64,000 nt of DNA from Brachybacterium fresconis. GTDB lineage: Bacteria > Actinomycetota > Actinomycetes > Actinomycetales > Dermabacteraceae. The stretch is taken from positions 4,402,001-4,466,000 of the forward strand of contig NZ_JAGIOC010000001.1 in assembly GCF_017876515.1 (NCBI RefSeq). Reading direction: 5' to 3'. Made by a program: the position numbers and the translations under genes. Of the stretch, positions 1 to 64,000 are shown in pieces (positions within the stretch are counted from its first letter, which is position 1; each line of letters begins with the position of its first letter). The notes below the pieces were generated by a model. It was given only the letters and a program-made list of their open reading frames with translations. It had not been told where the DNA came from and did no database searches.

Positions 1-449
1 GCGTTCAGGGGCACGAAAGCCACAGGCAGTCGCTGGCTGCCGTCCGCCGTTTCGGGGGAGTGGCGACGGTACTCGCGGCGGTGGACTTCCCGCGCGAACC
101 GCGTCGCGATCGTGGTCTTGCCCAGCCCTGGCTCGGCATCGATCACCGCCGCTCCTCGCAGCTTGTCGCCATCGCGCCGATTCGAGGCCATGACCTGGTC
201 CAGCACATCGAATGCCCGGGATAGCTGCTGCGTCTTGATCGTCGCCGGGTTCGCGTTCCACACGCACCGCGCCTCGTTGTAGTCCGCCAATGCGTCCGCG
301 TGCAGCGCGCGCATCTCCGCGCGGTTAAGCACCTCGAACTGCGGCCGGGTGCCTGCGTTGACGAACGCATCCCAGCCCTCCTTACGCGATAGCTGGTAGG
401 GCACCGTGTCGTACCGGTGCAGCCACTGCGCCCACGGATTCTCGCTCAC
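1..449 (-). CDS. tnsC: TnsC/TniB-like AAA+ ATPase of a Tn7-like transposon (partial, N-terminal 149 residues)
   Basis: The open frame runs off the left edge of the window. It starts at a GTG that overlaps the tnsB stop codon in a GTGA, so it is translationally coupled. The fragment has an N-terminal region of about 100 residues, then a Walker A motif AEPGLGKTT at about residues 105-113; Walker B lies outside the window. TnsC/TniB proteins are the ATP-dependent regulators that connect target-site proteins (TnsD/TniQ) to the TnsB transposase. The assignment rests on the P-loop plus the position directly after tnsB and tnsA. Which target selector the element uses (TniQ/TnsD or another) cannot be seen, because it would lie further left. 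Confidence 0.8.
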   Translation of the reverse strand, partial: MSENPWAQWLHRYDTVPYQLSRKEGWDAFVNAGTRPQFEVLNRAEMRALHADALADYNEARCVWNANPATIKTQQLSRAFDVLDQVMASNRRDGDKLRGAAVIDAEPGLGKTTIATRFAREVHRREYRRHSPETADGSQRLPVAFVPLN

Positions 450-2425
450 TCGTCGAACACCTCCAGCCCGTCCGCATCCGGGTGCTGCGCGTAGTACTGC
501 TCAAACACATCGAGATCGTCAGCGACCTGAGCCTGTGCCCGGCGACGCTCGAGATGGGCGGACAGGTCGATCACCGCCGGCACGTCACCGGCAGCCGGCG
601 CGGCGTTGTCCCTGGCTGGTTGTGCGGCAAGGCGGCGGGCGAGATTCTTCTCGCGGCGGCCGGTGACTGCCCCCTTGCTGTATCGTGCCAACAGGTCATC
701 GAGCGCGGCCCCGGCATCGACGTGCCGGTTGGTCTGCTGGCTGAGCTTTCGGGTGAAGGTGGCGGCTTCGGCGCTGAGCGGTGCGTCTAGGCCGGGCGCG
801 TGCTCCCACTCCAGGTCGTGCCAGGTCCGGGTGTCGGGGTCCTGGAAGTAGACGGTGCGCACGTCGTCGCGGTCGACCATGATCGGCCACTTGCCCGCAT
901 GCGCGCCTCCATGGGGTGATCGGGCTCCGCGGTGGAGGTTGAGAGCCAGCCCATCGTAGCGGCGCCCGTCGATCTCGACGCCGTAGTGCTGGATCGACCG
1001 CCAGGCGACGTCCAGGAACTCCATCCGCAAATCATCGCTGGCCGGGAGCCGCAGCACCCCGGCGGTGGCCATGCCGCGAGCGAACATCTCCGCCGGCGAC
1101 AGCTCCACCCACGGCAGCAGCGGGTCACACAGACCCCGGTGCGGGGTGTGGTGGTAGATCCGCACCCATTCGCGGAGGATCGCTTCGAGCTCGGGCACGT
1201 AGTAGAACGCCTGGCCCTCGATGTTCTTGCCGCGGGAGTAGATGTCCGGACCCTTGTAAGCGGCCAGGTGCTCGAGCAGCTGCTGACGCAAGGTGCGGAA
1301 GAACCGCTCGATCGCGGGCTTGTCCGTCGGCTTATGAGGGATCGCGGGCTGGATGTTGATCCCCAGCCGCTGGCACACCGCTCGAGTGCGCAGGGAGAGA
1401 TAAACCTTGCCATGATCGACCACGATCGTGTCCGGCAACGCGCCACTCTCCTGCGCCAACAGGGTCTCCGGCACCCCGACGTACGGCGCCGGGACGTCTT
1501 CATCACTCGGCGGGCCCCAGGCCTGCGGGGTGACCACCTGGAACAACACTGCCGCGACGTCTTGCGCGGTGGTCGAGATCGGGCGGAGGATCAAGCCGAG
1601 AATGCACCGCGAGTACAAGTCCATCGCCACCGTCAGCTCGGTATTGATCCACCGGCCCGTGACCGGTTCCATCGCGAACACGTCCAGCGGGGTGGTGTCG
1701 AGAACGACGTACTGGCCCGGCCGATCCGCTCGCATCCGACCCAGCACACCCCCAGGGCGTTCCGCCACCGAGCGCCTCTGCTTCGCCGCCCCGAACGTGT
1801 ACCGACCCTTGTCCAACTCACGCAAGCGTTCATAGGCGACGGATTGCGACGGGACCGGAGCTCCGGGGTTCTGCTCCAGGTAGAGCGCGTTCGTCCTGCG
1901 AAGTACGGTGCGCATCGTGGGGTTCGATCGGTCCGTGTAGGAGTCGAGCACTTCGCGGCAGGTCTGGTCCCATTCCGGGGCGACCGCGCGGTGGGAAGGC
2001 TGGAGCAAGCGCGAATCGACCAGGCCGGCCAGACCTCGCTCGACATACCGGGTCGCGCGGCGCCGAGCGGAGCGCGGCGAGATCTTCAGCTTCACAGCCG
2101 CCTGCTCGTAGCGCTGCTCAAGCGGCACGTCGCTGAGGGCCAGCACGAGCTGGTTGTAGATCTCGGCTTCGACCTCGATGCGAGCTCGTTGAGCACTCGT
2201 CAGGCCGGCGAGGATGACCGCATCAAGCTCGGCATGCGGGCCTCCCTCGTGCGGGGGGTCGTCCAACGGTCGAGCCGCGCCCACCAGAGCGGGCGCATGG
2301 ACGCGCAAGAACCGATCGACGGAGCGCAACAAGACGGTGGACCCATCGAGCTGTACGACTGTCCAGGCCGCGCCCTCGTACCAGAGCCGCGCACCCACCG
2401 ACGTATCCAAGCTCTCCGTGCTCAC
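446..2425 (-). CDS. tnsB: TnsB/TniA-like DDE transposase (Mu-type integrase)
   Basis: A 659-residue DDE recombinase that would join transposon 3' ends to target DNA. An N-terminal helix-turn-helix region (about residues 75-230) precedes the RNase H-fold core. The catalytic triad is readable: D243 in VLDTTPLD, D337 in VVDHGK and E373 in AIERFFRTL, a D,D-35-E spacing. A Mu-transposase C-terminal beta-barrel region follows. A longer frame exists upstream, but the GTG at 2425 is preferred because it overlaps the tnsA stop as GTGA, the same coupling seen between tnsB and tnsC. The gene looks intact, without frameshifts. The presence of tnsA separates this element from TnsA-less Tn5053/Tn402-type elements. 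Confidence 0.88.
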   Translation of the reverse strand: MSTESLDTSVGARLWYEGAAWTVVQLDGSTVLLRSVDRFLRVHAPALVGAARPLDDPPHEGGPHAELDAVILAGLTSAQRARIEVEAEIYNQLVLALSDVPLEQRYEQAAVKLKISPRSARRRATRYVERGLAGLVDSRLLQPSHRAVAPEWDQTCREVLDSYTDRSNPTMRTVLRRTNALYLEQNPGAPVPSQSVAYERLRELDKGRYTFGAAKQRRSVAERPGGVLGRMRADRPGQYVVLDTTPLDVFAMEPVTGRWINTELTVAMDLYSRCILGLILRPISTTAQDVAAVLFQVVTPQAWGPPSDEDVPAPYVGVPETLLAQESGALPDTIVVDHGKVYLSLRTRAVCQRLGINIQPAIPHKPTDKPAIERFFRTLRQQLLEHLAAYKGPDIYSRGKNIEGQAFYYVPELEAILREWVRIYHHTPHRGLCDPLLPWVELSPAEMFARGMATAGVLRLPASDDLRMEFLDVAWRSIQHYGVEIDGRRYDGLALNLHRGARSPHGGAHAGKWPIMVDRDDVRTVYFQDPDTRTWHDLEWEHAPGLDAPLSAEAATFTRKLSQQTNRHVDAGAALDDLLARYSKGAVTGRREKNLARRLAAQPARDNAAPAAGDVPAVIDLSAHLERRRAQAQVADDLDVFEQYYAQHPDADGLEVFDE

Positions 2426-3159
2426 GCCAGCACCCCGGCGGTGCGTCGGAGGAGCGTCTCGGCGTTCACGGGTTGACGGAGATCGAACGTGAACTCGCCA
2501 ACCCACACGAGAGCGAAGACCGCCACTCGCCACAAGCTCTCTTCGTAGCTCACGGGCCTGAGGGCAAGCATCTTGCCCAGCGTGCTTTCGGCCTCGTCCA
2601 ACCTTGCCCGCGCTTCTGCCAGGTACTCATCAGGCAATCGGTCGGGGCGTCGACCGACCGCCAGCAGCTTGAGATTACGCAGGACCGTGGGGTTGCCGCC
2701 GCTGAAGATCTCGTAACGCCATCCCTTGCTGCGGCACAACGCGCGCGTCCAGTCGAACTGGGCTCGGACTCGTGGCTTCTCGAGGAACGCTGCGGGCTTT
2801 ACGTCGACGAGGGTGACCGTCCGATCCGAGTGGACAAGCAGCAGATCAGGCACGTGCGCACGCCGACTGTCACCGTCGCGCCCCGTGATCTGGAATGGCT
2901 GCGTACAGATTCCCTCGACGCTCGGGTCGTGGTCCGCCAGCCACAGTCTGTCAAGCTCCAGCAAGCTCTCGTAGACCAGCGTCCGATCGTTGGTCGCGGC
3001 CCAGAACAGGCCCGGGTAGCTCCGTTGGCCTCGGTAGGTCGGTGGCACCCGGATGGGCAAGCCCTCGACGATCAGATCGGCACGTGCTTCCTCCCACGTC
3101 GTCGCGACCTCGTCGCCGGCGACGGTGCAGTACCGGAGGAACACCTCGCGTCCGCCCAC
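2422..3159 (-). CDS. tnsA: TnsA-like endonuclease of a Tn7-like transposon
   Basis: A 245-residue protein with the layout of heteromeric-transposase endonuclease TnsA, which cuts the 5' ends so that the element moves by cut-and-paste. The restriction-endonuclease-like catalytic residues are visible as E64 (VYESLLELDRLW), D105 (HVPDLLLVHSD) and D119-x-K121 (TLVDVKPA). Tn7 TnsA uses an equivalent Glu-Asp-Lys arrangement. The C-terminal part (about 170-245) would contact TnsC by analogy. The start is a GTG at 3159, only about 95 bases from the presumed transposon end, with a weak upstream ribosome site. It is first in the order tnsA-tnsB-tnsC, all pointing inward from this end as in Tn7. Confidence 0.83.
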   Translation of the reverse strand: MGGREVFLRYCTVAGDEVATTWEEARADLIVEGLPIRVPPTYRGQRSYPGLFWAATNDRTLVYESLLELDRLWLADHDPSVEGICTQPFQITGRDGDSRRAHVPDLLLVHSDRTVTLVDVKPAAFLEKPRVRAQFDWTRALCRSKGWRYEIFSGGNPTVLRNLKLLAVGRRPDRLPDEYLAEARARLDEAESTLGKMLALRPVSYEESLWRVAVFALVWVGEFTFDLRQPVNAETLLRRTAGVLA

Positions 3160-3175
3160 AAGATCATCCTGCCCG

Positions 3176-3254
3176 TCTGACAGGTGAGCCGGAAATCTGA
3201 CACGCGCTGGCCAAGAAACCCGGAAATGGCCAACTTGTCCCGGAACCTACAACA
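3176..3254. repeat. Presumed right end of the Tn7-like element with TnsB-site-like repeats
   Basis: Between the tnsA start and the dnaK promoter there are three copies of CCGGAA (3189-3195 and 3220-3226 as CCGGAAA; 3240-3246 as CCGGAAC) and two direct TCTGACA copies (3176-3182, 3196-3202). Repeated short sites of this kind are expected where TnsB binds the ends. Read inward on the minus strand, the outermost edge would begin TGT at about 3254, matching the terminal 5'-TGT of Tn7-type ends. The exact boundary and any target duplication are inferred; the left end is outside the window. Confidence 0.5.
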
Positions 3255-3305
3255 GTGATCCGCCCCACGTCGGCTCGTGCCTGGAATACTCGCAGCCCCG
3301 CCAAA

Positions 3306-3326
3306 GTTGAGTGTGGTGTACTCAAG
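3306..3326. promoter_or_regulatory. HAIR operator 1 (HspR binding site) upstream of dnaK
   Basis: GTTGAGT-N7-ACTCAAG matches the HspR-associated inverted repeat CTTGAGT-N7-ACTCAAG with one mismatch at the first base. It lies just upstream of the -35 hexamer, about 50 bases inside the presumed transposon boundary. Confidence 0.9.
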
Positions 3327-3342
3327 TTCAGTGCACGTCGGC

Positions 3343-3371
3343 TTGACAGGCCTGGAGCGAGGTTCTCTACT
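3343..3371 (+). promoter_or_regulatory. Promoter of the dnaK operon
   Basis: A consensus -35 TTGACA (3343-3348) is followed after 17 bases by TCTACT (3366-3371), a reasonable vegetative -10. The -10 overlaps the left arm of HAIR operator 2, and HAIR operator 1 sits immediately upstream. Bound HspR would therefore block RNA polymerase directly. Transcription would start near 3378, giving a leader of about 88 bases before dnaK. Confidence 0.75.
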
Positions 3372-3390
3372 TGAGTGCGTACAGCTCAAG
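3370..3390. promoter_or_regulatory. HAIR operator 2 (HspR binding site) overlapping the dnaK promoter
   Basis: CTTGAGT-N7-GCTCAAG differs from the perfect HAIR inverted repeat by one base. It covers the end of the -10 element and the likely transcription start, the typical position for repression of dnaK by HspR with DnaK as co-repressor. Confidence 0.92.
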
Positions 3391-3465
3391 TCTTGCCGTC
3401 GGCCTCCGGGTCGGCGCATCGCAGGAAGACCATGCGGCGCATCCGTCGCAGAAAGGCAGGCACCC

Positions 3466-5340
3466 ATGTCCCGTGTCGTCGGAATCGACCTCGGTACCAC
3501 CAACTCCGCCGTCTCCGTCCTCGAGGGCGGCCAGCCCACGGTGATCGCCAACGCCGAGGGCTCCCGCACCACCCCGTCGGTCGTCGCCTTCTCCAAGCAG
3601 GGTGAGGTCCTGGTCGGTGAGGTCGCCAAGCGTCAGGCCGTCACCAACGTCGATCGCACCATCGCCTCCGTCAAGCGCCACATGGGCACGGAGTGGAGCA
3701 CGGAGATCGACGACAAGAAGTACACCGCGCAGGAGATCTCCGCCCGCGTGCTCGGCAAGCTCAAGAAGGACGCCGAGTCCTACCTGGGCGAGGACGTGAC
3801 CGACGCGGTCGTCACCGTCCCCGCGTACTTCTCCGACTCCGAGCGTCAGGCCACGAAGGATGCCGGCACCATCGCCGGCCTCAACGTCCTGCGCATCATC
3901 AACGAGCCCACCGCCGCGGCTCTCGCCTACGGCCTGGAGAAGGGCAAGGACGACGAGCAGATCCTGGTCTTCGACCTCGGCGGCGGCACCTTCGACGTCT
4001 CCCTGCTCGAGGTGGGCAAGGACGACGAGGGTTCGACCATCCAGGTCCAGGCCACCGCGGGCGACAACCGCCTGGGCGGCGACGACTGGGACCAGAAGGT
4101 CGTCGACTGGCTGATCTCCCAGGTCAAGAACAAGGAGGGCGTGGACCTCTCCAAGGACAAGATCGCGCTGCAGCGCCTCAAGGAGGCCGCCGAGCAGGCC
4201 AAGAAGGAGCTGAGCTCCTCCACCTCCACCTCCATCTCGCTGCAGTACCTGTCGATGACGGAGAACGGTCCGCTGCACCTGGACGAGAAGCTCTCCCGCG
4301 CCCAGTTCGAGGACATGACCTCGGACCTGCTCGAGCGCACCAAGTCCCCGTTCCACCAGGTGATCAAGGATGCCGGGATCAAGGTCTCCGACATCGACCA
4401 CGTGGTGCTCGTCGGCGGCTCCACCCGCATGCCGGCCGTCACCGAGGCCGTCAAGAACCTCACCGACGGCAAGGAGCCCAACAAGTCGGTCAACCCCGAC
4501 GAGGTCGTCGCCGTCGGCGCCGCCCTGCAGGCCGCCGTCATCAAGGGCGAGCGCAAGGATGTCCTGCTCATGGACGTCACCCCGCTGTCCCTCGGCATCG
4601 AGACCAAGGGCGGCGTGATGACCAAGCTCATCGAGCGCAACGCGGCCATCCCGACCAAGACCTCCGAGGTCTTCTCCACGGCCGAGGACAACCAGCCCTC
4701 CGTGGCGATCCAGGTGTTCCAGGGCGAGCGTCAGTTCACCCGGGACAACAAGATGCTCGGCACCTTCGAGCTGACCGGCATCGCCCCGGCGCCCCGCGGG
4801 ATCCCGCAGGTCGAGGTCACCTTCGACATCGACTCCAACGGCATCGTGCACGTGACCGCGAAGGACCGCGGCACCGGCAACGAGCAGTCCATCCAGATCA
4901 CCGGCGGCTCCGCCCTGTCCGACGAGGACATCGACCGCATGGTGAAGGACGCCGAGGCCCACGCCGCCGAGGACGAGGAGCGTCGCAAGAACGCCGACAC
5001 CCGCAACTCCGTCGAGCAGCTCGTTTACCAGGGCGAGAAGCTGCTCAAGGACAACGAGGACAAGATCGCCGACGCCGACAAGACCAAGGCCGAGGACGCC
5101 ATCAAGGAGGCCAAGGACGAGCTGGCCAAGGAGGACGCCTCCACGGAGGACCTCGAGGCCAAGAGCGAAAGCCTGAACGAGGCCCTGCAGGCCGTCGGCA
5201 CCGCGATCTACTCGCAGGCCGAGGGTGCTGAGGGCGCCGAGGGCGCCGAGGGTGCTGCCGAGAGCGGCGCCGAGGCATCGTCCGACGATGATGACGTGGT
5301 CGACGCGGAGGTCGTGGACGAGGACGAGGAGAAGAAGTGA
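3466..5340 (+). CDS. dnaK: Hsp70 chaperone DnaK
   Basis: A 624-residue Hsp70, the usual length. The ATPase domain opens with [17 protein letters not shown], with phosphate loops such as [14 protein letters not shown] and VGGSTRMPA; the substrate-binding domain and the acidic C-terminal tail rich in Glu, Ala and Asp follow. It folds and refolds proteins with GrpE and DnaJ and in actinobacteria also acts as co-repressor of HspR. The ATG at 3466 is chosen because AGAAAGG lies just upstream and the family sequence begins there; the longer upstream frame would run through the operators. It is first in the dnaK-grpE-dnaJ-hspR operon, and its stop overlaps the grpE start. Confidence 0.98.
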
Positions 5341-6002
5341 TGACCGAGGACCGGAGCACCCCCGACGACGCTGAGCGCCCGGAGGGCGAGCCGAGGTTCT
5401 CCTTCACCGACAAGCGGAAGGTGAACCCGGAGGACGGCAGCATCCGTCCCGACGGGGACACCCAGGCCGATCCGGCACAGCCGGTGGATCCGATCGACGC
5501 CGAGGCCGCGACGCTCTACGAGCAGGCGGCCGAGGGCGGGCAGGAGTCCGCCCCGGCCGATGCCGGGTACGTCGCCGAGCTGGAGGGCAAGGTCGCCGAG
5601 CTCTCCGAGGAGCTCAAGCGCGAGCAGGCCGAGTACGTCAACTCGCGCCGACGCATCGAGGCCCAGGCCGAAGCGGGCAAGGAGGCGGCCGTCGGCCGTG
5701 TCCTGACCTCGCTGATCGGGGTCCTGGACGATGTGGAGGCGGGGCGCCAGCACGGTGACATCGCCGAGGGCACCCCCTTACACGCGATCGCCCAGAAGCT
5801 CGAGGACACCCTCGCCACCCACGGGCTGACGCGCTTCGGCGCGGTCGGGGAGGAGTTCGACCCGACCATCCACGAGGCCCTCATGCACGAGGACGCCGAG
5901 GATGTCGAGACCGCGACCATCTCGCTGGTGATCCAGCCGGGATACTCGATGAACGACCGGGTGCTGCGCCCGGCGCGCGTCGGGACCCGTGGTCCCGCCT
6001 GA
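5340..6002 (+). CDS. grpE: Nucleotide exchange factor GrpE
   Basis: A 220-residue protein with an acidic, poorly conserved N-terminus (about 1-75), a long coiled-coil helix (about 76-120) and the C-terminal beta domain carrying the GrpE signature (FDPTIHEAL, then GYSMNDRVLRPARV). It releases ADP from DnaK. The ATG overlaps the dnaK stop by one base (TGATG), indicating coupling. A GTG one codon upstream is a possible alternative start. The last codons and the stop lie inside the first copy of a 55-base tandem repeat, so the C-terminal end GTRGPA is partly repeat-derived. Confidence 0.96.
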   Translation: MTEDRSTPDDAERPEGEPRFSFTDKRKVNPEDGSIRPDGDTQADPAQPVDPIDAEAATLYEQAAEGGQESAPADAGYVAELEGKVAELSEELKREQAEYVNSRRRIEAQAEAGKEAAVGRVLTSLIGVLDDVEAGRQHGDIAEGTPLHAIAQKLEDTLATHGLTRFGAVGEEFDPTIHEALMHEDAEDVETATISLVIQPGYSMNDRVLRPARVGTRGPA

Positions 6003-6115
6003 TCGACGTGCTGTGAGCTTGCGAACGGCAGGAGATCAGGCAGATGATCCCGCCTGATCGACGTGCTGTGAGCTTGCGAGCGGCAGGAGATCAGGCAGAC
6101 GAGCCCGCCTGATCG
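5993..6115 (+). repeat. 55-base tandem repeat (2.2 copies) containing an inverted repeat, at the end of grpE
   Basis: Two near-identical 55-base copies (5993-6047 and 6048-6102, few differences) and a 13-base partial third copy. Each full copy carries GCCTGATC and, about 30 bases on, GATCAGGC, so each can fold into a hairpin with an imperfect inner stem. The first copy supplies the grpE stop codon. It might act as a stability or attenuation element in the operon mRNA; the function is unknown. Confidence 0.85.
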
Positions 6116-6144
6116 GCTCAGCCTGACGGATCCACCTCACGGCG

Positions 6145-6187
6145 GTGCGGGGCCTGCCGGCCGATGACCGGTCGGCAGGCCCCGCAC
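6145..6187 (+). terminator. Strong hairpin between grpE and dnaJ (attenuator or processing site)
   Basis: A perfect 15-base stem (GTGCGGGGCCTGCCG at 6145-6159 pairing with 6173-6187) with a 13-base loop. No U-tract follows. Because dnaJ and hspR lie downstream on the same strand, it probably lowers or processes the operon transcript rather than ending it completely. Confidence 0.6.
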
Positions 6188-6240
6188 CCGTTCCACCCCG
6201 CACCCCACGAAGTACCTGACGCTCTCGGAAGGAGACGCAC

Positions 6241-7281
6241 ATGTCCTCCCAGGACTGGCTCGACAAGGACTTCTACGCGGTCCTCGGCGTCTCGAAGGAC
6301 GCGAGCGCGCAGGAGATCAAGAAGGCCTACCGCTCCCAGGCCCGGAAGTACCACCCCGATCACCATCCCGGGGACGCCAAGGCCGAGGAGAAGTTCAAGG
6401 AGATCGGCGAGGCCTACTCGGTGCTCAATGATCCCGAGCAGCGCGAGCAGTACGACGCGATCCGCGCCATGGGCTCCGGCGGCGCACGCTTCTCCGCAGG
6501 CCAGGGCGGGCCCGGAGGAGCCGGCTTCGAGGACGTCTTCTCCTCCATGTTCGGCGGCGGCCAGGGCGGCGGCTTCCCCGGTGCCGGAGGACCCGGCGCC
6601 GGCGGCGCGCGCACGGCCGGAGGTGCAGGCAATCCGGACCTCGACGACATCCTGCGCATGTTCGGCCAGGGCGGCGGTGCATCCGGCTTCAGCGGCGGGG
6701 GAGGGTTCCCCGGCAGCGCCGGCGGCGCCCCCGCGAAGGGTGCCGACCTCTCCGCCCGCACCCGCATCAGCTTCCGCGACGCGGCGCTGGGCACCGAGAT
6801 CCGGCTCAGCGTCGACGGCCGCTCGCTGACCACCCGCATCCCCGCCGGCGTGCACGACGGGCAGAAGATCCGCCTGCGCGGCAAGGGCCGGCCCGGACCC
6901 GGCGGCGCCCCCGCCGGAGACCTGCTGCTGACCCTCGACGTCGACGAGCATCCCGTCTTCCACAGCGAGGGCACGAACCTGCACCTGACCCTGCCGGTCT
7001 CCTTCGACGAGGCCGTGCTCGGCACCAAGGTCTCCGTGCCCCTGCTCGACGGCGGCTCCGTGACCCTCAAGATCCCGGCCGGCACCCCGTCGGGCCGCAC
7101 CCTGCGGGTGCGCGGCAAGGGCATCGCCACGAAGAAGACCACCGGCGACCTCATGGTCACCGTGGAGATCGCCGTCCCCACCCATGTCGAGGGGGCCGCC
7201 AAGAAGGCGGTCGAGGACCTGCGCGAGGCCCTGGCCGACGAGGACCCGCGCGCCGGGCTCGCCGAGGCCGCCGCGCGCTGA
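6241..7281 (+). CDS. dnaJ: DnaJ-family co-chaperone without zinc finger (CbpA-like)
   Basis: A 346-residue J-protein. The J domain occupies about residues 8-75 with the HPD motif in KYHPDHHPG, which stimulates DnaK ATPase activity. A Gly/Phe-rich stretch follows (about 76-165), then the two beta-barrel substrate-binding subdomains (about 170-320). There are no cysteines, so the CxxCxGxG zinc domain of classical DnaJ is absent and the architecture is type II (CbpA-like). It sits in the DnaJ position of the hspR-controlled operon, between grpE and hspR. The ATG at 6241 follows GGAAGGAG. A zinc-finger DnaJ is likely to exist elsewhere in the genome; this is inference. Confidence 0.93.
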
Positions 7282-7420
7282 CCGTCCTCGGGACCGCGGT
7301 CGGATCGGCGGCCGCGTCCCCGATGCCCTGCTCGCGCCGCACGGCGTGGGACAGTGGAGGCCACGGCATCGGCATCGGCCGTGATGGGACGACCGTCCCG
7401 CAGGAAGGAGGATCACCGAC

Positions 7421-7858
7421 ATGGCAGCCCAGCACCGCATCGACGAGCGGGCCCCCGTGTTCGTGATCTCCGTGGCGGCCGAGCTCTCCGGCATGCACCC
7501 CCAGACCCTGCGCCAGTACGACCGGCTCGGGCTGGTCTCCCCGCAGCGCACCCTCGGCCGCGGGCGGCGCTACAGCGCCCGCGACGTGGCCAAGCTCCGC
7601 GAGGTCCAGCGCCTCTCCCAGGAGCAGGGCATCAACCTCGCCGGCATCAAGCGGATCCTCGAGCTGCAGGACGAGGTCACCGACCTCGTCGATCAGCTCG
7701 AGAGCGTCCAGGAATCCCTCGACTCCCTCACCCCGGCCCAGCGGCGCGTGTTCGCCGCGGACCGGGACGGGGAGATCAGCGCCCTGCGCCGGGGGCAGCG
7801 CCCCCAGCGGCGCGAGTCGGGAGCGCTCGTGCTGTGGCGTCCCCCGCGTCGCCGCTGA
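7421..7858 (+). CDS. hspR: Heat-shock repressor HspR (MerR family)
   Basis: A 145-residue MerR-type regulator. The winged helix-turn-helix (about residues 5-75: VISVAAELSGMHPQTLRQYD, then LVSPQRTLGRGRRYS) is followed by the dimerisation helix. HspR binds HAIR inverted repeats and, helped by DnaK, represses its own operon and usually clpB. Three HAIR sites are in this window (3306, 3370, 45001), which strongly supports the identity. The ATG follows GAAGGAGGA. It is the last gene of the dnaK operon, 139 bases after dnaJ. Its last 83 bases overlap the convergent glycosyltransferase gene, and its C-terminus is Arg-rich. Confidence 0.95.
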   Translation: MAAQHRIDERAPVFVISVAAELSGMHPQTLRQYDRLGLVSPQRTLGRGRRYSARDVAKLREVQRLSQEQGINLAGIKRILELQDEVTDLVDQLESVQESLDSLTPAQRRVFAADRDGEISALRRGQRPQRRESGALVLWRPPRRR

Positions 7859-9041
7859 CCAAGCGCCGGCGCCGGTGCGGGCGCGCGCCGGTGACGTCGT
7901 AGATCTGCTGCAGGTCGCGGGCGACCTGGCCGAGGTCGACCTCCTCGGCCGCCGTTCGGCCCGCCGCGGTGAGATCAGCCAGCCGGCCTCCCAGCAGCTC
8001 CGACAGATGCACGGCGACGTCGCCGGCGAATTCCGGGCCGTCCCCGGCGACCTGGTGCGTGAGCACCCCGTCGGGCATCCGCTCGCGATACAGCGGGATC
8101 GCCCGCACCAGCGCGGGGATCTCGCAGGCCAGCGCCTCCCACAGCACGATCCCCTCGGTCTCCTCCTTGCTCAGGAAGCAGAAGGCGTCGGCGCCGCAGT
8201 AGGACTCGCGCAGCGTCTCCGCACTGACGTACCCGGGGAACAGAGCATTGGCGGGGGCGGTGGCCAGGGCGCGGCGCACGTCGGCCGTCAGCAGACGCTC
8301 ATCGGTGGTGCCGTACCAGATGAAGGTCACCCCGGGCAGGCGCCGGGCGACCTCCACCCAGTCCAGGATCCCCTTGCGCACCAGATGCATCCCCACGCTG
8401 ATCACGATCGTCGCGTCGTCCGCGAGGCCGAGGGAGGCCCGCAGCCGCTCCCGCGCGCTCGGATCGGGACGGAAGAACGTGGTGTCCACGCCGTTGGAGA
8501 GCACGTGCACCGGGGCGGTCAGGCCGTACTTCGGAGCCGAGATCAGCGCCCGGGAGTACTCGCTGGGGGTGACCACGGCGTCGCCGCGGCGGTACAGATG
8601 CGCGATCCAGCGGCGAAAGAGCGGGGCCACGGCATTGGCGCCGGGGAACGAGTCGCGGAAGTCGTCCTCCGTGGAGTGCGCCCACATCAGCACCGGTCGC
8701 CGCCACAGGTGCGCCCACCGGGCGATCAGGGGCGTGTCGGGGAACGGGGTGTTCAGGTGCACCACGTCGAAGGGACGCAGCGGATTGGTGACCACCTGGT
8801 GGCCGAGGGAGCGCACCGCCATCTCCTGGTGGCGCATGGCGGCGCCGATGCCGGATTGGCCGGCCAGCCCCGCCAGCCCGCGGGGCATCAGCACCCGCAG
8901 CGGCTGATCGGAACGGACGTCGCCCCGGGGTTGACGGCCGGGCAGCGCGGAGCGCACGGCGCGCAGGGCCGTGCGCACGCGATGCGCGGCGCGGTCCCCG
9001 GTGCGGCGGGGGCGCCGCACGGCACGGGTCCTCATGTACAT
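7776..9041 (-). CDS. GT4 glycosyltransferase, probable second glucosyltransferase of diglycosyl-diacylglycerol synthesis (LafB-like)
   Basis: A 421-residue family 4 glycosyltransferase with two Rossmann halves. The segments VHLNTPFPDT and WAHSTEDDFRDSFPGAN, and the donor-site EX7E in EETEGIVLWEALA, recall processive diglucosyl-diacylglycerol synthases such as Listeria LafB, which add a second sugar to the glycolipid that anchors lipoteichoic acid. The N-terminus (about 1-45) and C-terminal tail are Arg-rich and could touch the membrane surface. It is the last of a three-gene minus-strand cluster with a TVP38 protein (13-base gap) and another GT4. Its 3' end overlaps hspR convergently by 83 bases. 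The specific substrate is inferred; a generic GT4 role is the fallback. Confidence 0.75.
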   Translation of the reverse strand: MYMRTRAVRRPRRTGDRAAHRVRTALRAVRSALPGRQPRGDVRSDQPLRVLMPRGLAGLAGQSGIGAAMRHQEMAVRSLGHQVVTNPLRPFDVVHLNTPFPDTPLIARWAHLWRRPVLMWAHSTEDDFRDSFPGANAVAPLFRRWIAHLYRRGDAVVTPSEYSRALISAPKYGLTAPVHVLSNGVDTTFFRPDPSARERLRASLGLADDATIVISVGMHLVRKGILDWVEVARRLPGVTFIWYGTTDERLLTADVRRALATAPANALFPGYVSAETLRESYCGADAFCFLSKEETEGIVLWEALACEIPALVRAIPLYRERMPDGVLTHQVAGDGPEFAGDVAVHLSELLGGRLADLTAAGRTAAEEVDLGQVARDLQQIYDVTGARPHRRRRLVSGDAGDATARALPTRAAGGAAPGAGR

Positions 9042-9054
9042 GGCAGGTCTCCGT

Positions 9055-9738
9055 TCACCAGGGCAGGAAGCGCAGGACGACGGTGCTGACGCCGAGGCCG
9101 TAGGCGATCATGGCCCACGGCTTGCACAGCAGGATGATCGCCACGTAGGTGCGCCAGCGCATGCGGGTGGTCCCCGCGATGTAGCACAGCAGGTCATCGG
9201 GAGCGATGGGCAGCGCGATCGCGAGCGCGAAGGCCCGGGTGAAGTTCGCGTGCCGGGTCCAGCCCAGGAACTTCTCGACGGTCCGGGCCGGGAAGATCCG
9301 CTCGATCAGAGCGAGACCGACGTGGCGGGCGATGAGGAAGTTCAGCATCGAGCCCGCGCTGACGGCGAGATAGTTGTACACCGTCCCCTCGACTGCTCCG
9401 AACAGCACGGGGCCGGCGATCACCAGCAGGCCGCCGGGCACGATGGGGAACACCACCGAGGCGGCGGAGACGACGAGGAAGACCACCGGGCCCCAGGCGC
9501 CGAGCGAGTCGATGAACGCCTGGAGGTTCTCCAGCGACTGCAGCACCCCGGTCTGCAGCCCCACCACCACCAGAGCGATGCTCACGGCGAGGCCGACCAG
9601 CGGTGCCAGGCGTGCGGCGAGGCGCAGCGGATCCCGCCGGGCGCCGGGGGCCGCGGCCGCGGGTCGGGCGACCCGGACGGGGGCCGCGGTGCGGGGCGAT
9701 GCGGTGACCACGGGGACGGAGTCCGTCACGGTGCTCAT
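9055..9738 (-). CDS. TVP38/TMEM64 (DedA-superfamily) membrane protein
   Basis: A 227-residue integral membrane protein with a Pro/Ala-rich N-terminus (about 1-45), then hydrophobic segments typical of the SNARE-associated/VTT domain, including FPIVPGGLLVIAGPVLFG. Proteins of this superfamily are connected with lipid scrambling or undecaprenyl-phosphate recycling. Here it lies between two GT4 genes, and its start overlaps the upstream GT4 stop as ATGA. A job in moving glycolipid or lipid carriers across the membrane is therefore plausible but inferred. Confidence 0.85.
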   Translation of the reverse strand: MSTVTDSVPVVTASPRTAAPVRVARPAAAAPGARRDPLRLAARLAPLVGLAVSIALVVVGLQTGVLQSLENLQAFIDSLGAWGPVVFLVVSAASVVFPIVPGGLLVIAGPVLFGAVEGTVYNYLAVSAGSMLNFLIARHVGLALIERIFPARTVEKFLGWTRHANFTRAFALAIALPIAPDDLLCYIAGTTRMRWRTYVAIILLCKPWAMIAYGLGVSTVVLRFLPW

Positions 9739-10970
9739 GCGGCCACCGCCTGCGGGGCGATGATCAGCGGGCTCCGGCGACGCTGCACCTGCTGGTACAC
9801 CTCGAGCACAGCCTGGCCGAACTCCTGCGCACCGCAGGTGGCCCGGGCGTGCTCGACCGCGGCGCGGGACATCTCCCGGCGCAGCGCACCATCGTCCAGC
9901 AGCTCATCGAGCCGGCTCGAGAACTCCGCGGCGGTCTCGTACTGCCATCCCGTGCGTCCGGCGATCACGACGCTGTCCAGCGACGGATCCCGACGGCACA
10001 GCAGCGGAAGACCGCTGGCCTGGGCCTCGATGAACGTCAGCCCCTGGGTCTCGCTGCGCGAGGCGCTGACGAAGGCGTCCCCGATGCGATACCAGCGCTG
10101 GACCTCGGCCGGATCGACCACTCCGGTGAAGCGGACCCGGTCCGCGATCCCCAGGGCGGCGGCGCGGGCTTCGAGCTCGGCGCGGTAGGGCCCTTCGCCG
10201 ACCAGCACCAGCACGGTGTCCTCGCGTCCGGTCCCGGCCACCAGGTCCAGCACCTCGTCGAGGTTCTTCTCCTTGGCCAGGCGGCTCACGGAGACCAGCA
10301 CCTTCTGCCCGGCGGTGATGCCGAGGTCTTCGCGCAGGGCGCTGACATCGCTCTGCTCGGCCACGGTGCGGGCGGGACGGAATCGATGCAGGTCCAGGCC
10401 GGTGGGGACCACGTGGACCGGCCGGTGCACGCCATAGCCGCCCAGCAGTCGTGCCACCTTCGCCGTCGGGGCGATGACGGCGTCGGTCCCCGCCAGCACG
10501 CCGCGCGAGAAGGTCGCCACGACCTTCCGGCCGACGGTGCGGCTGGGGGAGTAGTAGTGCGTGTAGTCCTCGTAGATGGTGTGATACGTGTGCACCAGCG
10601 GCACCCCGAGGGACTTCGCGATGCGGCGGGCCCACATGTGGGTGGAGAGCTCGCAGTGGGAGTGGACGACGTCCGGTCCCCAATGCAGGATCTCGCGCAG
10701 CACCCGACGTCCGGCCGGCATCCCGAGGCGTGCCCGGTCGTAGAACAGTCCGGCCGAGACGGAGCCGATCCGGTAGACGCCCTCCTCGCTGCGGGTGCGC
10801 ATCCCCGGTGACAGGGTCAGCACGCGGACGTCGCAGCCGAGCGCGAGCAGCTCCCGACGCAGCGTCGCCACCGAGGCGACGACGCCGTTGACGACGGGCT
10901 CCCACCAGTCGGTGGTCAGCAGCACCCGCAGCGGGCGCTGCGCGGTGCCGGTTCGGTCGGCGGGGCGCAT
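9735..10970 (-). CDS. GT4 glycosyltransferase, probable diacylglycerol glucosyltransferase (LafA/alMGS-like)
   Basis: A 411-residue GT-B enzyme. It opens with the nucleotide-sugar fold VLLTTDWWEPVVNGV and contains VHTYHTIYEDYTHYYSP, a stretch recalling monoglucosyl-diacylglycerol synthases, plus the donor EX7E in SETQGLTFIEAQASGLP. Such enzymes transfer glucose to diacylglycerol on the inner membrane face. Paired with the LafB-like gene, it suggests a two-step glycolipid pathway. The start is uncertain: ATG 10970 fits the family start, while GTG 10985 and more distant codons are possible. It overlaps the TVP38 gene by four bases. Confidence 0.78.
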   Translation of the reverse strand: MRPADRTGTAQRPLRVLLTTDWWEPVVNGVVASVATLRRELLALGCDVRVLTLSPGMRTRSEEGVYRIGSVSAGLFYDRARLGMPAGRRVLREILHWGPDVVHSHCELSTHMWARRIAKSLGVPLVHTYHTIYEDYTHYYSPSRTVGRKVVATFSRGVLAGTDAVIAPTAKVARLLGGYGVHRPVHVVPTGLDLHRFRPARTVAEQSDVSALREDLGITAGQKVLVSVSRLAKEKNLDEVLDLVAGTGREDTVLVLVGEGPYRAELEARAAALGIADRVRFTGVVDPAEVQRWYRIGDAFVSASRSETQGLTFIEAQASGLPLLCRRDPSLDSVVIAGRTGWQYETAAEFSSRLDELLDDGALRREMSRAAVEHARATCGAQEFGQAVLEVYQQVQRRRSPLIIAPQAVAA

Positions 10971-11224
10971 CCTGGTCAGTTCCACCCCTGCAGACTCGCA
11001 CCCGCCGGCGCCGGTGGCGTCCCCCGAGCGGATGAACGGGGTCAGACTCTGGTCTGATCCTCGCTCTGTGCGCTCCGTGCGGCATGTCGTCGACCTCATG
11101 GTTCGAGACTACGGTCGCAGGTCGTGGCCGACGACGGGGCGCGCCCGACACGTCGCGGGGTGTTCCCCCCTGGTGTTTCTTCCCGTCACCTGGTAACGGG
11201 CTGTGAACGCGTCGGAGGCCGGCC

Positions 11225-12499
11225 TCAGAAGCCGTCGGCGGAAGGACGCGGGTAGTGCTGGAGGAACTTCTTGACCTGATTGGCCTGCGCGGCGAGCACG
11301 TAGGCGCGGCGCTTGATCCCCTCGACGGAGTAGGCCAGCGGGTGCACGGTGCGGCGAGAACCGATCGCCCGCACCCTGGTACGCAGGTCCGGATCGACGA
11401 GATACCGACGCAGCAGCAGCCACGGCACGATCGAGTACAGGATCTCCTCGTGCGGGACCAGCCGCGTCAGCGCACGGTCCTCGACGAGATCGGCGACCAC
11501 GGGCTCGGCGACGTTCGCCCCGGCCGCCGTCATGTAGTAGTTGTTGCGGCCGATGCGGGGATTGACCTCGAAGAACTTCGCCACTCCGTCGCGCGGGTCG
11601 ATCTTCACGTCGAAGTTCGCGTACCCGCGATATCCGGTGTGCTTCAGGAAGCGCACCGACTGCTCGAAGACCTCGGGCAGGTCGGTGGTGAACATGGCGG
11701 CGGGGTTCCCGAGCGCGCCGGGGGTGTGCTCCTCCAGCAGCACCTGCGCCCCGCCCAGCAGGGTCACCTCTGCGCGGGTGTCGACATAGGCGGTCACCGA
11801 CAGCATCGCGGTGTCGTCCCCCGGGATCATCTCCTGGAGCACGAAGCGGTCGCGGTATCCGGCCGTCGTCAGCCGCTGGACCAGGTCCAGCAGCTGGGGG
11901 CGATCCGCGATCTCGAAGACCTTGCGCTTGCCGGGGAAGGAGATCGCGTTGTACGCGGAGGACCGGGAGGCCTTCGCCACCAGCGGCCAGCCCAGGTCCA
12001 GCTCCGGGACCTCCGGGGCGGTGCCGTCCGTGAAATCGAGGACGACGGTGCGCGGGGTGGACACGTCGATCTCGGCGCACACCGCGGAGAAGGTCGCCTT
12101 GTCGGCGACGGCGTCCAGCACGTCATCGTCCAGCAGCGGCAGGTGGAAGTACGCGCTGAGCCGCTCTCGGTGCGTGGCCAGCAGGGCGACCAGGAAATCG
12201 GCGTTGGCCAGCAGCACCGGGCGCGCGCCGCCGGGCCGGGAGGCCTTGTCGTTGCCGACCTTCACCAGCGCCTCGATCATCTCCTCCTCGCTCGCGGCCA
12301 TGCCGAGCTCGATGGTGCGCAGGATCGAGGAGTCGGCGACGGGCCCGGCGACCTCGCGGGTGACGACCGTGGCGGTGGTGCCGTACTTCTCGTGGAAGGC
12401 GCGGGCGAGGGCGTAGATCCCGATGTCCCCGCCGAGCAGCACCAGGTCGACCCCCGGGGTGGGGGCGGCGGCGACGGGGCGGGCGGGGGTGTCGGGCAT
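11225..12499 (-). CDS. ATP-grasp carboxylate-amine ligase, paralogue 2 (D-aspartate-ligase-like)
   Basis: A 424-residue ATP-grasp protein, close relative of the upstream gene. Shared landmarks are FPGKRKVFEI, LQEMIPGDDTA, NPAAMFTT, YANFDVKIDPR and the metal/ATP site FFEVNPRIGRNNYYMTA, followed by EEILYSIVP. An N-terminal Rossmann-like domain (VDLVLLGGDIGIYALARAFH) precedes the ATP-grasp core. This arrangement resembles Aslfm-type D-aspartate ligases, which attach D-amino acids to the third residue of the peptidoglycan stem. It starts 22 bases after the paralogue, so the two are one operon. It may add the second residue of an interpeptide bridge; substrate and order are inferred. Confidence 0.75.
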   Translation of the reverse strand: MPDTPARPVAAAPTPGVDLVLLGGDIGIYALARAFHEKYGTTATVVTREVAGPVADSSILRTIELGMAASEEEMIEALVKVGNDKASRPGGARPVLLANADFLVALLATHRERLSAYFHLPLLDDDVLDAVADKATFSAVCAEIDVSTPRTVVLDFTDGTAPEVPELDLGWPLVAKASRSSAYNAISFPGKRKVFEIADRPQLLDLVQRLTTAGYRDRFVLQEMIPGDDTAMLSVTAYVDTRAEVTLLGGAQVLLEEHTPGALGNPAAMFTTDLPEVFEQSVRFLKHTGYRGYANFDVKIDPRDGVAKFFEVNPRIGRNNYYMTAAGANVAEPVVADLVEDRALTRLVPHEEILYSIVPWLLLRRYLVDPDLRTRVRAIGSRRTVHPLAYSVEGIKRRAYVLAAQANQVKKFLQHYPRPSADGF

Positions 12500-12521
12500 C
12501 AGGGGAGGGTCCTTCCCGGGA

Positions 12522-13790
12522 TCAGAAGCCGGTGTCGGTGGGGCGGGGGTAGACGGCGCGATACTTGCGCACGAAGTTCAGTCCGGAGACGACGGAGTAG
12601 GCGCGCATCCACCAGCCCTCCGGACGGTACCGGAACGGATTGCGCAGCCCGGTGCGCGCCATGCGGCGGACCTTCTCGCGCAGGCCGGGATCGCGCAGGT
12701 AGCGCAGCACCAGGCGCACCGGGAGGATCGAGTAGAGGATCTCGCGGGTGACGACGACCCGGTGGATGTCCTGGTCGTGGACGCGATCGGCGACGACGTG
12801 GCGGGCCACGCTCTCCCCGGCCGCGGTCACGTAGTAGTTGTTGCGGCCGATGCGCGGGTTGATCTCGAAGAAGCACTCGGCGCCGGTGCGCGGGTCGATC
12901 TTCACGTCGAAGTTCGCGAAGCCGACGTAGTCCACGGCGTCCAGGAAGCGCTCCGCGGCTGCGGTCAGGCTCGGGTGCTCGCCGGTGATCATGGCGGCGG
13001 GGCGGCCCAGGGCCTCGGGGGTGTGCTCGCCCAGGAGCACCTGGGCGGCGCACAGCAGGGTGACCTTCCCGCGGGATGAGCGGTAGGCGGTGATGGAGCG
13101 CTGGGCGGTGTCATCGCCCGGGATCAGCTCCTGGAACAGGAATCGTCCGGAGAAACCGGCCTCGCGCAGACGGCGGACCAGGTCGAGATGCTCCTCGGGG
13201 CTCTCGAGGAAGAAGACCTTGCGCTTGCCGGGGAAGTCGACGTGGTGGTACTCGGCGGTGTTCGCGGCCTTGCCGACCACCGGATAGGACCAGGGCAGCT
13301 CACGGGTCCCGTTCCAGTCCGCCTCACCGGCCCGGGCGAAGTCGACGATGACGGTGGGCACCGTGCCGATGCCGAGCTCCTCGCAGATCTGTGCGAACTC
13401 CGCCTTGTCGGCCAGGCGGGACAGGAGCTCGCCGCCGACCTGCGCGAGCAGGTAGTGCTCCTCGAGCTCGGGGCGGAAGCGGTCGATGAACTCGATCAGG
13501 GAGTCGGCGTTGGTCAGCAGCAGGGCCGGGCGCCCGGCGGGCCGCACGGCGGCCAGGTCCAGCAGCGCGTCGCGCATCCGCTCGTCGGTGGCGTCGGCCC
13601 CGAGCACCAGCTGATCGCTGGTGACCGTGTGCTCGTTCATCGCCACAGGCACCCGCACCACCGTGGTGCACCGCATGCCGTACTGGCGGTGGAAGGCGAT
13701 GGTGAGGTTCAGCGAGTTCAGTCCGGCCCCGAGCACGACGACGTCGAACCCTGGATCGACGGGTGTGACCGGTGAGGAGGGCGAGCGCAT
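12522..13790 (-). CDS. ATP-grasp carboxylate-amine ligase, paralogue 1 (D-aspartate-ligase-like)
   Basis: A 422-residue ATP-grasp enzyme, first of a tandem pair. The N-terminal domain begins DVVVLGAGLNSLNLTIAFH; the ATP-grasp core contains FPGKRKVFFLESPEEHLDL, FQELIPGDDTAQ, GRPAAMITGEHP, ANFDVKIDPRTGAE and CFFEINPRIGRNNYYVTA. ATP-grasp ligases of this shape activate a carboxylate as acyl phosphate and join it to an amine. Brachybacterium-type cell walls have a bridge of two acidic D-amino acids, so two such ligases side by side fit that chemistry. The ATG at 13790 is preferred because the Rossmann strand begins about 14 residues later; the frame is open further upstream without family sequence. 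Confidence 0.75.
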   Translation of the reverse strand: MRSPSSPVTPVDPGFDVVVLGAGLNSLNLTIAFHRQYGMRCTTVVRVPVAMNEHTVTSDQLVLGADATDERMRDALLDLAAVRPAGRPALLLTNADSLIEFIDRFRPELEEHYLLAQVGGELLSRLADKAEFAQICEELGIGTVPTVIVDFARAGEADWNGTRELPWSYPVVGKAANTAEYHHVDFPGKRKVFFLESPEEHLDLVRRLREAGFSGRFLFQELIPGDDTAQRSITAYRSSRGKVTLLCAAQVLLGEHTPEALGRPAAMITGEHPSLTAAAERFLDAVDYVGFANFDVKIDPRTGAECFFEINPRIGRNNYYVTAAGESVARHVVADRVHDQDIHRVVVTREILYSILPVRLVLRYLRDPGLREKVRRMARTGLRNPFRYRPEGWWMRAYSVVSGLNFVRKYRAVYPRPTDTGF

Positions 13791-13870
13791 GACCGCGATC
13801 CTAGCGGCGCCGGCCCGCCGGGCCGTGGAGACCCTCGGGGCTCCGCGGTCCGGCGTGACCGGTCCGACTC

Positions 13871-15598
13871 TCAGGAGGCCTGCTCGGGGGCGGGCCCTCG
13901 GGTCGACAGCCACACCGCCGCGTCGGCCGGGATCGTGCCCGGCCGGCCGGGAGCGGAGGCGACCAGCAGCTCGGCCGCCGCGAGGTCCGCGGAGCCTGCG
14001 CCTCGGGGCAGATCGACCGCGGCGTCAGTGGTGTTGACCAGCACGGTGACATCCCCGCGGTCGACGCCGAGCACGCCGGGAGGCAGATCCTCGAGGAACT
14101 CGACGCCGCCGTCGGGGCGGCCGAGGCCGAGCTCGCTGCGCAGGTGCAGTGCGGTGCGGTACATCTCGAGCGTCGAGCCCGCGACGCCGTCCTGGGCGTC
14201 GACGGCCAGCTCGCCGAAGACCTCCGGCTGCGGCAGCCAGCTCTTCCCGGTGGGCGAGAAGCCGAAGGCCGGAGCGTCCCGGCGCCAGGGCAGCGGCACC
14301 CGGCAGCCGTCGCGCCCGGGCACGCCCGCGCGCAGGTGCGAGGGGTCCTCGCGCAGCTCGTCGGGGATCTCGCGGACCTCCGGCAGGCCCAGCTCCTCGC
14401 CCTGGTAGAGGTAGGCGGCACCGGGCAGGGACAGCATGAGCACGGTGGCGGCGCGCGCCCGGCGCAGTCCCAGCTCCGCATCGGGCACCTCGTCCCGGCG
14501 CAGCCCCTCGCCGAAGCGGTGGTCGGGGGCGAACCCGTACCGGGAGGCGTGGCGGATCACGTCATGGTTGGAGAGCACCCAGGTGGTGGGCGAGCCCACG
14601 GCATCGGCCAGCTCCAGCGGCTTCTCGATCGCGGCGCGCATCGTCGCAACGCCCCAGCGGGCCTGGAGGAACCCGAAGTTGAAGGACTGGTGGGCCTTGT
14701 CCTCCCCGATGTACAGCGGGAGACGGTGCTCGGGGATCCATGCCTCCAGCACCAGCATGCGGTCGCCCTCGTAGGAGTCCAGGATCGGCCGCCACCGACG
14801 GTAGATGTCCAGCACGCCGTCGTTGTCGAAGTAGATCGGCACCTCGCCCTCGGGGATGTCGATGAGGCCCTCGGCGTTCACGGAGGCATCCGGCAGACCG
14901 TCGGGCTTGACCATCCCGTGGGCGACGTCCACGCGGAAGCCGTCGGCGCCGCGGTCCAGCCAGAAGCGCAGCACGTCCTCGAACAGCTGGTGGACACGGG
15001 GGTCGTTCCAGTTCCAATCGGGCTGGGTGGTGTCGAAGATGTGCAGGTACCACGGGCCGGGGGTGCCGTCCGCCTCGGTGATCCGGGTCCAGGCGGGCCC
15101 GTGGAAGATCGAGGTCCAGTTGTTCGGGGGCAGCTCGCCCTCCTCGCCGGTGCCCTCGGCGAAGACGTACAGGTCGCGCTCGGGGGAGCCGGGCTCGGCG
15201 GCCAGGGCCTGCTGGAACAGCTCGTGCTGATCGGAGGAGTGGTTCGGGACGATGTCGACGATCACCCTCAGGCCCAGCTCGTGGGCGCGGGCGATGAGCT
15301 CGTCCGCGTCGGTCAGGGTGCCGAAGCGCGGATCGACGTCCGTGTAGTCGGCGACGTCGTAGCCGCCGTCGTGCTGCGGGGAGGTGTAGAACGGCGAGAG
15401 CCAGATCGCGTCGACGCCGAGGTCGCGCAGGTAGGGCAGGCGTGCGGTGACGCCGGGAAGGTCGCCCATGCCGTCACCGTCGGAATCGGCGAAGGAGCGG
15501 GGGTAGACCTGGTAGACGACGGCGTCGCGCCACCACTGCTGGGTCGGGACGCTCGCCTGGTCGGAGGTCAGCGAAGCGGTGAGGGGCGAAGTGGTCAT
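13871..15598 (-). CDS. GH13 alpha-glucosidase (oligo-1,6-glucosidase/maltase type)
   Basis: A 575-residue cytoplasmic glycoside hydrolase of family 13 without signal peptide. The TIM-barrel motifs are all present: DIVPNH (about 115-120), GFRVDVAH with nucleophile D224, LVLEAWI with acid/base E285, and SNHD with D346. A C-terminal beta-sandwich domain ends the protein. It would cleave imported maltose, isomaltose or related alpha-glucosides to glucose. It is the last gene of the malE-malF-malG operon, 154 bases after malG, and so is presumably under the same LacI repressor. The exact linkage preference cannot be read from the sequence. Confidence 0.92.
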   Translation of the reverse strand: MTTSPLTASLTSDQASVPTQQWWRDAVVYQVYPRSFADSDGDGMGDLPGVTARLPYLRDLGVDAIWLSPFYTSPQHDGGYDVADYTDVDPRFGTLTDADELIARAHELGLRVIVDIVPNHSSDQHELFQQALAAEPGSPERDLYVFAEGTGEEGELPPNNWTSIFHGPAWTRITEADGTPGPWYLHIFDTTQPDWNWNDPRVHQLFEDVLRFWLDRGADGFRVDVAHGMVKPDGLPDASVNAEGLIDIPEGEVPIYFDNDGVLDIYRRWRPILDSYEGDRMLVLEAWIPEHRLPLYIGEDKAHQSFNFGFLQARWGVATMRAAIEKPLELADAVGSPTTWVLSNHDVIRHASRYGFAPDHRFGEGLRRDEVPDAELGLRRARAATVLMLSLPGAAYLYQGEELGLPEVREIPDELREDPSHLRAGVPGRDGCRVPLPWRRDAPAFGFSPTGKSWLPQPEVFGELAVDAQDGVAGSTLEMYRTALHLRSELGLGRPDGGVEFLEDLPPGVLGVDRGDVTVLVNTTDAAVDLPRGAGSADLAAAELLVASAPGRPGTIPADAAVWLSTRGPAPEQAS

Positions 15599-15752
15599 GG
15601 GGGTCCTTCCGGGAGCGCGGGGTGGTGCGGGCGCCGCCTGCTGCCGGCCCGCGTCGGCGGGTCGGGAGGGATCGGCGAGGTTCCGAGAGTGGGGTGCGTG
15701 ATGCGGGTCATCGTCGTGCGGGTGCTGACTGACCGCCGGGGCAGGACGTCGA

Positions 15753-16652
15753 TCAGCCCTTCACGGCACCGGCGGTCGAACCGCCGACGATGTACCGCTG
15801 CAGGAACTGATAGAGCACGATCACCGGGATCATGACCATCACCGATCCCGCGGCGAAGACTCCCAGGTTGTTCGAGCGGTCGGAGGAGAACATCCCGTAC
15901 ATGCCCACGGCAAGAGTCTTCTTCGAATCGTCGGTGAGGAAGATCGAGCCGATCAGGAACTCGCTCATGGAGCCGACCAGCGCCAGCAGCAGCGTCGTGG
16001 CCAGGATCGGGGTCATGGACGGCACCAGGATCTTGCAGAATGTCTGCCAGTGGGTCGCCCCGTCGATGATCGCGGCCTCGTCCAGCGACTTCGGGATCGT
16101 GTCGAAGAAGCCCTTGAGCAGCCACACCTGGCCGAAGGCGCCGCCCATGAGCACCGCGATGTACCCGGCCAGGGTGTTCAGGCCGAGCATCGGCACCGCG
16201 TCGCCGAGACCGGCGATCATCGTGTACACCGCGATCATCGAGAGGATGGCGGGGAACATCATGATCAGCAGGACCGCGAGCATGCCGCCGCGTCGGCCGC
16301 GGAAGCGCAGGCGGCTGAAGGCGTAGGCGGCCAGCAGCGAGAGGAAGACCTGGCCGGTGGCGACGACGCCGCACACGATGATCGTGTTGAGGTACCAGCG
16401 CAGGAAGTTCGCCCGCTCGCCGCTGAGCATCGCGGCGTAGTGCTCGAGGGTGACTCCTTCCGTGGGGAGCAGGCCGGCGGCGGCGATCGAACCGCTCTCG
16501 TTCAGCGACGCCGAGATCACGAACATGATCGGGAAGATGGCGAAGGCGATCGCCAGCACGCCGACGACGTGGCGCCAGCCGAGTTCGGCGAACCAGCGGC
16601 TGAAGGGCATGCGGTGCTTCTCGCCGCGCTGCGGAGCTGTGGTGGAGCTCAT
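15753..16652 (-). CDS. malG: Maltose/alpha-glucoside ABC transporter permease MalG-like
   Basis: A 299-residue inner-membrane permease with six predicted membrane spans and the ATPase-docking EAA loop in LDEAAIIDGATHWQTFCKIL. It forms the channel together with MalF. It starts 20 bases behind malF at an ATG after an AAGGGG-type ribosome site; the extended upstream frame lacks family sequence. No ATPase gene is in the cluster, as is common in actinobacteria, where one MsiK-type ATPase serves many sugar importers. Confidence 0.9.
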   Translation of the reverse strand: MSSTTAPQRGEKHRMPFSRWFAELGWRHVVGVLAIAFAIFPIMFVISASLNESGSIAAAGLLPTEGVTLEHYAAMLSGERANFLRWYLNTIIVCGVVATGQVFLSLLAAYAFSRLRFRGRRGGMLAVLLIMMFPAILSMIAVYTMIAGLGDAVPMLGLNTLAGYIAVLMGGAFGQVWLLKGFFDTIPKSLDEAAIIDGATHWQTFCKILVPSMTPILATTLLLALVGSMSEFLIGSIFLTDDSKKTLAVGMYGMFSSDRSNNLGVFAAGSVMVMIPVIVLYQFLQRYIVGGSTAGAVKG

Positions 16653-16672
16653 GGTGGACCCCTTCCGCGGGC

Positions 16673-18250
16673 TCAGTTGACGTCCTCGAGGACGTTGGTG
16701 AATCGGAACTGGATGGCGGCCAGGACACCGGTGAGGACGAACAGGCACACCGAGACCGCGGAGGCGAAGCCGAAGTCGGCTCCGGAGCCGCCGAAGGCGA
16801 TGCGGTAGACCATCGAGATCAGGATGTCCGTGGCACCGCGGCCGGAGCCGTCAGGGAACGGGCCGCCCTCGGTGAGCAGCTCGATCGCGTTGAAGTTGTT
16901 GAAGTTGAAGGCGAAGGACGCGACCAGCAGTGGTGCCACGGCCACCAGCAGCAGCGGCAGCACGATCTTCCTGGTGGCCTGCAGGGGCGAGGCGCCGTCC
17001 ATCCGGGCGGCCTCCGTCAGCTCGTCCGGGATCGCCTGCAGCGCGCCGGTGGAGACGATGAACATGTAGGGGAAGCCCATCCACAGATTCGTCAGCAGCA
17101 CCGCGACCTTCGCGAGGTTCGGATCCCCGAACCAGTCCAGGTCCAGGCCGAGCATCTCGTTGATCAGACCGAAGTCGCGGTTGTAGAAGTTCGACCACAC
17201 CAGCAGCGAGATGAAGCCGGGGATCGCGTACGGCATGATCAGCACGGAACGGTAGAACCGGCGACCCTTCAGACGCTGATCGTTGAGGACCACGGCGAGG
17301 GTGAAGCCCAGGGCGAAGGTCAGCAGCACGGAGCCGGCCGCGAACACCAGGGTCCACACGAAAGCCGAGAAGAACTGCCCGGCGACGGCTGAGTTGGTCA
17401 GCAGCCGCTCGTAGTTGGACAGTCCCACGCTCTGCAGCCAGCCCTGCGAGAACGCCCGCTCGCCCGAGGAGTCCACGAAGTATCGGGAGTCCCCGATCTC
17501 GCCGACGGTGTACTCCTCGCCGGTCGAGGTGTCCGTGATGGTGTCGGTCGCTTCGTCGTACTGCAGGACGGTGGTGCCGACGAAGGCCTGGTTCACGCCG
17601 AGGGGGCGGACGGCCGAGGACTCGTCGACCGGGACCGCGAGCTCCATCAGCTCGTCGTAGATCGTGTTCACCTGGCCGGCGTCGAGCACGGTGAGGCCCT
17701 GGACCTCGGTGACCCGGCCGTCGGCCACGGTGACGTCGCCGGGGGCGACCTCCTCCAGCGGCGTCTCGGCGTCACCGTGGTGGACCGTGCCGTCGGTGGG
17801 ATCGACCAGGTAGAGCTCGAACGGCCCCTCGATGGGGGAGCCGGAGGTCGCCACCGTCATCGTGTACCTCGGCGAGTCGGCCGTCTGCTGGACGGAGCTG
17901 GCGACGATCGAGCCGACCGCCTGCTCCTTGGTCCCGCGGGTGCCGTCGCCGTAGTTCGTGAACGAGTACCCGATCGTCAGCACGATCGGGAGGATCAGGA
18001 ACACGGACAGGAAGAAGGTGCCGGGGAAGAGGTACTTCCCCGGCACGAAGTGCTTCGTGGAGTACAGGACGAAGATGCCGACGGCGGAGAGCACCAGCAC
18101 AGCCAGCCACATCCAGGACTGCTGGGCGATCAGCACCGGCGCGATGAAGACCGTCACCGCGAGGGTGATGCCGAGCACCGCGATGCGGGTGACCACGGCC
18201 GGGACCGAGGTGGACCGGGCTCGGTGCGCGGGGGCGTGCGTCGAGGTCAT
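16673..18250 (-). CDS. malF: Maltose/alpha-glucoside ABC transporter permease MalF-like
   Basis: A 525-residue permease, long for the family because of a large extracytoplasmic segment (about residues 110-275) between the N-terminal spans and the core, as in MalF proteins, where this loop contacts the binding protein. The EAA loop reads LTEAARMDGASPLQATRKIV. The ATG at 18250 precedes a hydrophilic start and the first membrane span. It lies between malE and malG; a 13-base inverted repeat separates it from malE and may set malF expression below malE. Confidence 0.92.
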   Translation of the reverse strand: MTSTHAPAHRARSTSVPAVVTRIAVLGITLAVTVFIAPVLIAQQSWMWLAVLVLSAVGIFVLYSTKHFVPGKYLFPGTFFLSVFLILPIVLTIGYSFTNYGDGTRGTKEQAVGSIVASSVQQTADSPRYTMTVATSGSPIEGPFELYLVDPTDGTVHHGDAETPLEEVAPGDVTVADGRVTEVQGLTVLDAGQVNTIYDELMELAVPVDESSAVRPLGVNQAFVGTTVLQYDEATDTITDTSTGEEYTVGEIGDSRYFVDSSGERAFSQGWLQSVGLSNYERLLTNSAVAGQFFSAFVWTLVFAAGSVLLTFALGFTLAVVLNDQRLKGRRFYRSVLIMPYAIPGFISLLVWSNFYNRDFGLINEMLGLDLDWFGDPNLAKVAVLLTNLWMGFPYMFIVSTGALQAIPDELTEAARMDGASPLQATRKIVLPLLLVAVAPLLVASFAFNFNNFNAIELLTEGGPFPDGSGRGATDILISMVYRIAFGGSGADFGFASAVSVCLFVLTGVLAAIQFRFTNVLEDVN

Positions 18251-18317
18251 GAGACGACTCAGCCTTTCGAGGAGCAGGAGGGGAGCCGGAGGCGGCAGGC
18301 TCCGGGGCGAGCAGGGC

Positions 18318-18364
18318 AACGATCCGTCGCACCGGCCGCAGGAGCAGCGGGGCGACGGATCGTT
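18318..18364 (-). terminator. Intercistronic hairpin between malE and malF
   Basis: A perfect 13-base inverted repeat (AACGATCCGTCGC at 18318-18330 and its complement at 18352-18364) with a 21-base spacer, starting 8 bases after the malE stop codon. No U-tract is present. Such hairpins commonly protect or attenuate the transcript so that the binding protein is made in excess over the permeases. Confidence 0.65.
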
Positions 18365-18372
18365 CGGGCGGA

Positions 18373-19647
18373 TCAGCCGATCGCGGCGGCGATCTCCTCG
18401 CCCGCGGACTCCATGGTCGGGTGCGGGTCCGCACCGCCGACGATGTTGGCCTGGGCGATGCCCAGCGGCTCCCAGATCGCGGACATCGCCGGGATGGCGG
18501 GCATCGGATCGGCGGTTTCGGCGGCCTCGGCGAAGATCATCAGGTGCTCGTCCGAGGTCGCGATCTCCTCACGGAGCTGGAGGTTCACCGGGGGCAGCGG
18601 GTTGGCCTCGTACATGGCCTGGGCGACGTCGGGGGAGGTGGCGACATCGGTCATGAACTGCTGGGCGAAGCCGGCGTTGGCCGCATTCGAGGCCACATAG
18701 AAGGAGTTCACGCCGGCGAACGGCGCCGCCGGCTCCATGCCCTCGAAGCCGGGGACCGGGGAGACGGTGAAGTCGATGCCCGAGTCGCGCACGTCGGCCA
18801 GGGCCCACGGGCCGGAGATCAGGTACGCGGCCTTGCCCTCGGCGAACAGGGAGATCGAGTTGTCGCCGGTGATGGAGTTCTTCAGCACGCCCTGCTCCCC
18901 GAGCTCGGAGATCTTGTCCGCCGCAGCGAGCGAGCCCTCCTTGCCGACACCCAGGTCGGAGGGGTCGAGGTTGCCCTCGGAGTCCTTGCCGAACAGGTAG
19001 CCGCCGGCCGAGGTGTAGATCGGCTGCATGTGGTACGGGTCCCCGGACTCGCCGATCGGGAGCGAGAGGATGTTCTCGGCTCCGCCGGCCTCGCCGGCGG
19101 AGATGAGCTCCTCGAGGGTGCCGGGCTCCGCGACGTCGGTGAGCTCGTTGTTGGCGAACAGCGCGAGGGTCTCCACCGCGTAGGGCACTCCGTAGGTCTG
19201 GCTGTCGTAGGTGATGGCGTCGATGCCGACCGGGGCGATGGTGTCCGCCACGTCGGAGGGCAGCTGCACGGGCGAGATCGCGCCGTTCTGCACCAGGTTG
19301 CCGATCCAGTCATGAGCGCCCATGGTGACGTCCGGACCGTTGCCGGCCTGGTTCGCGGTGATGAAGTTGGCCTGCAGCTCGTCACCGGGGACGACCTCGA
19401 CGACGACCTCGATGCCGTTCTCCTCGCCCCAGGTCTTCGCGGAGGGCTCCAGCGCGGGAGCCTTCTCCTCGTCGGCCCAGATGACCAGGCGCCCGGCCGA
19501 GGCGCCGCCGCCCGCACCGCCGCCGTCGGAGGGATCGCTGCCGGTGCCACCACCGGTGTCCGAGTTCGAGCCGCCGCAGGCGGCGAGCAGCGTGGTCCCG
19601 GCGGCGAGGCCACCGAGGGCGAGGAAGCTCTTTCGACGAATCTGCAC
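18373..19647 (-). CDS. malE: Maltose/alpha-glucoside-binding lipoprotein MalE-like
   Basis: A 424-residue extracellular solute-binding protein. A twin-Arg-Lys n-region and hydrophobic stretch lead to the lipobox LAAC with acylated C24, then a Gly/Ser/Asp linker before the binding domain (LVIWADEEKAPALEPSAKTW). It captures the sugar and delivers it to MalF/MalG. The start is the GTG at 19647, preceded by GGAGAAG; the frame extends far upstream but without a signal peptide there. It is first in the operon. The divergent LacI gene and a palindrome in the 157-base gap suggest repression in the absence of the sugar. Confidence 0.92.
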   Translation of the reverse strand: MQIRRKSFLALGGLAAGTTLLAACGGSNSDTGGGTGSDPSDGGGAGGGASAGRLVIWADEEKAPALEPSAKTWGEENGIEVVVEVVPGDELQANFITANQAGNGPDVTMGAHDWIGNLVQNGAISPVQLPSDVADTIAPVGIDAITYDSQTYGVPYAVETLALFANNELTDVAEPGTLEELISAGEAGGAENILSLPIGESGDPYHMQPIYTSAGGYLFGKDSEGNLDPSDLGVGKEGSLAAADKISELGEQGVLKNSITGDNSISLFAEGKAAYLISGPWALADVRDSGIDFTVSPVPGFEGMEPAAPFAGVNSFYVASNAANAGFAQQFMTDVATSPDVAQAMYEANPLPPVNLQLREEIATSDEHLMIFAEAAETADPMPAIPAMSAIWEPLGIAQANIVGGADPHPTMESAGEEIAAAIG

Positions 19648-19705
19648 GTCTTCTCCTTTGAATCGTGGAGCGGCCGCCTCCCGTGGCGGTGCTCGATGGC
19701 GCAAC

Positions 19706-19733
19706 ACTAGAACACGGAGCCTCTTCCGTGCAA
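19706..19733 (-). promoter_or_regulatory. Predicted promoter of the malE operon
   Basis: On the minus strand, TTGCAC (19728-19733) and TCTAGT (19706-19711) are separated by 16 bases and lie about 60 bases before the malE start. The -35 overlaps the TGCAAG repeats of the presumed operator, consistent with repression by the divergent LacI-family protein. Confidence 0.5.
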
Positions 19734-19752
19734 GAATACGCAAGAACTTGCA
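19729..19752. promoter_or_regulatory. Presumed operator of the divergent LacI-family repressor
   Basis: The perfect palindrome GCAAGAACTTGC (19740-19751) is preceded 10 bases upstream by another TGCAAGAA (19729-19736). The arrangement of CTTGCA/TGCAAG half-sites resembles operators described for maltose repressors of Streptomyces (from memory). It lies between malE and the regulator and overlaps the malE -35. Confidence 0.65.
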
Positions 19753-19804
19753 GATATCGATTCGGCCACGGGCGACGACGCACGAGGTCTGGAAGGATGA
19801 GGCC

Positions 19805-20845
19805 ATGGCTCGACTCATCGACATCGCCCACGCCGCCGGGGTCAGCGAGGCGACGGTCTCCCGCGTGCTCAACGGGAAGGTCGGCGTCAACGAGGCGACC
19901 CGCGTGTCCGTGCTGGACGTCGCGCGGCGGCTGGGGAGGGATGTGGGGCCGGAGGCGGTCGGCTCGGGCCCGCTGGTCGGCGTGCTGGTGCCGGACCTGG
20001 ACAACCAGGTCTTCGCCGCCTGGGCCGAGCGCATCGAGGCCGAGCTCTTCGAGCGCGGCGCCGCCACCCTGGTGGCGATGCGGGCCCGCACGGTGGAGCG
20101 CGAGAGAGAGATCTTGCACCGGTTCTTGCATTGCGGGGTCGAGGCGATCATCGTCGTCTCCGGCCACCACGCCCAGCATCGCGGCCCCGTCGAGCACTAC
20201 CGCGAGGTCATCGCCGGGGGCACCCCGCTGGTGCTCGTCAACGGCGTGCGGGACGACCTCGATGCGGCCTTCCTCTCCACGGATGACGAGCATGCGATGC
20301 GACTGACCCTCACCCACCTCCAGGACCTCGGCCATCGTCGGATCGGTCTCGCGGTGGGCGATGAGCACACCTGGCCGGTGCGCGAGAAGCTCGCGGTGTT
20401 CGACGAGGTCGCCGCCACCCATCCCGCCGGGGCCTGGCCCACCGCCTTCACCGACTTCTCCTACGCGGGCGGGTACGAGGCCGCCCGCGACCTGGTCTCC
20501 CGTGAGGTGACCGCCATCGTGTGCGGCTCGGACGTGATGGCCGCGGGCGCGCTGGAAGCCATCCGCGCCCTGGGTCTGCGCGTGCCCGAGGACGTGTCCG
20601 TGGTCGGTTACGACGACGTGTTCTGGGCGGCGGTGACGAACCCGCCGCTGACCACGGTGCGGCAGGCCGTGCCCTCGTTGGCCCGCGCCGCCGTGCGCAC
20701 CGCGCTCAGCGGCGGTCAGGACTCCCGTCGGCCGCCGCGCACGGAGGTCGTGGTGCGCCCGCAGCTGATCGTGCGAGGCTCGACCGCGGCCGCCCCGGGG
20801 ACCTCGGCCCCGGGCCCGGCTGCCCTGGACGCCGCGGACGGATGA
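19805..20845 (+). CDS. LacI-family transcriptional repressor of the maltose operon
   Basis: A 346-residue LacI/GalR regulator. The N-terminal helix-turn-helix and hinge are readable (RLIDIAHAAGVSEATVSRVL, about residues 3-22), followed by a periplasmic-binding-protein-like effector domain starting near VGVLVPDLDNQVFAAWAERI. It is divergent from malE and most likely represses the malE-malF-malG-glucosidase operon until an alpha-glucoside binds. The ATG at 19805 follows GGAAGGATGAGG. Two further direct TCTTGCA motifs lie inside the coding region (20112-20118 and 20124-20130), possibly an auxiliary operator. Confidence 0.92.
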   Translation: MARLIDIAHAAGVSEATVSRVLNGKVGVNEATRVSVLDVARRLGRDVGPEAVGSGPLVGVLVPDLDNQVFAAWAERIEAELFERGAATLVAMRARTVEREREILHRFLHCGVEAIIVVSGHHAQHRGPVEHYREVIAGGTPLVLVNGVRDDLDAAFLSTDDEHAMRLTLTHLQDLGHRRIGLAVGDEHTWPVREKLAVFDEVAATHPAGAWPTAFTDFSYAGGYEAARDLVSREVTAIVCGSDVMAAGALEAIRALGLRVPEDVSVVGYDDVFWAAVTNPPLTTVRQAVPSLARAAVRTALSGGQDSRRPPRTEVVVRPQLIVRGSTAAAPGTSAPGPAALDAADG

Positions 20846-20873
20846 GGGCCGCCGGGCCCGTTAGCATGGACGG

Positions 20874-21950
20874 GTGAGCGAACCGATCATCTCCCGCAGC
20901 AGCTACGACACCGCCAAGACCCGCAGCGACGAGCTCTGGGCGAGGATCGCCTCCGACCCCTCGGGCCTGCGGATGCTGACCGGCGACCGTCCCACCGGGG
21001 CGCTGCACATCGGGCACTACTTCGGCTCGCTGGCCAACCGGGTCCGGCTCCAGGACGCCGGCATCGAGACCTGGGTGCTGGTGGCCGACTACCAGGTGAT
21101 CACCGACCGCGACGTGATCGGTGACATCCACGGGTCGGTGCGCGAGCTGCTGACCGATCACCTCGCCATCGGGCTGGACCCCGAGCGCTCCACCTTCTTC
21201 GCCCATTCGGCGGTGCCGGCACTGAACCAGCTGATGCTGCCGTTCCTCTCGCTGGTCACCCAGCCCGAGCTGGAGCGCAATCCCACGGTGAAGGCGGAGC
21301 TCGCCGCCGCGGGGAAGTCCGCCATGGGCGGGCTGCTGCTGACCTACCCCGTCCATCAGGCGGCGGACATCCTGTTCTGCGGCGGCAATGTGGTGCCCGT
21401 GGGCCGGGACCAGCTGCCCCACATCGAGCAGACCCGCGTCATCGCGCGCCGCTTCAACGAGCGCTACGCGGGTGGCGAGCAGGTCTTCACCGAGCCGGAC
21501 GCGCTGCTGTCCGAGGCACCGACCATCCTCGGGCTGGACGGTGACCACAAGATGAGCAAGTCCCGGGGCAACACCGTGATGCTGCGGATGGACGAGGCGG
21601 AGACCGCCAAGAAGATCAAGAAGGCCAAGACCGACTCCGAGCGGGTGATCACCTACGACCCGGACGGCCGCCCGGAGGTCGCGAACCTGCTGACCATCGC
21701 CGCGCAGTGCACCGGCCGCTCTCCCGAGCAGATCGCCGAGGAGATCGGCGACAAGGGCTCCGGCACGCTGAAGGTGATGACCGCCGAGGTGCTCAACGAG
21801 CATCTGGCGCCGATCCGGGCACGTCGCCGGGAGCTCGAGCAGGACCCCGGCTACCTGTTCTCCGTGCTCCGGGCGGGCAACGAGCGGGCCAACGAGGTCG
21901 CCGAGGCCACCCTCGCGCGGGTGCGCGAAGTGATGGGGATGGTCTACTGA
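20874..21950 (+). CDS. trpS: Tryptophanyl-tRNA synthetase
   Basis: A 358-residue class I synthetase that charges tRNA-Trp. HIGH is at about residues 45-48 (GALHIGHYFGSL) and the KMSKS loop at 226-230 (DHKMSKSRGN). GDRPTGALHIGHYFGS and VLVADYQVITD mark the Rossmann active site. The start is a GTG at 20874, 28 bases after the lacI stop. No tryptophan leader or T-box is visible in that short gap. Directly behind the stop lies a four-copy 19-base tandem repeat. Confidence 0.97.
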   Translation: MSEPIISRSSYDTAKTRSDELWARIASDPSGLRMLTGDRPTGALHIGHYFGSLANRVRLQDAGIETWVLVADYQVITDRDVIGDIHGSVRELLTDHLAIGLDPERSTFFAHSAVPALNQLMLPFLSLVTQPELERNPTVKAELAAAGKSAMGGLLLTYPVHQAADILFCGGNVVPVGRDQLPHIEQTRVIARRFNERYAGGEQVFTEPDALLSEAPTILGLDGDHKMSKSRGNTVMLRMDEAETAKKIKKAKTDSERVITYDPDGRPEVANLLTIAAQCTGRSPEQIAEEIGDKGSGTLKVMTAEVLNEHLAPIRARRRELEQDPGYLFSVLRAGNERANEVAEATLARVREVMGMVY

Positions 21951-21976
21951 GCCACCGCGCGAGGTCCGACGCCGAT

Positions 21977-22058
21977 TGACCGTTCCGACCTCGTCTGACC
22001 GTTCCGTCGCCGTCTGACCGTTCCGACGTCGTCTGACCGTTCCGACGTCGCCTGACGG
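21977..22058. repeat. 19-base minisatellite, four copies plus a partial
   Basis: Four copies of TGACCGTTCCGACSTCGTC-like units (21977-21995, 21996-22014, 22015-22033, 22034-22052) with one to three differences each, and a 6-base partial fifth unit. It lies in the gap between the stop codons of convergent trpS and the envelope gene. No strong hairpin is evident; function unknown. Confidence 0.85.
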
Positions 22059-22100
22059 CGGGGAGCGACGGGCGGCGAGGAGCGACCGGCGCCGGAGAGC

Positions 22101-23648
22101 TCAGAGGCGGCTCGAGCTGCCGGCCTCCGAGAACCCGTCGGCGGCGGGGGAGTCGCCGGCGGTGCGCGAGGCCCCGGTGCCCGCGGACCGGCGGTGGCTC
22201 TCCAGCGCCGACGCGGACCGTGAGGTCCAGCTCGAGTACCACAGCAGCGGACTGAGGGTCCAGAACACGTCCCCGACCTGCGACGCATCGCGCTCCAGCG
22301 CGTGCCGACGGCCGCGCACCGAGCGGTATCCGCGCTCCTGGACGTCTCCCGCGGATCGCCGCAGCACCTCGCGTTCCTCCTCGTCCGCCGCGAGGCGGTC
22401 GATGCGTCCCTCCTGGAGGCGGGCGACGGCGGCCGAGAGCTCCCGGGTCAGGGTGTCGAGGCGTTCGAGGGCGGAGTCGGGGTCGATCCGCTCCGCCTCC
22501 AGATCGGCCGTCAGGGTGTCGAGCTCGACGGCGATGTCCCCGCCCAGCTCCCGCACGTCGGCCGAGGCGGCCGCCTCCTGCTCGGACCGGTCGGACTCCT
22601 CGGGCAGGGCGCTGCCCAGAGCGCTGAGCGAATCGCGCAGCGGCCGCAGCTCGCGCTCCCAGGCCGTGCGCCAGACCCCCTCCCGGCGCAGCAGGTCGCT
22701 GGTGGCGAGCAGATCGTCGTCGGCCTCGTCGAGGTGGCGCACGGCGGTCCCGAAGCTGCGTGCCAGCGATCGCTCCGATCCGGTCAGACCCCAGGTCCAG
22801 CTCCGCTCCCGGGGCGCCGGGAGGCGCTCGTGCAGCTGCTCGGCCGCCTCCAGGCGTCGTCGGAAGTCCTCCTGGGCGGCCAGGGCCGCCCGAGCGTAGG
22901 GGGAGGACGACGGCAGGGTCCGGGCCGCCTCCTCGGTGCGGGCGCGCCCCTGCTGCACCTCGCGGTAGCGGGGCAGCGCCGCCTCCACCCGGCGACGAGC
23001 GGTGCGCCGGCCGACCAGGGCGGCGGCTGCCAGGATCACCAGGGCGACGACGACGATCGCGGCGGCCGCTCCGAGGGCCGGGTGCTGCCACCACGAGCGG
23101 TCCAGCAGTCCGCCGTACTTCTGCGTGCCGGCCTCGAGGGCGTCAGCCCATCGTCCGTCCTCCGCATCCGGCTCCATCGCGTCCCGGACCGCCTCGGTGC
23201 CGCTCTCGTCGAGCGCCACCTCGCCACCGGCGAAGGTGCCGAAGAGCTCGTGCGCGGGGTCCAGGGCGAGGATCACGGTGCCCTCGGCGACCTGCTCGCC
23301 GTCCTCGGACAGCAGCTCCGGGTCGGCGTCGCGCGCATGGGTCACCACGGCATCGTTCAGGGCGGTGGCCTCGGCGGGGTCCGAGCCGTACTCGGTGACG
23401 TCGAGCACCACGACCGCCAGATCCACCTCCGTGCGGAAGTCCGTCTCCTTCAGGCGGGCCTGCAGCAGCTCGGGGTCCACCTCGCCGGTGGTGTCGGTGA
23501 CGCTCACCGAGTGCGGTGGGGCGGCCTGGGCCGGCTGGGGCGCCAGGAGCAGCGACATCACCAGCGCCAGGGTCAGGACGAGCATCACGCCGGCCCGCCG
23601 GAGGAATCGGCGGGGCGGCAGCGGGCTGGTCACGGTCGGGGACGACAT
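22101..23648 (-). CDS. Secreted/membrane protein with N-terminal TPM-like domain and coiled-coil cytoplasmic part
   Basis: A 515-residue protein. A signal-type hydrophobic segment (about 18-42, ending AQA) is followed by an extracytoplasmic domain (about 43-180), a second membrane span (about 190-213) and a long Arg/Glu-rich helical region (about 214-450) likely to form coiled coils, ending in a low-complexity Ser/Ala tail. The first domain recalls TPM/YgcG-type repair domains of actinobacterial envelope proteins, and the architecture resembles proteins annotated with DUF5129; both links are tentative. No enzymatic motif is visible. It is transcribed alone, divergent from cysK, convergent with trpS. 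Confidence 0.7.
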
Positions 23649-23752
23649 ACCCCGAGACTAGGGCGGAGGTGGCCCGATGCCCGGGCGACCTTCGTCGAGA
23701 AGTCCTCGGCGTGTCGTCGGATCGACCCGCGATCCGCCCGGTGCTCTCCGCC

Positions 23753-23783
23753 TGGACGCCCGAGCGACCGGGGCGGTTATGAT
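23753..23783 (+). promoter_or_regulatory. Weak predicted promoter of cysK-cysE
   Basis: A good -10 TATGAT (23778-23783) is preceded by TGGACG (23753-23758) with a long 19-base spacer. The transcript leader would be about 50 bases. No Cys-codon leader peptide and no attenuator hairpin were found in it. Confidence 0.4.
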
Positions 23784-23840
23784 GATTCCAAGCGCACCTT
23801 TGGGTCACGTCCCGAGTGGCCCGTTCATCGAGGAGGAAGC

Positions 23841-24770
23841 ATGCCTGTCTACGAGAACGTCTCCGAACTGGTCGGACGAACCCCGCTGGTCAAGCTCAAC
23901 CACCTGGGCGATGACGTCCGGGCCACCGTGCTCGCGAAGCTCGAGTTCTACAACCCCGCCAACTCCGTCAAGGACCGCATCGGCGTGTCCATGATCGACG
24001 CCGCGGAGAAGTCCGGCCAGCTGCAGCCGGGAGGCACGATCGTCGAGGCCACGAGCGGCAACACCGGCATCGCCCTGGCCATGATCGGCAGCTCGCGCGG
24101 GTACAAGGTCGTCCTGGCGATGCCGTCGTCGATGTCGAAGGAGCGTCGCATGCTGCTGCGCGCCTTCGGTGCCGAGCTGGTCCTGACCGAGCCCTCCGGG
24201 GGCATGAAGGGCGCGGTCGAGAAGGCCGAGGAGATCGCCGCCGAGACCGGCGCGGTCCAGGTCAAGCAGTTCGACAACCCCGCCAACGCCGAGATCCACC
24301 GCCGCACGACCGCCGAGGAGATCTGGAGCGACACCGAGGGCGACGTCGACGCCGTGGTCTCCGGCATCGGCACCGGCGGCACGATCACCGGTGTCGGCCA
24401 GGTGCTCAAGGAGCGCAAGCCCGCGGTGAAGATCATCGCCGTCGAGCCCGAGGAATCCGCGATCCTCAGCGGCGGTGCCGCCGGACCGCACAAGATCCAG
24501 GGCCTGGGCGCGAACTTCGTGCCGACCGTGCTGGACACCGAGATCTACGACGAGGTCGTCGACATCGACGCCGAGACATCGATGGAGCGCGCCCGGACCG
24601 TGGCACGCACCGAGGGCCTGCTGGTGGGCATCTCCTCGGGTGCCGCGATCGAGGCCGCTGCCCGCGTCGGCGCCCGGGAAGAATACGCCGGCAAGACCAT
24701 CGTGGTGGTGCTGCCGGACTTCGGCGAGCGCTACCTCTCGACCCCGCTGTTCGCCGAGTACGCGGACTGA
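23841..24770 (+). CDS. cysK: Cysteine synthase (O-acetylserine sulfhydrylase)
   Basis: A 309-residue PLP enzyme that makes cysteine from O-acetylserine and sulfide. The PLP lysine is K44 in NSVKDRIG, the acetylserine-binding loop TSGNTG is at 71-76, and the phosphate-cradle GTGGT lies in [13 protein letters not shown]. Length and motifs are typical of CysK. The ATG at 23841 follows GAGGAGGAAG with good spacing. cysE begins 8 bases after its stop, so the two enzymes of the pathway are an operon and may assemble as the cysteine synthase complex. Confidence 0.97.
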
Positions 24771-24778
24771 GTGCGACC

Positions 24779-25378
24779 ATGGTCGGCTCTCTGACCGGCG
24801 GCCTCGCCGACCGGGTGCTGGGTACCGTCGCGACGCTCCGGGAGGACGTCGCGGCGGCGCGGCGGCGCGACCCCGCCGCCACGGACGATCTCGCGCTGCT
24901 GCTGACGTCCCCGGGACTGCATGCGATCTGGACCCACCGCCTCGCCCACCGGCTCTGGTCGCGCGGGGCGAGGCTCCCGGCCCTGGTCATCGCGCAGGGG
25001 GCCCGCTCGATCACGGGGGTCGAGATCCATCCCGGCGCCACCATCGGGCGGCGCTTCTTCATCGACCACGGGATGGGTGTGGTGATCGGCGAGACCTCCG
25101 AGGTCGGTGACGACGTCATGCTCTACCACGGCGTCACCCTCGGGGGCCGCTCCATGGAGCGCGCCAAGCGCCACCCCACGGTCGGGGACGGCTCGACCAT
25201 CGGGGCGGGGGCGCGCGTGATCGGCCCCGTCGTCATCGGGCACGGGGCCCAGATCGGTGCCAACGCGGTGGTCGTGGGGGACGTCCCGGCGCTGGCCACC
25301 GCCGTCGGCGTGCCGGCGAAGGTGCGCACCGAGGCCGCGCATCCCGAGGAGCAGATGGACCCCGCGATCTGGATCTGA
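24779..25378 (+). CDS. cysE: Serine O-acetyltransferase
   Basis: A 199-residue left-handed beta-helix acetyltransferase converting serine and acetyl-CoA to O-acetylserine. Hexapeptide repeats fill about residues 75-170; catalytic histidines lie in [13 protein letters not shown] and [10 protein letters not shown]. It is the short form lacking most of the N-terminal alpha domain of enterobacterial CysE, common in Gram-positive bacteria. The C-terminal tail ([12 protein letters not shown]) ends in Ile, as needed to insert into the CysK active site. Second gene of cysK-cysE. Confidence 0.95.
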
Positions 25379-25380
25379 GG

Positions 25381-25405
25381 GCGGGGCCGCGAGCGCGGAC
25401 CCCGC
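25381..25405. terminator. Hairpin between convergent cysE and sirtuin genes
   Basis: GCGGGG-CCGC and GCGG-A-CCCCGC form a ten-pair stem with one bulge and a 4-base loop, directly behind the cysE stop. No U-tract, as usual in this GC range. Confidence 0.5.
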
Positions 25406-25440
25406 TCGCACGCGCCAGGAGCAGGAACGACGCGAAAGTC

Positions 25441-26220
25441 TCAGAAGGGATCGAGGAACGAGGTCCCGCCCACGCGGTGCAGACCGCGCTCCCAGTCCGG
25501 GAGCACCTCGTGGGCGTCCTCGGCGATCACGTGGTCGAAGACCGCCCGCATCGAGGGGTCGGGCGGCGGAGCGGTGTCCACCAGCACGGTCGTGGCCCCG
25601 TGGGCCTTGGCCACCGGGGCCAGCTGCGCCGCGGGGAACACCGTCCCGCTGGTGCCCACGGCGACGAACAGGTCCGCCCGCCGGGCCAGGCGCATGCCGA
25701 GCTCGAGGGCATCCGGCGGCAGCATCTCGTCGAACAGCACCACGGCCGGCCGGGTCGGAGCACCGCAGACGGGGCAGGTCGCGGGCACCCCATGATCCTC
25801 CGGGCGGGACCCCGAGCCGGGTCGCAGCCGGCCCCGCCAGGGGCATTCCGGGTCCAGACAGCGCGCGTGCAGGGCGCTGCCGTGCAGCTCGGCGACGACC
25901 TCGCTGCCCGCCGCCTGGTGCAGCCCGTCGATGTTCTGCGTGATCACCGGGGCACCCAGGCGCGCGATCGCACGGTGGCCCGGCGTGGGTCCGTGCTCCG
26001 TCGCGATCCGCGCCATCCGGCCCCAGACGCTCCACAGCTGGGGCAGCGTGTCCGGCAGCAGCTCGGCATGCATCGCCTGCTCGGTCTCCGGTTCCAGGGC
26101 CCACAGCCCGTCGGGGCCGCGGAAGGTCCCCAGCCCCGTGCGGGCGCTGATCCCCGACCCCGTGAGGAAGACGATCTCCTCGTGCTGCGGGCCCGGGACG
26201 AAGCGCCCCGGCGTCGTCAC
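25441..26220 (-). CDS. Sirtuin, NAD-dependent protein deacylase (Sir2 family)
   Basis: A 259-residue Sir2 enzyme that removes acyl groups from protein lysines using NAD. The NAD loop GSGISARTGLGTFRG begins at about residue 21, TQNIDGLH is at 94-101 and the catalytic histidine is H113 in ELHGS. Four zinc cysteines are present (CLDPEC at 121-126 and CPVCG). The start is a GTG at 26220 overlapping the aldo/keto reductase stop (GTGA); an in-frame GTG one codon upstream (26223) is equally possible. Acetyl-CoA synthetase, a common sirtuin substrate, starts in the same window but is not linked in an operon. Confidence 0.9.
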   Translation of the reverse strand: MTTPGRFVPGPQHEEIVFLTGSGISARTGLGTFRGPDGLWALEPETEQAMHAELLPDTLPQLWSVWGRMARIATEHGPTPGHRAIARLGAPVITQNIDGLHQAAGSEVVAELHGSALHARCLDPECPWRGRLRPGSGSRPEDHGVPATCPVCGAPTRPAVVLFDEMLPPDALELGMRLARRADLFVAVGTSGTVFPAAQLAPVAKAHGATTVLVDTAPPPDPSMRAVFDHVIAEDAHEVLPDWERGLHRVGGTSFLDPF

Positions 26221-27086
26221 CACTCCTCGTGCTCGCGCGAATCCCAGGCCGCGTCCTCGCCGAGATCGAGCGTGGCCAGCAGCTCCCGATCGGCATCGTC
26301 CAGGCGCACGTGCTCCAGGGTCGCGTTGTCGCGCTGGCGCCGCGGGTCCGAGGACTTCGGGATCACCACGATGCCCTGGTCGACGGCCCAGCGCAGCGAG
26401 ATCTGCGAGGTGGTGGCCCCGTGCTTCTCGGCGAGCTTGCGCAGGGCGAACTGGGCATCCAGGCCGTCGCGGCCGGCGAGCGGGCCCCACGCCTCGGTGA
26501 GGATCCCGTGCTCGCGGTGGAAGGAGACCGCCTCACCGCGCTGCAGGGCAGGGGAGAGCTGGATCTGGTTCACCTCGGGCCACACGCCCGTCGCGTCGAC
26601 CAGCTCTGTCAGCTGCTCGGGGCGGAAGTTGGAGACCCCGATGTGCAGGGCCTTCCCCTCCTCCTTCAGGTCGATCAGGGTCCGCCAGGTCTCCAGGGCG
26701 AGTCCGCGCGAGGGGTTGGGCCAATGGATCAGCACCAGGGCGGCGCGGGGGAGCCCGAGGCGGCGCAGCGACTCGAGGAATCCGGTGCGGGTGGCCTCGC
26801 GGCCCTGGTCGCCTCCGGCGATCTTGGTGGTCACGAGCACGTCATCGGGGTCGACGCCGCTGACCCGCACGGCCTCGCCGACGGCGGCCTCGTTGCCGTA
26901 CTGCGCCGCCGTGTCCAGCAGGCGGTAGCCCGATCCCAGCGCCGCGGCGATCCCGTCGACCGCGCCGCGGCCCTTCATGCTGGAGGTCCCGAAGCCGATC
27001 AGCGGGAACGAGGTGCCGTCGGCCAGGGTGGTGGTGGGGATCGACAGCGTGGGGGTCGACAGCGGGGTGTTCGACGGGGTGGTCAT
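26217..27086 (-). CDS. Aldo/keto reductase
   Basis: A 289-residue NADPH-dependent oxidoreductase of the AKR5-like (2,5-diketo-gluconate reductase) type. The catalytic tetrad is complete: D58 and Y63 in [12 protein letters not shown]88 in VTTKI, H121 in LIHWPNP. The cofactor phosphate site [13 protein letters not shown] is near residue 250. It would reduce aldehydes or ketones; the natural substrate is not apparent. It overlaps the sirtuin start by four bases, so both are cotranscribed, and it is divergent from arcA. Confidence 0.93.
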
Positions 27087-27202
27087 GGAAGCCTCCTGCA
27101 GGGGACGGGAGCGGACACCACCAGCGTAGTCATCCCCGCCGGGCAGGGGCGGGAACGTCTGTTACCGTGCGGACACCCGACGTCTCGATGAGGAGATTTC
27201 CC

Positions 27203-28435
27203 ATGCCCGTTGCGCCCATCGCGCCCTCCGGAGTGCCTGACGAGATCTCCCCGCTGCGCCGGGTGATCGTCCACCGCCCCGGCCCCGAGCTCGAACGCCT
27301 CACCCCGGACTCCCGCGAGGAGTTCCTCTTCGACGAGGTGCTCTGGAGGGGTCGCGCCGAGGCGCAGCACGAGGAGTTCTCCGCCCTGCTGCAGGCCGAG
27401 GGCGTCGAGGTGCTCGAGCTGACGGATCTGCTCACCGATGTCCTGGAGATCCCCGACCTGCGTGCGCGCCTGCTGGCGCGGGCGCTGGATCCGGCGGTGC
27501 TCGGGGACATCGCCGTGCAGGACCTCACCGAGGCGCTGGAGGAGATGCCCTCGGCCCGGCTGGTCGAGGTGATGATCGCGGGGATCACGGTGGCGGAGCT
27601 GCGGGGGCTGGGCGTCAGCCCGCGCTCGATCGCGCTGCAGCGGGTGCCCGAGGAGCATCTCGTGCTGGATCCGCTGCCCAACCATCTGTTCACCCGCGAC
27701 CCCTCGGCCTGGATCGGTGACACGGTCTCGGTCAGCCCGATGCGCCACGGCGCCCGACGCCGCGAGAGCCTGCACCTGGAGGCGATCTACCGCCACCATC
27801 CGTCCTTCGACGGGGCCGCCGGCCCGCGGCGTCTGCTGGGTCGGGACGGGGCCGGTGCCGCGACCGTCGAGGGCGGGGACGTGATGATGCTGTCGCCGCA
27901 GGTGGTCGCCGTCGGCATCTCGGAGCGCACCAGCGCGGTCGGGGTCGAACGGCTCGCCGCGGACCTGCTCGAGCACGGCCCGGTCCAGCGGGTGATCGCG
28001 ATCGCCCTGCCGCATCGACGCTCCATGATGCACCTGGACACCGTCACCACCGTCGTCGACCAGGAGTCGATGCTGCGCTACGGACCGCTGGGCATGCTGG
28101 AGACCTTCGAGATCGAGCGCCCGGGGGAGAGGCTGGTCTCGCGCGCCCGCGCGGCGGACGAGATGGACGACGTGCTCGCCCGGGGTCTCGGGGTCGAGAG
28201 CCTGCGCGTGCTCAGCGCCGGACTGGATCCGTACACCGCGGCGCGCGAGCAGTGGGACGACGGGTGCAACGTCCTCGCGATCGCCCCGGGCCGGGTGGTC
28301 GCCTACGAGCGGGCGGCGGCGACCAATGATTATCTGCGGGCCCAGGGGGTCGAGGTGCTGGAGTTCGCCGGGGACGAGCTCGGGCGCGGGCGCGGCGGGC
28401 CGCGCTGCATGAGCTGCCCCGTCTCCCGCGGCTGA
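27203..28435 (+). CDS. arcA: Arginine deiminase
   Basis: A 410-residue guanidino-modifying enzyme hydrolysing arginine to citrulline and ammonia. The conserved NHLFTRDPS segment, the EGGDVM Glu and the catalytic cysteine C402 in GGPRCMSCP are present, as is MMHLDTV with the active-site His. The ATG at 27203 follows AGGAG. No carbamoyltransferase or carbamate kinase gene (arcB, arcC) is adjacent, so ATP-yielding arginine fermentation cannot be claimed from this window; acid resistance or citrulline production are alternatives. Confidence 0.94.
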
Positions 28436-28479
28436 GGGACCGCGCAGGAGATCCGGGGCCGACGCACGACTCCGGGGCC

Positions 28480-28552
28480 GATCATCCCCGCGCGAGGCTC
28501 TGCGCCGGGGAGGCCGCATGGCGGAGAGGCCCCGCGCGGTGTCGGGGACGAT
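28480..28552. terminator. Long imperfect inverted repeat between convergent arcA and GNAT gene
   Basis: GATC-TCCCC on the left pairs with GGGGA-GATC on the right, enclosing CCGCGCGAGGC paired with GGCCCCGCGCGG. The structure fills most of the 119-base gap, ends 2 bases from the acetyltransferase stop, and could stop transcription from both sides. Confidence 0.5.
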
Positions 28553-28554
28553 CC

Positions 28555-29127
28555 TCAGCGACGCGTGGGTGGCGGCGGATCCGCCGCCGTCTGCAGCGTC
28601 TGCGCCTGCTGCGGCAGCGGTTCGGTCAGCGAGCGCTCGAGCAGCAGCTGCTGGGTGCCGAACTCCTCCAGGCCCTTGCGGACGGTGAAGCCGAGCTTGC
28701 GCAGCAGGGTGACGCTGCGCTTGTTGCGGGTCTGGCTGATCGCGATCACGTGCTCGTCCTCCAGCTCGGTGCGCGCCCACGACAGCAGGGCGATGCACGA
28801 TTCGGCGGCGAAGCCCTGCCCGGTCCACTCCGGCAGCAGCGCATAGGACAGCTCCAGCTCGCCGCGGTCGTAGTCCAGCGTGATCGAGCCGATCATGGTG
28901 TCGTCCTCGGCCAGGGCCAGAGCCCAGCGACCCCAGCTCAGCCCCAGCGGGGAGAGCTCGAGAGCCTGCCGCGAGGCGTAGTCCACCGACCCGCCGAGGT
29001 ACTCGCGGGTGACGGGATCGGTCATCAGGCGGATCATCGTCGCGCGGTCCTCATCGCCCGGCGGTCGGATCACCAGCCGGGGGCTTCGAATCCGCACCGG
29101 CCAGTCGCTCGTGCCTTCCTTTGTCAC
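28555..29127 (-). CDS. GNAT-family N-acetyltransferase (RimJ/RimL-like)
   Basis: A 190-residue GNAT enzyme resembling ribosomal-protein acetyltransferases (Acetyltransf_3 type): RSPRLVIRPPGDEDR at the start, YALLPEWTGQGFAAESCIAL as the acetyl-CoA loop and SVTLLRKLGFTVRKGLEEFG at the end. The acceptor is unknown. A GTG at 29127 is chosen since GNAT homology begins about 10 residues later, though the frame stays open upstream. It is monocistronic, divergent from gcvT with 247 bases between. Confidence 0.85.
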   Translation of the reverse strand: MTKEGTSDWPVRIRSPRLVIRPPGDEDRATMIRLMTDPVTREYLGGSVDYASRQALELSPLGLSWGRWALALAEDDTMIGSITLDYDRGELELSYALLPEWTGQGFAAESCIALLSWARTELEDEHVIAISQTRNKRSVTLLRKLGFTVRKGLEEFGTQQLLLERSLTEPLPQQAQTLQTAADPPPPTRR

Positions 29128-29374
29128 GGCCCCACCGTACAAGGTCACTGCCCGTGCACCCCGGCACTTCCGCCCTGTTGCCGACCTGCTGCCACCCGGG
29201 TGCGCTCCGGTTGCCGACGGTTTCCCCACCACGGCACCCGAGCGCCTCGCACGGCGGGCCCGGACGGTATGGTGAGCCCTGCGGCACACCGACGTGCCGT
29301 GAACTGCCGGCTCACGGGAACGTGCCGCGGATGCCGAGGGGCGAGGATCCCGCCCCGTGACGAGAAGGAGCACC

Positions 29375-30505
29375 ATGGAGCAGGCCCTGCGCAGCACGGC
29401 GCTGGAAGCGGTCCACGAGTCGCTCGGCGCGACCTTCACAGATTTCGCGGGCTGGCGGATGCCGGTGCGCTACGGCTCGGACCTCGCCGAGCACGCCGCG
29501 GTCCGCGAGCGTGCGGGGCTGTTCGACCTCAGCCACATGGGCGAGGTCCACCTGCGGGGCCCGCAGGCGGGGGAGGCCCTCGACCACGCGCTGGCCGGGA
29601 AGCTGTCCGCGATGTCCGTCGGCCGCGCGAAGTACTCGCTGCTGCTGACCGAGGACGGCGGCGTGATCGACGACGTCATCACCTACCGCCTGGCCGACGA
29701 CCACTTCGTGACGGTCGCCAACGCCTCCAATGCGGCCGTCGACGCCCAGGAGCTCATCGCCCGCGCCGCCGGCTTCGACGTCGAGGTCGACGACGCCTCG
29801 GACCGCACCGCGCTGATCGCCGTCCAGGGGCCCCGCAGCGAGGAGATCCTGCTGCGGGCCCTGACCACGGGCGGGAGCGGCGTCGAGGGCATCGGCGCCG
29901 AGGACCTCACCGCGATGAAGAACTACCGCTTCGCCGCCGGGACCTACCGCGGCCAGGAGCTCCTCGTCGCCCGCACGGGATACACCGGGGAGGACGGCTT
30001 CGAGCTGTACATCCCCAGCGATCTCGCCGTCGCCCTGTGGGAGCAGGTCACCGCTGCCGGCGGCGAGGACCTCACCCCCTGCGGGCTCGCCTGCCGCGAC
30101 ACCCTCCGGCTCGAGGCCGGGATGCCGCTGTACGGCAACGAGCTCTCCCGCGAGCTGTACCCCGCGCAGTCGGGGATGGGACGCGTGGTCGCCCTGAAGT
30201 CCAAGGGGGACTTCGTCGGCCGAGCGGGCATCGAGGCGGCGGACCTGACCGATCGTCCCGTCCTGGTGGGCCTGGTCGCCGAGGGACGTCGCGCCGCCCG
30301 CGCCGGCTCCGAGGTGCGGGACGGGCAGGGCCGCGCGGTCGGGGCGATCACCTCCGGCGCGCTGTCCCCGACGCTCGGTCATCCCATCGCCATGGCCTTC
30401 GTGTCCTCGCACGTCGCCGACGAGGGCACCGAGCTCGTCGCCGACGTCCGCGGCAAGGACCTGCCCGTCCGGGTGGTCGCTCTGCCGTTCTACCGGCACG
30501 GCTGA
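29375..30505 (+). CDS. gcvT: Glycine cleavage system T protein (aminomethyltransferase)
   Basis: A 376-residue tetrahydrofolate-dependent aminomethyltransferase. FTDFAGWRMPVRYGSDLAEH, LFDLSHMGEVHL and AGTYRGQELLVARTGYTGEDGFELY are typical. It takes the methylamine group from GcvH, releases ammonia and forms 5,10-methylene-tetrahydrofolate. The ATG at 29375 follows AGAAGGAG. First of gcvT-gcvH-gcvP. The 247-base upstream gap contains a short inverted repeat (CCGTGA/TCACGG, 29297-29317) but nothing I can match to a glycine riboswitch. Confidence 0.96.
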   Translation: MEQALRSTALEAVHESLGATFTDFAGWRMPVRYGSDLAEHAAVRERAGLFDLSHMGEVHLRGPQAGEALDHALAGKLSAMSVGRAKYSLLLTEDGGVIDDVITYRLADDHFVTVANASNAAVDAQELIARAAGFDVEVDDASDRTALIAVQGPRSEEILLRALTTGGSGVEGIGAEDLTAMKNYRFAAGTYRGQELLVARTGYTGEDGFELYIPSDLAVALWEQVTAAGGEDLTPCGLACRDTLRLEAGMPLYGNELSRELYPAQSGMGRVVALKSKGDFVGRAGIEAADLTDRPVLVGLVAEGRRAARAGSEVRDGQGRAVGAITSGALSPTLGHPIAMAFVSSHVADEGTELVADVRGKDLPVRVVALPFYRHG

Positions 30506-30570
30506 CCCTCCGACCTCCCTGCTCGACCCCTCGTATGATCCCCGATTCCCCTCCAGGAAGGACCATCCTC

Positions 30571-30942
30571 ATGACCGCAGAGCTCCTCTACAGCAAGGAC
30601 CACGAGTGGGTCCGCGTCGTCTCCGACGGTGTCGCCGTGATCGGCGTGACCGATTATGCCGCCGAGCAGCTCGGCGACGTGGTCTATGTCGACCTGCCCG
30701 AGTCCGGTGACGAGATCTCCGCCGGCTCCGAGATGGGCGAGATCGAGTCCACCAAGTCGGTCTCGGATCTGTTCTCCCCGATCTCCGGCACCGTCTCCGA
30801 GATCAACCAGGCGGTCGTCGACTCCCCGGAGCTGGTCAACTCCTCCCCGTTCGACGACGGATGGCTGCTCACCGTCAGCTTCGACGCGCTGCCCGAGGAC
30901 CTGCTCGGCGCCGAGGACTACAAGGCCTTCACCGCATCCTGA
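30571..30942 (+). CDS. gcvH: Glycine cleavage system H protein
   Basis: A 123-residue lipoyl carrier. The lipoylated lysine is K62 in EIESTKSVSDLF, followed by the PISG turn typical of GcvH. It shuttles the aminomethyl group between GcvP and GcvT. The ATG at 30571 follows AGGAAGGA. It lies 65 bases behind gcvT and 106 bases before gcvP in one operon. Confidence 0.97.
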   Translation: MTAELLYSKDHEWVRVVSDGVAVIGVTDYAAEQLGDVVYVDLPESGDEISAGSEMGEIESTKSVSDLFSPISGTVSEINQAVVDSPELVNSSPFDDGWLLTVSFDALPEDLLGAEDYKAFTAS

Positions 30943-31048
30943 GACCGAGCCGTCCGGAGGCGGCCGCCCCGAGGAATCCAGGAGCGGCCGCCTCCGCCAC
31001 GGCGCATGCACCCACCGAGAACCGCGAGACCAGGGGCACTGCTGAACC

Positions 31049-34000
<2,952 letters not shown>

Positions 34001-34111
34001 GGTTCCCGCGGCGCAGCGGGCACGGTGCGGCGGGAGCGACCTCTCGGCGGCTCGTGAACAGCTGTGACGCCCGGTTTCCGGCCGGGGCGCCCGGGCCATA
34101 CCCTCGTGAGC

Positions 34112-35323
34112 ATGACCGAGATCCTCACCACCCATGCCGGTTCCCTGCCTCGCAGCGAGGAGCTGATCGCTGCCAACGCCGCGCGCCCCGTCGGCGCGGA
34201 CGGACTGACCCCCGCCCCGACCGACGAGTTCCGCGAGGTGCTGCGCCAGGCGGTCACGGACGTCGTCGCCCGCCAGCGCGAGATCGGCATCGCGATCCCC
34301 AACGACGGCGAGTACGGACACCTGATGGGCTCGGCCGTGAACTACGGCTCCTGGTGGTCCTACATCTTCGACCGCGTCAGCGGCCTCGAGCTGACCGGCA
34401 GCGACCACTTCTCCAGCGAGCCGGTGCGCTCCGGCCCGGGCGACGTGCGCCTGACGACCTTCCCCGACCGGCGCGACTGGACGATCTTCGCCGACGCCTA
34501 TCAGGACCCCACCTCGGGCATCACCGTCGGCGGCCAGGCCACCTTCCCGGCGGCGACCGGCGAGATCTCCTACTCGGACACCGGCCGCGAGCTGGGCGCC
34601 CAGGACGTGGCCAACGTCCGCGCGGCACTCGAGGCGGCCGGCTACGACCGCGGCTTCCTCAACGCCCTCTCCCCGGGCTCGGGCAGCCGCATCGTCGATG
34701 ACCACTACGGCGACGAGGACGCGTTCCTCGACGCCTGGGTGGAGGTGATGCGCCCGGAGTACGAGGCCATCGCCGCCGCCGGGCTCACCGTGCAGATCGA
34801 CGACCCGTCGATCGCCGAGAACTGGGACCAGATCAATCCGGAGCCGAGCGTCGAGGACTACCTCGCCTTCACCCGCAAGCGGGTCGAGGCGGTCAATCGG
34901 GCCCTGGTGAACGTCCCCACCGAGCAGACCCGCTTCCACCTGTGCTGGGGCTCCTGGCACGGCCCCCACACCACCGACATCGAGTTCCGCCACATCGCTC
35001 CGCTGCTGCTCGAGATCGACGCGAGGTACTACAGCTTCGAGGCCGCCAACGTGCGCCACGAGCACGAATGGACCGTGTGGGAGGACCTCGAGCTGCCCCA
35101 GGACAAGGTCCTCGTGCCCGGCATCGTCTCCCATGCGACCAACGTGGTCGAGCACCCCGAGCTGGTCGCCCAGCGCCTGGAGCGCTTCGCGCGCCTGGTG
35201 GGCCCCGAGCGGGTCATCGGCTCCACCGACTGCGGTCTGGGCGGACGCATCCACCCGCAGATCGCCTGGGCGAAGCTCGATTCCCTGGTCAGGGGCGCCG
35301 AGATCGCGTCCGGGCGGGTCTGA
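34112..35323 (+). CDS. Cobalamin-independent methionine synthase C-terminal-domain-like methyltransferase
   Basis: A 403-residue single-barrel protein related to the catalytic half of MetE (YxjG/YxjH group). It opens TTHAGSLPRSEEL. Zinc-binding candidates are HLCWG (His-x-Cys) and STDCGLGG with the distal Cys, matching the His-Cys-Cys pattern of MetE. It lacks the N-terminal folate-binding half of MetE, so the methyl donor may not be the usual polyglutamyl folate. It sits 111 bases behind gcvP, which provides methylene-folate; a shared transcript is possible but not shown. The ATG at 34112 matches the family start. Confidence 0.88.
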   Translation: MTEILTTHAGSLPRSEELIAANAARPVGADGLTPAPTDEFREVLRQAVTDVVARQREIGIAIPNDGEYGHLMGSAVNYGSWWSYIFDRVSGLELTGSDHFSSEPVRSGPGDVRLTTFPDRRDWTIFADAYQDPTSGITVGGQATFPAATGEISYSDTGRELGAQDVANVRAALEAAGYDRGFLNALSPGSGSRIVDDHYGDEDAFLDAWVEVMRPEYEAIAAAGLTVQIDDPSIAENWDQINPEPSVEDYLAFTRKRVEAVNRALVNVPTEQTRFHLCWGSWHGPHTTDIEFRHIAPLLLEIDARYYSFEAANVRHEHEWTVWEDLELPQDKVLVPGIVSHATNVVEHPELVAQRLERFARLVGPERVIGSTDCGLGGRIHPQIAWAKLDSLVRGAEIASGRV

Positions 35324-35496
35324 GCGCCGGGGCGCAGCGCCCGCCTCGTCCCGCCCGGGCACGCTCGCCGGCCCGCGGCAGAGCGTGCGCACGGTGGGGG
35401 AGCGGCCGGCCGGGCGACGGAGAGTTCACCTCGGCGTCGCCGAGATGTCATGCGGGCGTGGACCCGATTCTGCTCAGGCGGAGGAGTATCGAGGGC

Positions 35497-36642
35497 GTGA
35501 GGATCCTCATCGTTGCCGAATCGTTCCTGCCGCACATCAACGGAGTCACCAACTCGGTGCTCCGCATCGTCGATCACTTCGCCGCCACCGGTGATGAGGT
35601 CGCGATCATCGCCCCGCAATGGCCGGGGGCCGAGACCTCGCTGCGCACCTCCTGCGGGCGCACGATCGAGGTGCACCGCGTCCCGTCGGCCCCGCTGCCG
35701 GGCTACTCGGCGGTGCGGATCGCCGCGGTCGGCGCCACCTCACTGCGCCGCCGGATCGAGGAGTTCGGGCCCGACGTCGTCCACCTGGCATCGCCCACCG
35801 TCCTCGGCGGGAGGGCGATGGTGGCCGCGCAGAAGGCGGGGGTCCCGACCGTCGCCGTGTACCAGACCGACATCCCCGGCTACACCGCGCGCTACGGGAT
35901 GCCGTTCCTCGCCCGGGCGTCCTGGCGGGCGGTGCGCGAGGTCCACAACCGCGCCACGCTCACCCTCGCCCCCTCCACCACCACCCGGGACGAGCTGATC
36001 GAGCACGGCATCGAGCGGGTGGACCTGTGGCGCCGCGGCGTGGACACCTCCTTGTTCTCCCCTGCGCTGCACAGCGCGCCGCTGCGTGCGCAGTACGCGG
36101 AGCCCGGCGAGAAGCTCGTGGTGTACATGGGGCGCCTCGCGGCCGAGAAGCAGGTCGCCGATCTGCAGGTCATCCACGACATGCCGGGGGTGCGCCTGCT
36201 GATCGTCGGCGACGGCCCCGAACGGGAGGCGCTGCGCCGCCGGATGCCCCGGGCCCGCTTCGCCGGCTTCCGTTCGGGAACCGACCTCGCCGCCCACCTC
36301 GCCAGCGCCGACCTCTTCATCCACCCCGGCGAGCTCGAGACCTTCGGCCAGACCATCCAGGAGGCCATGGCCTCCGGCCTGCCCGTGATCGCTCCCCGCC
36401 GCGGCGGCCCCGTCGATCTCGTCTCGCCCAGTCGCACCGGGTGGCTGTACACCCCGGGGATGCTCGATGAGCTCCAGGAACAGGCCGCCGACCTGCTGTT
36501 CGACGACGCCAAGCGGCGCGCCTTCGGTCGGGCCGCACAGGAGAGCGTGCACAAGCGCACCTGGCCGGTGCTCGCCGAGCAGCTGCGCGGCTACTACCTC
36601 TCCGCCCTCGAGAGCCATCGAGGCCTGCTCGGCGCTCGCTGA
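35497..36642 (+). CDS. GT4 glycosyltransferase, probable GDP-mannose-dependent mannosyltransferase (MgtA/PimB-like)
   Basis: A 381-residue GT-B enzyme. It opens VRILIVAESFLPHINGVTNS, followed by VYQTDIPGYTARYG and LWRRGVDTSLFSP; the donor site has EX7E in ETFGQTIQEAMASGLP. Actinobacterial relatives mannosylate lipid acceptors such as phosphatidylinositol or glucuronosyl-diacylglycerol. The GTG at 35497 is supported by GGAGGAG nine bases upstream. It stands alone between the MetE-like gene and a minisatellite. Acceptor and donor are inferred. Confidence 0.82.
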   Translation: MRILIVAESFLPHINGVTNSVLRIVDHFAATGDEVAIIAPQWPGAETSLRTSCGRTIEVHRVPSAPLPGYSAVRIAAVGATSLRRRIEEFGPDVVHLASPTVLGGRAMVAAQKAGVPTVAVYQTDIPGYTARYGMPFLARASWRAVREVHNRATLTLAPSTTTRDELIEHGIERVDLWRRGVDTSLFSPALHSAPLRAQYAEPGEKLVVYMGRLAAEKQVADLQVIHDMPGVRLLIVGDGPEREALRRRMPRARFAGFRSGTDLAAHLASADLFIHPGELETFGQTIQEAMASGLPVIAPRRGGPVDLVSPSRTGWLYTPGMLDELQEQAADLLFDDAKRRAFGRAAQESVHKRTWPVLAEQLRGYYLSALESHRGLLGAR

Positions 36643-36721
36643 GCAATCGCGGGTTCGCGGCGTCCGCTCCGCCCGTCGCGGGCTCCGAGGTCGTCGGCCG
36701 CCGCTCCGCGCGACCGGGTTG

Positions 36722-36825
36722 CCGGTGCGCCATCGGCCGACCCATGCGTAGCGGGCTCCCGGTGCGCCATCGGCCGACCCGCCCGTCGCGGGCTCCCGGT
36801 TCACAATCGGCCACACAGCTCGCCG
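36722..36825. repeat. 37-base tandem repeat (2.8 copies)
   Basis: Units at 36722-36758 and 36759-36795 share CCGGTGCGCCATCGGCCGAC and differ mainly in the middle; a diverged third unit follows from 36796. Imperfect relatives of the unit's right half occur just upstream (about 36680-36700). It lies behind the GT4 stop and ahead of the amidotransferase gene. Function unknown. Confidence 0.8.
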
Positions 36826-36902
36826 CGGCCCCTGCCCGCACGATGGACTGTGTCCTGTCGCCGTTCCCGGCGGCACGGATTCCCGCGGAAAGGACCACCA
36901 TC

Positions 36903-37649
36903 ATGGCGCAGCGCACCACCCGTCGCCCGCTCATCGGAGTGACCGCAGGGACCCGCGCCATGATGACCGGCGCCTGGGCGGGCCATGACGCCGTGGTGGT
37001 CACCGAGCACTACGTGCGGGCGATCCGTGCGGCCGGCGCCCGGCCCGTCATCCTCGCCCCGCAGGACGAGTGGACCGACGAGGAGGTCTCCGAGCTCGAC
37101 GGACTCGTCCTCACCGGCGGCACCGACCTGGACTCCACGACCTGGGGCGAGGACGCCCTGGCGACCGACATGACCCCGGACCCGGAGCGCGACGCTTTCG
37201 AGACGGCGCTGTACCGTGCCGCCCGCCGCGCCGACGTCCCGGTGCTCGGCATCTGCCGCGGCCTGCAGATCATCGTCATCGCCGAAGGCGGCGCACTGCA
37301 CCGCCATCTCCCGACGGACCTCCCGGCGCATCCCACCACGGGGGAGCGGCCCACCGCGGTGGAGGCCGCCATCGACGCCGACAGCGACCTCGCCCTCGCC
37401 CTCGGCACCCGCGCCGAGGTCACCGCTTTCCACCACCAGGGCATCGCCGCCGTCGCCGGGGACCTGCGGGTCGTCGCCCGCCACGAGAGCTCCCTGCCGC
37501 TGGCCGTCGAAGCCGCAGCGGGCTCCAGCGTGCTCGCCGTGCAATGGCATCCCGAGATCGACGGGGCCGACGGCGCCGCCGTCTTCGAGAGCCTGCTCAC
37601 CGCGATCCGCCACCGCGCCGAGTCGGCACCGGCCCCCTCGCTGGTCTAG
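36903..37649 (+). CDS. Class I glutamine amidotransferase-like hydrolase (PuuD family)
   Basis: A 248-residue gamma-glutamyl-gamma-aminobutyrate-hydrolase-type protein. The nucleophile is C118 in VLGICRGLQ and the His/Glu pair lies in VQWHPEID; GLVLTGGTDLD forms the oxyanion loop. Family members cleave gamma-glutamyl amides in putrescine use or polyglutamate turnover. No other polyamine genes are adjacent, so the substrate remains open. The ATG follows GGAAAGG. The gene after it is a small membrane protein 79 bases downstream. Confidence 0.9.
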   Translation: MAQRTTRRPLIGVTAGTRAMMTGAWAGHDAVVVTEHYVRAIRAAGARPVILAPQDEWTDEEVSELDGLVLTGGTDLDSTTWGEDALATDMTPDPERDAFETALYRAARRADVPVLGICRGLQIIVIAEGGALHRHLPTDLPAHPTTGERPTAVEAAIDADSDLALALGTRAEVTAFHHQGIAAVAGDLRVVARHESSLPLAVEAAAGSSVLAVQWHPEIDGADGAAVFESLLTAIRHRAESAPAPSLV

Positions 37650-37728
37650 AATGGGCCCGGACGTCCGCGCCCTCGGACCCCGGTCCGCTGCGGGCGGAAC
37701 GATCAGGTGACACGGAGGAAGAGCCAGC

Positions 37729-37968
37729 ATGAGCAACGAGCAGGTCACGCGCACCGTCGAGACCACGCAGCGTGATGAGGAGAACCAGACCTCGCACGGC
37801 AACAACGTGGTGCTCAGCATCGTGCTGTTCGCCGTGGTGTTCGGCCTCTTCGCCGGTGGCCTCTACGTGATGAGCCTGTTCACGGCCGTGACCTTCGTCG
37901 TCGGGCTGGGGATGTGCCTGCTCTCGCTGTTCCTGACCTTCGACCTGGTGCCGCGCTTCCTGTCCTGA
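37729..37968 (+). CDS. Small membrane protein of unknown function
   Basis: A 79-residue protein with a polar, Thr/Glu/Gln-rich N-terminus (about 1-25) and two hydrophobic segments (about 28-48 and 49-70). The ATG follows GGAGGAAGAG with normal spacing, and composition and codon use match its neighbours, which supports a real gene. No family was recognised. Confidence 0.75.
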   Translation: MSNEQVTRTVETTQRDEENQTSHGNNVVLSIVLFAVVFGLFAGGLYVMSLFTAVTFVVGLGMCLLSLFLTFDLVPRFLS

Positions 37969-38111
37969 TCCGTCCCTCGGCATTCTTCGTGCCCGGTCGC
38001 CCTCTGGCGGCCGGGCACGTCTCGTCGTGGGGCCGCGCAGCGGTGCCGCCGCGGGCAGGCCGGGTCGCAGATCATTGGAATTCGCGGCCCGGTGCCGGAC
38101 AATAGGGCCTC

Positions 38112-39404
38112 GTGAACGTTCACTCGACCGGTGCCCCGCCGACTGCTCCTGTCGCCGCCGACGCGCGCTTCGCCCGGCGGGCGATCTCCCTGCTGTTCTT
38201 CCTCAACGGCGCCTCCTTCTGCGCGATCATGCCGCGCTATCCCGAGCTGGTCGAGAGCATCGGGCTGTCCAACACCGCCTTCGGCCTCGCCATCGGCATC
38301 GGCCCGGTCGGCGGACTGCTGGCGGGGCTGGGTGCAGCGCGGCTGATGGGTCGGTTCGGCTCCGCCCGCGTCGCCGTCCTCGCACAGATCGTCGCCTCGA
38401 CCACGCACCTGGCCGTGTACGTCTCCGGGTCCTGGCTGTGGCTCGCGGCGGCGCTCGTGCTGGCCATGGCCGCCGATTCCATCACCGACATCTCGATGAA
38501 CGCGCACGGCATGCGGGTCGAGCGCCGCTACCGCCGTTCGATCATGAACAGCTACCACGGCTGGTGGTCGCTCGGCGCGGTCGCCGGCGGCCTGATCGGA
38601 TCGACGTTCGCGCAGATCGGCGTCCCCCTGTGGGTCCAGGGCGTGATCGGGCTGGTCGTCTTCGGCGTCCTCGCGGCGGGATCGCTGCGCTTCATGCTGC
38701 CCGGGCACGACGCCACCGAGCGCACCCCCGCGACCGCAGGGCCGTCGGCCGGCTCCGGGGCCGAGGTGCCCGCCGAGGTCGCCCCCAGCGGGGTGAGGAT
38801 CGCAGGGATGAGCCTGCGTGCGCTGGGTCTGATCTCGGCGCTGGGCATGGTGCTGGTGTTCGCCGGCTCCACCGAGGACGCCGGCAACACCTGGGGCGCG
38901 CTGTTCATGACCTCCACCTTCGGGGCGACCCCGTTCTTCGCCGGCATGGCCTTCGTCGCCCTCCAGGGTGCCCAGACCATCGGACGCTTCACCGGGGACG
39001 CCGTCGTGGACCGGATCGGAGACCGCGCCACCGCCCGTCTGGGGGCCCTGGTCGGCGCGCTCGGCATGAGCATCGCCATGCTGGTGCCCCACCCGGTCAC
39101 CGCGCTGATCGGCTTCGCCGCCGCTGGCTGGGGCGTGGCCACCCTGTTCCCCTCCGCCTTCCGCGCGGCCGACGACATGCCGGGCGTCCCGCCGGGGGTG
39201 GGGATCACCGTGGTGGGCTGGTTCGCACGCCTGGGATTCTTCGTCACCCCACCGATCGTGGGGGCGCTCGGCGATGCGTTCACCCTGCGCTACGCGCTGT
39301 GGATCGTGCCGCTGTACATGCTGGGCATCCTGGTCTTCTCCGGGGTGCTCGAGACCGGTCGGCGGCGGAGCGCACCGGTGAGCGGGGACGACCGGCCCGC
39401 GTGA
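38112..39404 (+). CDS. Major facilitator superfamily transporter
   Basis: A 430-residue protein with about 12 membrane spans and a longer cytoplasmic loop in the middle (about residues 205-235, rich in Pro, Ala and Glu). The segment GLAIGIGPVGGLLAGLGAARLMGRFGSARV carries the MFS A-like motif. It resembles DHA1/FucP-like exporters or sugar permeases; the substrate is unknown. The GTG at 38112 is the only sensible start; the upstream ribosome site is poor. No regulator is adjacent. Confidence 0.85.
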   Translation: MNVHSTGAPPTAPVAADARFARRAISLLFFLNGASFCAIMPRYPELVESIGLSNTAFGLAIGIGPVGGLLAGLGAARLMGRFGSARVAVLAQIVASTTHLAVYVSGSWLWLAAALVLAMAADSITDISMNAHGMRVERRYRRSIMNSYHGWWSLGAVAGGLIGSTFAQIGVPLWVQGVIGLVVFGVLAAGSLRFMLPGHDATERTPATAGPSAGSGAEVPAEVAPSGVRIAGMSLRALGLISALGMVLVFAGSTEDAGNTWGALFMTSTFGATPFFAGMAFVALQGAQTIGRFTGDAVVDRIGDRATARLGALVGALGMSIAMLVPHPVTALIGFAAAGWGVATLFPSAFRAADDMPGVPPGVGITVVGWFARLGFFVTPPIVGALGDAFTLRYALWIVPLYMLGILVFSGVLETGRRRSAPVSGDDRPA

Positions 39405-39466
39405 GGCATCGGCTCGTCCGCGTCGACGGTCCGGGGCGCGACCGGCGGAGCACGTCGGGCGGCGGG

Positions 39467-40102
39467 TCAGAAGCGGGTGATGTCCCCGGCTCCCTCGCGG
39501 GCGATCTCGAGCTCACCGGTGGAGAGGTCCACGACCGTGGTCGGCTCGATGCCCACCTCCCCGGAATCGATGATCACGTCGACCTGCTCGCCGAGCAGGT
39601 CCTGGACCACCCAGCCCTCCGACGGCGGGTCCTCCTGACCCGGCAGCAGCAGCGTCGAGGAGACGATCGGCTCGCCGAGCGCCTCGACCAGTGCGTGCGC
39701 GACCCGGTGGTCGGGGATGCGCACGCCGACGGTGTGCTTCTTGGGGTGCGCCATCCGCCGCGGCACCTCCTTGGTGGCCGGCAGGATGAAGGTGTACGGA
39801 CCCGGGGTGGCGTTCTTGACCAGGCGGAATGTCGGGTTCGAGACGATCACGAACTGGCCCAGCTGGGCGAAGTCCGCGCACACCAAGGTGAAGTGGTGGT
39901 TCTTGTCGACCTGGCGGATGCGACGGATCCGCTCGAGTCCCTCGGTGGCGCCCAGGGAGCAGCCCAGGGCGTAGCAGGAGTCCGTCGGGTACGCGATCAG
40001 GCCGCCGTCACGGAGCACGGCGACGGCTTGGTCGACGAGACGCGGCTGCGGGTCGACCGGATGGATGTCGAGGTAGCGGGCACGCCGTGAGGATCTGGCC
40101 AT
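39467..40102 (-). CDS. Sua5/YciO/YrdC-family protein (YciO-like)
   Basis: A 211-residue protein of the threonylcarbamoyl-AMP synthase superfamily. AVAVLRDGGLIAYPTDSCYALGC at the start, the KNHHFTLVCADF core and STLLLPG are typical of the YciO branch. TsaC/Sua5 proteins start t6A synthesis on tRNA; YciO paralogues bind RNA or nucleotide but have an unclear role. Convergent with the MFS gene, next to a DUF952 gene on the same strand. Confidence 0.88.
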   Translation of the reverse strand: MARSSRRARYLDIHPVDPQPRLVDQAVAVLRDGGLIAYPTDSCYALGCSLGATEGLERIRRIRQVDKNHHFTLVCADFAQLGQFVIVSNPTFRLVKNATPGPYTFILPATKEVPRRMAHPKKHTVGVRIPDHRVAHALVEALGEPIVSSTLLLPGQEDPPSEGWVVQDLLGEQVDVIIDSGEVGIEPTTVVDLSTGELEIAREGAGDITRF

Positions 40103-40216
40103 GCCCGATGCTACGTCGCCGGATGCGGGGGCGCCACGGGGGTCTCCGCCGCTGCGGTCCCTGTCGCTCGGTGGCCGTCGCTCGGTGGTCGCCGTCGCCG
40201 GGGCGGTCCTCGTCGC

Positions 40217-40582
40217 TCAGGCGACGACGACGAACTCGCGGCCGATCCACTTGGTGCGGCGCAGCCGCAGCACCGCGGTGACCGGGAGCGGTCCCTTGAT
40301 GTGCGGATAGCCGCGCCCCGCGCCGTCGTCATCGGCCTCGATGTCCACCGCGACACCGGCGGCCTCGACGCGGGCGACGTCGATCTCGAGGATCACGAGG
40401 TCCGCCGGCCGTTCGGGGTACACGCGCTTGGCGACCATCGAGACCTGCTCGGGCCAGGAGGCGTGGATGTAGCCGACTTCGGACAGATCGCGGCCCCGGG
40501 TGGCCCGGGTGTAGGAGCCCGTCCGGACGGCCGCCTCCCAGGCGGACAGTTCGGTGATGTGCCAGATCAGAGGCGCAGGCAT
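40217..40582 (-). CDS. DUF952-family protein
   Basis: A 121-residue protein. The family landmarks are IWHITELSAWEAA near the start, GYIHASWPEQVSMVAKRVY in the middle and YPHIKGPLPVTAV near the end, where a His in each segment suggests a small catalytic or ligand pocket. Biochemical function of DUF952 is unknown. The ATG at 40582 begins at the conserved block. It is divergent from a small acetyltransferase gene with only 24 bases between starts. Confidence 0.88.
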   Translation of the reverse strand: MPAPLIWHITELSAWEAAVRTGSYTRATRGRDLSEVGYIHASWPEQVSMVAKRVYPERPADLVILEIDVARVEAAGVAVDIEADDDGAGRGYPHIKGPLPVTAVLRLRRTKWIGREFVVVA

Positions 40583-40606
40583 GACCGGCAGTGTACCGTG
40601 ACCGGC

Positions 40607-40954
40607 ATGGATGAGACCTCCGCCGGGCCGGGCGCGGTGCGCCTGGTCCACGATGACGACCGCGACCGCTACGAAGCCCTCGAGGACACCGAGACGGTCG
40701 GTGTCCTCTACTACGGCGACGAGGCGCCGGAGTCCGGGACCGGCACCGTGCGCGACCTCCGCTCGACCGTGGTGGCGCCGGAGCGCTCCGGCCGCGGCAT
40801 CGGCTCCGCCCTGGTGCGCTTCGCCCTGGACGACGCCCGCGGGCGCGGCTACCGGGTCCGCGCCACCTGCTGGTTCGCCCGCGGCATCCTCTCCGGTCCC
40901 GAGTACGCCGACCTGCGCGAGGAATCCGCCGACGACGAAGGGGGCCGGGCCTGA
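40607..40954 (+). CDS. Small GNAT-like acetyltransferase (YjdJ type)
   Basis: A 115-residue protein of the compact COG2388/YjdJ GNAT branch: VHDDDRDRYEAL, then LRSTVVAPERSGRGIGSALVRFALDDARGRGYRV carrying the acetyl-CoA RGxGxA-like loop. Substrate unknown. It begins a plus-strand chain with four-base overlaps: its stop overlaps the phosphatase start as ATGA-type coupling. Confidence 0.85.
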   Translation: MDETSAGPGAVRLVHDDDRDRYEALEDTETVGVLYYGDEAPESGTGTVRDLRSTVVAPERSGRGIGSALVRFALDDARGRGYRVRATCWFARGILSGPEYADLREESADDEGGRA

Positions 40955-41460
40955 TGACGTACCGCATCCTGACCGTGTGCACCGGCAACATCTGCCGCTC
41001 CCCGATGGCCGAGTACGCGCTGCGCGACGCCCTGGAGCAGGCCGGGCTCGGCGAGCAGGTCGAGGTGGCCTCCGTCGGGACCACGCGCGAGGAGGTCGGC
41101 AACCCGATCGACCCCCGGGCCGGAGCGCTGCTGCGCTCCCACGGCCTCGACCCCTCCGCACACCGCGCCCGCCAGATGAGCTCTCGCGACCTCGGCGACG
41201 CCGATCTCGTCCTGGCCCTGGACCACGACCACGTCCGCCCCCTGCACCGCGCCGGCGGGCGGGAGATCATCGACCGCCTCCACATGGTGCGCGACTTCGC
41301 CCCCGGTCCGGTCGAGGACACCGGTATCCGTGACCCCTGGTGGGGCGACGAGAGCAACTTCGAGCTCGCCTGGGAGCAGATCACCGAGGCCGCGCCCGGG
41401 ATCGTCGGGCACGTCCGCACCGCCCTTCAGCGCGCGGGACGATCCGGGGGACGTCCGTGA
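40954..41460 (+). CDS. Low-molecular-weight protein tyrosine phosphatase
   Basis: A 168-residue LMW-PTP. The P-loop CTGNICRS (C9 to R15) matches CX5RS and the general-acid Asp lies in GIRDPWWGDE. Such enzymes dephosphorylate tyrosines, often on polysaccharide-export kinases, or arsenate in relatives. No tyrosine kinase is nearby. It is translationally coupled on both sides, to the GNAT gene and to the amidase. Confidence 0.92.
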   Translation: MTYRILTVCTGNICRSPMAEYALRDALEQAGLGEQVEVASVGTTREEVGNPIDPRAGALLRSHGLDPSAHRARQMSSRDLGDADLVLALDHDHVRPLHRAGGREIIDRLHMVRDFAPGPVEDTGIRDPWWGDESNFELAWEQITEAAPGIVGHVRTALQRAGRSGGRP

Positions 41461-42917
41461 CCGGGCCGACGATCCCCGGGGCCCGCGGTGCGCTGGAGAC
41501 CGCCGCCGCGCTGCGCAGCGGCGAGCTCGACGCCCTCGAGCTCGCCGAGCAGACCCTGGAGGCCGCCCGCACCGCCGGCGGAGAGGTCGGAGCCTTCGCC
41601 CACCTCCTGCCCGACCTCTCCGTCCGGCAGGCCCGCCACGCCGCCGAGACCCTCGCCGCGGGCCGCCGCGCCGGGGAGCTCGAGGAGCTCGCCGCCCGCC
41701 ACCCCCTGCTGGGCGTGCCGCTGCCGATCAAGGACCTCACCCAGATCGCCGGGCAGCCCTTCGAGGCCGGATCCCTCGCCCTGCGGGGAAACATCGCCGA
41801 GGTCACCGACGGAGTGGCCCAGCGGATCCTCGACGCCGGCACCGTGACGATCGGCAAGACCACCACCCCCGAGTTCGGCATGCCCTGCTACACCGAACCG
41901 GCGACCGGGTCCCCGGCCCGCACCCCCTGGGACCTGCGTCGCACCGCCGGCGGGTCCAGCGGAGGCGCCGGTGCGGCGGTCGCCCGCGGCATCGTGCCGA
42001 TCGCGCACGGCTCCGACGGGGGAGGGTCCGTGCGGATCCCCGCCGCCTGCTGCGGAGTGCTCGGCCTGAAGCCCTCCCGCGGACTCATCTCGCCGGGCCC
42101 GTACTCCACCGAGGGGATGGGGCTGGGCACCGACGGAGTCCTCGCGCGCAGCGTGCGCGATGTCGCGGCAGGCCTCGACCTGCTCGCCGGCGGGCGACCC
42201 GGGGACTTCATGCCCCTGCCGCGCCGCACCGCCAGCTACCTCGATGCCGTCGAGGAGCCGCCGGGCCCGCTGCGGATCGCCGTGCTCGACGAGCCGCTCG
42301 CGGCCGAGACCGCCGTGCACCCTGCCGCGCTGCGCGGACTGGATCGCGCCGTGGGGACGCTGCGCGGCCTCGGCCACCGCATCAGCCGGATCCCCGCGCC
42401 GTTCACCGCCGAGGACTGGACGGCCTTCATGCCGCTGTGGACCGTCGGGGCCGCCACCATCGCGCTGAGCGAGTCGCAGGAGACCCAGCTGCTCGAGCTC
42501 ACCCGGTGGCTGCGCGAGCGCGGCCGCACCTACAGCGGCGTCGACCTCGCCGCCGCCCTGGCCGGGGTCCAGACCCTGGCCCGCCGGACCGCGGAGGCCT
42601 TCGCCGACTACGACGTGGTGCTCACCCCGGCCCTGTCCGGCCCGCCGGCTCTCCCCGAGGACCTGCAGCTGAGCGAGGGCGCGGCCGACTTCGACGCCCA
42701 GCGGGCGTTCACCCCCTGGACCAGCAGCTGGAACATGACCGGCGATGCCGCGCTGGCGGTGCCGATCCACCGCGAGGAGGTCGACGGGACCGAGCTGCCC
42801 TTCGGCGTGCAGCTGGGCGCGACCCGCCGCGGAGCCGAGACGCTGCTGCTGCAGCTGGCCGCCCAGCTGGAGGCGCACGACCCGTGGCCGCTGGTGCGCG
42901 CGCCCGGGGCCGCATGA
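41457..42917 (+). CDS. Amidase-signature-family amidase
   Basis: A 486-residue amidase. The Ser-Ser-Lys triad is visible: K92 in PLPIKDLTQI, the cis-Ser in RRTAGGSSGGAGAAVA (about 167-168) and the nucleophile near S191 in SDGGGSVRIPA. It hydrolyses an amide; GatA of the tRNA amidotransferase is an alternative family member, but GatB and GatC are absent here. The GTG at 41457 overlaps the phosphatase stop; the frame continues upstream inside the phosphatase gene without family sequence. Confidence 0.9.
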   Translation: MTGPTIPGARGALETAAALRSGELDALELAEQTLEAARTAGGEVGAFAHLLPDLSVRQARHAAETLAAGRRAGELEELAARHPLLGVPLPIKDLTQIAGQPFEAGSLALRGNIAEVTDGVAQRILDAGTVTIGKTTTPEFGMPCYTEPATGSPARTPWDLRRTAGGSSGGAGAAVARGIVPIAHGSDGGGSVRIPAACCGVLGLKPSRGLISPGPYSTEGMGLGTDGVLARSVRDVAAGLDLLAGGRPGDFMPLPRRTASYLDAVEEPPGPLRIAVLDEPLAAETAVHPAALRGLDRAVGTLRGLGHRISRIPAPFTAEDWTAFMPLWTVGAATIALSESQETQLLELTRWLRERGRTYSGVDLAAALAGVQTLARRTAEAFADYDVVLTPALSGPPALPEDLQLSEGAADFDAQRAFTPWTSSWNMTGDAALAVPIHREEVDGTELPFGVQLGATRRGAETLLLQLAAQLEAHDPWPLVRAPGAA

Positions 42918-43300
42918 CCGAGGCGCAGTCCGTCCGTCTCGACATGTGGCTGTGGAGCGCACGGCTGATGCCCACCCGCTCCGCGGCCACCACGGCCTGC
43001 CGCGCAGGCCACGTGCGGCGCAACGGGGCCCCGACCAAGGCCGCTCAGCGGGTCGTCGTCGGCGATGAGCTGCGCCTGCGCTCGCCCGGCCGCGAACGGA
43101 TCTACGTGATCACCCGGATCCTCACCACCCGCGTCGGGTACCCGATCGCGCGCGCGGCGTACGAGGACCACAGCCCCGAGCCGCCGCCGCAGCTGGCCGC
43201 CGCCCCGCCCCGCCGCGAGCCCGGCACCGGCAGACCCACCAAGCGCGAACGTCGGGCCCTGGACCGCCTGCGGGGCCGGGACGAGGATCAGCGGCGCTGA
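42914..43300 (+). CDS. S4-domain RNA-binding heat-shock protein (HslR/RqcP-like)
   Basis: A 128-residue protein with an N-terminal S4 domain (VRLDMWLWSARLMPTRSAAT to GDELRLRS, about 7-60) and a basic Pro/Arg-rich C-terminus. HslR (Hsp15) binds 50S subunits carrying stalled peptidyl-tRNA and RqcP acts with RqcH in quality control. The ATG overlaps the amidase stop as ATGA, ending the chain of four coupled genes. Confidence 0.88.
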   Translation: MTEAQSVRLDMWLWSARLMPTRSAATTACRAGHVRRNGAPTKAAQRVVVGDELRLRSPGRERIYVITRILTTRVGYPIARAAYEDHSPEPPPQLAAAPPRREPGTGRPTKRERRALDRLRGRDEDQRR

Positions 43301-43367
43301 GGTGCCCTGGCGCCCTGGTGCCCTGGTGTGCCGGTGCGGACGAGGGCGCGCCGGCCGCATAGCGAAG

Positions 43368-43402
43368 GGTCGGCCCCGGGGATCGAGATCCCGGAGCCGA
43401 CC
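43368..43402. terminator. Hairpin between convergent S4 gene and prsW
   Basis: GGTCGGC and GCCGACC enclose CCGGG/CCCGG, giving a stem of about 13 pairs with two mismatches. It fits a bidirectional terminator for the two convergent genes. Just upstream (43304-43332) there are three short GCCCTGGTG-like repeats. Confidence 0.55.
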
Positions 43403-43423
43403 TGCACGGCCGACGCACCTGCG

Positions 43424-44824
43424 TCAGGCGGTGTGGGAGAGCAGCTCCTGCCGGTTGCTGGTCAGCCGTCCCAGCAGGTGCGTCTCCGTGGCGACGACCT
43501 TCGGGTTCGCGCCGTCGGCCAGCAGTCGTTGGCGGATGGAGGCGAGGTCCGCGCTCTCGCGGATGAACCTCTTCATCACGGGCTTCGCGCCGAGCTGATC
43601 GGCCCAGCGCTTGCCCTCGCGCCGGCCCTTCCAGGTCGCGAGCATGTCGACCTCCTCATGGGTGAGCCAGCCCTGGTTGGCGTAATCGCCCAGGCGCACC
43701 CGGGTCAGACGCGACTCGTCCCAGATCAGTGCGACGATCACCCCCATCCACAGCAGCGACAGGCCCGCTTCGAGGATGTACATCACCACCAGGAACAGCC
43801 CGCTGCCTCCGCCGAGGGTGGCACCGAGGTTCCACAGCGCATGCAGCAGCATGCCGGGGATCAGCGCCGGGATGAACACGAGGAAGCCCATCGCCGTGCC
43901 CCACTTGCGGGCCACGAAGCCGACGATGATGCCGGTCGCCGAGACGTAGATGGTGTGACCGAAGATGTTCAGCACGCCGCGCATGCCGAACGAGAGCAGC
44001 ACACCCCAGCCGCCGGCGAGCTCGAGCCCGCGGGTGTAGTAGATGATGTTCTCGGTGAAGGCGAATCCGCCGCCGATCAGGGCGCCGTAGATCAACCCGT
44101 CCAACGGCCCGTTGAAGTACCGCCGGGCCAGCACCATCAGCAGCAGCAGGCCGAGGCCCTTGGTGGTCTCCTCGACCAGCGGCGCGCTGATCACCGGGCC
44201 GACGAAGGCGACTGCCGCCTCGCTCTGGGTGATCCACCAGGTGAGGTTGGAGTTGAAGGTGTTGATCCAGAAGCTGATGAACGCGGAGATCGCCGCCCCC
44301 CAGAACACGGCGATGATCAGCAGCGGGAAGGGCTGCGGGTCCCAACGATCCGCCAGGAACATCACCAGGGCGATCACCAGCAGGGAGATCAGGGCGATGA
44401 ACGCCGTGACCGGCCACCAGATGGGGTTCGCGCTGGACCCGGAGACGAACCGCAGGAAGAAGAAGCCCAGCACCAGCAGCAGGGCGATGCCCAGGACCAC
44501 GGCCGCGATCCAGACCAGGATGCTCACCGTCGGCAGCCGGGTGCCGTGCTGGGCGACCTCCTGGACCCGCCGCATCTGGGTGGACCAGGCCGACTGCGGC
44601 TGCGCCTGCGCCGGCCGCTGGATCTGCGCCGGGGCGTGGCGCGCCGCGGTGAGACCCGAGGTGGGCCGCACCGAGGTGTCGTAGGCCCGTGGATTGCCGT
44701 AGTCGACGTAGCGGGGCTGGGACTGGAAGGACGGAGAGCCCTCGGCGGAGGTCGGTGCACCGGGGCGCGGCCGGCCGTTGGGCATGAACTGCCCGCCCGG
44801 CGGCTGGTACGGGGGCTGGGACAT
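43424..44824 (-). CDS. PrsW-family intramembrane metalloprotease
   Basis: A 466-residue membrane protein. A Pro/Gln-rich cytoplasmic N-terminus (about 1-95) precedes eight or so membrane spans. PrsW metal motifs are present: the EE in SAPLVEETTKGLG, FAFTEN with the next Glu, and downstream His residues (GHTIYVS, LLHALWNLG). PrsW cleaves anti-sigma factors in Bacillus subtilis; the target here is unknown. The C-terminal soluble part (about 370-466) is longer than in minimal PrsW. Divergent from clpB. Confidence 0.88.
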   Translation of the reverse strand: MSQPPYQPPGGQFMPNGRPRPGAPTSAEGSPSFQSQPRYVDYGNPRAYDTSVRPTSGLTAARHAPAQIQRPAQAQPQSAWSTQMRRVQEVAQHGTRLPTVSILVWIAAVVLGIALLLVLGFFFLRFVSGSSANPIWWPVTAFIALISLLVIALVMFLADRWDPQPFPLLIIAVFWGAAISAFISFWINTFNSNLTWWITQSEAAVAFVGPVISAPLVEETTKGLGLLLLMVLARRYFNGPLDGLIYGALIGGGFAFTENIIYYTRGLELAGGWGVLLSFGMRGVLNIFGHTIYVSATGIIVGFVARKWGTAMGFLVFIPALIPGMLLHALWNLGATLGGGSGLFLVVMYILEAGLSLLWMGVIVALIWDESRLTRVRLGDYANQGWLTHEEVDMLATWKGRREGKRWADQLGAKPVMKRFIRESADLASIRQRLLADGANPKVVATETHLLGRLTSNRQELLSHTA

Positions 44825-45000
44825 GGAGGCCTCTGTTCGGAGACGGGGACGGGAGGAGACCCCAGCGCGCGCCTCCGTCTGTCTTCCCCCATACGGGACG
44901 GCTCCGGGTTCCCTGCGATGCTACAGGGGCCGGCCCTCGTCGACGCCGGGGACGGACCGGATCGCGCGCCGGATATGGACGACCGTCGGCCGCGATCAGG

Positions 45001-45021
45001 ATTGAGCGGAATAGACTCAAC
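45001..45021. promoter_or_regulatory. HAIR operator (HspR binding site) upstream of clpB
   Basis: ATTGAGC-N7-ACTCAAC keeps 6 of 7 paired positions of HAIR (TTGAGc/ACTCAA arms, 7-base spacer). It lies 54 bases before the clpB start. clpB is a known HspR target in Streptomyces and Mycobacterium, so the site and the hspR gene in the same window support each other. Confidence 0.85.
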
Positions 45022-45074
45022 CCAGGGGTCGTTATCGTCAGTGACACCTCGTCCGGACCCAGAGAAGGAGCATC

Positions 45075-47804
45075 GTGGAGTTCCAGTTCACCACCCGCTC
45101 GCAGGAAGCCGTGACCGCAGCTGCGGAGAAGGCCGTCCAGCTCGGGAACCCCCAGATCAGCTCCCTGCACCTGCTGTGGGTGCTGGCGACGCAGGCCGAC
45201 GGGATCGGCCGCGCCGTGCTCGCCGAGGTCGGCGCGGACCCCCGGGGCCTCGCCACCCGCGCTGAGCAGGCGGTCCACGCCCTCCCGCAGGTCAGCGGGT
45301 CGGGGTCGAACTCGGCCCCCACCTTCGTCGGCACCGGCTTCGACGCGCTGGAGGCGGCACGGCGCGAGGCCGACTCCCAGCACCGCACCTACCTGTCCAC
45401 CGAGCACCTGATGATCGGCATCGCACTCGGGAAGGATGAGGCCGCGCGCCTGCTGGCCGACGTCGGGGCGACGCCGGCCTCCCTCCGCGATGCCGTGGCC
45501 CGACTGACTCCAGGAGATGAGCGCATGACCCAGATGGATTCCCAGAACCCCGAAGGCACGTTCCAGAGCCTCGAGAAGTTCGGCGTCGACCTCACCGAGC
45601 AGGCCCAGGAGGGTCGGCTGGACCCGGTGATCGGCCGCGACGCCGAGATCCGCCGCGTGGTGCAGGTGCTCAGCCGCCGCACCAAGAACAACCCCGTGCT
45701 GATCGGCGAGCCCGGCGTGGGCAAGACCGCCGTCGTCGAGGGCCTCGCCCAGCGCATCGTCACCGGGGACGTCCCCGACTCGCTGCGCGGCAAGCGTCTG
45801 ATCGCGCTGGATCTGCCCTCGATGGTCGCGGGCTCGAAGTACCGCGGCGAGTTCGAGGAGCGCATGAAGGCGGTGCTCGACGAGATCCGCACCAGCAACG
45901 GGCAGATCATCACCTTCATCGACGAACTCCATACGGTGGTCGGCGCCGGCGGTACCGGAGACGGCTCGATGGACGCCGGCAACATGCTCAAGCCCATGCT
46001 CGCCCGCGGCGAGCTGCGGATGGTCGGTGCCACCACGCTGGACGAGTATCGCGAGAACATCGAGAAGGACCCGGCGCTGGAGCGGCGCTTCCAGCAGGTG
46101 CTGGTCGGCGAACCCAGCGTCGAGGATTCCATCACGATCCTGCGCGGCCTGAAGGACAAGTACGAGGCCCACCACAAGGTCTCCATCACCGATGCCGCCC
46201 TGGTGGCCGCCGCGACGCTCTCGGACCGCTACATCTCGGGCCGTCAGCTGCCGGACAAGGCCATCGACCTCGTCGACGAGGCCGCATCCCGTCAGCGCAT
46301 GGAGCTGGACTCCTCGCCCGAGCAGCTGGACATCCTGCGCCGTCAGGTGGACCGGCTGAAGATGGAGGAGCTCGCGCTGACCGGCAGCGAGGACGCCGGC
46401 AGCATCGCCCAGCTCGAGTCCGTCCGCTCCCAGCTCGCCGATCGCACCGAGCAGATGACGACCCTGTCGGCCCGCTGGGAGCGCGAGAAGGCCGGGCTGA
46501 ACCTCGTCGGCGACCTCAAGGCCCAGCTCGAGAAGCTGCGTATGCAGGCCGACCGCGCCCAGCGCGAGGGCGACCTGACGGCGGCATCCAAGATCCTCTA
46601 CGGCGACATCCCTGAGCTGAAGATGCAGCTGGTGGACGCCGAGGAGAAGGAGGCCGCCGGCGGCCTCGAGGGTGATCGGCCGCTGGTCTCCGACCATGTC
46701 GGGGCCGACGACATCGCCGACGTCGTGGGAAGCTGGACCGGCATCCCCGCCGGCCGCCTGCTGCAGGGCGAGAGCGAGAAGCTGCTCGAGATGGAGGACC
46801 TCATCGGCCACCGGCTGATCGGCCAGCAGCGCGCGGTCGCCGAGGTCTCCGATGCCGTGCGCCGCTCCCGCGCCGGCATCGCCGACCCGAACCGCCCCAC
46901 CGGGTCCTTCCTGTTCCTGGGGCCGACGGGCGTGGGCAAGACCGAGCTCGCCAAGGCGCTGGCCGACTTCCTCTTCGACGACGAGCGCTCCATGATCCGC
47001 CTCGACATGTCCGAGTACGGGGAGAAGCACACGGTCTCGAGGCTGGTCGGGGCACCCCCGGGGTACGTCGGGTACGACGAGGGCGGCCAGCTCACCGAGG
47101 CCGTGCGGCGTCGCCCCTACTCGGTGGTGCTGCTCGACGAGATCGAGAAGGCCCACCCCGATGTGTTCGACGTGCTGCTGCAGGTGCTCGACGACGGTCG
47201 GCTCACCGACGGTCAGGGCCGCACCGTGGACTTCCGCAATTCGATCCTGATCCTCACCTCGAACCTCGGCGCGCACGTGCTGCAGGATGCGACCCTCGGG
47301 CAGTCCGAGAAGCATGAGCGGGTGATGCAGGTGGTGCGGGCGTCGTTCAAGCCCGAGTTCCTCAACCGGCTGGACGACGTGGTGATGTTCGATGCGCTCT
47401 CGCGCGAGCAGCTCGCACGGATCGTCACCCTGCAGGTCGCCGAGGTCGCGAAGCGCCTCGAGGATCGGCGCATCCGCCTGGAGGTCGAGGAGTCGGCCAC
47501 CCGATGGCTCGCCGCAGAGGGCTTCGACCCGCTGTACGGGGCGCGTCCGCTGAAGCGTCTGGTGCAGAAGGAGATCGGCGACGGGCTGGCGCGGCTGATC
47601 CTGAAGGGCGAGGTCCACGACGGCCAGACGGTCGAGGTCCGCGCCGATGGGACCGAGCCCCATCTGGTGCTCGTGGTCGGCGACGGCGAGGACGCGCCGG
47701 CGCCGGGCGACGGGGAACCGGCGGCAGGAGACGATGCGTCCACGGCGGACGAGCCGACGGCGGGCAGGCCGGCGCCGGGCGTGGGGGAGGACCGCACGTC
47801 CTGA
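45075..47804 (+). CDS. clpB: Disaggregase ClpB (Hsp100)
   Basis: A 909-residue AAA+ disaggregase. The Clp N-domain covers about 1-145, the first ATPase has Walker A GEPGVGKT at 211-218, a coiled-coil middle domain follows (about 395-520; shorter sequence but with the usual helical pattern), and the second ATPase has GPTGVGKT. A variable Gly/Glu/Asp/Ala-rich tail (about 870-909) ends it. It extracts proteins from aggregates with DnaK. The GTG at 45075 follows AGAAGGAG. HspR control is indicated by the HAIR site upstream. An internal ATG at codon 151 has its own ribosome site and could give an N-domain-less form. Confidence 0.97.
45512..45527 (+). promoter_or_regulatory. Internal ribosome binding site and start codon in clpB
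   Basis: AGGAG (45512-45516) stands 8 bases before the in-frame ATG of codon 151, exactly in the linker between the N-domain and the first ATPase. E. coli makes a short ClpB from an internal start at a corresponding place. The short protein would be 759 residues. Confidence 0.6.
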
Positions 47805-47863
47805 CCGATGGTCCCGGGGGAGCCGGCCCGCGCCGTCGACTCCGCTCCGTCGGCCCGCACCGC

Positions 47864-49012
47864 TCACCCCTGCGGATCCCACGGCATCGGCAGGTAGCGG
47901 CGGCGGGCGTCGTACCACCGCTCGGCATCCGTCATGCGATCCGCGGACTCCTCGAGGGAGAAGCTCAGCGCATCGGAACGCGCACCGGCCGCGCGGAGCG
48001 TCTCCGCGGCGTCCGGGCTGATCGGCTCCACGGCGTCGGCGGTGTGCTCGGCGACGTCCCCCGCCGCCGCCGGGAGGTCAGGCAGCGAGACATCGACGGC
48101 CACGTCGGCGAGAATGCCCTGGTGCCGGTAGGCCCCTCGTTCGCCGGCACGCAGCGCACCGGTCAGGTCCCCGTCTCCCACGGCCTCGGCCACCTCGGTG
48201 GTGGTCTGGTCGACGTTGCCCAGGAGTCGATCGGCCCCGTGCGTGACCTCGTGGAGCACGGAATTCTCCCCGAGCACCAGGGAGGAGACGTCGTGGGGGA
48301 CGCGCGCTGCGTCGACCACCGGGACGAACTCCTCATGGCCGCTGTCCACCAGGGCGGATTCGGCCCGGTCCAGCCCGTCGCCGACGGCATCGTGCGCGTC
48401 CATGGCCCCCTGCGCGAGCGCCGAGTACGTGGTGGTCTTCATCAGCAGCCGCCGCCAGTCCTCGCCGTGGGCGAGCGACTCCTCGGTGAGGCCGAACGCC
48501 TCCCCTTCGGGGAGCGGACGGCTCGGATCGATCGGATCCTGGCGCTGGAAGGGGCCACCGATCCAGGGGCCGGGCTTCCCCATCCCCTCCGGCCACGGGA
48601 AAGCCGGCATCTCGTCAGCATCGATCGGGGCGCGGAATCCGATCGGGGGACCGCCCCCGAGGCCGGGAGGCCGCACCGGGCCGCGAGGGAGGTGATCCGG
48701 CCACTCGGCGCGCACCGCCGCGAACGGGTCGACGGCGAGACCGCGCCCGCCCCGAGAGGCGCGGGTCTGCTGGCCGGATTCCTCGTGCAGCTGCTGTGAG
48801 CGGTCGCGGAGGATCCCGCACAGGTCGCTCGCCTCCGAGGTCACGACGGCGGTCCGCTCCCGATGCGCCGTCGCATCCGGGCCCGTCCACGCGACGGACG
48901 CGGAGGTGCCGCGCAGCAGCTCGATCAGCCGTCGCAGTCGCTCGACCCCCTCGACGATCCGCTCGGCCAGCTCGTCCATGTCCTCGGTGTCGCATCCCCA
49001 GATGATGTCCAT
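47864..49012 (-). CDS. WXG-like protein of unknown function (possible type VII secretion client)
   Basis: A 382-residue hydrophilic protein. Residues 1-80 resemble a WXG100 helical hairpin: AERIVEGVERLRRLIELLRG, then the WTG turn at about 42-44 (VAWTGPDA), then a second helix. The middle is Pro/Gly-rich (about 100-165) and the C-terminal half (about 185-370) is helical and acidic. No signal peptide or membrane span. WXG100-type N-termini mark substrates of ESX/type VII secretion, but no other such genes are in the window and no C-terminal secretion motif YxxxD/E is obvious. Convergent with clpB. Confidence 0.65.
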   Translation of the reverse strand: MDIIWGCDTEDMDELAERIVEGVERLRRLIELLRGTSASVAWTGPDATAHRERTAVVTSEASDLCGILRDRSQQLHEESGQQTRASRGGRGLAVDPFAAVRAEWPDHLPRGPVRPPGLGGGPPIGFRAPIDADEMPAFPWPEGMGKPGPWIGGPFQRQDPIDPSRPLPEGEAFGLTEESLAHGEDWRRLLMKTTTYSALAQGAMDAHDAVGDGLDRAESALVDSGHEEFVPVVDAARVPHDVSSLVLGENSVLHEVTHGADRLLGNVDQTTTEVAEAVGDGDLTGALRAGERGAYRHQGILADVAVDVSLPDLPAAAGDVAEHTADAVEPISPDAAETLRAAGARSDALSFSLEESADRMTDAERWYDARRRYLPMPWDPQG

Positions 49013-49130
49013 GGCGAGACCGTAGCCAGCACGGACACCCGCTCACGGCGCAGGCTGCTCGATTGTGGACAGGGAGCTTTGTGGAGGAAGGGGCCGGGGA
49101 CGACGACGGAGCGTCCCGGGACGACGACGG

Positions 49131-49166
49131 AGCGGCCCCCGGGACCACCGTGGTCCCGGGGCCGCT
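49131..49166 (-). terminator. Terminator of leuS
   Basis: A 20-pair stem (AGCGG/CCGCT and CCCCGGGACCA/TGGTCCCGGGG) with a one-base bulge and a 3-base loop, 21 bases behind the leuS stop. No U-tract. Immediately beside it (49099-49113 and 49120-49134) GACGACGACGGAGCG occurs twice at a 21-base period. Confidence 0.75.
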
Positions 49167-49186
49167 CGACAGGGTCCGGTGCGAGC

Positions 49187-52171
49187 TCAGACCACGATGT
49201 TCACGATCTTCGGGGCCCGCACGATGACCTTGCGGATGCTCTGGCCCTCGAGCAGCTCCTGGACCCGCTCCTCGGCCATGACCCGCGCCTCCAGGTCGCT
49301 CTCGGAGATCTCCGGGTCCACCTCGATCCGGTGGCGCACCTTCCCCTTGACCTGGATGACGCAGGTGACGGCGTCGGCCTTGACGAGCTCGGGATCGGCG
49401 ACCGGGTAGGCGACGCGCGAGATGGAGCCCTCGTGCCCCAACCGCGACCACAGCTCCTCGGCCAGGTGCGGGGCCATCGGCGAGACCATCAGCACCAGTG
49501 GCTCGACGGCCTCGCGCGGGGAGGATCCGAGCTTGGTCAGATGGTTGACCAGCTCGATCAGCTTCGCGATCGCCGTGTTGACGTGCATCTGGGACATGTC
49601 CCGGTCGACGCCCTCGATCGTGCGGTGCGTGGCCTGCTTCGTGGCCAGATCCGCAGGCTCGTCGGAGACGACCAGCTCGCCGGTCTCCTCGTCGACGACA
49701 AGGCGCCACAGCCGCTGCAGGAACCGCTGGGAGCCGACCACGGCCCGGGTCTCCCAGGGCCGCGAGAGGTCCAGCGGGCCCATCGACATCTCGTACACCC
49801 GCAGGGTGTCCGCGCCGAACTCCTCGTACATGTCGTCCGGGGCGACAGCGTTCTTCAGCGACTTGCCCATCTTCCCGTACTCCTGGGTGACGGGCTGTCC
49901 CTGGTAGGTGTACGTGCCGTCGTCCTCGGCCACGACCTCTTCCGCCGGGACATAGACGCCGCGGGAGTCGGTATAGGCGTAGGCCTGGATGTACCCCTGA
50001 TTGAACAGGCGGTGGTACGGCTCCTGGCTGGAGACCACGCCGCGATCGAACAGCACCTTGTGCCAGAAGCGTGCGTACAGCAGATGCAGCACCGCGTGCT
50101 CCTGCCCGCCGACGTAGAGGTCCACACCGCCGACGCCCCCGTCCTCGCGCGGGCCCAGCCAGTACTGCTCGTTCTCGGCCCGCACCAGGACGTCGTCCTC
50201 GGTGGGGTCGATGTAGCGCAGGTGATACCAGGACGAACCCGCCCACTGCGGCATCGTGTTCGTCTCGCGCAGGTACGTCTTCGGCCCCTCGCCCAGGTCC
50301 AGCTCGACCTCGGCCCACTCGGTCGCCCGCGACAGCGGGGTCTGCGGCACGGAGTCGGCGTCCATCGGGTCGAAGGTCTTGGGGGAGAAGTCCGCGACCT
50401 CCGGCAGATCCAGCGGCAGCATCGACTCCGGCAGCGCGATCGGCACCTCAGGGCGCTCGGGATCGTAGACGATCGGGAACGGCTCACCCCAGTAGCGCTG
50501 GCGGGAGAACAGCCAATCCCGCAGGCGGTACGTGGTCCGGGCCCGGCCGAAGCCCTTCTCCTGCGCATACCGAGTGGCGCGATCCTTCGCCTCGTCCGGG
50601 TCCAGACCGTTCAGATCCAGCTCGGCGCCGGCGGAGTTGATCTTCTCGCCGTCCCCGGTCCAGGCGCCGCCGTCGAAGTCGTCCGGCGGGCGCACGGTGC
50701 GGATCACGGGCAGCTCGAACGTCGTCGCGAACTCGAAGTCACGTGGGTCCTCGGCCGGGACCGCCATGATGGCGCCGGTGCCGTACCCGGTCAGCACGTA
50801 GTCCGCGGTGAACACCGGCAGCTCGCGGCCGTCCATCGGGTTCTTCGCGAACAGGCCGGTGAACACCCCGGTCTTCTCGCGCCCCTCGGCCGTGCGCTCC
50901 TCCTCGCCCAGGGAGGCGGCGCGCACCCCGTAGGCCTCGACGGCCTCGTGCGGGGTCGCCGCACCGCCCGTCCACGCCGCGAGGGTGCCCTCGGGCCACT
51001 GCGACGGCAGGGCCGAGGGGTCCGACAGCAGCGCATGCTCCGGGGACAGCACGCAGAAGGTCGCCCCGAACAGGGTGTCCGCGCGGGTGGTGAAGACGTC
51101 GAAGCTCGCCGGCCCCGCGCCCGCCGTGCCCGGAGCATCCTGCGCGGCATCTGCCGGCCCGGTGCCCTCCAGCCCGAGGACGTCGAAGGTGATCTGCGCG
51201 CCGTGGCTGCGGCCGATCCAGTTGCGCTGCATCGTGCGGATCGACTCCGGCCAGTCCACCCGCTCCAGATCGTCGATCAGTCGGTCGCCGTAGGCGGTGA
51301 TGCGCATGTTCCACTGGCGCAGGCGGCTGCGGAAGACGGGGAAGTTGCCGCGTTCGGAGCGCCCGTCGGCGGTGACCTCCTCGTTGGCCAGCACGGTGCC
51401 CAGGCCGGGGCACCAGTTCACCGGGGTCTCGGAGATGTAGGCCAGGCGGAAGGAATGGGCCAGCTCCTCGATCTCCGTCGCGGAGGCCCCGGGAACGTCC
51501 GCGGCCGAGCGGGCTGACCAGGCCTCGGGGAGCTCGACGCTCTGGCGCTCGGCCAAGGCGAAGGGGTCGACCCGGCCGGTGCGCAGCTCCTCGCGCAGTT
51601 CGGCGATCGGACGAGCGCGACCGGTGATGCCATCGGCGTTCGGCGCCTCGGGGTCGTACCAGGAGTCGAAGATCTGCAGGAAGATCCACTGGGTCCACTT
51701 CACGAACTGCGGATCCGTGGTCGCCAGCGAACGCCGCGGATCGTGCGAGAGGCCCAGGCGGTGCAGCTGGCGGCGCATGGTCGCCACGTTGGCCTCGGTG
51801 GTGGTGCGCGGGTGGGTCCCGGTCTGGACCGCGTACTGCTCGGCGGGCAGGCCGAAGGCGTCGTACCCCATCGTGTACAGCACGTTCTTGCCCAGCATGC
51901 GCTGGTGGCGGGCGACCACGTCGGTCGCGATGTAGCCCAGCGGGTGGCCCACGTGCAGCCCCGCCCCCGAGGGGTAGGGGAACATGTCCATGATGTACAT
52001 CTTCTCAGGCGGCGTCGCGGAAGCGGCCTGCTCGAGCGACTCGGCCGAGCCGCGCAGCGCACCGACCGGGTTGTCGGCGTAGAAGGTGCCGTCCTCGTCC
52101 CAGCGCTGCTGCCAGCGGCGTTCGATCTCGTCCGCCACCGCGGCGGTGTAACGGTGCGGGGCCTCGCTCAT
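49187..52171 (-). CDS. leuS: Leucyl-tRNA synthetase
   Basis: A 994-residue class I synthetase, longer than the E. coli enzyme, with an expanded N-terminal and CP1 region. HIGH appears in [16 protein letters not shown], the second-half signature as [13 protein letters not shown], and the CP1 editing domain lies between. It charges tRNA-Leu and edits misacylated products. The ATG at 52171 follows GGAGGA; an upstream extension has no family sequence. The leader before it holds a short peptide with three consecutive Leu codons and a U-tailed terminator, so expression is probably attenuated when Leu-tRNA is plentiful. Confidence 0.97.
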
Positions 52172-52230
52172 GGGTGAATCGTCCTCCGAAGGATCAGTGC
52201 GGCGGATGCCGCCAGGCGTCTCGTGACATG

Positions 52231-52254
52231 AAAAAACCCTCGCGCATGCGAGGG
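52231..52254 (-). terminator. Attenuator: U-tailed terminator hairpin in the leuS leader
   Basis: CCCTCGC-ATGC-GCGAGGG followed by six T, the only classical intrinsic terminator with a U-tract I see in the window. It lies 59 bases before the leuS start and 39 bases after the leader-peptide stop. The left arm can alternatively pair with CACGTGTGGG about 15 bases upstream (8 of 10 positions including one G-U), a candidate antiterminator. Confidence 0.8.
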
Positions 52255-52293
52255 GAGCCGCACCGGTGCCCACACGTGCGCACCGCAGGCGCT

Positions 52294-52359
52294 TCAGGAG
52301 CGCAGGGTCGGCGCAGGCCTTGTCCGATGCGGCTGCGTAAGCAGCAGCCGTCCAGTCAC
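52294..52359 (-). CDS. leuS leader peptide (21 residues, three consecutive Leu codons)
   Basis: A GTG-started reading frame of 21 residues, [15 protein letters not shown] at its start, with CTG CTG CTT as codons 5-7 and a fourth Leu near the end, ending TGA. It begins 6 bases behind a TAGGAT -10 hexamer, so the mRNA would be leaderless, a common situation for actinobacterial leader peptides. Ribosome stalling at the Leu run when Leu-tRNA is scarce would free downstream RNA to form an antiterminator and allow leuS transcription. This is the logic of amino-acid attenuators; its use for leuS is inferred from position and structure. Confidence 0.7.
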
Positions 52360-52365
52360 GTCCGC

Positions 52366-52394
52366 ATCCTACCGCGCCCCCGGTGCGGCCCGAA
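52366..52394 (-). promoter_or_regulatory. Predicted promoter of the leuS leader transcript
   Basis: On the minus strand, TTCGGG (52389-52394, weak) and TAGGAT (52366-52371, good) are 17 bases apart. The expected transcription start falls on or next to the GTG of the leader peptide at 52359. Confidence 0.55.
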
Positions 52395-52439
52395 GGAGGG
52401 CCGGCCGGGAGCGCGGGGTCAGGGCGGGGCGTCGGGCGC

Positions 52440-53852
52440 TCAGGCGCCGGGAACGTCCTCGACGGGGAAGTGCGGATCCGGCTCACCGAAGCCCTCGGGG
52501 AGCGTGACCGGACAGAACTGCTGCATCGTGGGGTCCACGTACTGCTGGGCCTCCGTGACCAGGTTCTCGGGGGTGTCCGAGGCCTGGTTGAGGCTGCCCT
52601 GCATGGTCATCATGGCGTCCCACAGCTTCGTCCCGACCGGCAGCGGGGGACGGGACTTGGCCACGCCCAGCAGCTCCACGAAGAACTTGATGTCCCGATC
52701 CCAGCCCTTGGGATCCTCGATGGTCTCGATGTTGGTGGGGATACGGCTGATCTGCGGCATGAGGATCTTCTGGCCCTCGTAGCCCGCGTAGAACGTGAAG
52801 AAGTCCCAGGCGGCCTTGGACATGCTCGCGCCCTTCGGCATCGTCAGGGCGAAGCCGCCCGCCCAGGTGAAGGGCTCGTCGCCCTCCTCCGGCACCGGAA
52901 GGTGGGTGACCGTGTACTCCATGTCGGGCTTGTAGTCCGCCTGGGACTGGACGCCCCAGGGCCCGGTGATCTGGAACAGCTGCCGGTCCGAGAAGAAGGA
53001 GGTCTGCGTCGGCGGGGCGTTCGGCGGCTGGTAGGTCGCCTTGAAGGCGTCCAGCCGGGCGAAGTCCAATCGCTCGATCCAGCCGGCGTACATCTCGGCC
53101 ACGGCCAGCATCTCCGGGGAGTCCAGCAGCGTATGGCAGGTCTCGTTGGAGAAGAACGTGACGCCGTTGGCCATCGCCCACATCAGCAGAGAGGCCTGGT
53201 CGTCCCAGGGGATCCAGGTCACCTTCTCGTAGGTGCCGCTGTCGTCCTGCACGTTGAACGCGTCGTTGATCTCCCAGAGCTGTTCGTAGGACATCGGCCC
53301 GTTGGCCGGGTCCAGCAGGGATCGGTCGATGCCGGCCTCGTCGGCCAGCCCCAGGTTCACGTACATCCCGCGGGTGTCGGTGTCCATCGGCAGCCCGTAG
53401 TACTGACCGTCGTAGTACAGCTCGTCGGTGGCGAACTTGACCCATCCGGCCATGAACTCCTCGACGCTGACGTCCTCGTGCTCCTCGATGAGGCCGTCGA
53501 TGGGTTCGAGCAGACCGAGGGAGGCGAACTGTGCGCCGTTGAACCGGTCCATGAAGTAGATGTCCGGGCCGGTGCGGCCGCGGACTGCCGTGATCACGCT
53601 GGAGGCATCGCCCTGGCCGTTGGAGGGCACCTGCGAGACCTCGATCTTGACATCGGGGTTCTGCTCGGAGAAGGCCTCGATGACCTGCATCTCCTTCTCC
53701 TGGTCCGAGGCCCAGATGCCCCAGACGCGCACCGTGTTCGGGTCACGGTTCTCGCCGACGGGACGGTTGGTGCAGCCGACGATCGAGCCGCCGGCGAAGG
53801 TGACGCTGGCGCCGGCGCCGAGGGCGCGCAGCAGGGTTCGACGATCGATCAC
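52440..53852 (-). CDS. Sugar ABC transporter substrate-binding lipoprotein
   Basis: A 470-residue extracellular binding protein of the carbohydrate CUT1 type. It has a twin-Arg start ([14 protein letters not shown]), a hydrophobic h-region and lipobox IVGC with acylated C27; the binding domain begins [20 protein letters not shown]. The start GTG at 53852 overlaps the permease stop (GTGA). It is the last gene of the importer operon, an unusual place since binding proteins are commonly first. The ligand is unknown; no glycosidase is in the cluster. Confidence 0.9.
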
Positions 53853-54772
53853 TTGAAACCTCCGAGGGTGATGCCGCTGACGAAGTAGCGCTGGAAGATG
53901 AAGAACAGGATCACCAGGGGGAGCAGCACGAGGAACGAGGCCGCCATGAGCAGGTTGAACTGGACGTCCTGGGAGTTCACGGAGCGGAAGACCTCCATAC
54001 CGATGGACAGCGTCTGCTTGTCCTCGTCCTGCAGGTAGATCAGGGGTCCCATGAAGTCGTTCCACGTGCCGACCGCCGCGAAGATCGCGATCACCGTGAC
54101 GGCGGGGCGGGCGGTCGGGAACACGATGCGCCAGGCGATGGACCATTCGCTGGCCCCGTCGACCCGGGCGGCGTCGAGCATGTCGCGTGGGGTCTGCAGC
54201 ATGAACTGGCGCAGCAGGAAGGTGAAGAACCCGCCCGCGAACAGCGCCGGGGCGATCAGCGGGACCCAGGTGTTGACGAACCCGAGGCCCGCCCACATGT
54301 CGAACATCGGGATCAGGGTCACCGGGAACGGCAGGAACAGGGTGGCCAGCACGATGAAGAACACCTTGTTGCGACCGGGCCATTCGATGCAGGCGAAGCC
54401 GTACGCCACGATGAAGTTCGAGATCACGCTGAACACAACCACGCTGATCGTGATGATCGCGCTGTTGCGGAAGAAGGTCCAGAACGGCATCACGGTGACC
54501 GCGTCCGAGAAGTTCTCCCAGCGCAGCTCCGTCGGGAACAGCGTGGGCGGGAACTGGGCGAGCTCCTCCGGCGTCTTCAGCGCGGAGATGATCATCCAGT
54601 ACACGGGCAGGGAGAACAGGACCAGGACCACGAGCATGACCAGGCGTGAGATCCACGCGCTGACCGCTGTGGGACGCGAGCCGTCGGCATTGCGCCCGTA
54701 GTTGGAGCGGGACTTCAGCTTCGGCGCATTGCCGAGATTCTTCGTCCCGGAGTCGAGTGTATTGAGAGCCAT
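53849..54772 (-). CDS. Sugar ABC transporter permease (MalG/CUT1 type)
   Basis: A 307-residue permease with six membrane spans after a polar N-terminus (about 1-40) and the EAA loop MLDAARVDGASEWSIAWRIVFP. It forms the channel with the following upstream-encoded permease. It starts 18 bases behind that gene, and its stop overlaps the binding-protein start. Confidence 0.92.
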   Translation of the reverse strand: MALNTLDSGTKNLGNAPKLKSRSNYGRNADGSRPTAVSAWISRLVMLVVLVLFSLPVYWMIISALKTPEELAQFPPTLFPTELRWENFSDAVTVMPFWTFFRNSAIITISVVVFSVISNFIVAYGFACIEWPGRNKVFFIVLATLFLPFPVTLIPMFDMWAGLGFVNTWVPLIAPALFAGGFFTFLLRQFMLQTPRDMLDAARVDGASEWSIAWRIVFPTARPAVTVIAIFAAVGTWNDFMGPLIYLQDEDKQTLSIGMEVFRSVNSQDVQFNLLMAASFLVLLPLVILFFIFQRYFVSGITLGGFK

Positions 54773-54790
54773 GGTTTCTACCTCAGTTCC

Positions 54791-55810
54791 TCAGCCGGCC
54801 GACACGTCGTAGTTCACGAACCGGCGCGAGAGCCAGTAGATGAGTCCGGCCAGCAGCATGCCGAACAGGAACAGCAGCACTGCCAGAGCCGAGGCGAAGC
54901 CGAGCTGCCCGTAGGAGAAGGCGTTGCGCCAGAGGTACAGCATGTAGAACAGGGTCGAGTTGTCCGGACCGCCGTCGGTCATGATGAACGCCTCGGTGAA
55001 CACCATCATGGCGCCGGAGACTCCCGTGATCAGGTTGAACAGGATCGTGGGAGTCAGCAGCGGGACGGTGATCGCGAAGAACTGACGGAAACGGCTCGCG
55101 CCGTCGATCCGGGCGGCCTCGTAGAGGGTCTCCGGGATGTTCCGCAGGCCGGCGAGATAGATCAGGGCCGCATTGCCGGCGCCGAGCTGGGCCATCACGA
55201 TCATGACGATCTTCGCGTAGCGGGGATCGCCCAGCAGGTTCGTGGCCGGCATCCCGAACAGTCCCAGGAACTGGTTGACGATGCCGTACTGGGGATTGAC
55301 GAACACGATGAAGATGAACGACAGCGCGAACATCGGGATCAGCGAGGGCAGGTACAGCAGCGTCCGGTAGAGCGCGACCTCGCGGACGTTGCGGTTCATC
55401 GCCAGGGCCAGCAGCAGTGCCACCACGAGCCCGATCGGGACCGCGAGGAGCATGTAGTAGACGGTGTTGCCCACTGCGGTATGCAGCAGCGGATCGACGA
55501 AGGCCGCGATGTAGTTCTGGAACCCGATGAACGTCGGGGACTGCATGCCCGAGTACTGGGTCAGGCTGATCACGAAGGAGTAGACCAGCGGGTAGACCAC
55601 GAAGACCGCGACCCCGATGATCCAGGGCGAGATGAACAGCAGGCCCACCCGGAGGTTGCGCTTCTCCCGCCCGGTGAGCTTCCGCTTGCCCGATCTCCCT
55701 CCCGTCGTGCCGTCACGGGCCCCTGGCCCGCTGCGCGCAGTGAGGTCAGCGGCGGAGCCGGATGTTCCGGTTCGGGGGGTGTCCGCCGCGACGGCGTTGC
55801 TGGCGCTCAT
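54791..55810 (-). CDS. Sugar ABC transporter permease (MalF/CUT1 type)
   Basis: A 339-residue permease with a polar, Ala/Thr/Ser/Gly-rich N-terminus (about 1-50) and six spans; EAA loop LYEAARIDGASRFRQFFAITVP. It lacks the large extracytoplasmic loop of the first cluster's MalF. First gene of the importer operon, divergent from a ROK regulator with a palindrome in between. No ATPase gene is present, so a shared MsiK-like ATPase encoded elsewhere is expected. Confidence 0.92.
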   Translation of the reverse strand: MSASNAVAADTPRTGTSGSAADLTARSGPGARDGTTGGRSGKRKLTGREKRNLRVGLLFISPWIIGVAVFVVYPLVYSFVISLTQYSGMQSPTFIGFQNYIAAFVDPLLHTAVGNTVYYMLLAVPIGLVVALLLALAMNRNVREVALYRTLLYLPSLIPMFALSFIFIVFVNPQYGIVNQFLGLFGMPATNLLGDPRYAKIVMIVMAQLGAGNAALIYLAGLRNIPETLYEAARIDGASRFRQFFAITVPLLTPTILFNLITGVSGAMMVFTEAFIMTDGGPDNSTLFYMLYLWRNAFSYGQLGFASALAVLLFLFGMLLAGLIYWLSRRFVNYDVSAG

Positions 55811-55915
55811 CGCTCTCCCTTCGGGTACGTACCGCGCCGCCCTCGGTGCGGTGAAGCGGGAGCAGTAGGCGTCGGTGCCTCGCGGATCCGTGGGGAGAAG
55901 GGGCCGCGTCGTCCC

Positions 55916-55937
55916 GTGTGAGGTAGGTTACTCACAC
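55916..55937. promoter_or_regulatory. Presumed operator of the ROK regulator
   Basis: A perfect 7-base inverted repeat, GTGTGAG-N8-CTCACAC, lies between the divergent importer operon and the ROK gene, and covers the -10 of the importer promoter. A second palindrome GCTTAAGC is at 55959-55966, nearer the ROK gene. Confidence 0.7.
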
Positions 55938-55953
55938 CGATGGACATATGCAA
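55925..55953 (-). promoter_or_regulatory. Predicted promoter of the second sugar importer operon
   Basis: On the minus strand, TTGCAT (55948-55953) and TAACCT (55925-55930) are exactly 17 bases apart. The -10 sits inside the 22-base palindrome, so a bound repressor would exclude RNA polymerase. Confidence 0.6.
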
Positions 55954-55995
55954 TAACCGCTTAAGCACTCGCGTCGGCGGTCGGAGGGAGGCCCC

Positions 55996-57231
55996 GTGCG
56001 CGGCTCATCGATGACGGACATCGGCGCGTTCAACGAGAAGCTCGTCCTGCAGACGATCCGCAGCGCCCCGGACGGGATCGGTCAGGCGGAGGTGGTCCGG
56101 CGCAGCCAGCTCTCCCGCCAGGCGGTCTCGCTGATCGCCCGGCGCCTGCTGGCCGACGGGCTGGTGGAGCAGGCGGGCACGCGGATCTCCGGGCCCGGCA
56201 AGCCGCACACGCTGCTACGGGTGGTCGCCGACGCCCGGCTCGCCATCGGCGTGCATCTGGACCCGGCGCACATCGCCGTGGTGATCTGCGATCTCGCAGC
56301 GCGCCCGGTGGCTCGCACGACGCTCGCGCCGCCGACGGAGGATCCGCGCGCGGATCTCGAACGGGTCGCCGGGGCGATCGCGGAGCTGAGCCGCTCGCTG
56401 GGGGCGAGCGGACCGGTGCCGGGGGAGGGGGAGGCAGTGCTGTCGACCCATCGTCGCCTGCTGGGGATCGGGATCGCGGCCCCGGCGGGACTCGACGCCG
56501 ACGCCGGGATCCTGCGCAATCCCCCGTGGATCCCGGGGTGGCGGGACGTGCCGGTGGTCGATGCGCTCAGCGCCGTCACCGGATTGCCCGCGACGCTGGA
56601 CAAGGACACCAACGCCGCGCTGACCGGGGAGATCTGGACGCGGCACCTCGATGCCGCGCAGACGATCCTGTACCTGTACGTCGGGCACGGGGTGGGATCG
56701 GCGGTCAGCGGAGGAGGCCGGGTCCACCGCGGCGGCAGCACCCAGGCGGGGGAGATCGGCCACCTGCCCATCGGCCGGGCCGATCGGATCTGCAGCTGCG
56801 GCCGTCACGGGTGCCAGAGCCTGTACACCGATGCGCACGTCCTGGTCGCCGCCGCCCGCGAGGCAGGGATCGCGATGTCGGGGAAGGTGGGGACGACGGC
56901 GGCGCTCCACGCCCTTGCGACCGCCGCGGCGGACGGCTCCGAGGCGGCGCGGGCGATCATCGGCTCCCATGCGAGTGCGCTCGGAGAGGCGATTCTGATC
57001 CTGGCCGGGGTGCATGATCCGCAGCGGATCATCATCGGCGGGCCCACCTGGCCCGCACTGCGCGACGTCGGCGAGGCGGAGGTGCGCCGGGTGCTCGGGG
57101 ACTGGCTGGAAGACACCGCGGGCGTGCTGGAGTCCTCACATCTGGGCGATGACGTCGGGGCCATCGGCGCGGCGAGCCTCTTCCTCGAGCAGGAGCTCGC
57201 GCCCGGCACCGGGGCGCCGGTGGGGACGTAG
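55996..57231 (+). CDS. ROK-family transcriptional regulator
   Basis: A 411-residue NagC/XylR-type repressor: winged helix-turn-helix at about 15-75 (QAEVVRRSQLSRQAVSLIAR) and an ASKHA-fold ROK domain beyond residue 80. The structural zinc motif reads CSCGRHGCQS, with all cysteines but Ser in place of the usual Glu after GCx. The kinase-type Asp-Thr-Asn (DKDTNAAL) is altered relative to ROK sugar kinases, fitting a regulator. The GTG at 55996 follows GGAGGG; an ATG five codons on is an alternative. It probably controls the divergent importer, responding to its sugar. Confidence 0.9.
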   Translation: MRGSSMTDIGAFNEKLVLQTIRSAPDGIGQAEVVRRSQLSRQAVSLIARRLLADGLVEQAGTRISGPGKPHTLLRVVADARLAIGVHLDPAHIAVVICDLAARPVARTTLAPPTEDPRADLERVAGAIAELSRSLGASGPVPGEGEAVLSTHRRLLGIGIAAPAGLDADAGILRNPPWIPGWRDVPVVDALSAVTGLPATLDKDTNAALTGEIWTRHLDAAQTILYLYVGHGVGSAVSGGGRVHRGGSTQAGEIGHLPIGRADRICSCGRHGCQSLYTDAHVLVAAAREAGIAMSGKVGTTAALHALATAAADGSEAARAIIGSHASALGEAILILAGVHDPQRIIIGGPTWPALRDVGEAEVRRVLGDWLEDTAGVLESSHLGDDVGAIGAASLFLEQELAPGTGAPVGT

Positions 57232-57244
57232 CACGAGGTGGGCC

Positions 57245-58171
57245 TCAGACCCCCAGCACTCCGGAGATCAGCAGCAGCACCACCACGGTCCCGATGGTGG
57301 TGATCAGCACCGTGTCGCGGGCGAGGTTCTCCGCGGCACGGTACCGGGCCGCCGCCACATAGACGTTCTGGGCGGTGGGCAGGGCCGCCATCACCACCAC
57401 CTCGTACAGAGAGTGCCCCGTCAGCCCGAACAGCAGACCCACCCCGAGGGCGATCAGCGGCATCGCCAGCAGCTTCGCGCTCGCCGCCAGAGCGATCAGA
57501 CCGCGGTACCCGTCGTCCTTCGCCAGCGGCCGGGAGCCGTGCAGGGACAGTCCGTAGGCCAGCAGCATCGCGGGGATCGCCATGTCGGCCAGCGAGCGCA
57601 CGGGTTCCAGGGCAACCTCGGGGATCTGCACCCCGATCACCGTGAGGACGAGCCCGACGGCCGCGGCCACGATGGTCGGGTTCGCGCCGATGGTGCGGGC
57701 CACCCCGGCCAGGCCCATCGACTCCTCCTCGGTGCTCTGATGCAGGATGAACAGGTACAGGGGGTTGTACAGGGCCATCTGGAACAGGATCACGGGCAGC
57801 GCGTGGGAGATGTCCCCCAGCACGTAGGCGGCGATGGGGAAGCCCATGTTCGCGGCGTTGACGACGGAGCCGCTGATCGCGGCGATCAGCAGCTCGGTGC
57901 CGCGACGCCCCGTGAACACGCGCAGCACGAGCATCAGCAGGCCACCGGTGGCGAGGCCCGAGACGGCGGCCACCGCCATGGGGATCGAGAGCACCTCGCC
58001 GATGTCGGACCCCAGCAGTCCGATGAGCACCAGGGCGGGGGAAGCGATGAAGAACGTCGCCCGGTTCAGGACGTACCGACCGTGCGGGCCGAGGACGCCG
58101 ACGCGGCCGGCCACCCAGCCCACGGCGATGAGCGCCCAGACGATGAAGAAGCCGGATAGGACCCCGGTCAC
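57245..58171 (-). CDS. AEC-family (auxin efflux carrier) transporter
   Basis: A 308-residue membrane protein with ten predicted spans, first half GFFIVWALIAVGWVAGRVGVL, second half MAIPAMLLAYGLSL, the inverted-repeat pattern of AEC/BASS-type carriers. Bacterial members move malate, other organic acids or amino-acid analogues. Convergent with the ROK gene by 13 bases, upstream of panD on the same strand but separated by 115 bases. Confidence 0.88.
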   Translation of the reverse strand: MTGVLSGFFIVWALIAVGWVAGRVGVLGPHGRYVLNRATFFIASPALVLIGLLGSDIGEVLSIPMAVAAVSGLATGGLLMLVLRVFTGRRGTELLIAAISGSVVNAANMGFPIAAYVLGDISHALPVILFQMALYNPLYLFILHQSTEEESMGLAGVARTIGANPTIVAAAVGLVLTVIGVQIPEVALEPVRSLADMAIPAMLLAYGLSLHGSRPLAKDDGYRGLIALAASAKLLAMPLIALGVGLLFGLTGHSLYEVVVMAALPTAQNVYVAAARYRAAENLARDTVLITTIGTVVVLLLISGVLGV

Positions 58172-58286
58172 GGCAGGCGGCTGGGACGAGGACGTATCAC
58201 GGGCGGGATCCTATCCGCCGCGCGGGAAAGGGGCTTCCGATGTCCATGGGTTGCCGGGCAGGGGCCCGACGGGCGGGGCGTGGGCC

Positions 58287-58697
58287 TCAGCGGATCCCGC
58301 CGGAGGTGCGCCCGCAGAACTGATCGGGCATGCCCGGCACCGGTTCGGCGCCGTCGGCCCCGAGCGCGACGATGCGATTGCTCTCGTCGACGTGGACCAC
58401 GCGGGGGCGATGGGTGGAGATCTCGCTCTCGTCCAGCTGCCCGTAGGCCATGATGATCACGAGGTCGCCGGGGGCGACCAGGTGCGCCGCGGCACCGTTG
58501 ATCCCGATGACGCCGCTTCCGCGCGTCCCCTCGATCACATAGGTGACCAGGCGCTGACCATTGGTGATGTCGACGATCGAGACCTGTTCGTTCTCGACCA
58601 GCCCTGCGGCCTCCGTGAGTTCGGGGTCGATCGTCACCGAGCCCACGTAATGCAGGTCCGCCTGCGTGACCGTGGCCCGGTGGATCTTCGAAGTCAT
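58287..58697 (-). CDS. panD: Aspartate 1-decarboxylase
   Basis: A 136-residue pyruvoyl enzyme making beta-alanine for pantothenate. Self-cleavage would occur at G19-S20 in [10 protein letters not shown], yielding the pyruvoyl group; [12 protein letters not shown] and GINGAAAHL are conserved. The ATG at 58697 starts directly at the conserved [15 protein letters not shown] block. Other pantothenate genes are not nearby. Divergent from the DEAD-box helicase gene with 85 bases between. Confidence 0.95.
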
Positions 58698-58782
58698 GAG
58701 AGTGCGCAACATCGTCCTGCCATTCTCCCACGTCCTGCATATGAGCGATGATGGGCGGGTCCGCATCGTCAGGAGGATCACC

Positions 58783-60438
58783 ATGCCCAAGGCCCGTCGC
58801 CGCTCCGCCCACAGCTCGGAGCGGTTCGAGGACATGGCACTGCCCGATGAGCTGCTCGGCGTCCTCGCCGAGCAGGGGCTCGCACGTGCCTTCGACATCC
58901 AGTCCGCGATCCTGCCCGACGCGCTCGCCGGACGCGATGTGCTGGCCCGCGCCGAGACCGGATCCGGCAAGACCCTCGCCTTCACGCTCGCGATGACCTC
59001 GCGCTTCCGGGGGCGCAAGGTGCACCGCAAGCGCCCCCTCGGCGTCGTGCTGGTGCCCACGCGCGAGCTCGCCGTCCAGGTCGTCGACACCATCCACCCC
59101 TTCGCCCGCGCGGTCGGGATCAGGGCACAGCTGGTCTCCGGCGGCATGAACATCGAGAAGCAGGCCGATGCCGTCGCCCGCGGCGTGGAGATCATCGTCG
59201 CCACCCCGGGCCGTCTGATCGATCTGGCCGAGCGCGGCGCCCTGCAGCTGGACCTGGTGGAGACCACCGTCATCGACGAGGCCGATCACATGGCCGATCT
59301 CGGGTTCCTGCCCGATGTGCGCGACATCCTGGCCGCCATCCCGATGGGGACGCAGAAGATGCTCTTCTCGGCCACCCTCGACGGGCAGGTCGAGGAGATC
59401 GTCGACGCCTTCCTGGTCGACCCCGTCAGCCACGAGACCACCCCCGTCGCCGCGGCGGTGACCTCGATGGACCACCACGTGCTCGCCATCGAGCCCTCCG
59501 CGAAGCGGGAGGTCACGGCGCAGCTGGCCGCGCGGGAGGGACGCACCCTGCTGTTCACCCGGACCCAGCTCGGGGCCGAACGGGTCGCCCAGGAGCTGGT
59601 GGAGGTCGGGGTGCCGGCGGCGGCCCTGCACGGGAACAAGCAGCAGGGACTGCGCACGAACGTGCTCGCCGGGTTCCGGCAGGGCGCCTTCCCGGTGCTG
59701 GTCGCGACCGACGTCGCCGCCCGCGGCCTGCACATCGACGACATCGGCATGGTCATCCACGTCGACCCCTCGGACGACGTCAAGGAGTACGTCCACCGCT
59801 CCGGCCGCACGGCCCGCGCGGGCGCCGCCGGCGTCGTGGTCACCCTCGCCCTGCCGCATCAGGTCTCCCGGACCCGCCGCGTCGTCGGCGAGGCCGGGGT
59901 CGAGGCCGGCTGGGCCGACGTCGCCGCGGCCGAGGAGCCGGCGCTCGATGAGCTCGGCGGCCGCGCCCCGGCGGGGGAGCCCGCCGAGGACCCGACCCTG
60001 GTGAAGTACAAGGGCGCTCCGCGCAAGCTGGACCTCACCCGCCGCGGCGGGGCGGATGCGCGCCGCGCCGACGAGCGCCGCGCCAACGAGGAGCGCAGGG
60101 CCTCCTGGGAGGAGGCTTCCGAGCCCGATCCCCGGGGCGCGCGCCCCGGGCGCGGTGGGGCGGGGCCCCGCCGTGGCGGGCCGAGCGGCGGCGGGGCCGG
60201 GTCCGGGAAAACTCGTTCCGGCAAGAGCGCCGCCGCACGGTCCGGTGCCGGCCCGCGCGGCGACGGCAAGGCCCCGGGCGGCAAGCGCGACGCAGGCGGC
60301 AAGGGCGGCAAGGGCGGCGCAGGCGGCCGGCCGGCCGCCGGCGGGCGGGGATCCGGCGGTGGCCGTGGCGCCGCCGGCGGTCGCCGCGGTGGTTCCGCCC
60401 CGCCGGGACGCGGCGGACGCCGAGGAGGTTCCCGATGA
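58783..60438 (+). CDS. DEAD-box RNA helicase with RGG-rich tail
   Basis: A 551-residue ATP-dependent RNA helicase. The Q motif ends at Q40, motif I is AETGSGKT at 57-64, motif II DEAD at 165-168, motif III SAT at 196-198 and motif [12 protein letters not shown] near 375. The C-terminus (about 440-551) is a low-complexity Arg/Gly/Ala/Lys tract, probably an RNA-binding or condensation tail, as in RhlE/CsdA-like cold-shock helicases. The ATG at 58783 follows AGGAGG. Its stop overlaps sdaA as ATGA. Confidence 0.94.
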
Positions 60439-61829
60439 GCATCAGCACCTTCGACATGTTCAAGATCGGCATCGGCCCCTCCAGCTCGCACACCGTCGGC
60501 CCGATGCGCGCCGCCGCGCAGTTCGCCCGCGAGGTCCTCGAGGACGAGCGGTCCGGACCGCAGGTCGCCGATGTCGCGGTGCACCTGTACGGCTCCCTCG
60601 CCGCCACCGGCGAGGGGCACGGCACCCTGGACGCCGTGGTGATGGGGCTCGAGGGCGCCGACCCCGAGGACGTCGACCCGATCGCCGGGCGCGAGCGGGT
60701 GGCACGGATCGAGGCCGACGGCGGGCTGCTGCTCAGCGGGACGCTCGAGGTGGGTCTGCGCCCCTCGACGATCGCCCTGCACCCGCTCACCGTCCTGCCC
60801 CAGCACTCCAACGGCATGACCTTCGTGGCCCTGGACGTCCACGGCGAGGAGGTGCTGCGTCGGACGATGTTCTCCGTCGGCGGCGGCTTCGTGGTCGACG
60901 AGGCCGACATGGACCAGTCCATCGCCGAGGTCGCGGCCGAGGGCCAGGGTCAGGCCGTCTTCACCACCGGTGACGAGCTGCTGCGGGTGTGCGAGGACCG
61001 CGGCATCTCCGTCTCCGAGGCGATGCTGCTGCGGGAGCGGCAATGGCGCAGCGACGAGGAGATCCGCGTCGCCGCCCTCGCGATCTGGCACACCATGAGC
61101 GACTGCATCGACCGCGGCATCCGCACCCCCGGGGTGCTGCCCGGCGGCCTGGAGGTCAAGCGCCGGGCGTCCTCCTGGCACGACGCGCTGAGCGCCGAGG
61201 ACCCGGTCCGCCTGCCCATGAACGCCTTCGAATGGGTCTCGCTGGCGGCGCTGGCCGTCAACGAGGAGAACGCCGCCGGCGGTCGGGTCGTCACCGCGCC
61301 CACCAACGGGGCGGCGGGCATCGTCCCCGCGGTGCTCCACTTCGCCACCACCTACATCGAGGGCGTCGATCCCGACGAGATCGCGGTGCGCTTCCTGCTG
61401 ACGGCCGGGGCGATCGGGTCGCTGTACAAGGAGCACGCCTCGATCTCCGGCGCGGAGGTCGGCTGCCAGGGCGAGGTCGGCTCGGCCTGCTCGATGGCCG
61501 CGGCCGCGCTGTGCGAGGCGATGGGCGGCAAGCCGGCACAGGTGGAGAACGCCGCCGAGATCGCGATGGAGCACAACCTGGGCCTGACCTGCGATCCGGT
61601 GGGCGGTCTGGTCCAGGTGCCGTGCATCGAGCGCAATGCCATGGCTGCGGTCAAGGCGATCACCGCGGCCCGCTTCGCGCTGCGCGGGACCGGGGAGCAC
61701 TTCGTCTCCCTGGACACGGTCATCGAGACCATGCGCCAGACCGGCGCCGACATGAGCGAGCGCTACAAGGAGACCGCGATGGGCGGGCTCGCCGTCACCG
61801 CGGTCCCGGTCAGCGTCCCGGACTGCTGA
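60435..61829 (+). CDS. sdaA: L-serine ammonia-lyase (serine dehydratase), iron-sulfur type
   Basis: A 464-residue enzyme deaminating serine to pyruvate. It is the fused form, with the beta domain first ([19 protein letters not shown], about 6-24) and the alpha domain after about 180. Cluster cysteines include those in [14 protein letters not shown] and [10 protein letters not shown]. Together with glycine cleavage in the same window it links serine/glycine turnover to pyruvate. Coupled to the helicase by a four-base overlap; its end overlaps the convergent AMP-ligase-like gene by 20 bases. Confidence 0.96.
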
Positions 61830-62931
61830 GACGCACCTCGCCCGGCACCGAGTCCGCGCCGAGCTGATCGCGCACCAGGGCGCGCAGCTCCTCCGGGCCC
61901 GGAGCGAGGCCGCTCGGCATCCCGGGTGCGAGGGTCACCTCGGCGATCGTGCGGGAGCCCGCCCGCTCCCCGGGGACCATCCGCAGCTGCACGGCGGCGA
62001 TGCCGCGCTGGGCCCGCAGCAGCCGGGCCACGGCAGCGGGATCGGGGAGCATCCCGCCCGGGGAGGCGGCCCCGTCCGCCCGATCGGTCACCCGGACCGT
62101 TCCGTCGGGCTCGATCCGGCCCTGGTCGATGATCAGCGTGCGGCCCCGGGTGAACGGGGTCCGGGCCCGCAGCAGCCCGTCCTGTGCCCGCAGGCGGACG
62201 CCGCGCAGCGGTCTGCCGTCGACGGTCAGGGGCCCGGTCGCGGTGGTGCCGTAGACGTCGTGGACCCGCCCGGCGAAGTGCCGGGCGAGGTCCGCCCGCA
62301 AGGACTCGGGGAGCTGGTCCGTGCCGGAGATGATGCGGGGGATCCGCAGCGGTCGGCGGCCCCCGAACTCCCGGTCCGCGTGCAGGAGGTCCTCCAGGTG
62401 CACGGGCACCCCGGTCAGCAGCGCCGGGGGTGCGCGGTGCAGCAGGGCGATCCGCCGGGCCGCCGACAGGTGGGAGAGGTCCACCAGCGGCGCCCCCAGC
62501 GCGAGCGCCCCGAGGGCCACCAGCAGACCGTGCAGGTGCACGCCCGGAGCGGCGCTGGCCAGCCGTCGGCCGGGCCGCAGCCCGATGCGTCGCGCGAGAT
62601 CCGCCAGGGTGGCGAGCTGGGTGGCCGTCAGCGATCCGCGATGCAGCGTGCTGGCCCCGCCGACGGCATCAGGGGTGCGCACGTCGAGGGTCCCGTCGCC
62701 GGACAGCGCTGTGAGCAGCACCTGCCGCAGCGCGGCGTCGGGGGCCAGGGCGCGCAGACCCCGGGAGGGGGTGTGGCGTGCGGCGCGATCGGGACGGTGC
62801 GCGAGGAGGTGGACCTGGTCGAGCAGCTCCGCCGCCGTCAGCTCCCCGAAACGGTCGGTGAGCACCACGCGCCCGGGGCGCAGCGCGACCCGGGCCCGCA
62901 GGGCGGTGGAGGTCCGCAGCAGAGGGATCAC
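61810..62931 (-). CDS. Short AMP-binding (ANL superfamily-like) protein, possibly degenerate
   Basis: A 373-residue protein with an ANL ligase layout but about 130 residues short of a normal acyl-CoA synthetase. Recognisable pieces are [11 protein letters not shown] (A5 region), [20 protein letters not shown] (A7-A8 region) and a short C-terminal subdomain. The A3 phosphate loop (S/T)SGTTG is not apparent and I do not see the A10 lysine. It may have lost adenylation activity or act on an unusual acid. The start GTG at 62931 is tentative. It is divergent from acsA and overlaps sdaA convergently. Confidence 0.6.
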
Positions 62932-62947
62932 AGCGACCGTCCCCCGC

Positions 62948-63067
62948 TCACCAGGAGCCGCGGCGGTACGCGCCGGGATGGAGCGAGGCGTCGCGCACCC
63001 CGAGCTCGTCGGCGGCGCGCTGGGGCCGGCCCGGCTCGCGCAGGGCGGTGGCGGGTTCTGGGACCAT
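62948..63067 (-). CDS. Possible 39-residue protein upstream of the AMP-binding gene
   Basis: An ATG-started frame of 39 residues, opening MVPEPATALREPGRPQRAAD and ending HPGAYRRGSW, with GAGGAG just ahead of the ATG (3-base gap, tight). Its stop lies 16 bases before the presumed start of the AMP-binding gene, so it could be cotranscribed or a leader frame. No family recognised; the small size makes it uncertain. Confidence 0.35.
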   Translation of the reverse strand: MVPEPATALREPGRPQRAADELGVRDASLHPGAYRRGSW

Positions 63068-63290
63068 GACTCCTCACGGTAGCGCCCCGACCAGCGCGGG
63101 CGCGGGACCGACCACGACGGGGACAGCGGGCACGACGGGACATCGGGGTGCACCGCCACGTCTCCCGATCCGCCGGTGATCTCCGGGAAGGGCGAGCGAT
63201 GGACGATGCGCGTGACGTGCGTCTCCTGCGATACGGTGAGGGAGTCCGCAACGCCCTGGTGGATCCGGGGCCCACCCAGCAGGAGTAGTG

Positions 63291-64000
63291 ATGTCCGACG
63301 ACGCCGCACCCGGGATCGAGAATCTCTCGCAGGAGACCCGCACGTTCTCCCCATCCTCCGAATTCGTCCAGAACGCGGTCGCTCGCCCCTCGCTCTACGA
63401 GGAGGCCGAGCGCGACCGGCTGGCCTTCTGGCGAGCGCGGGCGAGCCTGCTGAGCTGGAAGACCCCCTTCACCGAGACCCTCGACTGGTCGGATGCCCCC
63501 TTCGCCCGCTGGTTCGCCGACGGCACCCTGAACGCCGCCTACAACTGCGTGGACCGACACGTCGAGTCCGGGCACGGCGAGCAGGTCGCCCTGTTCGCCG
63601 AGTACGAGGACGGCTCCGACGCGACGTTCACCTACGGCGACGTCAAGGACGAGATCAGCAAGATGGCGAACGTCCTGACCGATCTCGGGGTCAAGACCGG
63701 CGACCGGGTCGCCATCTACATGCCGATGGTCCCCGAGACCGTGTTCGCGATGCTGGCCTGCGCCCGTCTCGGCGCCCCGCATTCGGTGGTCTTCGGCGGC
63801 TTCAGCGCCGACGCGCTGCGCTCGCGGATCGAGGACGCCGAGGCCCGCGTGGTCATCACGGCCGACGGCCAGAACCGCAAGGGCAAGCAGCTGCCGCTGA
63901 AGAACGCGGTCGACGAGGCGCTCGCCGGAGGCGGCGACAGCGTCGAGAAGGTCCTCGTGGTCCGCCGCACCGGCGGCGAGGTCGACTGGACCGAGGGTCG
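63291..64000 (+). CDS. acsA: Acetyl-CoA synthetase (partial, N-terminal 236 residues)
   Basis: The frame runs off the right edge. The start MSDDAAPGIENLSQETRTF and the segments LDWSDAPFARWFADGTLNAA, NCVDRH, DRVAIYMPMVPE and CARLGAPHSVVFGGFSADAL are those of AMP-forming acetyl-CoA synthetase, which would normally be about 650 residues. It makes acetyl-CoA from acetate. The ATG at 63291 follows AGGAG; a GTG one codon before it is an alternative. In other bacteria the enzyme is switched off by lysine acetylation and reactivated by sirtuins. Confidence 0.93.
   Translation, partial: MSDDAAPGIENLSQETRTFSPSSEFVQNAVARPSLYEEAERDRLAFWRARASLLSWKTPFTETLDWSDAPFARWFADGTLNAAYNCVDRHVESGHGEQVALFAEYEDGSDATFTYGDVKDEISKMANVLTDLGVKTGDRVAIYMPMVPETVFAMLACARLGAPHSVVFGGFSADALRSRIEDAEARVVITADGQNRKGKQLPLKNAVDEALAGGGDSVEKVLVVRRTGGEVDWTEG

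Follow-up and report, generated by a model that had tools for sequence, protein, structure and literature searches.

The leuS gene of Brachybacterium fresconis is preceded by a leader which, judged by its conservation, is very probably a ribosome-mediated transcription attenuator that would make leuS respond to charged tRNA-Leu. The window, i.e. the whole stretch of 64,000 nucleotides analysed, harbours this leader on its minus strand between position 52371 and the leuS start at 52171. Its parts and the gene are as follows.

52366 to 52371, minus strand: -10 hexamer TAGGAT of the TANNNT class (in all 38 genus genomes a TANNNT precedes the leader start by 6-7 nt)
52357 to 52359, minus strand: GTG start codon, predicted to be leaderless, at the expected transcription start 6 nt after TAGGAT
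52294 to 52359, minus strand: leader peptide ORF of 21 codons plus stop (M, three residues and LLL in 38 of 38)
52339 to 52347, minus strand: putative regulatory Leu codons CTG CTG CTT, codons 5-7
52324 to 52334, minus strand: region 1, AGCCGCATCGG, 5' arm of the covarying helix
52256 to 52266, minus strand: region 2, CCGGTGCGGCT, 3' arm of the covarying helix
52237 to 52254, minus strand: terminator hairpin CCCTCGC-ATGC-GCGAGGG, regions 3 and 4, also present in 37 of 38 genus leaders
52231 to 52236, minus strand: U tract of the terminator, T6, read from the sequence
52182 to 52187, minus strand: Shine-Dalgarno-like GGAGGA of leuS, read from the sequence
49187 to 52171, minus strand: leuS, leucyl-tRNA synthetase, 994 aa, ATG at 52171, assigned by TIGR00396

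The LeuS protein scores 835 bits against TIGR00396, the cut-off of which is 548.4. A variable loop separates the leader ORF from the terminator, which is the sole terminator-like site on either strand of 51600-52800 (shuffle mean 0.2). Since a two-hexamer sigma-70 scan of the same interval gave no promoter, the -10 hexamer alone is seen upstream of the leader. An earlier note, made from the letters of the window, had named this hexamer, a GTG start at the place expected for the transcription start, a 21-residue frame with three consecutive Leu codons and a U-tailed terminator ahead of leuS, all of which are present. It had read them as a leucine leader-peptide transcription attenuator with a leaderless ORF, and the conservation of these parts supports this reading.

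The leader search matched all 38 Brachybacterium genomes of our genus sample, the window's own included. The common layout before leuS consists of TANNNT, 6-7 nt, RTG, three codons and three Leu codons; the spacing between -10 hexamer and start amounts to 6 nt in 37 leaders and to 7 nt in one, and the start codon is GTG in 33 and ATG in five of them. Codon 5 is occupied by five different Leu codons across the genus, which we count in favour of the attenuator, codon 6 is CTG or CTC, and codon 7 is invariably CTT (38 of 38). The leader peptide has a length of 8 in 14 leaders, of 21 in 21 leaders, and of 12, 15 and 20 in one leader each, while the distance from leader start to leuS ranges from 142 to 210 nt. 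Under a rule which demands a stem of at least five pairs and at least four T among the next eight bases, a terminator is found in 37 of the 38 leaders. The exception, L040 (430-533), retains LLL as well as the helix between regions 1 and 2 and shows a terminator-like hairpin without a U tract. As regards a transcription start downstream of the terminator, the second refutation named in the earlier note, no TANNNT is present between terminator and leuS start in any of the 37 leaders (of 38) used for this check. In the leader alignment which the earlier note had proposed, the Leu run is hence kept throughout and the terminator in all genomes but one; the lack of conservation which it had named as a refutation did not occur.

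As far as a comparison of sequences can tell, the supported core of the leader is formed by the terminator and a helix adjoining it, in which region 1, AGCCGCATCGG (52334-52324), pairs with region 2, CCGGTGCGGCT (52266-52256). RNAalifold applied to 39 leaders (the 38 of the genus and L071) yields a structure with region 1 paired to region 2 and the terminator formed. Covariation of the ten-pair helix 1:2 was assessed against 500 shuffles in 42 leaders from genus, order and class. These remained of 49 chosen leaders after L040, L171 and L175 had been dropped for having no terminator under the above rule and L071, L077, L131 and L152 for unusual loop or terminator lengths. The cells of the helix are paired to 97.4% (90.7% in the shuffles) and 45 cells are changed on both sides (11.4 in the shuffles), neither value being equalled in any of the 500 shuffles. 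The covariation score, inflated by kinship among the 42 leaders, amounts to 0.294 compared to a shuffled mean of 0.158 and to at most 0.090 upon sliding; it is likewise unequalled in 500 shuffles. Two measures are weaker, namely the number of pairs changed on both sides (4 vs. 2.6, reached by 27 of 500 shuffles) and that of further pair types (9 vs. 7.8, reached by 82 of 500). Six of the ten pairs are invariant in the 42 leaders and hence uninformative. In the window, the fold from region 1 to the terminator has an energy of -55.6 kcal/mol (z -2.88, reached by none of 200 shuffles), a result which is favoured by setting the ends at the helix; the fold energy of the whole stretch 52230-52370 is not unusual (z -1.14). 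Among the leaders whose sequences were read, those of Micromonospora, Plantactinospora, Catellatospora, Hamadaea, Geodermatophilus and Blastococcus carry the helix GCCGTGC/GCACGGC. This is a paired change which turns an Arg of the peptide into Cys; therefore it is the RNA, not the peptide end, that is kept.

The earlier note had placed the alternative pairing elsewhere, between CACGTGTGGG (52278-52269) and CCCTCGCATG. This pairing sits in the variable loop and stays at chance level: when the best ungapped 10-mer within the 30 nt before region 2 is considered, 8 of 10 pairs are attained in 14 of the 38 genus leaders (window included) and more in none, and with the stretch shuffled at least eight pairs arise in 235 of 760 cases. 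The stem covariation which the note had suggested looking for was found in the AGCCGCATCGG/CCGGTGCGGCT helix, which it had not named.

In the proposed mechanism transcription would begin at the leader GTG, and ribosomes would translate the leader without the aid of a Shine-Dalgarno site. If leucyl-tRNA is ample, they would clear the Leu codons, region 1 would pair with region 2 and the adjacent terminator would form. If it is scarce, a ribosome would stall at CTG CTG CTT and its footprint would mask much of region 1, whose 11 nt occupy positions 5 to 15 after the last Leu codon. Region 2, set free in this way, would block the terminator; the simplest way to do so would be to pair with the 5' arm and loop of the hairpin. 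Transcription would then proceed into leuS. On comparative grounds, the predicted sensing of leucine is well supported.

A pairing of region 2 with region 3, the putative antiterminator, comprising at least five pairs is possible in 36 of the 42 leaders; its stability does not exceed that obtained after shuffling of region 3 (0 of 42 at ≤0.05, mean z +0.69), so that the energy test does not support it. With the upstream sequence included, 2:3 pairing is kept in 20 of the 42 leaders, the window leader keeping none. Removal of 8 of the 11 nt of region 1, counted from its 5' end, leaves the terminator in the minimum-energy fold of the window leader; region 2 then finds its partner upstream, in a quasi-copy of region 1, GGCCTGCGCCG (52319-52309, minus strand), which lies within the extended part of the leader ORF. 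The absence of excess stability in the 42 leaders and the pairing with the quasi-copy once most of region 1 is gone speak for a variant of the attenuator with the same leader and the same sensing, in which no 2:3 hairpin is involved. Here, terminator efficiency would drop because helix 1:2 is lost, in concert with the stalled ribosome or with a species-specific pairing between region 2 and upstream sequence. We consider this variant, whose probability overlaps with that of the attenuator reading to which it belongs, rather unlikely. Against it, the energy test is of low power, since region 3 stays C-rich when shuffled and readily pairs with the G-rich region 2; as much of region 2 never varies, 2:3 pairing lies beyond the reach of the covariation test there; moreover, antiterminator hairpins of leuS have been reported in Streptomyces (Fig. 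4 legend of PMC1262725). As a point against the attenuator reading, an excerpt of the same paper describes codon changes in leuA and ilvB of S. coelicolor which are at odds with the predictions of classical attenuation.

Far less probable, indeed very unlikely, is translational control in the manner of the LEU element of leuA, with the Leu codon run pairing to the Shine-Dalgarno site of leuS. The LEU element resembles the leuS leader as a Leu-rich leader in actinobacteria, yet is described as a pseudoknot in which Leu codons are paired to the Shine-Dalgarno site (excerpt of PMC1262725); LeuL1 of S. lividans is described as devoid of a typical terminator (excerpt of PMC8079986). Such control would agree with a Leu-rich leader standing ahead of a Leu-related gene and with a Leu run that matches at least 4 nt of the 25 nt before leuS in 31 of 38 genus leaders as opposed to 17 of 38 when shuffled once; CTCC against GGAG would yield 4-nt matches of this kind. 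However, matches of 5-6 nt are not commoner than in the shuffled set (5 of 38 vs. 8 of 38), and the base stem of the LEU element between Leu codons and Shine-Dalgarno site is not found in the window's leader, where the longest match comprises 2 nt. Furthermore, 37 of 38 genus leaders possess a U-tailed terminator, and the Shine-Dalgarno site is situated outside the covarying helix.

The preferred reading, transcription attenuation, has a precedent. Seliverstov et al. 2005 predicted classical leuS attenuators in S. avermitilis and S. coelicolor (excerpt of PMC1262725), and an excerpt of an RNA-seq-based re-annotation of S. lividans reports, upstream of leuS, the leaderless peptide LeuL2, MRAVRLLLSEPR, followed by a hairpin and uridines, and also lists leaders for trpS, alaS and thrS of strain TK24 (PMC8079986). 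The opinion of the earlier note that an attenuator on the synthetase itself is unusual in actinobacteria does not stand up to these excerpts, in which the leuS version is already predicted or reported. The Brachybacterium element is homologous to the Streptomyces leuS attenuator, so that the type of device is already known. Both precede the same gene and share a leaderless Leu-rich leader, a U-tailed terminator, a GCCGCG helix after the Leu codons whose complement adjoins the terminator and, in the Streptomyces leaders read, CTT as the last Leu codon. They differ in the stop codon: in the Streptomyces leaders read, a TGA within region 1 closes an ORF of 12 codons, whereas the window's leader has CCGCATCGGA in region 1 instead of CCGCGCTGA and thereby lacks this stop, its ORF extending to 21 codons. 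The IlvL/ilvB attenuators of Streptomyces and Corynebacterium, of which that of C. glutamicum ilvBNC is the subject of a 2025 paper (excerpt of PMC11857589), are alike in combining a short leader, regulatory codons and a terminator, but they use Ile/Val/Leu codons and control a biosynthetic gene. Literature searches of full text and of titles and abstract starts, extending to few subscription papers, returned no description of a leuS attenuator outside Streptomyces. In the available excerpts of PMC3896937, PMC9413887, PMC11995493 and PMC2494555, "leuS" refers to the surname Leustek, to a Corynebacterium gene neighbourhood or to T-boxes, with no attenuator mentioned, and that of PMC13236596 on M. 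tuberculosis ilvB1 attenuation does not mention leuS.

At the gathering threshold, no Rfam family, T-box included, matches in the window. At E ≤5, the interval 52100-52500 yields three weak hits below gathering which are unrelated and none of which is a T-box; permissive searches of the relatives L176, L249 and L263 likewise yield weak unrelated hits, all below gathering. The RNA element defined here is thus one that had no Rfam match in the sequences searched. T-boxes place a synthetase gene under control of the state of its tRNA. They do so by tRNA binding, whereas the leuS leader would be translated. Before ileS, T-boxes have been described in several actinobacteria (excerpt of PMC1262725).

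Beyond the genus, all nine other genomes of the family were read and the leader is present in two of them (L071, L077). Among 78 leaders of the order from outside the family, 16 contain a leaderless ORF with consecutive Leu codons, compared to 1 of 78 in the reverse-complement control and a mean of 1.6 in shuffles. The 78 were taken from the LeuS matches listed for the order; not among them are the good matches G130, G132, G145 and G158, the partial ones G084 and G163 and, with the exception of G051 and G068, the genomes of low score. In G130 a covariance-model match lies directly before leuS. A frequent ending of the order leaders is CTNCTT ACC NRG CCGCGC TGA, i.e. LL(T/S)xPR-stop. The pattern CTNCTNASCNRGCCGCGCTGA, which leaves the third base open in both Leu codons, gives one match each in 56 of 393 class genomes and none in the backward control. 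Of the 56 loci 30 were fetched; each of them is followed on the same strand by a LeuS match at a distance of 95-239 nt, and a leaderless start is present in 29. In one large genus, f34 g84, all genomes but one carry the pattern (42 of 43). We take this genus to be Streptomyces because 11 of its 16 fetched leaders read MRAVRLLLSEPR, the S. lividans LeuL2 peptide.

Of the best 80 named loci, 51 show a leaderless Leu leader after removal of L242, a false positive without the core (52 with it; 1 of 80 in the reverse-complement control). They comprise all 32 Streptomyces loci, 17 of which encode a peptide identical to LeuL2, and 19 of 48 others (20 including L242). Apart from Streptomyces, the carriers among these 80 are Micromonospora, Plantactinospora, Catellatospora, Hamadaea, Geodermatophilus, Blastococcus, Kibdelosporangium, Lentzea, Amycolatopsis, Actinophytocola, Saccharopolyspora, Actinoallomurus, Glycomyces and Brachybacterium (3 of 3), so that the leader occurs in Micromonosporaceae, Pseudonocardiaceae and others. 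It was not found in the loci among the best 80 from Mycobacterium, Mycolicibacterium, Nocardia, Corynebacterium, Gordonia, Rhodococcus, Frankia, Isoptericola, Cellulosimicrobium, Actinotalea, Microlunatus and Acidimicrobiia, each represented by one to few loci in a scan that misses forms with another -10 or spacing. A covariance model built from the 42 leaders (R2) has hits at E ≤0.001 in 131 of 295 class genomes, a tally which takes in leaders of other genes as well as some model-building sequences; its one match at this threshold in the window's genome is the leuS leader itself, a member of the building set. The known range of this device, hitherto Streptomyces, hereby grows to include a wide variety of actinomycetes, and its core helix is backed by covariation.

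CTT accounts for just 2 of the 206 Leu codons in four window genes. As the last Leu codon of the leader it is nevertheless present in 55 of the 56 pattern loci of the class, in 47 of the 49 chosen leaders (CTC in L071, CTG in L171), including all 42 retained, and in 49 of the 51 named leaders among the best 80 loci (CTG in L253, CTC in L263). No structural reason for CTT at this position (52341-52339 in the window) was seen. The position of the stop codon varies: a TGA lies inside region 1 in the class-wide hits, where the pattern itself demands it, 14 of 38 genus leaders have an ORF of 8 codons with the stop at the edge of region 1, and the window leader and 20 others of the genus have a 21-codon ORF that stops beyond it. 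A stop that moves in this manner is consistent with a device that depends on the Leu codons and on the RNA which follows them, and not on the peptide end. Together, the near-fixed rare CTT and the movable stop offer a clean case for how leaderless leaders may sense charged tRNA.

That there is no regulation at all and an ordinary terminator merely follows a chance ORF is extremely improbable: short ORFs are common in GC-rich DNA, 61 of at least 20 aa occurring over 50000-57000, but the -10 hexamer, its spacing and the Leu run are kept in 38 of 38 genus genomes, the reverse-complement controls give just 1 of 78 and 1 of 80, and helix 1:2 covaries. Next to negligible is an N-terminal extension of LeuS, for although the open frame continues beyond 52171 as far upstream as 52486 (49187-52486), leader lengths vary among genomes from 142 to 210 nt and the U-tract terminator falls inside.

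The leuS covariance model also matches Streptomyces ilvB leaders, and 20 of the regions matched by it, mostly second or weak matches, were read. Fifteen of them (L304-L307, L311-L321) precede a citramalate synthase (cimA)-like gene, identified by a 57-residue probe with 81-98% identity in 15 of 15; the best match of a 76-residue piece is TIGR00977 with 106.7 bits, the cut-off of 450 applying to the whole protein. These 15 leaders resemble attenuators in that they combine a run of two or three Ile codons with a U-tailed terminator; by the TANNNT rule a leaderless start is present, in a longer frame, in at most three of them. A search of titles and abstract starts gave no description of an attenuator-like cimA leader. 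Three of the 20 regions encode the Streptomyces IlvL peptide or one close to it. The remaining two, L302 (G051) and L303 (G068) of family f6, carry a leaderless MRAILLLS leader before a weakly matching LeuS of a shorter type, with open frames of 893 aa (G051) and 846 aa (G068), as if the Leu leader had been kept through a replacement of the synthetase. Tentatively, and as a possibility that we hold to be less probable than not, leuS, cimA and ilvB may share one old attenuator design of the Actinomycetes by putative common descent. In this design a rare last codon (for Leu nearly always CTT) would abut a GC helix, usually stop-bearing, beside the terminator; it would have been kept at leuS despite a different, weakly matching synthetase and might switch without the classical 2:3 antiterminator.

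Among the LeuS matches listed for the order, families f6, f10, f13, f14, f17, f18 and others show a weak LeuS match with open frames of 831 to 1,333 aa and stand beside families with the strongly matching type. One genome, G192, harbours two LeuS-matching frames about 3 kb apart.
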